The translations under genes and the position numbers were made by a program. This document shows positions 1 to 35,753 of a DNA stretch of 35,753 nucleotides, piece by piece. The DNA comes from Phycisphaerales bacterium. GTDB taxonomy: Bacteria; Planctomycetota; Phycisphaerae; Phycisphaerales; UBA1924. The stretch spans positions 1 to 35,753 of the forward strand of contig JARGPA010000029.1 of NCBI GenBank assembly GCA_029213305.1. The letters run 5' to 3'. Position 1 is the stretch's first letter, and each line of letters opens with the position of its first letter. The notes under the pieces are model-generated. The model did not search any database. It saw only the letters and a list, made by a program, of their open reading frames with translations, and had not been told where the DNA came from.

Positions 1-1329
1 GTTGAGGAATCCGGAGATGTCGAAGAAGTTGAATTGTCCGTCGCCGTTGAAATCGATCCCGAACTTGATGAACGCGGATATGTCGAAGAAGTTGAGTTCG
101 CCGTCGTTGTTGATGTCTGCGTCGCAGTATTTCCTCAGGATCGTCGCATATCCCTCAGCACTTCCTGCGCCGATCCCCGAACCCACAATGTTCCCGTTGT
201 TGATATCAACTCGGAATCCGAGTTGTTGATCTGTGGGTATAGAGAATGGGATGATCTCGTCGATTTCATCTGGATTACCGCCCGGGAGGATATTGTCGTA
301 GACGAAGAAGCTGCCGCTGTTGAATGAAGATGCGTCGCGTCTAAGTGCGCCAACGACGAGTGTTTCATTTTCGATCGCGACAGTGTGTCCGAACCAGTCT
401 CCGGTTTGCGGATTAACGGAAGTGATCTTTCGGATCAAACCTCCTGTTGCAGCGTTGTAGAGATAGACAGCGCCGGCGCTTGGACCTGCGCTGTCGTGGA
501 GTGGTGCACCAATCGCGATGATCGGAGTCCCAGATTCGATGTTGATATCGACGCTGTATCCGAAGTAATCTGATCCTTGTAAATCCGCAGCGACGATTCT
601 ACGAAGCTGGATCCCGGTTTTGACATCGAAGACATACACAGATCCAGTCTCAGGGCCTCCAAACCCAGGTGCTCCGATGACAAGGAAATCGCCTTTGATT
701 GCGACGGATCCTCCAAAGCGTTCGTTCGCAATTGGGACATTGGGTTTGATCTTTGTAATCTCGAAAAGCAAGGTTGTTGCGAATGCGTATACGGCGCCTG
801 AGTTAAGTCCCGATTCATCATCTCCGGGCGCTCCCAAGAGTGCTAACGGCGCTTCCATCGCGACGCTCCATCCGATTTGATCTTCTGGGTCACCGATCTG
901 GGTAACAAATTCTGTTATGAGATTCCCTGTATTGATGTTGTGAAGGAATCCGCTTCCAGATGCGCCGTGGACTGTTGATGCAGAGTACGAACCAACGAGC
1001 ATGAGATCGTCTTCGATCGCGACATCCCATCCGTATCCGCCGTTCAAGTTTCGTGTCGGTGGAAACACAGATCTGAGATAGTTTCCTGTATTCGTATCGA
1101 ACAGGTTTATGCGTCCATCGTGTAAATCTGAGACATCATCTTGGAAAGTCCCGACGGCGATGAATTGATTATGAACTGTAACCGAAGCTCCAAAGTAGTT
1201 ATTTGTACTCACACTTGGAGATATAAGCTCTTGAGCTAGGTAGTAATATTGCCCAAATGAAATCTGAGCACAGGCTGAGATCACGATTGAAAAAACAATC
1301 TGAGTGACGCGTGACGTGTTGATGTTCAT
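1..1329 (-). CDS. Secreted FG-GAP repeat (beta-propeller) protein with dockerin-like tail, 3' end beyond window
   Basis: The frame is open from an ATG at 1329 to the left edge (443 codons, no stop), so the gene is partial at its C-terminus. A signal peptide covers about residues 1-26 (hydrophobic VFSIVISACAQISFG, then QYYY). Residues 30-390 are about six FG-GAP-type blades, recognisable by repeats such as FGGSVAIKGDFLVIGAPG and GAVYLYNAATG, as in integrin-alpha-like propellers. Residues 402-443 carry two calcium-loop repeats, DINNDGELNFFDISAFI and DFNGDGQFNFFDISGFL, resembling dockerin type I EF-like loops. Such tails are common on secreted planctomycete proteins; cohesin binding is not implied. 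Only a few residues are probably missing, because homologous tails usually stop just after the second loop. Role unknown; extracellular or cell-surface location inferred. Confidence 0.85.
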   Translation of the reverse strand, partial: MNINTSRVTQIVFSIVISACAQISFGQYYYLAQELISPSVSTNNYFGASVTVHNQFIAVGTFQDDVSDLHDGRINLFDTNTGNYLRSVFPPTRNLNGGYGWDVAIEDDLMLVGSYSASTVHGASGSGFLHNINTGNLITEFVTQIGDPEDQIGWSVAMEAPLALLGAPGDDESGLNSGAVYAFATTLLFEITKIKPNVPIANERFGGSVAIKGDFLVIGAPGFGGPETGSVYVFDVKTGIQLRRIVAADLQGSDYFGYSVDINIESGTPIIAIGAPLHDSAGPSAGAVYLYNAATGGLIRKITSVNPQTGDWFGHTVAIENETLVVGALRRDASSFNSGSFFVYDNILPGGNPDEIDEIIPFSIPTDQQLGFRVDINNGNIVGSGIGAGSAEGYATILRKYCDADINNDGELNFFDISAFIKFGIDFNGDGQFNFFDISGFLN

Positions 1330-1432
1330 GGAATCCCTCTGCTTAGATCACAGTTTGCATGTTGATCGATAATCTCTACAGTTTTCCAGTGTACCTCAAT
1401 TTGAATGAGTATGGAAATGAAACTTTGAACCT

Positions 1433-1469
1433 AAAAAAAGTGCTCATCCCCGTTTGTGGAGTTGAGCAC
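1433..1469 (-). terminator. Rho-independent terminator of the lamin-tail-like gene
   Basis: Arms GTGCTCA (1440-1446) and TGAGCAC (1463-1469) form a 7-bp hairpin that on the minus strand is followed directly by seven T residues (A-run at 1433-1439). It lies 43 bases after the stop of the gene at 1512-2288 and before the start of the FG-GAP gene at 1329, so the two similar genes are probably separate transcription units. Confidence 0.75.
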
Positions 1470-1511
1470 CCTGTTTGTTTAGATTTTTTGTTTCGGATCG
1501 TTCACTCTCTT

Positions 1512-2288
1512 TTAGAACGGGCAACCAGCTCCAAGGGATTGGATATACAACGAGACATCGAAGAAGTTGAAGTTTCCATCGCGAGAGACATCGGCCATTG
1601 GATTCTGATCCGCGAATGCTTGTAGGAACAACGAGATGTCAAAGAAGTTGAGTTCGCCGTCGTCGGAAATGTCAGGACGACAATCAAAGATCACATTGTA
1701 ATCATCCGGACTATGCAACTCGACATTGTCTCGATCTGTGAGCTCAATGATATATGTATCCGTTCGAACAGGGATGTACTCATCCTCGCTTTCCCAGAGT
1801 CCTGCATCGACCGCTGCGATCATGCTCTCGTTGTCGAGTTCGAGTCCAAGAATGTAACGTCGCCATTGGATGTGATCGACCATCAGATCGCCGTTGGAGA
1901 AATCTACATTTCCTTGTTCGTCAGGGTGATAGAAACTCATCGAGTACGCATCCATTTCGAAAGGCGCGAAAGGTCCAATATCTGACGCATTGAAATGAGT
2001 TGGAAAATCATCTCGAGCGTTATCGTTAAAGAAGATCAGAAAAGTACCATGCGGCGGTACCACAATACCGTCGAACGCATTGGGGTCAGAATGGACAACT
2101 CCCGAAGTTGAGTTCTGTGTACTAAATCTCCATCCGTCGAGTGGGAGTTCCTGATCGTGTGTGTTGACAATAAAGACATTCCCTCCAGCGCCGAGGATAT
2201 TGATGAACTGTAAGTCTCGTTCCGCGCTGATCGCTTCGGTTCCAGCGAGTGCGAGTAGTGTGAGTGCTGCAATGCATGTTGTTTTCAT
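1512..2288 (-). CDS. Secreted lamin-tail-like domain protein with C-terminal dockerin-like tail
   Basis: The start chosen is the ATG at 2288, preceded by an AAGGGA ribosome site and giving a clean signal peptide (MKTTCIAALTLLALAGTEAISA). An upstream in-frame start at 2354 would bury that signal and is less likely. The mature protein (258 aa precursor) opens with a beta-rich domain, about residues 25-130. Features such as NVFIVNTHDQELPLDGW and PPHGTFLIFFND resemble the lamin tail (LTD) fold found in many secreted bacterial proteins; that match is by pattern only. The last 50 residues carry two loops, DISDDGELNFFDIS and DVSRDGNFNFFDVS, and end in GAGCPF. This tail closely resembles that of the FG-GAP protein downstream. 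Function unknown; likely exported and calcium-binding. Confidence 0.8.
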   Translation of the reverse strand: MKTTCIAALTLLALAGTEAISAERDLQFINILGAGGNVFIVNTHDQELPLDGWRFSTQNSTSGVVHSDPNAFDGIVVPPHGTFLIFFNDNARDDFPTHFNASDIGPFAPFEMDAYSMSFYHPDEQGNVDFSNGDLMVDHIQWRRYILGLELDNESMIAAVDAGLWESEDEYIPVRTDTYIIELTDRDNVELHSPDDYNVIFDCRPDISDDGELNFFDISLFLQAFADQNPMADVSRDGNFNFFDVSLYIQSLGAGCPF

Positions 2289-2451
2289 TACGAGTCCCTT
2301 TCCATATTTCATCTGCATCGAGCTTCCGTAGTTACCAGATCCGACTCGATACAAATTATCATCCCCGAAACTTACCGCTCATTGCTCCCACTCTTTAGTG
2401 GGTGTTGAATACTACATGAAATTATCTGGTCATGTATGTCTATTATTGCTA

Positions 2452-3951
2452 ATGAAGAAGATTCTAATACTTATCATTACATTGTTCATTGTTGCGTTTA
2501 TTTCCGCCGTCTTGTGGGCATATTTTGTGTTTATCCACACTAAGTCCCTTTCCCAATCCGAGCTTGCTGAGCTCACTCCAGAATGGCGCCTCATCACGCA
2601 TAATAACTGGTCCCCTTGGTTCGACGCACCTGATGGAACCAAAGAATGGAACCCAGCCGCGAGTTTTAATGCATGGCTCGCAAGCGTTCCTGAACAAGAA
2701 AAAGCTTGGCCTGTGCTTGTAGATGAGTATTACCGAAACCAATCTTTGTTTGATAATCGTGAAGCGCTAAGACCGGTTGCAGACATCAAAGATTGGGAAA
2801 GCATGTCTGTTTTACTTGCAACAGATCAAAACAGAGAGACAATCCAAAAAATAGTTGATGCAATCGAACGCCCTGTCATGGGTTGTGGGATTTATAAGAC
2901 GACTGATCCTTATGAGCATCAAGCGATGATAGCAAATGGGGTTGAGGATGAGAACTGGTTAGAGAATCCTGAACTCAATCCTGGTCTGATGACACTCTTT
3001 CCGCCTGCTCCAAGATTGCAACACAAAGTTTCAAGGCTCGTGTTGTTAAGCGCGGGGGAACTTCTTAACCAGGGTCAGACAGATGAGTTTGTCAATAGGA
3101 TCAGTATCGTATTGAAGTCGTCCCAATTATCATCTGAGTATCCAACTTTGATCAATCAACTTGGAACTCTCTCAACATTAAGCTCAAGCTTGATGACGAT
3201 CAGTTGGGCATTAGAACATCACTCAGAAAAAATCAATGAGGCACATTTGGTAGCCTTGGACTCAGCAATTGAGCAGGTACAAACCATTGAGTTTCTCTGG
3301 GAAGGGGAAGCAATCACATTCCATGACACTCTCCGTAGGTTGGCAAGTCCGAAAGGTGAGTTGAGTCTGCAAAGTGCATCGAGCTGGGGCGGCGGTAATG
3401 GAGCTCTCGACGATCCGATTAGTTTACCTGATCTTGAACTTCACAAATCTGTACAACGAATGTTGTATGTATATGGAGAACTACTAGAGGAATCTGCAAG
3501 ACAATCAAACATATCTTGGAATGGTTCGCGGGTTGGCATTAATCAGTTGTTCGAGAAATCCAAAAAAGATCTCGGAGCGCCAGGAGCGATGCTTATTGAT
3601 TTAATGTTGCCGGCATTGGATAGAACTGCAAACATATTTAGAGAATCAGCTCAGCAAAAAATCGGAGTGAGAACCGCAATCGCGATCCACAGACACAAGT
3701 TGCAACACGGAAAGTTTCCGGATTCTGTTGACGAAGTTGATCCTGATTTCATTGTTTTTCAACCAATAGATATGTTTACTGGTAATCGACTACATTATGC
3801 TCTTCGAAACTCAGATCCACTCATCTATTCTGTAGGTCCTGACATGGATAATGATGATGGGTTGCATGTCTTTGGTATTGCCCGTGAAAGCTCGAAGATT
3901 GATGGAGATTGGGTTCTCTACCCCGTGCCTCAGATATCAGAAGATGAGTAA
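2452..3951 (+). CDS. Membrane-anchored protein of unknown function (planctomycete type)
   Basis: I do not recognise a characterised family. The ATG at 2452 gives MKKILILIITLFIVAFISAV, a strong N-terminal membrane segment or uncleaved signal, followed by about 470 soluble residues. In-frame starts at 2398 and 2416 only add residues before it, and no start has a strong ribosome site. The body is helical, with Trp-rich segments near the N-terminus. The C-terminal 75 residues read like a module seen on many planctomycete secreted proteins: a helix (AIAIHRHKLQHGKFPDSVDE) followed by DMFTGNRLHYA and IYSVGPDMDNDDG, similar to the ends of pseudopilin-like proteins. It converges on nth with only 4 bases between stops. 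Periplasmic exposure is inferred. Confidence 0.75.
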   Translation: MKKILILIITLFIVAFISAVLWAYFVFIHTKSLSQSELAELTPEWRLITHNNWSPWFDAPDGTKEWNPAASFNAWLASVPEQEKAWPVLVDEYYRNQSLFDNREALRPVADIKDWESMSVLLATDQNRETIQKIVDAIERPVMGCGIYKTTDPYEHQAMIANGVEDENWLENPELNPGLMTLFPPAPRLQHKVSRLVLLSAGELLNQGQTDEFVNRISIVLKSSQLSSEYPTLINQLGTLSTLSSSLMTISWALEHHSEKINEAHLVALDSAIEQVQTIEFLWEGEAITFHDTLRRLASPKGELSLQSASSWGGGNGALDDPISLPDLELHKSVQRMLYVYGELLEESARQSNISWNGSRVGINQLFEKSKKDLGAPGAMLIDLMLPALDRTANIFRESAQQKIGVRTAIAIHRHKLQHGKFPDSVDEVDPDFIVFQPIDMFTGNRLHYALRNSDPLIYSVGPDMDNDDGLHVFGIARESSKIDGDWVLYPVPQISEDE

Positions 3952-3955
3952 GTCT

Positions 3956-4702
3956 TCATTTGTTTTTGGCAGGTAACACTTTGTCACAGTTGACTCCAAA
4001 CTTCACACACATTGGGTGATCATGCTTGCAGTTGGGGCGCGCTGTGCATCCGTATCGGCCGTGGAACACGAACTGGTGCCCGAGTCTTGACCAGAGATCT
4101 CGCGGGAACAATGCCATGAGTTTTTTCTCGATGATTGCGGTATTCGTTTTGGGATCATCAAAGATCCCGAAGCGCCACGCGAGTCGTTGGACATGGGTAT
4201 CGACGACGAATCCGTCATTGATCTTGAAAGCATTTCCTAGAACGACATTTGCAGTTTTCCGTGCGACTCCTCTGAGTTTGAGCAGATCACTCATGTTTCC
4301 AGGGACTTCGCCTGCAAAGTCTTCAACAACCATCGTCATCGAAGTGTGTATCGACTTCGCTTTGTTACGAAACAATCCAATCGTCTTGATGTATGGTTCG
4401 ATCTTTTCAGGTGTCGACGCGGCATAATCGTTGGGAGTCTTGAATTTCGTAAACAACGCAGGAGTTGCTTTGTTCACTCCTGCATCTGTCGATTGCGCTG
4501 AAAGAATCGTCGCGATCAATAACTCGTGTGGGTTGCTATGTGTCAACTCGCAATAAGCATCAGGATAGTGTTCTTGGAGTGCATCTGCGATTCTCTTCGC
4601 TCTTCGTTTCTCTGTTTGAGTCACTTCAGGTAGCGCAAAGGGAATGTCCTTGAGTCCGCGCGGATTGTTCTTACCCTTCGGATGAACGATCGCATTGCTC
4701 AT
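3956..4702 (-). CDS. nth: Endonuclease III (DNA glycosylase/AP lyase)
   Basis: Base-excision-repair enzyme that removes oxidised pyrimidines and nicks at the abasic site. At 248 aa it is longer than E. coli Nth (211 aa) because of a basic N-terminal extension. Visible hallmarks are LLIATILSAQSTD near residue 65, the helix-hairpin-helix LRGVARKTANVVLG with the catalytic Lys, and VDTHVQRLAWRFG with the catalytic Asp. The C-terminal iron-sulfur motif is present but unusual: four Cys spaced C-x5-C-x6-C-x6-C instead of the usual C-x6-C-x2-C-x5-C. The start ATG overlaps the stop of the upstream DUF4149 gene in an ATGA, so the two are co-transcribed and probably translationally coupled. Confidence 0.93.
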   Translation of the reverse strand: MSNAIVHPKGKNNPRGLKDIPFALPEVTQTEKRRAKRIADALQEHYPDAYCELTHSNPHELLIATILSAQSTDAGVNKATPALFTKFKTPNDYAASTPEKIEPYIKTIGLFRNKAKSIHTSMTMVVEDFAGEVPGNMSDLLKLRGVARKTANVVLGNAFKINDGFVVDTHVQRLAWRFGIFDDPKTNTAIIEKKLMALFPRDLWSRLGHQFVFHGRYGCTARPNCKHDHPMCVKFGVNCDKVLPAKNK

Positions 4703-5322
4703 GATTGCTTTGCTTTCTTGTTCTTGTTGACATTATTCTTTCTCTTTGCAGACGCTGATCCGGTGTTTGTCGCTGTCAGTGTCCAACCTGCGAGACCAAT
4801 GTTGATGAGCACGAGCAGCGCCATCGCACCCAATATCCGTGATGCAGCGGAGTGAGACTCAAGAAACAATTCTTTGAACTGATCTGCTTGCATTGTGTTG
4901 CCCTCTGCGGCGAAGTGCCAATATCCTTGAAGGGTCTTCTGCAATCCATCCATAAAGAAGAAGATGTGATAACTCAAGAGAGCGAGTGTCGCAAACAACA
5001 CGATCATCCTGAGGACTCTTGCCATCGTGTTGAGTGAATACCCCGACATGATCATGATAAGCAAAGTCGCAAGGGCCAAGGATCCACAGATAAACTGGAT
5101 CATGTCGACTGTGAAGAACACTTTGGATGCGATCCGTCCCGCTGCAAGGAGTGCATGATCACCTTCATACTCTGGATATGCTGCAAGGGTGGGTTCGAGT
5201 GTTCTCATCAACGGGAACACAATCGCAGCAACAACCCCAGACATCGCGACAGACCCAAGCCAGACGGCAAGTGCAGCAAGATGGACGATCTGGGCAATTC
5301 GACAGAAAAAGACACGTTTCAT
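4699..5322 (-). CDS. DUF4149-like integral membrane protein
   Basis: The start chosen is the ATG at 5322 (MKRVFFCRIAQIVHLA), preceded by CAGGG; an upstream in-frame start at 5433 would run into the divergent gene and adds a non-membrane leader. The 207-aa product has four hydrophobic segments. The first, HLAALAVWLGSVAMSGVVAAIVFP, carries the W-x-G and V-x-P features of DUF4149/TMEM205-like proteins. The loop between segments 3 and 4 is acidic (residues about 135-160). The tail is very basic (KRKNNVNKNKKAKQS) and probably cytoplasmic. It is the first gene of a two-gene unit with nth (4-bp overlap) and diverges from the TIM-barrel gene with 47 bases between starts. Function unknown. Confidence 0.7.
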   Translation of the reverse strand: MKRVFFCRIAQIVHLAALAVWLGSVAMSGVVAAIVFPLMRTLEPTLAAYPEYEGDHALLAAGRIASKVFFTVDMIQFICGSLALATLLIMIMSGYSLNTMARVLRMIVLFATLALLSYHIFFFMDGLQKTLQGYWHFAAEGNTMQADQFKELFLESHSAASRILGAMALLVLINIGLAGWTLTATNTGSASAKRKNNVNKNKKAKQS

Positions 5323-5369
5323 ACCCTGATCGTAGTGCAGCAACGCAACGAAAGGCATACAAATCTGAC

Positions 5370-6134
5370 ATGTTCGGATTACCCGAAATCTCGATATCGA
5401 CGGTTGGTCTGCCTTCAAATGTGTCCGGTCCACGCGCCGCGATCGATCTCATTGCGTCGCAAGGAGTTCGAGGTATCGCACTCGACGCAATGATTTCTGG
5501 GATGCGCCCGAGAGAACTCACCCGATCGGCGAAACGAGACATTGCTGCATCATTGCGCAGACGAGAACTTGAGTTCACAGGACTCGATCTCTGGATTCCA
5601 CAAGATCACTTTATCGATCCCATGTACGCACAAAGAGCAGTAGACGCAACCCAGCAAGCGTGCGAGATGAGCGTTGAAATCGCATCACTTGTCGGCTTAC
5701 GATCAAAGTCAATTGTCTCGCTCGTCTTACCAAAGGATCTTGGTGAGAGTGAGCGAGCAGCAATTGGAGCTCACGCACAGCGCGTCGGTGCAACAATCGC
5801 AGATCATCAAGTGATTGATCATGATACATTTACTCCAACCCCAGGGATCGGGATCGGGATCGATCCCACAATGATCTTGTTGACAGGTCAATCCGCAGGG
5901 AAGGCAATCACTCAATCTGGATCGCAACTCATTTCAGCAAGATTGAGTGATTCGAGCGCGATGGGACGCTGCGTTGTCGGTGCTCCAAGTTCACAGCTCG
6001 ATCTCAAGGGATATGCGGGCGCGTTGATTGTTGCGTCTCAAGATTGGGTCACTCTCGATCTGCGACAACTCCCAGAACCAATCGAAGCAATCACTCAATC
6101 GCGTCAAGCATGGGTTGATGCAGGGACAATCTGA
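5370..6134 (+). CDS. Xylose isomerase-like TIM barrel (sugar phosphate isomerase/epimerase-type) protein
   Basis: The start is the ATG at 5370; longer in-frame starts back to 5127 run antisense through the DUF4149 gene and give low-complexity Gln/Arg sequence. The 254-aa product opens with a typical first strand (ISISTVGLP). It continues with AAIDLIASQGVRGIALDA, LRRRELEFTGLDLWIP and an HFIDP segment followed by the helix AVDATQQACEMSVEIASLVG, the pattern of AP-endonuclease-2/xylose-isomerase-like barrels. The usual metal-binding Glu/His set is not obvious, so catalysis is uncertain and it may be a diverged member. A GGGATC hexamer repeat encodes a GIGIGID loop. Its 3' end overlaps the convergent DUF1643 gene by 31 bp. 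Confidence 0.65.
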   Translation: MFGLPEISISTVGLPSNVSGPRAAIDLIASQGVRGIALDAMISGMRPRELTRSAKRDIAASLRRRELEFTGLDLWIPQDHFIDPMYAQRAVDATQQACEMSVEIASLVGLRSKSIVSLVLPKDLGESERAAIGAHAQRVGATIADHQVIDHDTFTPTPGIGIGIDPTMILLTGQSAGKAITQSGSQLISARLSDSSAMGRCVVGAPSSQLDLKGYAGALIVASQDWVTLDLRQLPEPIEAITQSRQAWVDAGTI

Positions 6135-6601
6135 AACTCAAAGGGTTCTAGATCCGCTCTCAGATATAGTGGGTGCTTTGGGAACCCGTGTTTCGTGATT
6201 GCTAAACACATCGGAGTGCAAATCGGGCGCAGTAACTCAAGTACTTGAGTGTGTCGATCGTTGAGCGCCGCGTGTGTTCCCCAACCGATGATCACGAGAT
6301 CAGCGCGCTTTGCAAGTTTGACTATCGCCGCGTTGTTGTCAGGACCGTTGGGGTCATCAATGAGCTTGAGCCCCTTGGGATCTGTTGATCGCAGCGCAAA
6401 GATGTTTGCGACATCCATCGCATGGTATCCCCAACGAACCGCATATCGATGACAACGCGTCAGGGTTGGGTCAAGCACAGTTGCATCGGCAGTAGAGGGG
6501 TTGAGCAGACAGAAGCAAACCCGCTTCCCCCCCGGTGCCCATCTCCGGCCCAGAGTGTATCTGTACGTCTCCGTTTCATCGAATGTTGCCCATCCTCGCA
6601 T
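6104..6601 (-). CDS. DUF1643 domain protein
   Basis: The conserved core of DUF1643 is clear: TYRYTLGRRW, then CFCLLNPSTADATVLDPTLTRC, WGYHAMDVANIFALRSTDP, DDPNGPDNNAAI and VIIGWGTHA. The family is widespread, often near phage or repair genes, and has no established function. I chose the ATG at 6601 (165 aa), which begins just before the conserved domain, but no clear ribosome site precedes it. An ATG at 6646 would add 15 residues, and longer extensions run antisense through the hydrolase gene. The stop lies inside the end of the convergent TIM-barrel gene. Its upstream region is shared with the divergent hydrolase gene (60 bases between starts). Confidence 0.8.
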   Translation of the reverse strand: MRGWATFDETETYRYTLGRRWAPGGKRVCFCLLNPSTADATVLDPTLTRCHRYAVRWGYHAMDVANIFALRSTDPKGLKLIDDPNGPDNNAAIVKLAKRADLVIIGWGTHAALNDRHTQVLELLRPICTPMCLAITKHGFPKHPLYLRADLEPFEFQIVPASTHA

Positions 6602-6661
6602 ACGATACGATAGATGCAATAGTCCGATCGTGTATACGTTGAGCATCGAAAAGGAGACGGA

Positions 6662-7636
6662 ATGTTGATCATTAGATTCATCCTGCTTATATCGCTCATG
6701 AGTTTCACCTTGTTGGGAATCGATCCTGATCGAACGGTTTTGCCTGAACCCGAGTTCGAACTCGACCTGGATCAAGAACAAAATATCGAATCTGCTCCTA
6801 CCCTTGTCATGCATGCGACGAAGGATATTCAATACATCAAGCGCCTGATGACACGAAAATCGTTGACGAGTTTGGATGTCTATCAACCTGTTCTCGAAGG
6901 TTCGTCTTCATCAACTGATGAGAATCCTCGTCCAATCCTCCTCTATATTCACGGCGGGGGATGGGCGCTCGGAGATAAGAAGAGCATCCATAACAAAGCA
7001 GCTCTCGCGCTTCGCAACAACTGGGTACTTGTCAGTATCAACTATCGTCTATCCCCGATGGTGCAACATCCTGAGCACGCAAGAGACGCCGCAGCGGCGA
7101 TAGGGTATATCCATAAACACGCACAAGAGTTCAATGCAGATCCCACAAAGATCGTCGTTATGGGTCACTCTGCAGGAGCACACATCGCAGGGATCGTCGC
7201 GAGTGATGAATCACTCCTCAAGGAACAGAATCTAACTCCAAACAATCTCCTAGGAGTAGTACTTCTCGATGGCGCAGGATATGACATCCCTACGCAGATG
7301 AGTTCGAAAGCGCTCACTGAGAGAACACGTAAATTGTTCGAGAACGCATTTGGAACAGATCAAGAACTCTGGGTTCAAGCTTCTCCGACCCTTCAAGCAA
7401 ACAAGGGGGACTCGCTTCCTGCATTGCTCGCAGTTCATATCGATCGATACCGTTCGCGTGTCGAGTCGATTAATCTTGTCAAAGCATGGAATACAACAGG
7501 TGCAATCGCAGTGCGTCACTATGCGCCAGAGCCCGATCATGCGGGGATTAACTGGAATGTGGGGATTAAAAATGACCCGGATTCCCAGGTCATCGAAGCT
7601 TTTATTCAAGAAGCGTTTACATTCAACGATGATTGA
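6662..7636 (+). CDS. Exported alpha/beta hydrolase (esterase/lipase, HSL/BD-FAE type)
   Basis: An AAGGAG site lies 6 bases before the ATG. Residues 1-19 form a hydrophobic signal (MLIIRFILLISLMSFTLLG), so the enzyme is probably periplasmic or membrane-tethered. The fold markers of carboxylesterases of the hormone-sensitive-lipase type are present: oxyanion motif HGGGW (97-101), VSINYRLSP (about 124-132), nucleophile elbow GHSAG with Ser170, a likely Asp at 261 (HIDRYR) and His293 in EPDHAGIN. The 324-aa length fits the family. It abuts yebC tail to tail, the two stop codons being adjacent with no intervening base. Substrate unknown; a short-chain ester, or an acetyl or feruloyl group on a polysaccharide, is plausible but unproven. 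Confidence 0.85.
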   Translation: MLIIRFILLISLMSFTLLGIDPDRTVLPEPEFELDLDQEQNIESAPTLVMHATKDIQYIKRLMTRKSLTSLDVYQPVLEGSSSSTDENPRPILLYIHGGGWALGDKKSIHNKAALALRNNWVLVSINYRLSPMVQHPEHARDAAAAIGYIHKHAQEFNADPTKIVVMGHSAGAHIAGIVASDESLLKEQNLTPNNLLGVVLLDGAGYDIPTQMSSKALTERTRKLFENAFGTDQELWVQASPTLQANKGDSLPALLAVHIDRYRSRVESINLVKAWNTTGAIAVRHYAPEPDHAGINWNVGIKNDPDSQVIEAFIQEAFTFNDD

Positions 7637-8404
7637 TTAACCTAACTTTGCAAGCTCTTCAGCATCAAAGTCAGCATTCGAATATACCTTTTGGACATCA
7701 TCGTTGTCTTCAAGTGCATCAATTAGGTTCATGACTTTCTGTACATCATCTCCCGCGACTTGAATCGTGTTCTCAGGGATGCGAGCGATCTCGGCTTCAA
7801 GGATCTCGATGTTGCTAGTTTCAAGCGCTTCTTTCACGGAGATGAACTCAGTCGGGTCAGTCAGGATTGTCCACACGCCTTTGTTCTCATCGTCAGCGCC
7901 TTCTGGCGCTTGCACATCATCAGCACCAGCTTCGAGAGCTGCGTCCATGATTGTGTCTTCATCGTACTTGGAAGCGTCGATGATAATTTGCCCTTTGGTG
8001 TTAAACATAAACGCAACGGTTCCTGCGTTACCCATTGAGCCGCCGCGTTTTTTGAATACTGAACGAACATCACCGACTGTGCGTGTGTTGTTGTCAGTTA
8101 GAGTAATAACAAGCAATGCAGTCCCGCCTGGGCCGTACCCTTCGTAGATTAACTCTTGGTATTCTGCGCCTCCGATATCCCCAGATCCCTTTGCGATTGC
8201 TCGCTTGATCGTGTCCTTGGGCATATTGGCGTACTTTGCTTCGTCGATTGCGTAGCGCAAAGAGAGGTTCGTTTCAGGATCGCCTCCGCCTGCTCGGGCT
8301 GCAACCATGATGGCTTTTGAGCATTTGGACCAAATCTTGCCCTTCTTATTGTCTTGAGCTGCTTTGCGATGTTTGATGTTCGACCATTTACTATGACCAG
8401 CCAT
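7637..8404 (-). CDS. yebC: YebC/PmpR family protein
   Basis: The N-terminus MAGHSKWSNIKHRKAAQD is diagnostic for the YebC/PmpR/TACO1 family. Other conserved segments are MPKDTIKRAIAKGSG, YEGYGPGGTALLV and TDNNTRTVGDVRSVFKKRGG. The family is described as a DNA-binding regulator in some bacteria and as a translation factor aiding ribosomes at proline-rich stretches. The 255-aa length is normal; the C-terminal third is acidic. AGGAG precedes the ATG. It lies 153 bases downstream of the TPR gene on the same strand, so it may be transcribed alone or by read-through. The proline-rich IF-2 made by the same strand would be a natural client if the translation role applies. Confidence 0.95.
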   Translation of the reverse strand: MAGHSKWSNIKHRKAAQDNKKGKIWSKCSKAIMVAARAGGGDPETNLSLRYAIDEAKYANMPKDTIKRAIAKGSGDIGGAEYQELIYEGYGPGGTALLVITLTDNNTRTVGDVRSVFKKRGGSMGNAGTVAFMFNTKGQIIIDASKYDEDTIMDAALEAGADDVQAPEGADDENKGVWTILTDPTEFISVKEALETSNIEILEAEIARIPENTIQVAGDDVQKVMNLIDALEDNDDVQKVYSNADFDAEELAKLG

Positions 8405-8557
8405 ATCCGGGCTCCTGCTTCGTTTGAACGCTCATGTTGCGAGTTTGAGTTCTTGTCGGCTAGATTGTTGGGCTTCTCAGTCCAACTTTCAGGGTTCTCA
8501 AGGATTCATTTCCAAATTCGAACTTTGAATTCGATTCTAGTGCTCATGACGCATTGG

Positions 8558-11500
8558 TTATGGCGTTTGTTCGCCGACGATAGGTGCGATCTGAGGTTTC
8601 CCCGTCGAGTCTGCATCCTGAATTCGATATCGAATATTTCTCAACTCTGTGCTCATCGCATCCAATGCACGACGATTTGGATTAACTTGGATGTTGAGTA
8701 ATCGCAATTGTGAACGGGTGACATCTTCCGCTTTGAGCCATGCTTCAGTTGCGCGTTGCGGATAACCACCTCTCCACAGTGCGTCTCCGAGATGGAGAAG
8801 GATCGTTGCGTTTTCTTGTTCAATATCAAGCTCATTTGCACGAATCAGCAAAGAGATAGATCCTTCGGTGATTGTGTTCCCTGCTTCATCGAGTACATCA
8901 TCGAAGATGCCTAGTTTGTAACGAACCCATCCGAGTGAATCGACAATCGATGCTTCGTCAGGCATTGCAGCTGTAGCTCGTTCGAGCAACTCAATTGCGA
9001 GTTCAATCTGATCTCCTGCTTCTGCGAGCATGTACCCATAGTCGTTGTTTGACCACGCGTGATTAGGGTCGTACGAGAGAGAGAGTTGGTAGAATAATCC
9101 TGCTTGCTCATTCTGTTCGAAAGCGGTCGCCAACGCCGCGGCGGTATACGCAAGATCCGCTCGAAGTTCGTCAGGTGTCTCCGCGGGTTTGTCTCGATCT
9201 GGAGTACCAAGATTCATTCGAGCAATCTTGATCATTTCTTTCATTAAACTTTGCTCGTCGAGCAGATCGAGCACTGCGATCATGTCTGCGTTATCACCTC
9301 TCCCCCCCAAGAGACGGAATAACTCTATCGCTTCATCGTCATCGATTTTCCCATCTGCAACGATCAGTTTAGTAAGCAATACAATCGATTCTTTAAAGCG
9401 ATCTTGATCAAGCAATGACTGGATTGGTAATGCCCAAAGTTGCACTCTTTGACTTTCGTCTGCAAGTTCATCAAGCGCCGGCCCCGCGGTTTCTACAATC
9501 TGATCCCAATCAAGCTTTGGTTGTTGAGTAAGCACAAGCAACTTAATGCGTGTCAGTTCAAAACCAATGAACTCCGTATGCTCGTCGATAATCATCAGCA
9601 GTTCAAGGAGTTCATTCCCAGTATTGAATTCTTCCACAGAGCCAGTCAATCTAAAAATGATCTGAGTGAGCTGAGTCAGTTGGAGGGGCATTAACTCAGA
9701 ATGAAGAGGAAGGTTCTGTTTGAGCAAACGATTCATCGTATTGATGGATGGTTGATCACCGATCGTTGCGAGTGATCGACAGTATTCGATTGTCGGATCA
9801 ATGCCGTTAAATCCTTTGAGTCTTGATTCGAACTGATCTTGTGCTAGATCAACCCGATCGAGAGGTCCACTATACAACTGCTCAATCGCACGCGCAAGCT
9901 CAAACGATCCTGTCTTGCGGTATCCATCTTGCAAGAGTTCTAGGGAACGATCATATGTTTCAAGCTCATAGAGCCCTTGGGCAATACTCAACAATCGTGC
10001 AACGGAGTTTGGATCTTGCGTTTGGAGCTCTTCAAACCATGCGATCCCATCGACTAGAGCAGTCGTGTTTCCGGATTCACTTTGTGTCTTCCAGATACTC
10101 AAGAGCAGATCAAACCCAACTTCACGATATGGATGATCTTGGTTGAGTTGGATTAACAGTTCTTCGGTTTCATCAATGTAACCGTTGCGGGCCAACTCAT
10201 TTGCACGAAGAAGTCCAAAGAGAGTCGAACGAGGACGAGCGGTTCCCAGTTGTCGAACAATGTATTGAAGCTCTTCTGCATCACCTGTAGGGGATGTCGA
10301 TGATCGTAGGGTGAACAGTTTTTCATAAATAGATTCGTTTGCAGGATCAATCGAATTTGCTCTCTCTAAGAATGCGATTGCTCCTTCGTAATCTTCGAGC
10401 ATTTGAGCGACTTGAGCTGCAAGTAACAAATCATCGAGCTCTGCGTTTACATCATTTGCGAGTTGGTAGATGAGCTTTTTTGCTTCTGATGCTTGTTGTG
10501 CGAGGATCAGTGTTGATACGAGCAGACGAGCTTCTTGCGAGTTGGCAACTGTTCCTGTGGATTGAGATAGATCAACCTTTGATCGAAGTTCATCGAGCAA
10601 TATGTTCGCGTTCTCCCAATCTCCTATTAAAGAGAGTGCTTGCGAATGGATTGCTAACCAAGTGACACTTTGTTCATCAAGAGTTGTTGAATCAAGCGAA
10701 CTGATATGTGTGAGCAAGTCAGGGCGGCCCATCACGATTCCTAGTGACGCGATCAAGATTTCATGAGCTTGAGTATCAGAATGATTGATTGCTTTGTTTT
10801 GTGAACACATGAACTCGATTGGATTGTCAAGAGTACGCAACAACCCAGCAGCGGACGCATGTGACACTATTGGATTTGCACTCACAATTTGCACTGCGGC
10901 ATTAAAACGATCTTGATCATTTTCAAACCTGCTCAAGAGTTTGATAAACAACATCGCATCGTTTGCATCAGAACCTGAATCGCTCATCCTTTGGATCAAC
11001 TCAGATTCGTCGAGTGCTTCGATCTCAATTTCGAGCAATGACTGTCTTATGGAGAGCGTAAGACCAGGGCGTTTGGAAAGCTCATGGATTGCAGGTGCCA
11101 ACACATCAGCAATGCCATCAATCGTGGATAATGTTTTTGCCCATTGTTGTTCTTTCGTTCCGAGATCAACAACATTGTTTTGTAGATGGTCAAGATAGAT
11201 TAACGCAGCGCCTGCTGGGCGCCCTCGCTTGAGCGCTGCGCCAAGTTGACGAGCAATCAGGTCTATTGGTGGATTTTCTACATCTTGATCTGCTTGTGCG
11301 TATGCGCTCTGTGCTCGTCCATCGGCACCAATGGAGGTCCAAGCATCACCTACAAGGATCCAAAGTGAAGCACGATCGTTAATAATCTGGATGATCTCTC
11401 TTTTCCAGACGAGCTCACGGGAGTTGATGTCAAATCCATTCAAAGCGTCATTCAGTGTTGTAGCGCCTGCTTTGAGGAACCCTGCGTGAATTTCTGCTTT

Positions 11501-12271
11501 GCCGAGCAATACTCCCGCGATTGATCGAATCAACGGATCACTCGAACCTGCATCATCAAGAAATGAAGACAACAGTGCGATCACTTGTTGATCATCTTCT
11601 CTGCTCGCGGCTTGTGATGCAAGATGAACCAACAACTGAGGAGAACGATCACCCATCTCATATGCACGCGAGAATGCGTCCATCGCGCCGACACGATCAT
11701 TAGCGCGTAAAAGTGTGTTGCCAAGCTCACGAAGGATCGATGTCGATGTTGGATCTGCGAGTTGAGCTTTCAAAAGAGTATCTACAGCTTGATCGCTTTG
11801 CCCCTTCTGGCGCATAGCGCGAGCTTGAGTGTATAGTTTCTTCGCTTGAATTTTACGGAGAGGATCTAAGTCTTCTTGAACCACAACACTTGTGGTATCA
11901 GAGATTGAAAGATACTCGAGCACATCTTCAACCATTGCTTGTTCGTAGGCTGATGAACCAGGGGAGAGTATTTCGATAGGGCTTTCGATTAAAGTCTCAA
12001 TGGTTCCATCATTCGTAGGCTTGAGATTTGAGAGCATCTCAAGCTCAGCTCGCGCCTCAAGTGTCCGAATTGGGTTTTCAATGTGTTCAGTCGCTTGTAC
12101 AACTCGTTCAGATTGAGTTTTCTGTGTACTACAACCTAATTGCACGAGGATTGGTGCGATAGAAAATGTGAGTAGTAGGGCACTCGTAGGCGCCTGACTG
12201 AGATGGCGTAGGATGGATTTTCTGTGATTCTCAACTGCGACCAAGAGATGCGGTAAAGATGATTGAATCAC
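8558..12271 (-). CDS. Large TPR repeat protein, probably exported and membrane-anchored
   Basis: The start is GTG at 12271 with AAAGGA 7 bases upstream. The 1237-aa product has an unusually long basic N-region and then one hydrophobic segment (SALLLTFSIAPILVQLGC, ending near Cys47). This looks like a lipoprotein signal, but Gln at position -3 makes the lipobox imperfect. The rest is helical with many tetratricopeptide repeats. The clearest are at about 140-205 (AKKLYTQARAMRQKGQ, ELGNTLLRANDRVGAMDAFSRA), about 640-680 (LEDYEGAIAFLERANSIDPA) and about 1060-1200 (NDYGYMLAEAGDQIELAIELL, LGDALWRGGYPQRATEAW). It is probably a periplasmic scaffold facing other envelope proteins. It is last in the nusA-infB-rbfA cluster, 39 bases after the Nth-like gene; the association may be positional only. 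Confidence 0.85.
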   Translation of the reverse strand: MIQSSLPHLLVAVENHRKSILRHLSQAPTSALLLTFSIAPILVQLGCSTQKTQSERVVQATEHIENPIRTLEARAELEMLSNLKPTNDGTIETLIESPIEILSPGSSAYEQAMVEDVLEYLSISDTTSVVVQEDLDPLRKIQAKKLYTQARAMRQKGQSDQAVDTLLKAQLADPTSTSILRELGNTLLRANDRVGAMDAFSRAYEMGDRSPQLLVHLASQAASREDDQQVIALLSSFLDDAGSSDPLIRSIAGVLLGKAEIHAGFLKAGATTLNDALNGFDINSRELVWKREIIQIINDRASLWILVGDAWTSIGADGRAQSAYAQADQDVENPPIDLIARQLGAALKRGRPAGAALIYLDHLQNNVVDLGTKEQQWAKTLSTIDGIADVLAPAIHELSKRPGLTLSIRQSLLEIEIEALDESELIQRMSDSGSDANDAMLFIKLLSRFENDQDRFNAAVQIVSANPIVSHASAAGLLRTLDNPIEFMCSQNKAINHSDTQAHEILIASLGIVMGRPDLLTHISSLDSTTLDEQSVTWLAIHSQALSLIGDWENANILLDELRSKVDLSQSTGTVANSQEARLLVSTLILAQQASEAKKLIYQLANDVNAELDDLLLAAQVAQMLEDYEGAIAFLERANSIDPANESIYEKLFTLRSSTSPTGDAEELQYIVRQLGTARPRSTLFGLLRANELARNGYIDETEELLIQLNQDHPYREVGFDLLLSIWKTQSESGNTTALVDGIAWFEELQTQDPNSVARLLSIAQGLYELETYDRSLELLQDGYRKTGSFELARAIEQLYSGPLDRVDLAQDQFESRLKGFNGIDPTIEYCRSLATIGDQPSINTMNRLLKQNLPLHSELMPLQLTQLTQIIFRLTGSVEEFNTGNELLELLMIIDEHTEFIGFELTRIKLLVLTQQPKLDWDQIVETAGPALDELADESQRVQLWALPIQSLLDQDRFKESIVLLTKLIVADGKIDDDEAIELFRLLGGRGDNADMIAVLDLLDEQSLMKEMIKIARMNLGTPDRDKPAETPDELRADLAYTAAALATAFEQNEQAGLFYQLSLSYDPNHAWSNNDYGYMLAEAGDQIELAIELLERATAAMPDEASIVDSLGWVRYKLGIFDDVLDEAGNTITEGSISLLIRANELDIEQENATILLHLGDALWRGGYPQRATEAWLKAEDVTRSQLRLLNIQVNPNRRALDAMSTELRNIRYRIQDADSTGKPQIAPIVGEQTP

Positions 12272-12310
12272 GAGGCGTCCTTTGTAGCAGCTTGGGTGTC
12301 TGACTTTGAT

Positions 12311-13009
12311 TTACTCTGACTTTGATTTACGCGTTGTTGAGCTTTTCTTGCGAGATCCAGAACTCGGTTTAGGAGCTCGTTGATCTGATGCCCAATGCTC
12401 GATAAGGGTATAGAACCGCAATGCATCATTCGCACGAACAAGTCTTTCCATACGATGAGTTTGTTCTGTGATATTCAAAGAGGTGTCAGTAATATCGTGT
12501 TTCGACAGTTGCTTTGCGAGCCAATCGTCGATCGGGAATGCATGCCAACCAAGTCCAAGTAAGATTACACGCGATGATACGAAAGGAGGGAGTCCATCGA
12601 TGCTTGCAAAGTACTCTACAACATCTTTCTTGTTCATCTCGCGGAGATGTGCAAGCTTGAGTTGGTTCTCACGAAGAAAGATCTGATTGAGGATCGTGAT
12701 CAGTCTCTGACAACGATCTAATGTGCGAGGATACCGTGCAGGCATGATCGAAACCAGTTCTTCAGGACTACACACCCGAAGCTCATTGAGATCAATTAAC
12801 TCCTCGGACATTTTTTCTACTGCACGCAGTGCGTGTTCTACGGAACTCTCCCAGACGAGCATAGAGAAGACAAGCTCGCTGACGAGTTCATCGTCAGAGA
12901 TCAGACGAGGATCGATCTGATCCTTGCAGCCGACGCCTCCAAGTCCGTCGTAGGACTTTTCAAGAGTGCTCATAAATCGAGTCATACTATCTGGATCGAG
13001 CGGCTTCAC
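12311..13009 (-). CDS. Degenerate endonuclease III-like (HhH-GPD) protein lacking the catalytic lysine
   Basis: This 232-aa protein follows the Nth fold order: SELVFSMLVWESSVE (like the LLSAQATD helix), RYPRTLDRCQRLITILNQIF (like the IKTIGLYNSKAENI region), then IDGLPPFVSSRVILLGLGWHAFPIDDWLAKQL (like the HhH and the VDTH helix). In that alignment the catalytic Lys of G-V-G-R-K is replaced by a hydrophobic residue, the active-site Asp is kept (PIDDW), and no four-Cys cluster follows. The tail is basic and Ser-rich. It may bind DNA or RNA without lyase activity. The start is GTG, overlapping the rbfA stop in GTGA (4 bp), so coupling to rbfA is expected. A true Nth is encoded at 3956-4702. The assignment is by pattern and should be treated as probable. 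Confidence 0.6.
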   Translation of the reverse strand: MKPLDPDSMTRFMSTLEKSYDGLGGVGCKDQIDPRLISDDELVSELVFSMLVWESSVEHALRAVEKMSEELIDLNELRVCSPEELVSIMPARYPRTLDRCQRLITILNQIFLRENQLKLAHLREMNKKDVVEYFASIDGLPPFVSSRVILLGLGWHAFPIDDWLAKQLSKHDITDTSLNITEQTHRMERLVRANDALRFYTLIEHWASDQRAPKPSSGSRKKSSTTRKSKSE

Positions 13010-13452
13010 GATTCATCTGCCCCCGCAGGATCGGCTGTGTCAGGAACTTCTGATGAAACATCAGTTTCTGCAACCGGATCGGTACCAAACTTTGATTGTT
13101 CGCGGGTTTCGCGTTCCATTCGATCTTGCTCAAGCAATGCAAAGACTTCTTGTTCTGCTTTGTGTCCCTCGTCATAGATCAGTTTGAGGGTTGGCATTTC
13201 CTTTATATGTATCCGCTGCATGACATCTCTGCGAAGTCTACTCGTCGCAGAAATCAATCCATGCATCGTTAGCTTTGCTCGATCCTCGGGTAACACTGAG
13301 ATGTATGCTTTCGCATGTTTGAGATCATCGCTCAACTCAACCTTGGTCACAGTGACCAACCCACGGATCCGCGGATCAGATAGACCTTTGGCAAGACGCT
13401 TTTGGAGCTCTTGCTGGATGTTGGATGAAATTTGTAAACTTCTTCGTCTCAA
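13006..13452 (-). CDS. rbfA: Ribosome-binding factor A
   Basis: RbfA is a KH-fold assembly factor for the 30S subunit and 16S rRNA 5' end maturation. Recognisable parts are the N-terminal helix SLQISSNIQQELQKRL, LSDPRIRGLVTVTKVELSDDLKHA, AYISVL and MPTLKLIYDEGHKAEQ, followed by a 40-residue acidic tail (DPVAETDVSSEVPDTADPAG). I chose the TTG at 13452, because GGAGAG lies six bases before it and the resulting N-terminus has the usual family length. GTG at 13470 and TTG at 13485 are in-frame alternatives with weaker ribosome sites. It follows infB by about 93 bases that include a 9-bp hairpin, and overlaps the next gene by GTGA. Confidence 0.9.
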   Translation of the reverse strand: MRRRSLQISSNIQQELQKRLAKGLSDPRIRGLVTVTKVELSDDLKHAKAYISVLPEDRAKLTMHGLISATSRLRRDVMQRIHIKEMPTLKLIYDEGHKAEQEVFALLEQDRMERETREQSKFGTDPVAETDVSSEVPDTADPAGADES

Positions 13453-13504
13453 TGATGACTCTCCACGCACTAGATACCCACACAAGCTCGATTAGGTTTC
13501 ACAT

Positions 13505-13536
13505 CACTCCAACATGATTCGATCAAAGTTGGAGTG
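13505..13536 (-). other. 9-bp hairpin between infB and rbfA
   Basis: CACTCCAAC (13505-13513) and GTTGGAGTG (13528-13536) pair perfectly around a 14-base loop that itself contains GAT/ATC. On the minus strand it lies 9 bases after the infB stop and before all candidate rbfA starts. No T-tract follows, so it is not a standard terminator; it could be an RNA processing site, an mRNA stabiliser or a partial terminator inside the operon. Confidence 0.6.
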
Positions 13537-13545
13537 GGGTAATCA

Positions 13546-16341
13546 TTAATCAAGTGTTCGAGCGACCTCGATTTTCTTGTAGCACTCAAGCACATCGCCC
13601 GACTTAATATCGTCGTAACCATGAATCTTCATGCCGCATTCCATGTTTGCTCGAACTTCCTTCGCATCATCTTTGAAGCGTTTGAGCTGCTCGAGTTTAC
13701 GATCGTTCTCAACAACCACACCATCGCGTGTAACACGAACGAGTGCATCTCGTTGAACGATACCGTCGGTAACGAAGCAACCCGCGATGGATCCGACCTT
13801 GGAGACCTTGAATACTTCGCGAACTTCTGCGTGTCCGAGTACTTCTTGACGGATATCTGGAGAGAGCAATCCTTCGACTGCCTTCTTGATATCATCAACG
13901 ATGTGATAGATCACCTGGTAGTTACGAATTTCGACACCCTTTGTTTCTGCTTGGGCTCGACCCTTAGAGTTTGCAATAACATTGAAACCAATGATGATCG
14001 CACGGGAAGCTTCTGCGAGAACGATGTCTGATTCAGTGATTCCACCAACTGCTTGATGGATAACTCGAACTCCGACTTCTTCGTTGCCGACCTTTTCAAT
14101 CTCTGATTTGAGAACATCGACAGAGCCTTGAACATCTGCTTTGAGCACAACAAGGATCTCTTTGAGATCTTTGTCTGCGATTTGAGTAAACATGTTGTCG
14201 AGAGTGAGCTTGGGTTGAGCAAGCATTGCTTCTCGCTCGCGATCACGGCGTTGCTCCGCAGCTTTCTCTGCTTCCTTGAGCGATGAGAGACAATAGAACT
14301 TGTCACCTGCATCTGGAAGATCATTGATACCCGAAATCTGAACAGGTAACGGCGGGAGCACGCTCTTGAGCTTGTTTCCACGATCGTCTGTAATGTCACG
14401 AACGCGTCCGAATGCTCTACCCATGACGATGAAGTCGCCGACTTTGAGTTCGCCTTCTTGGACGAGAATATTTGCGACATTACCTCGGCCGCCCTCAGGA
14501 CGAGATTCGATAACTGTACCTTGTGCTTGACCTGAGAAGTCACTCTTGAGTTCAAGGATTTCAGCTTGTAGATCCAAGATTTCAAGAAGCTCTTGAATAC
14601 CGATATCCTTGATCGCACTGGTTTTGACAACTTCGGTGTCCCCACCCCAATCTGTTGGGTTCAAACCATGCTCAGCGAGCTGGCCATAAATCCGTTGGAT
14701 GTTCTCTTCTGTCGCTTGCTCTTTGTCAATCTTGTTGAGTGCAACAATGATCGGAACGCCTGCGGCTTTCGAGTGGGAGATGGATTCGATCGTCTGAGGC
14801 ATCACCCCGTCATCCGCAGCGACGACCAATACGACAATGTCAGTGACATTTGCACCACGGCTACGCATTGCGGTAAACGCTTCGTGACCTGGAGTATCGA
14901 TGAAGGTAACAAATTTCTCAGTGTCACCTGTTGTTACCGGTACACGGAATGCACTCGTTGCTTGAGTGATACCACCCGCTTCACCATCTGCGACATTTGC
15001 TTTGCGAATCCGATCAAGGAGTGAAGTCTTACCATGATCTACGTGACCAAGGATGGTCACGATTGGGCCGCGAGCTCTCTCATCCTTGCGTGTTCGTTCT
15101 GCAAACTGTTCAACAACTTGCTCTTCAGCACCAATCGATTCTGATACATCGAGTTCGATGTCCCAATCAATCATGATCTCTTGTGCTTTTTCTGATTCGA
15201 TACCAGAGTTGATTGTTGCCATCACGCCTTGCATAAAGAGTTTCTTGACAATGTCAGCACCCTTCACACCTGTCGCAGCGGAGAGATCCTTAATCGAGAA
15301 TGGCGCGGAAATAGTAACTTTGCCCCCGATTTTCGCAGGAGTTTGTGCAGCGTTAGCAGATGAACGCATTTGCTGTTGGCGTTGCTTGAGATAACCGCCT
15401 GAGCTTTTGAGTCTCGCTTGACGATCAGCAAGATCCGCCGCGGTCCATCCACGTCCTGGACTTGAATCCGATCCAGGTCTGCGATCTCCTCCGTCACGTC
15501 GGCGTGTGTTACCTGCTCCGCCTCCGCCTCGAGGTGGGCGCCCTTCCATCGGCATCCCGTCACCCATACCTCCGCCTGTGCGGGGTGGTCTGCGTCGCGG
15601 CGCTTCGATCTGCTCGGGTGCTTCCACGCGAACAACCTTCGGCCCTGAGAGCTTGATCTGCGTCTTCTTTTCGAGTCTTGGACCCGCGGGTGCAATCGAT
15701 GTAGGACGCGTAGGTACATTCATCTCAGGTGGTGCAGTAGGCCCCTTGGTTGTCGGTTCCGTAGCACGAACAACTTGACCATCGGTTGCTGCTGGAGCGA
15801 CTGGGTCATTCGGTTCAGTTTGTCTCGCAGCCTCTGCTTGCGCGGCTTTGTCTGCTGCAGCTTTTGCAAGGGTATCTTCTTTGCGTTCTGGCAACTTGGA
15901 AGATAGTCCTGCAGGAACTCGGATCTTCGCCGTCGGTGGAGGCGGAGGTGGAGCAGGAGGCGTCGCAGGTGCTTTGATCGCAGTTGCGGGCTTTGCCTTT
16001 GTTGCTTTGATCGCTTTCGCAGGTGGTTCAGCAACCGCAGTCGTAGCGCCAGAGTCATCTTCTTTTGACTCGTCTGTGTCAGCAATCTTCTTTGCCTTCT
16101 TCGTATCACGAACTTTGGTGATGTCGACCTTCTCTGCCTGTTCAACAGCAGTATGTGGTGACTCTTCAGAGTCGTTCGTTGCGAACCATTCTCTGATTGT
16201 TTGTTCGAGACCAATGGATACCGTTGACATGTGATTCTTGATCACGTCTTTGGGTAGTCCTTCTGCATGACATTTTTCCACAATCGCTTTGGACTTGATG
16301 CCCAGGTCTTTTGCGATTTCAAAGATTCGTTTATTCGCCAA
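13546..16341 (-). CDS. infB: Translation initiation factor IF-2
   Basis: GTPase that brings initiator tRNA to the 30S subunit. The start is TTG at 16341 with GGAG six bases upstream. Residues 1-50 form the IF2_N-type domain (RIFEIAKDLGIKSKAIVEKC). Residues about 75-330 are a disordered Ala/Pro/Lys/Arg-rich linker containing a run of six prolines and Arg/Gly-rich stretches. A second IF2_N-like domain (ISAPFSIKDLSAATGVKGADIVKKL) precedes the G domain. The G motifs are GHVDHGKT (G1), DTPGH (G3) and NKID (G4). The C-terminal domains end with EVREVFKVSKVGSIAGCFV and a basic tail. The length of 931 aa is within the family range. It follows nusA by about 120 bases, the classical arrangement, but no ylxR/rpl7A-type gene separates them. 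Confidence 0.97.
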   Translation of the reverse strand: MANKRIFEIAKDLGIKSKAIVEKCHAEGLPKDVIKNHMSTVSIGLEQTIREWFATNDSEESPHTAVEQAEKVDITKVRDTKKAKKIADTDESKEDDSGATTAVAEPPAKAIKATKAKPATAIKAPATPPAPPPPPPTAKIRVPAGLSSKLPERKEDTLAKAAADKAAQAEAARQTEPNDPVAPAATDGQVVRATEPTTKGPTAPPEMNVPTRPTSIAPAGPRLEKKTQIKLSGPKVVRVEAPEQIEAPRRRPPRTGGGMGDGMPMEGRPPRGGGGAGNTRRRDGGDRRPGSDSSPGRGWTAADLADRQARLKSSGGYLKQRQQQMRSSANAAQTPAKIGGKVTISAPFSIKDLSAATGVKGADIVKKLFMQGVMATINSGIESEKAQEIMIDWDIELDVSESIGAEEQVVEQFAERTRKDERARGPIVTILGHVDHGKTSLLDRIRKANVADGEAGGITQATSAFRVPVTTGDTEKFVTFIDTPGHEAFTAMRSRGANVTDIVVLVVAADDGVMPQTIESISHSKAAGVPIIVALNKIDKEQATEENIQRIYGQLAEHGLNPTDWGGDTEVVKTSAIKDIGIQELLEILDLQAEILELKSDFSGQAQGTVIESRPEGGRGNVANILVQEGELKVGDFIVMGRAFGRVRDITDDRGNKLKSVLPPLPVQISGINDLPDAGDKFYCLSSLKEAEKAAEQRRDREREAMLAQPKLTLDNMFTQIADKDLKEILVVLKADVQGSVDVLKSEIEKVGNEEVGVRVIHQAVGGITESDIVLAEASRAIIIGFNVIANSKGRAQAETKGVEIRNYQVIYHIVDDIKKAVEGLLSPDIRQEVLGHAEVREVFKVSKVGSIAGCFVTDGIVQRDALVRVTRDGVVVENDRKLEQLKRFKDDAKEVRANMECGMKIHGYDDIKSGDVLECYKKIEVARTLD

Positions 16342-16464
16342 TTGTTGCTCCGTCGCTCTTCGCGATTCGTTTCTGTGTTGTCAATGCCATCTCTTTGTGG
16401 AGTTCATCATGAAGAAACCTACACGATGAATATGTCAGAGTGTTTTCTTGTCATTCTCAGTGAT

Positions 16465-17874
16465 TTAGGCTTCGCCGCCCAGGATATCTGCGGCACGATT
16501 TTCAGATGCTTCATCTGGTTCAACCGCGTTGTCTTCATTCGTTGAAGCATTTTCTACACCTGAGTCAGCGCCCGCTGCGGCTGCTCCAAGGATCGCGGCA
16601 GCAGCAACCTCAGGACTTGCATCACCCGATGCTGCGCCCGATAGGATTGCTGATGCAGCTTGTTCTTCTTCTGCTTTTCTAGCGGCAGATTCTGCTTTCT
16701 CGATTTCCTGTTGTGCAGCGACTTCCTTCGCACGAGTCGCACAAAGCTCAACTGCATGTTGACTGCGTTCTTCATCGAAGTCGAGTTCGCTCATCAACAG
16801 ATCTTCGCCGATCTCTTCAACATCGAATACTGAGATCATGCCAAGCGCTGCGAGACGATCGATCATCTCATCAGTGAACCCTTCAATCTGATGCAAGGTT
16901 TCAGACAAGATAGTCAAGCCCTTCGTGAACTCTTCAGGAGTCAAGATGTCAACATCCCAACCTGTAAGTCTTGCAGCGAGACGAACATTCTGCCCACGCT
17001 TGCCGATTGCGAGTGAAAGTTGATCATCACGAACTACAACTGTCGCTCGTCCAAGCTCGAAGCACAACGAAATCTCGTTGACTTCTGCAGGTTTGAGTGC
17101 GTTTGCAATCAAGATCTGTGATGATTCGTTCCAACGAACGATATCAATTTTTTCGCCGTTGAGTTCTTCAACAATCGTCTTGATTCGTGATCCACGAATA
17201 CCAACGCATGCGCCGACCGCGTCGATCTTTGAGTCGATGGATGAAACAGCCATCTTCGTTCGATATCCAGCTTCGCGGGACATCGCTTTAATCTCGATGG
17301 TTCGTTCCATAACTTCAGGCACTTCAATCTCGAAAAGTCTGCGGATGAAGTCTGGGTGTCCTCGTGAGAGGTAGATCTTGACTTGAGCACCCATGTCCTT
17401 CACATCGAGGATCATCGCGCGAACTCGATCTCCAGGCATGAACTGTTCGCCCGGGATCTGCTCACTACGAAGCATGACAGTTTCTGCACGATCAACCTGA
17501 ACAACAAGCGCGCCCCGATCGTAACGTTGTGCGACTCCTGTCACCAGAGTGCCGACACGACTTGAGTATTCTTCCATCAATGACTGACGCTCGTCGTCAC
17601 GGAATCGTTGGATCATGACTTGTTTGAATGTCTGTGCAGCGATTCGACCGAAGTCGCCCGGATCCATATCCATTGGTTCGTTATAGCGGTAAAGCTGTAT
17701 CTCACCAGTAATTGCATCAACTGAACATTGGAACTCATCTGCGTCGAGTGTCCCAAAGAATTTTCTACACGCCGAAACCATCGCGGTCTCAAGGTCCGAA
17801 ATCAACAAGCTTTTTTCGACATTTCGATCGCGAGCGATTGAGTCAAGGATTCTCATCATTTCTTGGGTATTCAC
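16465..17874 (-). CDS. nusA: Transcription termination/antitermination protein NusA
   Basis: Binds RNA polymerase and nascent RNA to control pausing and termination. I chose the GTG at 17874 (MNTQEMMRILDSIARDRN), preceded by GGAG seven bases upstream; an ATG at 17916 and internal ATGs at 17859/17856 are alternatives. Domains in order are the N-terminal polymerase-binding domain (1-120), S1 (GTLVTGVAQRYDRGALVVQV), KH1 (VGACVGIRGSRIKTIVEELN), KH2 (LSLAIGKRGQNVRLAARLTGWDVDI) and an HhH-like C-terminal segment (TDEMIDRLAALGMISVFDVEEIGED). It ends in a 110-residue Ala/Glu-rich low-complexity tail. No rimP lies upstream; instead there is a structured RNA region. It is the first gene of the nusA-infB-rbfA-nth-like-TPR cluster. 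Confidence 0.96.
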   Translation of the reverse strand: MNTQEMMRILDSIARDRNVEKSLLISDLETAMVSACRKFFGTLDADEFQCSVDAITGEIQLYRYNEPMDMDPGDFGRIAAQTFKQVMIQRFRDDERQSLMEEYSSRVGTLVTGVAQRYDRGALVVQVDRAETVMLRSEQIPGEQFMPGDRVRAMILDVKDMGAQVKIYLSRGHPDFIRRLFEIEVPEVMERTIEIKAMSREAGYRTKMAVSSIDSKIDAVGACVGIRGSRIKTIVEELNGEKIDIVRWNESSQILIANALKPAEVNEISLCFELGRATVVVRDDQLSLAIGKRGQNVRLAARLTGWDVDILTPEEFTKGLTILSETLHQIEGFTDEMIDRLAALGMISVFDVEEIGEDLLMSELDFDEERSQHAVELCATRAKEVAAQQEIEKAESAARKAEEEQAASAILSGAASGDASPEVAAAAILGAAAAGADSGVENASTNEDNAVEPDEASENRAADILGGEA

Positions 17875-17954
17875 AGCAGTTCTCCGAAGTTCGAGTGCTC
17901 GTTTGTCATTCTTCAATCAACGAGCGATTTGGATGTTGGGTTGTTCAGTTGTTA

Positions 17955-17977
17955 CAAACAGGTTGATGTACTGTTTG
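17955..17977. promoter_or_regulatory. Dyad in the nusA upstream region
   Basis: CAAACAG (17955-17961) and CTGTTTG (17971-17977) form a perfect 7-bp dyad with a 9-base spacer, about 80-100 bases before the nusA start. It may be an operator or a leader hairpin. The adjacent bases contain GTTACAAACAGG, which recurs near the right end of the window (from 35701). No convincing -35/-10 pair for nusA was found around it. Confidence 0.35.
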
Positions 17978-18010
17978 ATTGGTTTCTATCAGGATTATTA
18001 CATGTAGTTC

Positions 18011-18050
18011 AAAAACACAAATGACCGCGAGCATCGTATGAGCCGCGGTC
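18011..18050 (-). terminator. Terminator of the structured RNA
   Basis: GACCGCG and CGCGGTC (18023-18029 and 18044-18050) form a 7-bp GC-rich stem that on the minus strand is followed by ATTTGTGTTTTTG (18022 down to 18010). The T-tract is interrupted, so termination may be partial, which would suit either an RNA 3' end or an attenuator in front of nusA. Confidence 0.6.
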
Positions 18051-18172
18051 GAACGCTAACGAGGGAAGAGCGAATCGCGTTCGCTTCTTGCCTGCAACTG
18101 GATGGACTACGCGATCATCGCATCGTCCGATCCTTCCTTTGCAGATCAGTATCGAAATGATTCGATGACCGA

Positions 18173-18202
18173 TTACCCATCATGGCGAATGACCATTGGC
18201 AT
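18173..18202 (-). CDS. Possible 9-residue leader peptide inside the structured RNA
   Basis: An ATG at 18202 is preceded by CAGGAG with a 6-base spacer, as good a ribosome site as those of the neighbouring protein genes. It opens a short frame, MPMVIRHDG, ending in TAA at 18173. The frame overlaps the hairpin at 18177-18199, so translation would disturb the fold. It may be chance; there is no run of identical codons like those of classical amino-acid attenuators. Confidence 0.3.
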   Translation of the reverse strand: MPMVIRHDG

Positions 18203-18245
18203 AAAACACTCCTGCTCTACGCACCATGCATAGAGATTCCAACCA

Positions 18246-18275
18246 AGTATAGAACAGGTGAATCAGTAGAATCAA
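18246..18275 (-). promoter_or_regulatory. Sigma-70-type promoter for the structured RNA
   Basis: On the minus strand TTGATT (18275-18270) and TATACT (18251-18246) are separated by 18 bases, each matching four to five of six consensus positions. Start of transcription is expected near 18239, immediately before the first hairpin. Confidence 0.5.
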
Positions 18276-18331
18276 CTATATATAGACCCCTAGGGGAGCT
18301 ATTCGTGTGTCCGTGTGTGTTCTAATGAGAC

Positions 18332-18352
18332 TCGAACTGTCTGGGAGTTCGA
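18332..18352 (-). terminator. Hairpin just after fliM, possible terminator
   Basis: TCGAACT and AGTTCGA form a 7-bp stem with a 7-base loop, 10 bases after the fliM stop on the minus strand. An outer CTAAT/ATTAG pair flanks it. Only a weak T content (GTCTCATT) follows, so it may be a 3' stabilising hairpin rather than an efficient terminator. Confidence 0.4.
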
Positions 18353-18362
18353 ATTAGTAGAC

Positions 18363-19403
18363 TTATTTCTTGTCAGGGAACTGTCGTTGGACTCGATCGC
18401 CTCGAGCAACGAGTTTTTCGACCATGACTGCTCGATTTCCTCGATGTTGCCCGATTTGAGCAAGGAACTTAGGCTCCTGCTCAACAAGAATGAGAGCTGG
18501 GTCGTTTGCGTTGTTCGATGTCACGATCATGTCGCCGATCTTCATCTCGCTCAAATCTTTAAGCGTGATCGTCGTTTCTGCGAGTACAGAAGTGAGTGTG
18601 ACCCCTGTTTGATCAATGTTTGCATTAATCAAGTCCTCTGATGAGTTGTCATTTTCGCTTCGGTTAACAGCAAACCAGCTTTGTGAACTGAGCTCTTCCA
18701 TCACCGGTTCGATGACATTGTAAGGGATACACAAGTTCATCGTACCTGCTCTCGAGGCCATCCGGACTTCGAGCCCAATAACAAGCACCACTTCGTTGGG
18801 TGGAACAATCTGGACAAGTTGCGGATTCGATTCGTGAGCAACAATCTCAAAGTCGAGTTTGCGAACACTCTCCCAAGCTTCGGATAGCGCATCAAGGCCT
18901 CTGCGAAGTACATTGGAAATCAGGCGCTGCTCGATAGTCGTCATCGGCCGTTGAGGGATAAAGAGATCTTGGTTGTTCCCGCCTAGGAGACGATCAATAA
19001 TCGGGTAAATGATCAAAGGCGACACTTCAAGACACATCTGTCCTTCAAGGTCGTTCGGTTGAATCAGGTTGTAACTCGTTGGGTTCGGGAGTCCAGAGAC
19101 GAACTCGCCGTAGGTCATCTGCTCACACGCTGCGACTCGTACCTCAACGATCGTGCGCAAGAATCCGGAGAGTGAAGCACCAAAGTTACGAGCAAATGCT
19201 TCATGGAGCGTTTCGAGCGCGAGCATCTGATCCTTCGAAACGCGTTCAGGGCGTTTGAAATCATATTCTCGAATCTCAATATTCTCGACATGCTTTTGGT
19301 TGTGTGAGAAGATTTTTTGAACATGCTGTTCTTCTTCTGCTTCACCGGCCGAATCCACCGCCGCGAGCAGGGCATCGACCTCATTCTGGTCTAACATGCT
19401 CAT
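18363..19403 (-). CDS. fliM: Flagellar motor switch protein FliM
   Basis: FliM is the middle C-ring protein that receives phospho-CheY and connects FliG to FliN. The N-terminal CheY-binding/EIDALL-type motif is seen as MLDQNEVDALLAAV. The central domain is typical: DFKRPERVSKDQMLALETLHEAFAR, YGEFVSGLPNPTSYNLI and DRLLGG. A C-terminal SpoA-like domain starts near residue 265 (VLAETTITLKDLSEMKIGD). The length (346 aa) is normal. The ATG at 19403 follows a GGAG at 9 bases; an ATG two codons later is also possible. No other flagellar gene, not even fliN, is in this window, so it is detached from a flagellar operon. Confidence 0.95.
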   Translation of the reverse strand: MSMLDQNEVDALLAAVDSAGEAEEEQHVQKIFSHNQKHVENIEIREYDFKRPERVSKDQMLALETLHEAFARNFGASLSGFLRTIVEVRVAACEQMTYGEFVSGLPNPTSYNLIQPNDLEGQMCLEVSPLIIYPIIDRLLGGNNQDLFIPQRPMTTIEQRLISNVLRRGLDALSEAWESVRKLDFEIVAHESNPQLVQIVPPNEVVLVIGLEVRMASRAGTMNLCIPYNVIEPVMEELSSQSWFAVNRSENDNSSEDLINANIDQTGVTLTSVLAETTITLKDLSEMKIGDMIVTSNNANDPALILVEQEPKFLAQIGQHRGNRAVMVEKLVARGDRVQRQFPDKK

Positions 19404-19620
19404 AAGTGGGGGCTCCAGCGAAATCTAAGGCGAAAAAGACAGACTGATATCCCCATATTGAATGAGGCGATATCACTTACTATCGGTACTGTAAGCCGAA
19501 TTTCTTGATCTTCCGTCACTCCAATCACATCTTTTTGGAACAAATCGATCCTGATACAGGTTGAAGCAGTGAGAATCTTCGGAACCCTTGGAGATCTTCC
19601 CTTCATCCCTTGAACCCTTG

Positions 19621-19626
19621 AGTATA
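19621..19626 (-). promoter_or_regulatory. Possible -10 box for fliM
   Basis: TATACT on the minus strand lies about 220 bases before the fliM start, within the 277-base space shared with the divergent dsbD-like gene. No good -35 element is visible at 16-18 bases, so the call is tentative. An in-frame 68-codon stretch between it and fliM overlaps the fliM ATG but does not look like protein. Confidence 0.25.
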
Positions 19627-19680
19627 TTTAGCTACCCCGATTCATGATCGTTTGAATCTGAAACCCAGGAAAGACTTTGT

Positions 19681-21693
19681 ATGCGAACCAATCGAGCACT
19701 CAACCGATTCTTCACGAACTCGTCAATCATGACGCTCTTTGTGATGATGTTGACATTGAGCATAGTTGTACTTCCAGTGCAAGCTCAACCAAGCTTTGGG
19801 AACTCAATGGTTTCTTCGCCTCCCAGTGGAGATACGCCTCCGGTTTCTGTAGAGCTCGTTGCAATGAATAACGAGGCCGTCCCCGGTTCGACGCTCTACC
19901 TCGCAGTTGTTGCGGATCATGCAGAGCACTACCACATCAACTTAAACAAACCGATCGTTCCTGAAGAGATGGGTGATTTTTATCCTGTTCCCACAACCGT
20001 TCGGATGACTGAACTCCCCGGGTTTACTGCAGGGGATGTCTATTGGCCGGAACCAATCGAGGTTGATGTTGATTTCTCATTTACAGGGAATCCCACAAAG
20101 TATCTTGTGTATACGGGACAAGCTAAGTTTTTCATCCCAATCGAAGTTGCGGACGATGCTGTGCTTGGTGATCACGAGATCAGTGTCAAGTTTGGATATC
20201 AAGCATGTGACGACACAACATGTCTCGCGCCGACTTCTATCTCACTCACAACCACTATTACAGTTGTTGATCAACTCTCGTCGCAGCTTGAAGCTTCTCC
20301 AATATTCGATGACTTTGATCCAACAGTTGAATCTCGAACAACTAACGATTCCTCATCCACAAACACAGATCCAATCCAGATTGAACGAAAATTCTTAGGG
20401 ATCTTGGTTATCCCATCAACGGACTCATTTGCAGGCGTGCTTGTTCTTGCAATCAGCGCCATGATCGGGGGATTCATCTTGAATCTCACACCGTGTGTTC
20501 TCCCAGTAATCCCGATCAAGGTCATGACGATCTCACATCACGCAGGAGAGAAACGATCGAAAGCGTTTATGCTCTCGATGTGGATGGCAGCCGGTGTCAT
20601 CGCGTTCTGGGTTGGGATCGGGATCCCTGTTGCATTCGTGTCCAAGTTTACTGATCCATCAATCATCTTCGGGATCTGGTGGATCACTGGTATCATCGGA
20701 ATCGTGATCGCAATCATGAGTGTCGGGATCATGGGGCTTTTTCAGATTAAACTGCCTCAGAAGATCTATATGGTAAATCCAAAGGCGGATTCAGTTTCAG
20801 GTTCCTTCGTTTTCGGGATCATGACAGCCGTTCTCGGTTTACCCTGTTTCGGATTCGTTGCAGGTGCTCTGCTCGCAGGTGCTGCAACCATGCCTCCAAT
20901 GTTGGTACTCACGGTGTTCGCCTTCATCGGAGTAGGTATGGCTCTCCCTTATGTATTCCTTGCGATGTTCCCAAAGATGATCGACAAACTCCCGAGGACT
21001 GGACCTGCGAGTGAACTCGTCAAACACATTATGGGTTTGTTGATGCTCGCCGCCGCGGCGTACTTCATAGGGACATCTGTTATCTCATTTGGATCAGGTC
21101 ACTCTTGGACATTCACTTGGTGGGGCAAAGCCGTCCACTGGTGGGCAATCGCGATCGTGGGAATCGCCGCGGGGCTCTGGCTCATCATCCAGACATTCAA
21201 AATTTCTAAACGCGTTGGACCAAGATTCACATATACGATCGTTGGATTGTTCTTCGCATTGTCCGGATCTGCAATCGCGTATAACCAAACGACTCATCTC
21301 TATAACAACTTCGTCGAAAATCTCTGGCAGCCATTCTCCCAAGAGTTCCTTACAAGCTCAGTGAATGATGGCCAAGTAGTTGTTCTCGACTTTACTGCTG
21401 AATGGTGCTTGAACTGCAAAACTCTCGAAGCAAGGGTTCTCTCACGCGATCCTGTGAAGCCTTTACTTCTCTCGGATGATGTGGTCGCGATGGTTGCAGA
21501 CCTTACAAGCAACACAGCGCCAGGATGGGATTATCTTCGTGAGCTTGGACAAACAGGGATCCCGTTATTGGTCGTCTACGCGCCTGGGCAAGTTGAACCG
21601 ATCTGGTTATCCAACGCGTATACCTCTGCTCAAGTCGTTGAAGCTATCGAGCTCGCTCGATCTAATGGGACAGCCGTCGGACTCAAGGATTAG
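19681..21693 (+). CDS. dsbD: Thiol:disulfide interchange protein of the DsbD type
   Basis: Carries reducing power from cytoplasmic thioredoxin across the inner membrane to periplasmic thiol proteins. All three parts are present in 670 aa. A signal peptide ends near VQAQ (residues 33-36). The N-terminal immunoglobulin-like domain has Cys176 and Cys181 (YQACDDTTCLAP). The eight-helix membrane domain spans about 250-540 with Cys in TPCVLPVIP (270-278) and GLPCFGF (386-392). The C-terminal thioredoxin fold has WCLNC (Cys576, Cys579). All six expected cysteines are therefore kept. AGGAAAG precedes the ATG. It is divergent from fliM and appears to be a single-gene unit. Likely clients are cytochrome c maturation or disulfide isomerases, none of which is in the window. 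Confidence 0.92.
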   Translation: MRTNRALNRFFTNSSIMTLFVMMLTLSIVVLPVQAQPSFGNSMVSSPPSGDTPPVSVELVAMNNEAVPGSTLYLAVVADHAEHYHINLNKPIVPEEMGDFYPVPTTVRMTELPGFTAGDVYWPEPIEVDVDFSFTGNPTKYLVYTGQAKFFIPIEVADDAVLGDHEISVKFGYQACDDTTCLAPTSISLTTTITVVDQLSSQLEASPIFDDFDPTVESRTTNDSSSTNTDPIQIERKFLGILVIPSTDSFAGVLVLAISAMIGGFILNLTPCVLPVIPIKVMTISHHAGEKRSKAFMLSMWMAAGVIAFWVGIGIPVAFVSKFTDPSIIFGIWWITGIIGIVIAIMSVGIMGLFQIKLPQKIYMVNPKADSVSGSFVFGIMTAVLGLPCFGFVAGALLAGAATMPPMLVLTVFAFIGVGMALPYVFLAMFPKMIDKLPRTGPASELVKHIMGLLMLAAAAYFIGTSVISFGSGHSWTFTWWGKAVHWWAIAIVGIAAGLWLIIQTFKISKRVGPRFTYTIVGLFFALSGSAIAYNQTTHLYNNFVENLWQPFSQEFLTSSVNDGQVVVLDFTAEWCLNCKTLEARVLSRDPVKPLLLSDDVVAMVADLTSNTAPGWDYLRELGQTGIPLLVVYAPGQVEPIWLSNAYTSAQVVEAIELARSNGTAVGLKD

Positions 21694-21698
21694 GATTT

Positions 21699-21730
21699 CC
21701 TGAATGGCCGAAATTTGTGCGCTATTCAGG
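21699..21730 (+). terminator. 3' hairpin after dsbD
   Basis: CCTGAAT (21699-21705) and ATTCAGG (21724-21730) form a perfect 7-bp stem, beginning 6 bases after the dsbD stop. No T-tract follows, so it may protect the 3' end or act in Rho-dependent termination. Confidence 0.4.
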
Positions 21731-21821
21731 GTCTAGGCTATGAAATAGGTCCGATCAGATGCATTTTTGACCCTTTCAGGCCACAATCTGTACTCGATGA
21801 CAGGTTCATTTGCGAAGTTGA

Positions 21822-21850
21822 TTGACGAACGCCTAATTGGGGAATATCTT
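21822..21850 (+). promoter_or_regulatory. Candidate promoter for tRNA-Gly
   Basis: TTGACG (21822-21827) and TATCTT (21845-21850) are separated by 17 bases. A TATGAT at 21877-21882 closer to the tRNA is an alternative -10 but lacks a -35 at a normal distance. Confidence 0.35.
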
Positions 21851-21900
21851 TACCCCCGCAGGATGATGTCATTCGATATGATTCTGTAAGACAACCAAAT

Positions 21901-21972
21901 GCGGGTGTAGCTCAGTGGTAGAGCGTCACGTTGCCAACGTGAATGTCGACGGTTCAAATCCGTTCACCCGCT
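21901..21972 (+). tRNA. tRNA-Gly (anticodon GCC)
   Basis: The cloverleaf is complete: acceptor GCGGGTG pairs with CACCCGC (21965-21971), the D-arm carries AGCTCAGTGGTAGAGC, and the anticodon stem TCACG/CGTGA encloses loop TTGCCAA with anticodon GCC at 21933-21935. The T-arm contains GGTTCAAATCC. The 3' CCA is not encoded (TTTT follows), so it must be added by nucleotidyltransferase. It reads GGC and GGT codons. A terminator follows after 7 bases, so it is a single-tRNA transcript. Confidence 0.97.
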
Positions 21973-21979
21973 TTTAAAT

Positions 21980-22011
21980 ACCCCCAGTTCCATTTGGTGC
22001 TGGGGGTTGTT
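21980..22011 (+). terminator. Rho-independent terminator after tRNA-Gly
   Basis: ACCCCCAG (21980-21987) and CTGGGGGT (22000-22007) form an 8-bp GC-rich stem around a 12-base loop, followed by TGTTAATT. It begins 8 bases after the tRNA. Confidence 0.75.
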
Positions 22012-22200
22012 AATTGGTAAAAATGTGCTGTTTACCAATATTGAATTGTAAGTGATTCAAGTGAATGAATTCAGAGTGAGATCAGAAGTTGATTGCTTAC
22101 GCCAACGAGATTTATCTAACAAGATGACAAAATCTGAATTTGCCATTTGATGATCAACCCCAGTTCAACCATATCTTAAATGCGCAGGCGTAGGGCTCTT

Positions 22201-22221
22201 TGATCTGTATATATGAGATCA
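22201..22221. promoter_or_regulatory. Inverted repeat TGATCT-9-AGATCA
   Basis: Perfect 6-bp arms with a 9-base alternating AT-type spacer (GTATATATG). It is the most distant of three dyads before the large secreted protein gene. Candidate operator; the binding protein is unknown. Confidence 0.35.
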
Positions 22222-22274
22222 TGAAACATGTTTGATTGCTTCATGCGATGCATTCACGTTGAGAAAAGCTCTTC

Positions 22275-22298
22275 GTTACTAGTTTGCAAACAAGTAAC
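22275..22298. promoter_or_regulatory. 24-bp near-perfect palindrome, candidate operator
   Basis: The sequence equals its own reverse complement except at one symmetric pair: GTTACT, one mismatch, GTTTGCAAAC, one mismatch, AGTAAC. The symmetric core GTTTGCAAAC with flanking arms suits a dimeric repressor such as a LacI- or TetR-type protein. It lies about 195 bases before the start of the gene at 22494. Confidence 0.45.
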
Positions 22299-22310
22299 TG
22301 TTTTGTGAAC

Positions 22311-22334
22311 GCATTTCGTTTGAATTTGAAATGC
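22311..22334. promoter_or_regulatory. Inverted repeat GCATTTC-10-GAAATGC
   Basis: Perfect 7-bp arms with a 10-base spacer, beginning only 12 bases after the 24-bp palindrome. The spacing suggests that the two dyads could be bound together or form part of one regulatory block for the gene at 22494. Confidence 0.4.
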
Positions 22335-22493
22335 AATACTGAAACCAGAGGCTGGTAAATTCTACCTGCTGGTGATCAGTTTTAAATCAAATGCTGAAAT
22401 ATCGCAAACTTGTATGTCCAATCACTCTTCTGTCATTGCTAATTGATTCTTAGATAGATTTATTAGTTTCATTGTTAGTAGGAGAAGAGTGTT

Positions 22494-25400
22494 ATGAATA
22501 ATCGATTAGTAAGGACTCTAAGTCCATATGTTTTGTGTGCTGCGTCTTCGGGGTTGGTCGCAGCGCCTCCGGTGTACGATACAGCAAATGATACCCAATT
22601 CCTGAGATTCCATGGCCGAGGAGATGTTTTGCGCACAGCTACCCCTTTTAACGGCTGCACCGCATTTCCGTATGGACTTGTTACAGACGATATGGGGCAA
22701 TACTTCCATGTCAGGCTTCGAGTACGACTCGCGCCAGAATCTGAGTACTCCATTATTGATGACAACAATATACAAACCTCAGGCCACACGACAGGTCGCA
22801 TTCTTTGGACGCAAGGAACGATTGAGTATGGTCAATACGCCGGATTCACAATCGGGTATGAGCATGATTCTGAGAATGATACAGGGTATTTGTATCTCGC
22901 GCTAGGTGATGGTGGTGATACCAGTGGTAACGAAGATGGACGAACCCAAATATGGAAAGCTGAGATCCAACTCGATGATGGTGAGTTCCATACCATTGAT
23001 ATAGGGTATGACGACAACTTTGACAGTAACGGCAACGGTTTAGCGTTTTGCTGGGTTGATGACACTGCGTTGGCTTTCACATCCTTGGTATCTACTGGTG
23101 TTCAAGATAGTAGTGTGCATCTGAATGGTTCCTGGTACGCCGGGGGCGCGATTATGGGTAATCCTAGATCAGATGCGCTGTCGAAGCTTTCTGGAACATG
23201 GACCGTATGGAATAACGTCATAGGTACACGAGATGTAGTTTGGCCGAATCCTAATGGATCTTCAAGTAGTGATGTAAACTCTCTTGACACTTATACAAGC
23301 GCAATTGGTGATGTTGCATACGCTGCATTCCGCTGGGCGCATCCAGAATCATTACTATCTGGCGCAAACAAATGGGATGTTGAGTTAAAACTCAATGGGA
23401 GTTTAGTTGATCAAGCAGGCGGGTTAGAGAACTCAAATGGTGTGAGCACCACCTCGTTACTTAGCGCTGAGGCTGGGTTCGACTCTACATTCCCTACATG
23501 GATTGATTCTGGATATACCGAGTTTACAAAGTGGTTCCCAAACCCGGTTAATCAATCCACGATACAGACGAATCATCAACAAACCCGTCAAATTCTTGTG
23601 TACCACCATGGGTTGGGTGATCAGGAAATTCGAGTCGAAGAATACAACGGGACAACTTCAACCAAACAACGAATTTCGCGATCGATCGTGATGTGTATCG
23701 AACCTGATGGAGAGATTGGACACTTTGTTGGGAGTTCGGACACACACGAGTACTCGCTTGTGCCTTCAGGAGCGTCGTATCCAGCAAATGGTCAGCACAC
23801 ACTCACACTACCTGCTGGGAAACCTGGACTGTACCGAATACTTGTCAAATCCGGGACAGCTAATGATGTGGAATACCCGCCTGGATCAGGGCAATTTCAA
23901 GATCATCGCGAAGGCTTCGCGTTTTCTTCGAATCAAGAAGTCATGTACTGGGGTGCGTTAGCGCCAATCGGGCGTCTTGAAGGTGTCGATGGACTCTCAG
24001 GATCTGCTTTTGCGTATATCCCTCGCGATATTGATAGTTGTGATTTCACAATCGCTTCAGGTACATCGCTTGTAGAGCGCCCATTAGATTCTTCTGGAGG
24101 GACACAGGTTACGAACGCAACATCCGATCTCTCGAACAAACCAGGAATCATTGAGGCAACTCTCGGGAGCAACTGGTCCGTGGATGCATTAAGACTCCCG
24201 TTCGCGCTTTGCAAAAACGAGTTTGGCGCACAACATTATATAAAAGGTGGGGTGATAGAAGAAGAAAATTTCACACTTTGGTCAATAGATGAAAAGATCC
24301 TAAGAGATCGAATAGTTGGAATTCTAGAGAATGAAGCACCATTCGGTGATCCCAATCTAATCATCGACGACTTTGGTGTTGTAAATCCTGGGGCTGGGAT
24401 TAATCATCACATCGTTCAAAACCCAAGACAGTATTACTCACTTGGGAGTTATCCGCGCGGTGTAGACTTGATCCACACCGCACTGCAACGCCAAGTGACG
24501 AGTGTCAACAACTGCATGGTGGGTTCAATCCATCAAGATAGTTCCACATCTTCTGCTCAACTCAAGTTTGGTGAAATTACAGATTGTGCGAACAACTTTG
24601 ATGAGTTTGCGCCCGCGCTTCTCTTCTGGGCTGGGTGGAAAGATGTGAATGCAAATCCTTACTTCGGTAAAGATGACATGAAGAGGCGTGCGCGATCCGC
24701 GATGCTCGCATATGCACGACATATTCAAGGAAACCGTCTGAGGTTTCAGAAAGGATCTGCGTCACTTACCCACGGGTACGGCGAGAACTCACTTCATCAC
24801 GGAAACGCAGGGCTTGGGGGCACCGCGGATCTTGGGATAGGTATGCACTGGGCGCGTGTGTTCAATGTATTTAATCAAGATGACTGGGATGCATTCCTGC
24901 TTGCATCTGCTATTCAGTTCTGTAACATTGCCAACGAATATCCAACTTCGACTCGTAATCAGGATCTTCATCATCTTCCATTTCTCTATGAGTTCGGGAG
25001 ACTCTGGGAGAACCAAACCGGATCTGGTGATGTAGGCACATGGGCAAGTAACTATGCGCATGAACTCATCGCTAACCCTGTGTGGGCTACGAGCGATGTT
25101 GCTTTAGAAGAAGCGAGAGGATTCGATGGGAGTTATTCAGGAATTCAGAACTACATGCTTGCTGCTGGATGGATCGTTTCTGGAGATAAGTTTGATCCAA
25201 ACAATACGGGTGTGAATGGTGATTACAACAGAGAATGGGATTTTCTTAGAACTCAGTTAAATGTACAGTATGATTTCTGGTCGCATTTTATGGCTTCATC
25301 TTCAGATGGAGAACAAATCATCTTCGGCCATGACAACGACAGTCGAACAACAAGAGGAACTGTTCTCGAACAGTACGGCGGCGCGAAAGCGATCGGGACA

Positions 25401-26675
25401 AGAGCAAGCGATATGGCTTCTCGTTTAGCACTCGAAAGTGGTACATCTCGCGCAGAAGATCTCTTAGCAAATGTGTGGCCGTACTCATTCGGTATTGGTG
25501 ACACATTTGCGGATACATCAGTTGTCGCTACGAGATGGACAAATGTTAATCAAGGTCGCAGTGGTAGTGCTCGATCAAATCTGATGCCTCTGTATGTAGG
25601 CGGAGCAACTGATCTGTTCGATATGTCAGGTGACCCTATTGATCACGGCGCGTTACTCCCTTCTGAAGTACCAGTTTCGGTAGGAGTACATCATGAAGAG
25701 ATTTCGCAAGCGTATCATGTAATTCACACGCCTTGCTACTACGCAATTGTTTCAGATCGAGTCCCGTATAGATTTTATTACCAAGACTCACTCGGAAGAC
25801 ATACTGTGATTCGTGATGTCGAAAATCACTCATTAACTTCGGGCGGCGGGGCGCATGATGATGGTACATCTCTCACTCATTACTTGAATGGGGATAAACC
25901 CTCTCATAGCGACGAACTAGGAGGGGTGGGGTTCTCGTTGCTCATAGATAAGACGACACCTTCAGGAAACTCTCCAGTAATTGTTGGACGAAACTGGTCA
26001 CCATTCACATCTCATCAGGTTGTGGGATTTACTGCAACCGGAAAACGTCGATGGGCAGAGCAAGAGAGTCGTATTCTAACATGGGATACGAATACATTCG
26101 GTCAAACTCAGTTAACTGTAAGTTATAATTTAAATGATGGAGATCAGGATCACCAAACTAAAGGGTATTTGATTGAGCGTGTCTACACCTTCAAAACGAG
26201 TACCATCGACATTGATGTAACAGTAAGTTACGATTCCGACGCCGAGCCGCTTGTTCGACTCGTTGAGAATGTTCCATTCGAGTTGAGTTCAACTTCGATT
26301 GGCGCTTCTGAGCGGGCTGCCCGATTGAGTCATCTCCAATCCGAGGAGTTACCTTGGGGAACGAACCCAGTATGGGACGAGTGGTGTGCGACGAACTGGA
26401 CTGAAAACGGTCTTCAGTATCTCGAGCAAGAGATCGGCTGGCTACAGAAAGATATCACAGTTCCAACGAGTAGCAATCCAACAACAACTTTGAGTTACTC
26501 ATTCAAACCTCAAGCAGCCTGTGCGATTCAAGGGCCGCTCAATCTCGAAACGAATACATTCACGCAAGTGTTAGAGTTCACTCGAGCATTCGAACAAGGC
26601 GATGCGAGTGCCGACTTGAATGGCGACGGAGTTGTTGATCAGATCGACTTGGCAATCTTCCTTAGTCATGAGTAG
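22494..26675 (+). CDS. Very large secreted protein with short dockerin-like tail, possible polysaccharide lyase/hydrolase
   Basis: AGGAGAAG precedes the ATG by 7 bases. Residues 1-24 are a short signal peptide (LCAASSGLVAA, cleavage likely before PPV). The 1393-aa product has an N-terminal beta-rich part (to about 300) with LamG/concanavalin-like texture. The middle region (about 560-960) is helical, with YGENSLHHGNAGLGGTADLG and RGFDGSYSGIQNYMLAAGW, reminiscent of alpha/alpha-toroid polysaccharide lyases. A beta-rich C-terminal region (about 1000-1360) follows. The last 20 residues, ASADLNGDGVVDQIDLAIFL, form one calcium loop of the dockerin type. I cannot name a family or catalytic residues. 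It is likely induced by a polysaccharide, given the dyads upstream. A terminator follows. Confidence 0.75.
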   Translation: MNNRLVRTLSPYVLCAASSGLVAAPPVYDTANDTQFLRFHGRGDVLRTATPFNGCTAFPYGLVTDDMGQYFHVRLRVRLAPESEYSIIDDNNIQTSGHTTGRILWTQGTIEYGQYAGFTIGYEHDSENDTGYLYLALGDGGDTSGNEDGRTQIWKAEIQLDDGEFHTIDIGYDDNFDSNGNGLAFCWVDDTALAFTSLVSTGVQDSSVHLNGSWYAGGAIMGNPRSDALSKLSGTWTVWNNVIGTRDVVWPNPNGSSSSDVNSLDTYTSAIGDVAYAAFRWAHPESLLSGANKWDVELKLNGSLVDQAGGLENSNGVSTTSLLSAEAGFDSTFPTWIDSGYTEFTKWFPNPVNQSTIQTNHQQTRQILVYHHGLGDQEIRVEEYNGTTSTKQRISRSIVMCIEPDGEIGHFVGSSDTHEYSLVPSGASYPANGQHTLTLPAGKPGLYRILVKSGTANDVEYPPGSGQFQDHREGFAFSSNQEVMYWGALAPIGRLEGVDGLSGSAFAYIPRDIDSCDFTIASGTSLVERPLDSSGGTQVTNATSDLSNKPGIIEATLGSNWSVDALRLPFALCKNEFGAQHYIKGGVIEEENFTLWSIDEKILRDRIVGILENEAPFGDPNLIIDDFGVVNPGAGINHHIVQNPRQYYSLGSYPRGVDLIHTALQRQVTSVNNCMVGSIHQDSSTSSAQLKFGEITDCANNFDEFAPALLFWAGWKDVNANPYFGKDDMKRRARSAMLAYARHIQGNRLRFQKGSASLTHGYGENSLHHGNAGLGGTADLGIGMHWARVFNVFNQDDWDAFLLASAIQFCNIANEYPTSTRNQDLHHLPFLYEFGRLWENQTGSGDVGTWASNYAHELIANPVWATSDVALEEARGFDGSYSGIQNYMLAAGWIVSGDKFDPNNTGVNGDYNREWDFLRTQLNVQYDFWSHFMASSSDGEQIIFGHDNDSRTTRGTVLEQYGGAKAIGTRASDMASRLALESGTSRAEDLLANVWPYSFGIGDTFADTSVVATRWTNVNQGRSGSARSNLMPLYVGGATDLFDMSGDPIDHGALLPSEVPVSVGVHHEEISQAYHVIHTPCYYAIVSDRVPYRFYYQDSLGRHTVIRDVENHSLTSGGGAHDDGTSLTHYLNGDKPSHSDELGGVGFSLLIDKTTPSGNSPVIVGRNWSPFTSHQVVGFTATGKRRWAEQESRILTWDTNTFGQTQLTVSYNLNDGDQDHQTKGYLIERVYTFKTSTIDIDVTVSYDSDAEPLVRLVENVPFELSSTSIGASERAARLSHLQSEELPWGTNPVWDEWCATNWTENGLQYLEQEIGWLQKDITVPTSSNPTTTLSYSFKPQAACAIQGPLNLETNTFTQVLEFTRAFEQGDASADLNGDGVVDQIDLAIFLSHE

Positions 26676-26720
26676 AAACGAGAGTTTTCAGCGGTTCAAG
26701 CCCGATTAACCACACTATGA

Positions 26721-26758
26721 AACCTCCATCACTTAACAGTGGTGGGGGTTATTCATTT
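26721..26758 (+). terminator. Terminator after the large secreted protein
   Basis: AACCTCCATCAC (26721-26732) pairs with GTGGTGGGGGTT (26739-26750) over 12 bp including two G-U pairs, with a 6-base loop, followed by ATTCATTT. It lies 45 bases after the stop and before the convergent channel gene. Confidence 0.65.
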
Positions 26759-26798
26759 CAAAGGGATGTGTGCAATTCAGTTGTACTGAGACACAGTT

Positions 26799-27704
26799 TT
26801 ATTTGGAATCGTGTAAATGATTTGAGAGTGGTTCGCCGCATTTTTTACAGAACTCCGCGTCCTTATCGTGCCCTTGCGCAGTGCATGACGGGCACGATCG
26901 AGTCGAGATTGCTGATCCAGATTTAGTTGCTCCTGCGATCTCTGCAGAGAGAATACCAGTGGGAACAATAATCATTGAATACCCAACGAGAACGAGTGCT
27001 GCAGTGGTTGCTTTCCCGACCACTGTGATGGGGATGATGTCGCCGTACCCAACTGTGGTCATCGTGATGATTGCCCAATACATTGCGCTAGGCATTGACT
27101 CAAAGTCTTCGTTACCTGCAGAACTCTCGACAACATGCATAAGCGCACTCGCGATGAGAATTACGATCATGACTGTGGTCATAAAAACCGCGATTTTATG
27201 TCTGCTAATAAAGAATGCTTCTCTCAGCGCAGTTGCCTCTGAGAGATACCTTGCGAGTTTGAAGACACGGAAGATTCTCAAGAGTCTCAAAGTGCGAACG
27301 ATCATGAGTCGTTCACTGCCGCTACCTGGGAGTAAAACTCCAATAAACGCAGGCAAAATTGAAAGCAAATCAATGATCCCAAAGAACGAAGTTGCGTACC
27401 GCAATGGTTTTCGAACAACCATCAATCGAAGAATGTACTCGATCGTGAATAGAATCGTAAATATCCATTCGAGTGTATAGAAAATGGTGATGAATGGCTT
27501 TTCTTCCGCTGACTCAAGTGTGCTCAAGATCACGACAATGACCGACAAGAAAATTAGAATGATGAGCCCGACATCGAATGCTTTACCAAGTTTGGTGTCA
27601 GCTTCAAAGATGATTTCATGCACAACTTTTTTCCAAGCGGCTTGTTCATATTGCTGATCTTGGTTCAATTGTTGTCTCTCCTCTGGGAAGTTATTCAAGA
27701 GCAT
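26799..27704 (-). CDS. Voltage-gated-type potassium channel with C-terminal zinc ribbon
   Basis: A six-transmembrane ion transport protein of 301 aa. S1 starts near residue 45. The arginine-rich S4 is RTLRLLRIFRVFKLAR (137-152), and the pore has the potassium selectivity filter TVGYGD (217-222) between S5 and S6. After S6 comes a 45-residue cytoplasmic tail with Cys271-x2-Cys274 and Cys286-x2-Cys289, a zinc-ribbon pattern (CPSC, CKKC). This tail is not part of the basic channel and may sense metal or mediate assembly. The start is ATG at 27704, but a TTG at 27668 has a better GAGGAG site. It converges on the large secreted protein gene, with terminator between, and diverges from pilT. Confidence 0.9.
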   Translation of the reverse strand: MLLNNFPEERQQLNQDQQYEQAAWKKVVHEIIFEADTKLGKAFDVGLIILIFLSVIVVILSTLESAEEKPFITIFYTLEWIFTILFTIEYILRLMVVRKPLRYATSFFGIIDLLSILPAFIGVLLPGSGSERLMIVRTLRLLRIFRVFKLARYLSEATALREAFFISRHKIAVFMTTVMIVILIASALMHVVESSAGNEDFESMPSAMYWAIITMTTVGYGDIIPITVVGKATTAALVLVGYSMIIVPTGILSAEIAGATKSGSAISTRSCPSCTAQGHDKDAEFCKKCGEPLSNHLHDSK

Positions 27705-27916
27705 TTTTATCTGTAATACCTATCGGCCTCTAAGTGTCCATGGGCTTGATCTATGTTGAATAAACGATGGATAATGCGAGTACATACCGATTAATTTGAG
27801 CTTGTCATACCCACTGTGAACGATGGGCAGAGTCGTATTGATGCTCTACAGGAACTCGGGGTTCAGGAAATGAGATTCGTTTCAAATCGTTCTGCGTGCT
27901 TTAGGATCATGATTCT

Positions 27917-27924
27917 GGTACAAT
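27917..27924 (+). promoter_or_regulatory. Extended -10 promoter for pilT
   Basis: TGGTACAAT carries an extended -10 (TG one base before TACAAT), about 37 bases before the pilT start. No consensus -35 is present at 17 bases, which an extended -10 can tolerate. Confidence 0.4.
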
Positions 27925-27960
27925 AAATACGGATATACAGGTCCATTGAAAGGAACTCTC

Positions 27961-29100
27961 ATGATCCGTGGTGCATTGAACATTAAAAAACTGCTCTCAG
28001 CGATGGCGCGTCTTGACGCTTCTGACTTGCATATTAAAGTTGGTATCCCACCAACTTATCGGATCGGTGGGACCCTCAAACCAATCGACGGCGACCCTGT
28101 TACTGAAGATGAAGCAGATCATCTACTCGACCCGATCCTTTCAGATATTCAGAAGAAGAGATTTGATGAAACGGGTGATCTCGATTTCGCATGGCACATC
28201 GAAGACCCAGAAGGTGGTGCGGGTGATCGATTCCGTATCAATCTCTTGCGATCAGGGAATCACACCCACGCTGCGATTCGAAGAGTAAAAGCAGAAATTC
28301 CGGGTTTCGCAGATTTACATCTCCCAAAAGTGTATTCTGATATTGTGCATCGTGAACGAGAAGGATTGGTGCTTATCGTCGGTGTTACCGGTTCAGGGAA
28401 ATCGTCGACTCTTGCCGCGATGGTTGATGAAGTAAACGCAACACGAAGCGAAAACATCATCACAATCGAAGATCCAGTCGAGTATCGATTCACACCCAAG
28501 CAATCAATTATCTCACAACGCGAAATCGGAATTGATGTCACCGATTTCCACGAGGCGCTCAGACATGTTGTTCGACAAGACCCGGATGTCATTTTCATTG
28601 GGGAAATGAGAGATCAAGAAACGGTACTCAGCGCCATCCAAGCCGCGGAAACGGGTCATCTCGTCTTTGCGACTCTACATACTGCAGACACAATGGGAGC
28701 ATTCGGGCGCATGCTCGAGTTCTTTCCTCAAGATGAACGGACATTCGTTCGCAACTCACTCTCTGCAACATTAAAAGCAATCTGCGCACAACGCTTGATT
28801 ATGTCTAACAGTGAGATAACCGGGACTAAGGTTGTCCCCGCGGTCGAAGTCCTACTCACATCTCCTATGGTAAAAGAACTGATCCGAGATGAACGAGATG
28901 CGGATCTACCTTCAGTAGTCGCATCAAGTCGTGAAGAGGGCATGGTATCATTCACACAATACTTCGCAGAACTTGTCGACAAGGAATGGGTCTCGATGCA
29001 AGTTGCAAAGGAATATGCGCCAAACAGAGATATGCTTGAATCGATCCTCAAGGGAGTCGAAGTGAAAGCAGCATCATTGGTAGGCCGAATCAAGGGTTAA
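27961..29100 (+). CDS. pilT: Twitching motility ATPase PilT
   Basis: Hexameric ATPase that drives retraction of type IV pili. The start chosen is the ATG at 27961 (AAAGGA 7 bases upstream); an in-frame TTG at 27946 overlaps that ribosome site. The 379-aa protein shows the N-terminal PAS-like domain (LLSAMARLDASDLHIKVG, YRIGGTLKPI), Walker A GVTGSGKSS (about 141-149), the Asp box (ENIITIEDPVEY), Walker B (DPDVIFIGEMRD) and the His box (GHLVFATLHT). The PilT-type motif AIRR/AQRL region is also present. No other pilus gene is nearby, but the adjacent two-component pair may relate to pilus control. It ends 18 bases from the convergent regulator gene. Confidence 0.94.
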   Translation: MIRGALNIKKLLSAMARLDASDLHIKVGIPPTYRIGGTLKPIDGDPVTEDEADHLLDPILSDIQKKRFDETGDLDFAWHIEDPEGGAGDRFRINLLRSGNHTHAAIRRVKAEIPGFADLHLPKVYSDIVHREREGLVLIVGVTGSGKSSTLAAMVDEVNATRSENIITIEDPVEYRFTPKQSIISQREIGIDVTDFHEALRHVVRQDPDVIFIGEMRDQETVLSAIQAAETGHLVFATLHTADTMGAFGRMLEFFPQDERTFVRNSLSATLKAICAQRLIMSNSEITGTKVVPAVEVLLTSPMVKELIRDERDADLPSVVASSREEGMVSFTQYFAELVDKEWVSMQVAKEYAPNRDMLESILKGVEVKAASLVGRIKG

Positions 29101-29118
29101 TCAAGCATCGAGAGTGAA

Positions 29119-30552
29119 TCAACTCGCTTGAGCATGATCGTCCGGGTCAATCCCAAGTGTCTTCATCTTTTTGTAAAGAGTGGTTCGATTGATCCCCAAA
29201 ATCTCAGCGGTTTGTTGTCGATTCCAATCATTCGCCATCAGTGCTTGATAGATGATTTCGCGTTCAGGAATTAACATTGCATCATGCAATGTCATTGGAG
29301 CCCACTCTTGACTTGGAGAATCCGATTTATGCAATCGCAGAGTGGACTCTTCTTGCTCAACAACATGTGGAGGCAAGTCCTCAAGACCAATTGTCTGGGA
29401 TCGAGAGAGTACTGCTGCTCGCTCAATAATATTGGATAACTCACGCACATTGCCTGGATAGGAATATCTCCTGAGTGAATCTAATGCATCGGAGTTAAAC
29501 CCTGTAAACTGTCGTCCGAGTTCCTTTGATTGATCATCAAGGAAGTGCTCTGCGAGAGATTGGATATCCCCAACCCGATCACGCAATGGAGGCATCTCGA
29601 TCTTCACTACATTAATTCTGTAGTACAAGTCCTGTCTAAATGTGCCCGCTTCGACAAGATCTTCGAGTGCTTGGTTACTCGCAAGGATTACACGGACATC
29701 GACTTCGATCGTTTCGTTTGAACCCACTGGTTCAAACTTGCGTTCCTGGAGTACTCGCAACAACTTGAGTTGCATCGCAGGTGAAGCACTATTGATCTCA
29801 TCAAGAAAGAGCGTTCCACCGTCGGCGGCGAGAAACTTTCCAACCTTGTCAGCATGGGCTCCTGTAAATGCACCTTTTACATGGCCGAAGAGTTCGGATT
29901 CGAGCAGTGTTTCAGGGATTGATCCACACGCAAGCTCAACATAAGGCTGAGCTTGTCGATTCGATGCTTGGTGGATTGCACTCGCGATCATGCTTTTGCC
30001 TACACCGGATTCGCCCGTCATGAGCACAGTCGTGCGAGAGTTCGCGACCGCATGGACAGTCTCATAGATTTTAATCATTCGATGATCGTCGCCGACCATA
30101 TTTCCGAGCCCGAATGAAGATTCGAGACGGCTTCTCATTGTTGTATTCTCGCGAGCGAGTTCGTGATGACGAAGTGCTCGCTCAAGTCCCAGACGAAGTT
30201 CATCGTCTACGACTGGTTTTGTGAGGAAATCGACAGCCCCTAATCTGAGTGATTGCACTGCTGTTTCGACTGTGCCGTACCCTGTGAGCATGATGACAGA
30301 AGTTTGTCGATGGAGTTTCATAATCTCTCGAAGGAGATCGAGTCCACCCATCTCTGGAAGATTGATATCACAGAACGCAACCTGGTACGGCCCCGCAGAG
30401 CTCTCTTGTGCGCGATCGAGTTCTGCAAGCGCTTCACTGGGTGAATACACAGAGATCGCAGAACACCCTTCGTTAACGAAGAACTGTGCTAACGAATCTG
30501 CGACGATTGGATCATCATCGATAACAAGAATGCGGGGATGCTCAGAAATCAC
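29119..30552 (-). CDS. NtrC-family sigma-54-dependent response regulator
   Basis: Three domains fill 477 aa. The receiver (1-120) has the acidic pocket DDD (12-14), phospho-acceptor Asp62 (FCDINLPEMGG) and TKP Lys. The AAA+ domain (about 150-380) has Walker A GESGVGKS (180-187), the sigma-54 contact loop GAFTGA (227-232) and DEIN Walker B. The Fis-type helix-turn-helix at the end carries RQQTAEILGINRTTLYKKMK. It therefore opens sigma-54 promoters after phosphorylation. The start is GTG, overlapping the stop of the kinase gene by 4 bases (GTGA), so the kinase at 30549-31448 is the probable partner. Target genes are unknown; PilR-like control of pili is possible because pilT is next door. Confidence 0.95.
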   Translation of the reverse strand: MISEHPRILVIDDDPIVADSLAQFFVNEGCSAISVYSPSEALAELDRAQESSAGPYQVAFCDINLPEMGGLDLLREIMKLHRQTSVIMLTGYGTVETAVQSLRLGAVDFLTKPVVDDELRLGLERALRHHELARENTTMRSRLESSFGLGNMVGDDHRMIKIYETVHAVANSRTTVLMTGESGVGKSMIASAIHQASNRQAQPYVELACGSIPETLLESELFGHVKGAFTGAHADKVGKFLAADGGTLFLDEINSASPAMQLKLLRVLQERKFEPVGSNETIEVDVRVILASNQALEDLVEAGTFRQDLYYRINVVKIEMPPLRDRVGDIQSLAEHFLDDQSKELGRQFTGFNSDALDSLRRYSYPGNVRELSNIIERAAVLSRSQTIGLEDLPPHVVEQEESTLRLHKSDSPSQEWAPMTLHDAMLIPEREIIYQALMANDWNRQQTAEILGINRTTLYKKMKTLGIDPDDHAQAS

Positions 30553-31448
30553 TCGCCTCCGATCTGTAGATCAAGATCTTCGGGTTCACAAACTGAGGGG
30601 ATACAAACTCGAAGGATTGCACCAGGTCGACGAGTGTTTGCTCGTTCTTCACGATCAGTAAGTGTAATTACCCCTTCGAGTTGTTCAACGATCTGATGCG
30701 CCATTGAGAGTCCAATGCCTTGATGATCTTTGTTCGTTGAAATACCGTGCTTAAATGCACGATTGTTTCGCACGCTTGATTGGAGTCCGACCCCATCATC
30801 AATAATCTCAATAACTGTCTCTTCTCGTTTTTGATCAACTCTTGCAATGATCTCGATCAATCCACCAGGATCAAGAGAATCGGGAGTGAGTGCTTTGGAG
30901 ATTGACTGAACTGAGTTGAACAATGCGTTGAGCACTACGCTGTACATAGGGCCTGCAGGGAGTCTACCAGCGCGTGGATCGATACGGATATCAATGCGAA
31001 CTCCCGCTTGATTTGCAAGAGGGCGCACAACATCGACAGCATGATCAATTACCATCGCGATGGTAACAACGCTCGAAACTCCAAGAATCGGTGAACCAAT
31101 TGGGACCGACTTCGATCGCATCGCGGCATTGACCATTGAACTCATCCGTTCAAGAGTTGAAAGGACTGTTCCGATTTGCTCGCGTGCCTTTGAAAGATCT
31201 TCTAGATCTTTTCGACGATCTTCCTCAGGTAGTGCAGCTGCGGCTAACCCTAACCAACGCATAGATCCATCAAGCATGTTGCTCAGGTCATGTGCAAGCA
31301 TCGTGATATGATCCGCCGCGAGAGGGCTCGAAGATGTGTCTCGCACTGCGAGAACACCTGGGGGACGGATCGTCTTTTTCTCAGGTGTCCCCTGTGTTTC
31401 CTGCGGGTTGGAATCATCTGGTGTCGAGTTGTTAGGATTGCTGCTCAT
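30549..31448 (-). CDS. Soluble sensor histidine kinase
   Basis: The 299-aa protein has no membrane segment. A Ser/Pro-rich disordered N-terminus (1-45) precedes the H-box LAHDLSNMLDGSMRWL with His53 as the likely phosphorylation site. The ATPase domain shows the N box (NALFNSVQSI), G1 (DDGVGL) and G2 (GIGLSMA). There is no sensor domain, so the input must come from a partner protein or complex. It is the first gene of the pair with the NtrC-type regulator (4-bp overlap). No strong ribosome site precedes the ATG, and the promoter-like sequence sits almost on the start codon, so the mRNA may be nearly leaderless. Confidence 0.88.
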   Translation of the reverse strand: MSSNPNNSTPDDSNPQETQGTPEKKTIRPPGVLAVRDTSSSPLAADHITMLAHDLSNMLDGSMRWLGLAAAALPEEDRRKDLEDLSKAREQIGTVLSTLERMSSMVNAAMRSKSVPIGSPILGVSSVVTIAMVIDHAVDVVRPLANQAGVRIDIRIDPRAGRLPAGPMYSVVLNALFNSVQSISKALTPDSLDPGGLIEIIARVDQKREETVIEIIDDGVGLQSSVRNNRAFKHGISTNKDHQGIGLSMAHQIVEQLEGVITLTDREERANTRRPGAILRVCIPSVCEPEDLDLQIGGE

Positions 31449-31452
31449 GGAT

Positions 31453-31481
31453 GCATTATCGACGGTTTTCTATCCACTCAA
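31453..31481 (-). promoter_or_regulatory. Promoter-like sequence before the histidine kinase
   Basis: TTGAGT (31481-31476) and TAATGC (31458-31453) on the minus strand are 17 bases apart. Transcription would start within one or two bases of the ATG at 31448, consistent with the missing ribosome site. Confidence 0.3.
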
Positions 31482-31588
31482 GTCCAGATGTCGCATTTTC
31501 GCAACACACTCTCAACTCGGACCTGTTGTGTTTCTGCAACACGGCATAACCCGGAGCGATATCCGTGTTCTCGGACGAGCACAGATAT

Positions 31589-31614
31589 GAAAACACCCCG
31601 GAGTGCCGGGGTGT
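31589..31614 (-). terminator. Terminator of ileS
   Basis: ACACCCCGG (31593-31601) and CCGGGGTGT (31606-31614) form a perfect 9-bp stem with a 4-base loop, followed on the minus strand by TTT and CATAT. It lies 26 bases after the ileS stop. Confidence 0.75.
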
Positions 31615-31640
31615 AAATGAGTACGGACTCACGAATATGG

Positions 31641-34562
31641 TTACTCTACGCCGACAGCTTTTGCGTCACGATCAGAGAGCATCCCACCGTCTGAACGAGT
31701 TTTCACTGTTCCATCACGCTTCCATGAGCGATCACAGCGAGGCTCATTGCGCAGATCCGTGACGATTGTGTCGCCGCTAGAAACCGACTCAACTCTTGAT
31801 ACGCCACAGAAATCTGCGAGATCATCCAACTCGAAAGATTTCAGTATTCCATCTGGGTCTGCGATTTTAAGTCCTGCATCGAGTGGGTTGTCGATCCCCT
31901 GATCAACTCTCGATTGTTCAAGAACTCGTTGTGTTTCTTCGAGAAGTTCTAAGACCTTTGTCCATTGTTCGGACGCGTTCACATTTGTCTTAGAAGCGAA
32001 ACCGATGAGATGAACACATTGGGTTGGATCCTTTGGATCTACGCCGTGAAGAACACGGAATGCTTCGTCTGCAGTATGACACATGATTGGTGCGAGCAAT
32101 CTTGCAAGCCCGTCTGTCATGATGAACAACGCTTGTTGTGAGCGTTTCCTGCGATCAGATTCGGTTGAGTCACAATACAAGCGATCTTTGACCGCTGAGA
32201 GATACTCTCCTGAGAGTGTGGTGTTGCAGAAGTTATAGATCAACTTGTGCACTTCATGGAACGCATAGGTGTTGTATGCTTCGATCACTTTTTCACTCAG
32301 TTGATCGAACTCAGAAAGCACCCAAGCTTCAAGCGAGTGTTCATCAAATGTGATTGACTCGTTTGATTCAAAGTCATTGAGATTCGAAAGCATGAACTTG
32401 AAAGTGTTGCGAACCTTGCGATAGCTTTCTCCTGCAAGTTTGAAGAAATCTTCGTCGACTTTTACATCATTTTCATACGCGATCGAACAAACCCACCAAC
32501 GAAGGACATCGGCGCCGTAACGATCGAATAAGTCTTTGAGTGCTGCGCCTTTCGATTTGGAGAGCTTTTTGCCATCCTTATCAACCATGAACCCGTGAGT
32601 GAGCAATGTTTTAAATGCTGGTTCCCCCATAACCCCGAGTGAAGGAAGCAAGGACAACTGGAACCATCCACGATGTTGATCAGATCCTTCAAGATACAGA
32701 TCGATTGGATAGTCTTCTCCTGCGGATCGTTCTCGCATTACTGCATTCCAAGATGATCCGGATTCGAACCAGACATCAAGGATATCTTGTCCTTTACGAA
32801 GATCCGCTATATTCACAGTCCCATTCTTGAGTTCTGCAGGCGCATCTGGATCATTGCTTGGGTCATATCCTTCAAGGAGAGTAGTAGGGGATTCACTAAA
32901 CCAAACATCTGAACCCTTCGTACGGATCAGGTCTGCGACTGCTTTGGAGGATGCTTCAGTCATGAACGCGCTGTCATCAGGCATGGTAAATGCAGGGATT
33001 GGAAGCCCCCAAGCACGCTGTCGAGAGATACACCAGTCAGGACGCGAATCGAGCATTCCACGCATTCGGTTCTGACCCCATCCTGGAACGAAGTTTACAC
33101 TCCCCCCATCTTGCGTTGCGGCGAGTGCCATTTCGCGTAATCCTTTGCCTTCGCGTTTGGTTGGTTTATTCACATCAACAAACCATTGCTCAGTACATCG
33201 GAAGATGACAGGAGTTTTACTGCGCCAATCATGAGGATAACTATGCATGAACTTATAGGAAAAGAACATGTGCCCTGACTGTGTTAGTCGTTGTGCGATC
33301 AGATCATTCGCTTCCCAGATCGACATCCCTTCGAGCCACTCAGGTACTGTTTCGTCATATGAACCGTCACCTTTGACAGGGCAGTAGACAGGTAATCCGA
33401 CTCGCAAACCAGTAAGATAGTCATCCGCACCATGTCCCGGAGCAGTATGGACGAGTCCTGAACCATCTTCGAGTGTGACATAATCTGCGCCCACGATCGT
33501 GTAACAGTTTGAAGTGTCTGCGTCTGGTTCTCCTGAAGGAGTAGGAGCATTATCGCGTAGTGGATGGAGATATCGAAGTCCGAGGAGTTGCTCTCCTGTG
33601 CATGTCGCGAGCTTTTCGATATCCTCAGCTTTTGCCTTTGCGCAGACTTTTTCAAAGAGTTCTGTCGCCATCACACTGAAGTTTCCATCAACTCGGACGA
33701 GAGCATATTCAAACTTCTCATGCACCGCGATTGCCATATTCGCAGGGAGTGTCCAAGGGGTTGTTGTCCAGATCATGAAACTTGGTTTCGCACCTGGACG
33801 ATCACTTTCAGTGAGTCCGAATGCTTCATAAACCGCGTCGCCGTTGGCGGCTTCGAAGTCGACATAGACCGACAAGTCTTCGCGATCTTGGTACTCAAGT
33901 TCTGCATCTGCTAATGCAGTTTCATTCGCAATTGACCAATGCACAGGTTTGAGTGCTTTGTAAACGAGCCCTTGTGCGCACAATCCCGAGAGTACATCAA
34001 GTACAGCGCCTTCATAACGAGGAACCATTGTTAGATACGGGTCTTTGTAATCTGCACAAGTGAGCAAACGCTCCATCTGTCCAGTTTGTAACTTGACCTG
34101 TTTCGACGCGTAACTTTTACACTCTTTGCGTACAGCCATGCGGCGGGTGTCGTCATCGAGACCTTCAAGTTTTTTGAACTTGCCTGACTCAACGAGATCA
34201 GTCATGACCTTGTGTTCGATGGGTAACCCATGACAATCCCAACCTGGAACGAACGGCGTGTTGTAACCACCCATAAACTTAGATCGAACAACAAAATCCT
34301 TAAGACACTTGTTCATCAGATGACCCAAGTGAATAGAACCATTCGCGTATGGAGGCCCGTCATGGAAGACGAACTTCTTGTCAAACGATTTTGCTTTCTC
34401 TCGCATTGCTTGGTACAAACCTTGTTTGTCAGCGAGTTGATTCCATCGTTTGAGTGACGCGGGTTCATTCTGGACTAGGTTTGCTTTCATAGGAAAGCTC
34501 GTTTTGGGTAGGTTAAGTGTCTTCTTGTAGTTCGGTGTGTCTGCGGTTTGTGAATCGGACAT
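31641..34562 (-). CDS. ileS: Isoleucyl-tRNA synthetase
   Basis: Class I synthetase that charges tRNA-Ile and edits valine. The 973-aa protein has the HIGH-type motif HLGH (78-81, in GSIHLGHLMNK), GWDCHGLPIE, an editing domain (about 200-400, with TTPWTLPANMAIA) and KMSKS-type KLSKS (666-670), followed by RYGADVLRWWV. The C-terminus still aligns with the zinc finger of IleS (EPRCDRSWKRDG to LSDRDAKAV), but only one of its four Cys remains. It begins at ATG 34562 with GGAG about 11 bases upstream. No T-box leader was seen; an 8-bp dyad lies 85-112 bases upstream. It is a single-gene unit with its own terminator. Confidence 0.96.
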   Translation of the reverse strand: MSDSQTADTPNYKKTLNLPKTSFPMKANLVQNEPASLKRWNQLADKQGLYQAMREKAKSFDKKFVFHDGPPYANGSIHLGHLMNKCLKDFVVRSKFMGGYNTPFVPGWDCHGLPIEHKVMTDLVESGKFKKLEGLDDDTRRMAVRKECKSYASKQVKLQTGQMERLLTCADYKDPYLTMVPRYEGAVLDVLSGLCAQGLVYKALKPVHWSIANETALADAELEYQDREDLSVYVDFEAANGDAVYEAFGLTESDRPGAKPSFMIWTTTPWTLPANMAIAVHEKFEYALVRVDGNFSVMATELFEKVCAKAKAEDIEKLATCTGEQLLGLRYLHPLRDNAPTPSGEPDADTSNCYTIVGADYVTLEDGSGLVHTAPGHGADDYLTGLRVGLPVYCPVKGDGSYDETVPEWLEGMSIWEANDLIAQRLTQSGHMFFSYKFMHSYPHDWRSKTPVIFRCTEQWFVDVNKPTKREGKGLREMALAATQDGGSVNFVPGWGQNRMRGMLDSRPDWCISRQRAWGLPIPAFTMPDDSAFMTEASSKAVADLIRTKGSDVWFSESPTTLLEGYDPSNDPDAPAELKNGTVNIADLRKGQDILDVWFESGSSWNAVMRERSAGEDYPIDLYLEGSDQHRGWFQLSLLPSLGVMGEPAFKTLLTHGFMVDKDGKKLSKSKGAALKDLFDRYGADVLRWWVCSIAYENDVKVDEDFFKLAGESYRKVRNTFKFMLSNLNDFESNESITFDEHSLEAWVLSEFDQLSEKVIEAYNTYAFHEVHKLIYNFCNTTLSGEYLSAVKDRLYCDSTESDRRKRSQQALFIMTDGLARLLAPIMCHTADEAFRVLHGVDPKDPTQCVHLIGFASKTNVNASEQWTKVLELLEETQRVLEQSRVDQGIDNPLDAGLKIADPDGILKSFELDDLADFCGVSRVESVSSGDTIVTDLRNEPRCDRSWKRDGTVKTRSDGGMLSDRDAKAVGVE

Positions 34563-34646
34563 AATGAGTCAATCTCCAGATCGCGGCGTCATCGCTGCGA
34601 ATCGTTATCGTATGGCTTTGGGTTGTGTTTTTGAACGCGAATCAGT

Positions 34647-34674
34647 ATTGATCGAGTCAGATATGACGATCAAT
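34647..34674. promoter_or_regulatory. 8-bp dyad upstream of ileS
   Basis: ATTGATCG (34647-34654) and CGATCAAT (34667-34674) are perfect inverted arms with a 12-base spacer. It lies before ileS and may be an operator or a leader hairpin. No T-box (no specifier loop or T-box sequence) is present. Confidence 0.4.
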
Positions 34675-34828
34675 TTCGCCCCGTGAGATGGAGTGCAAAT
34701 CACCCTCGCCCTCAACGGGGCAACATAATTCGGATGGATACTCGAATCTGTTCGTGTATTGTGCAGTTCATAGCGTTGAGCATAGTCAATCAATCGGCAA
34801 TCCCGTAGTGAAAACCCAATCAAACCAT

Positions 34829-34851
34829 AAAAAACCCGGCCTAAACCGGGT
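34829..34851 (-). terminator. Terminator of the DUF2617-like gene
   Basis: ACCCGG and CCGGGT (34834-34839, 34846-34851) form a 6-bp stem with a 6-base loop, followed on the minus strand by five T (34833-34829). It starts 26 bases after the stop at 34877. Confidence 0.7.
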
Positions 34852-34876
34852 AAAAATGAACAAGATGTTGGGTATA

Positions 34877-35431
34877 TTAAAGGTGTTCAAAGAGAGATTG
34901 AGTTCGAAGGACTAACCCCTCACGAGCAATCAAGTGATAACTCTGCACATGGATCTCTTTTGCGTATCTCTGAATGTTGAGGATACTAGCGCAAGGTCCC
35001 ATCTCATCGTCCCATCGAGAAACTAGAGAATCTTCTTCGCGTGCAAACTCATCGAGTTCTTCAAATGTGGATAAGTACAGGTTTGAACTGAGTTGTTCTG
35101 TTTGTACAGAAGTCATGTAATTGAGATCGGATCGAGCAAATCGATGTTCGAACTCGCGTTCACCAGCGCAGAGAATTGATTCGACAACTCCAGTATCTGG
35201 GAGTCCCGTACTACTCTCTGTGACGAGTTCACAAGCGCAAGCTCCAGAAATTTCGAAGCGGCAATGATGACGACCTTGCATGATCCATGCTTCGAACTGG
35301 TAGGGTCCAAAGCGTATCTCTTTGTGATCCTGAATCGTAAAAAGCTCAGGATGTAAGGGCCTTGAGTATAAAATTGTCTGATACGACTGTAGGAAAGTAG
35401 CAGTCGACTGTGCGGTTTTAGTGTGGGCCAT
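34877..35431 (-). CDS. DUF2617-like protein
   Basis: A 184-aa soluble protein. The segments GRHHCRFEISGACACELVTE, the central DLNYMTSVQTEQLSSN and the C-terminal IHVQSYHLIAREGLVLRTQS agree with what I recall of DUF2617, a family of unknown function found in actinobacteria and planctomycetes, which ends in a similar His/Arg-Thr strand. That match is from memory, so it is moderately sure. AAGGAA precedes the ATG at 35431. It is followed by a good terminator and appears monocistronic. No catalytic motif is seen. Confidence 0.65.
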   Translation of the reverse strand: MAHTKTAQSTATFLQSYQTILYSRPLHPELFTIQDHKEIRFGPYQFEAWIMQGRHHCRFEISGACACELVTESSTGLPDTGVVESILCAGEREFEHRFARSDLNYMTSVQTEQLSSNLYLSTFEELDEFAREEDSLVSRWDDEMGPCASILNIQRYAKEIHVQSYHLIAREGLVLRTQSLFEHL

Positions 35432-35720
35432 GGATTCCTTCCCATGCCAGAGGTTAATGTGAATGTCCCCACCAGGATGGATGAGATCCCGGATTGATTG
35501 ATCTTCAATTTGTCGTGTGTGAGACGAAATTGCCGATCAAAGAGAAGAGCTTATAGGACGATTGCCAAGTTCCAAAGCTCAAATTGAAAAACGGGGTAAT
35601 TTGCCCAAATCAGAACTCTTCGTCCACAACATAGCAGATTTGTGCACACTACGTCCACAATGGGTAGCATGATTGAGCTAAAAAAGATGATATACAGTTT
35701 GTTACAAACAGGGTACTAAC
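35432..35720. other. Intergenic region before a possible gene at the right edge
   Basis: About 290 bases with no gene I can support. Two CGTCCACAA sequences (about 35620 and 35651) and a GTTTG-TTA-CAAAC dyad (35697-35709) are present. The CGTCCACA words share TCCACA with DnaA boxes but are too degenerate to call an origin. Confidence 0.35.
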
Positions 35721-35753
35721 TTGGCGAATCGCGGCAAACATTTCGGCTCCTCC
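35721..35753 (+). CDS. Possible start of a gene running off the right edge
   Basis: A TTG at 35721 is preceded by AGGG with an 8-base spacer and opens MANRGKHFGSS to the edge without a stop. Eleven codons are too few to identify anything. TTG starts are common in this window, which makes it plausible; it may equally be chance. Confidence 0.25.
   Translation, partial: MANRGKHFGSS

Follow-up and report, generated by a model that had tools for sequence, protein, structure and literature searches.

In the trp, his and tna attenuators, translation of a leader ORF decides between a terminator and an antiterminator. Rfam includes a rimP-leader family, and the nusA leader of B. subtilis is not known to have an antiterminator or a chain of leader ORFs. 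The rimP-leader, as Naville and Gautheret (2010; PMC2965389) present it, is a short GGGc...gCCC terminator with no larger conserved element; in their account most species have no visible antiterminator, and several Gammaproteobacteria have a potential antiterminator together with a second terminator. For B. subtilis, a review (PMC12288461) describes termination that NusA stimulates in the leader of its own gene; control of the E. coli operon by NusA is described in PMC6511841, and a premature terminator before rimP-nusA-infB of S. agalactiae in PMC4448216. Two-codon minigenes (AUG-X-stop) in the leaders of axe-txe, LEE1 and ycbK alter the expression of the next gene and act in cis where tested; PMC8708949 portrays them as single cases, which it explains by protection of the mRNA or by effects on translation of the next gene.

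The window analysed here is a stretch of 35,753 nucleotides from a Phycisphaerales bacterium, in which a minus-strand feature sits between fliM (18363-19403) and nusA (16465..17874), as placed by a Pfam search of the window. An earlier note had taken 18011-18275 for an unrecognised and almost fully paired RNA, either a free small RNA or a leader that controls nusA-infB by termination. The minus-strand unit is real and is conserved before nusA in genus relatives, and it is the second of the two roles that we develop: the stretch before nusA is probably the leader of a nusA-infB-rbfA mRNA and would act as a translation-sensing transcription attenuator. This unit runs past 18011 up to nusA, whose likely GTG start at 17874 is inferred from relatives, and infB (13546-16341) and rbfA (13006-13485) follow 3' of nusA on the same strand, in the same operon. 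Read along the minus strand, the elements are a sigma70-type promoter, three short frames (ORFs A, B and C), a terminator, ACAAC octamers and nusA-infB-rbfA. RimP was not found in this genome (assembly 92% complete) despite NusA, IF2 and RbfA standing in a row. Elsewhere in the window, 29119-31448 (minus strand) encodes a sigma54-activator response regulator adjoining a histidine kinase-like ATPase protein, and 22494-26675 (plus strand) is an ORF of 1393 residues with no Pfam match at E up to 0.001.

At the DNA level the stretch matched 6 of 60 relatives, all in the window's genus. The genus set consisted of the DNA before nusA from 21 genus genomes, of which one (G019) ends at a contig edge, leaving 20. 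From 19 genus sequences we made a covariance model of the 3' half; searched under stricter filters, it gave one match per genome in 20 of the 21, including G014, which was not among the 19, and comparison of positions placed all 20 matches just before nusA. The model also matched weakly in a genome of another family (G044), away from its nusA, and only 2 of 30 loci outside the genus matched clearly. FliM was found upstream in just 15 of the 21 genus loci (in 2 of the other 6 the upstream DNA is short) and in 32 of the 80 loci of our best-80 set, where upstream DNA is likewise short at some loci, so the element tracks nusA and not fliM.

The promoter comprises a -35 hexamer TTGATT at 18270..18275 and a -10 hexamer TATACT at 18246..18251, the latter in the context TGTTCTATACTT, so that the TTGATT-18-TATACT of the earlier note is located at 18275-18246 on the minus strand. 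The -10 pattern precedes nusA in 20 of 20 genus members having upstream DNA, and the -35 box, which reads TTGATTCT in many genus members, is missing from some; transcription would start near 18239. Just 5' of the ORF A Shine-Dalgarno, the consensus fold of 19 genus sequences has a hairpin, P1 (18218..18232, minus strand), in which 3 of 5 pairs show two-sided changes. On the sequence alone, the promoter scan is at chance level (1 found versus 1.8 in shuffles) and a terminator scan of this part of the window called no terminator; the case thus rests on relatives. Among these, a sigma70-like promoter site (9 or more of 12) occurs at 29 of 58 loci, versus 1.8 in shuffles, in the 140-base stretch that begins 90 and ends 230 bases upstream of ORF C.

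The terminator hairpin, GACCGCGG...CGCGGTC, lies at 18023..18050 and runs into a T-rich tail, ATTTGTGTTTTTG, at 18010..18022, which is interrupted by a G and conserved in the genus alignment. The GC stem and T-rich tail of the earlier note are thus borne out at 18050-18010 on the minus strand: the tail pattern precedes nusA in 19 of 20 genus members (G014 has a variant), and the helix is fully paired in 18 of the 19 aligned sequences having letters there, G017 being gapped, with a C-G to G-C change in 5 sequences. Across the wider set, a terminator-like hairpin (folding energy of -10 kcal/mol or lower, followed by a T-rich tail) comes after ORF C at 63 of 77 loci versus 9.8 in shuffles, and outside the genus at 43 of 57 versus 8.3; the median distance from ORF C to the hairpin is 65 nt. 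Between terminator and nusA, by contrast with the region upstream of the ORFs, a sigma70-like site was found at 1 of 55 loci against 1.8 expected, which is chance level. Read-through of the terminator is therefore the simplest route to nusA, as the leader reading of the earlier note would have it.

The main conserved feature of the region is one that the earlier note had missed in stating that it holds no protein, namely a set of short conserved frames led by Shine-Dalgarno motifs. ORF A (18173..18202, minus strand like all that follow) is an ATG with eight further codons and TAA (MPMVIRHDG*), preceded by AGGAG at 18209..18213, a GGAG-type motif in the genus alignment; it falls into an enriched class of 9-codon frames. 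It is overlapped by ORF B (18115..18183; 22 codons, MMGNRSSNHFDTDLQRKDRTMR*), whose AUG lies 8 nt before the ORF A stop, with a second ATG 5 nt before, and such overlapping pairs recur across loci. ORF C (18115..18123), ATG CGA TGA, has two codons, shares its stop with ORF B, and follows its own Shine-Dalgarno, AAGGAAGGA (18131..18139), which is also seen in the genus alignment; it belongs to an enriched class of NUG-X-stop frames.

Shine-Dalgarno-led ORFs were counted by length between -480 and -60 of nusA in a main set of 91 loci (the best 80 of a longer nusA list and 11 further genus loci), 85 of which were usable, having enough upstream DNA without N, and were titled mostly Phycisphaerales or Planctomycetota. 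Order membership was read from the record titles, and all counts take related genomes as independent. Two-codon ORFs are present in 70 of 85 leaders versus 5.9 in shuffles and ORFs of exactly 9 codons in 43 versus 4.7, with lesser excesses at 7 codons (12 versus 4.6), 14 codons (11 versus 4.0) and 15 codons (10 versus 3.8); in some loci ORF A itself has 14 or 15 codons. For the two-codon and nine-codon classes respectively, the antisense strand gave 6 and 1 of 85, upstream regions 8 and 2 of 79 (6 and 1 of 79 on their antisense), and regions further upstream 1 and 1 of 61. The overlapping A/B pair is found at 59 of 90 loci (9.3 in shuffles), the pair with a Shine-Dalgarno before the ORF B stop at 55 (2.0), and the full form, in which ORF B ends as Shine-Dalgarno plus NUG-X-stop, at 41 (0.0 over 40 shuffles per locus); the upstream control for these three gave 2, 0 and 0 of 79.

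The arrangement extends beyond the genus, where the pair is found at 39 of 70 loci and the full form at 21 of 70. ORF B is open up to ORF C in all 18 of the loci inspected outside the genus, ending in frame with ORF C in 13, with an AUGA-type overlap at the ORF C start in 4 and two bases short of it in 1. For an out-of-sample set we took 30 of 40 relatives outside the genus, one per genus, and dropped 6 repeats. With the rules unchanged, the 24 new genera that were kept gave 17 two-codon ORFs (1.1 expected), 8 nine-codon ORFs (1.05), 17 A/B pairs (1.2) and 12 full forms (0.02); 7 had no Shine-Dalgarno-led two-codon ORF and 7 no A/B pair. In a phylum sample of 40 upstream regions from 87 NusA matches, the two-codon ORF was present at 4 of 4 loci of this order and, with ATG, GTG or TTG, at 4 of 36 outside it; at one locus of the same class and another order (G111), a wider Shine-Dalgarno rule yields ATGATTTGA before a terminator-like hairpin. 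One leader (L046) carries the ORF C region, ATGACCTGA with its flanks, twice as a tandem duplication, about 374 and 293 bases before nusA and 81 bases apart.

How ORF C begins was assessed at the 72 of 114 loci that have the pair and a Shine-Dalgarno near the ORF B end. Before X stands ATG at 48 of them, GTG at 5, TTG at 3 and CTG at 1, whereas Val and Leu codons of any other kind are absent; ORF C is in frame with ORF B in 53 and overlaps its stop out of frame as NTGA in 8, while 11 loci, the TTG and CTG cases among them, fit neither form. All three stop codons are used. In these respects the codon before X behaves as a start codon does. ORF C is mostly the end of ORF B and not a free-standing ORF. 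The ORF B AUG lies mostly 8 nt ahead of the ORF A stop codon; in other loci it is 7, 5 or 1 nt ahead, or begins 2 nt past the start of that codon; this variable offset makes a programmed frameshift from A to B unlikely and fits a restart instead. Peptides A and B show little sequence conservation. ORF A often ends in His/Asp/Asn, then Ala/Val/Gly, then Arg or Gly before the stop, probably because the overlapping ORF B AUG fixes NATG there. Neither peptide has a shared run of one amino acid and codon X varies freely, so no single amino acid is read. Taken together, comparison supports the promoter and terminator, and supports the leader and ORFs A, B and C well; ORFs A to C would, by their signals, be translated.

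Several observations in the genus connect ORF A with the terminator. A segment within ORF A (18185..18195) can pair with 18046-18056, and since the latter overlaps the terminator 5' arm, this antiterminator and the terminator are mutually exclusive. Across the genus, ORF A bases 8-18 pair with the terminator 5' flank and 5' arm, and the ORF A window ranks among the best 10% of partners at 16 of 19 loci, one locus having been dropped. In the alignment of 19, 84.2% of antiterminator cells are paired versus 28-43% with one side slid, and 13 cells show two-sided changes versus 7.7 in shuffles (7 of 500 as high); the number of antiterminator pairs with two-sided change (5) and that of further pair types (10) are not above shuffles (248 and 490 of 500 as high). 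At column 224, U-A has become C-G with ORF A in 4 sequences, where the terminator pair only weakens from A-U to G-U; this compensation points to selection on the antiterminator. The earlier note had made its reading depend on conservation and covariation in relatives, and both are found: conservation is genus-wide, with one copy before nusA in 20 of 21 genomes, and terminator and antiterminator covary.

The antiterminator is supported by comparison in the window's genus only. Outside it, ORF A ranks in the top 10% at 6 of 28 loci (eight were dropped, having no placed terminator) or, with another placement of the terminator, at 5 of 33 versus 3.3 by chance (six dropped). The pairing is strong there in L042, L057, L060, L071 and G040, and we rejected the ORF A antiterminator as a general rule; other clades must switch otherwise or not at all. 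Pairing of ORF C with a terminator arm, which looked perfect in a few loci (L071, L086 and L089), was rejected as a general rule too, with 11 of 59 loci in the top 10% and a median rank of 0.34. When the A/B junction was masked, as a ribosome would block it, the computed terminator probability rose by more than 0.2 in 15 of 38 loci and fell in 1; a mask on ORF C had little effect, with a rise in 5 and a fall in 1 of 59. The window leader already favours the terminator unmasked (0.74) and hardly changes with the A/B junction masked (0.76), which counts against the model.

Between terminator and nusA, a pattern search located a tandem octamer, ACAACTGA-ACAACCCA-ACATCC (17931..17952, minus strand), with a period of 8. 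At least two copies of the ACAAC-type octamer are present at 66 of 117 order loci versus 6.8 in shuffles, with a spacing of 8 or 16 in 44 of 117 leaders versus 0.3, and up to nine ACAWC copies stand in one leader; two copies were found at 0 of 36 loci outside the order. In the window's own genome the three-copy pattern occurs once, as does a reversed control, and two-copy octamers occur at seven other places (control 3); the six such places that were looked at comprise five inside long open frames and one (L183) between frames. As a candidate, the octamers may form an array to which a protein with KH domains, NusA for instance, binds. A crystal structure of mycobacterial NusA reportedly holds RNA with the letters AACUCAA, which resemble the repeat ACAACUCA; a literature search found no paper text on this RNA.

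An array specific to nusA is one of the observations that would speak for feedback by NusA alone, with NusA promoting termination at the interrupted-U terminator and the mini-ORFs just keeping the leader covered, without being the sensor. The tail is indeed interrupted across the genus, the window terminator is favoured without any mask, and accounts of B. subtilis (review PMC12288461) and S. agalactiae (PMC4448216) describe NusA-stimulated termination in the nusA leader and a premature terminator before rimP-nusA-infB, respectively. The fixed arrangement of Shine-Dalgarno-led frames and the antiterminator through ORF A are left unexplained by such feedback, and we regard feedback by NusA alone as unlikely. 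NusA as a sensor in its own right is plausible from other bacteria and from the nusA-specific array.

In a structured RNA without translation, the frames would be side effects of conserved RNA motifs. The minus strand does fold better than dinucleotide shuffles (z -2.74, 2 of 200 shuffles as good), as the note's pairing beyond chance would require, but so does the plus strand (z -3.16), and folding alone therefore proves little. The almost fully paired RNA of six hairpins was not recovered: the genus consensus fold keeps just 22 pairs in 269 columns, and for the window leader the centroid (-61 kcal/mol) lies well above the MFE (-98.7 kcal/mol), which counts against near-full pairing. The genus consensus does have a helix around ORF C, in line with a purely structural role. 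The set of ORF C starts (ATG, GTG and TTG) with all three stops, the frame changes in ORF A that retain nine codons in the genus alignment, and the slight structural likeness outside the genus (the same 2 of 30 clear loci) argue against an untranslated RNA and make it quite improbable. The note's failure to match known RNA families stands, since an Rfam covariance search of the window and region returned no family at gathering and none at E up to 10. ARAGORN and Rfam found no tmRNA at the feature, and that identity was rejected, the genome's tmRNA lying on another contig (144 bits).

The first option of the earlier note was a free small RNA; terminated at 18010, it would be active elsewhere, with nusA under a promoter of its own. 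This option could draw on the promoter and terminator that the unit possesses and on its single copy in 20 of 21 genus genomes. The chance-level promoter-like sites between terminator and nusA and the persistence of the element before nusA even where FliM was not found upstream make it highly improbable, although termination would still yield a product of about 230 nt. Least credible is a conserved product consisting of one or two micropeptides (A and B) acting in trans, since, for all that open frames, Shine-Dalgarno signals and stop codons are kept, ORF B ranges from 17 to 73 codons with an unconserved middle part and in one genus clade (G001, G003, G004, G006, G007, G008 and G017) peptide A uses another frame of the aligned RNA.

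Returning to the translation-sensing attenuator, the conserved mini-ORFs and the terminator before nusA-infB imply that ribosomes probably help set the amounts of NusA and IF2. We infer the coupling, the direction of the switch, its signal and what ORF C and the octamers do as follows. RNA polymerase would start at the conserved promoter upstream of ORF A. With no ribosome on ORF A, its RNA would pair with the 5' side of the terminator and polymerase would read into nusA-infB. Because ORF A RNA pairs with the terminator 5' arm, a ribosome bound to ORF A could release that arm: on initiating there it would cover the antiterminator segment, and, staying on through the end of A and a restart at the overlapping ORF B, it would let the terminator form and turn the operon down. 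ORF C, with its own Shine-Dalgarno, may hold the ribosome in short start-stop cycles at the ORF B end, and further feedback may come from NusA, acting at the terminator or on the octamers. As IF2 is encoded in the operon, this would amount to negative feedback on initiation capacity, and perhaps also on NusA. A bolder version, which we offer tentatively and hold to be rather doubtful, makes the leader an order-wide ribosome counter, in which the first ribosome on the three linked mini-ORFs reports the ease of start and restart and so sets IF2 and NusA by termination, with NusA reading the octamer array.

In that version, a start-stop ORF used for sensing ahead of the operon of an initiation factor would represent an attenuator of a new type. 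How cells set IF2 and NusA amounts is an old question, for which published work on E. coli and B. subtilis points to termination that depends on NusA. If the model holds, the supply of an initiation factor would be tied directly to the act of initiation; the leader also provides a case, natural and repeated, of selection acting on a two-codon gene. A search of titles and abstract starts, with most subscription journals outside its coverage, found no publication on such a mini-ORF leader.

Compared with the described systems, the leader is like the rimP-leader in placing a premature terminator ahead of the nusA/infB operon, where NusA is the suspected regulator according to PMC2965389, and unlike it in having the three mini-ORFs and, within the genus, an antiterminator. 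The rimP-leader covariance model gave no match at gathering or at E up to 10, and the TGGG..CCCA-T pattern of a rimP-leader-type terminator was found at 0 of 114 order loci versus 20 of the 36 phylum-sample loci outside the order (L116-L151); the order thus seems to have replaced the rimP-leader, and this order of the Planctomycetota appears to use a linked mini-ORF leader in place of that widespread type. As in the B. subtilis case outlined in PMC12288461, nusA would be attenuated within its own leader. A terminator lies between the promoter and the first gene, as in ribosome-mediated attenuators generally, and in the proposed model leader ORF translation decides between terminator and antiterminator, as it does in trp, his and tna. 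Unlike those, the leader has no run of regulatory codons, with codon X varying freely, and it has three linked ORFs, the last of two codons, before an operon that encodes an initiation factor. In its Shine-Dalgarno-led NUG-X-stop it resembles the two-codon minigenes of axe-txe, LEE1 and ycbK (PMC8708949), which likewise have AUG-X-stop in a leader; unlike them, the two-codon ORF here is conserved across an order, is mostly nested in ORF B and stands at that median 65 nt before a terminator.
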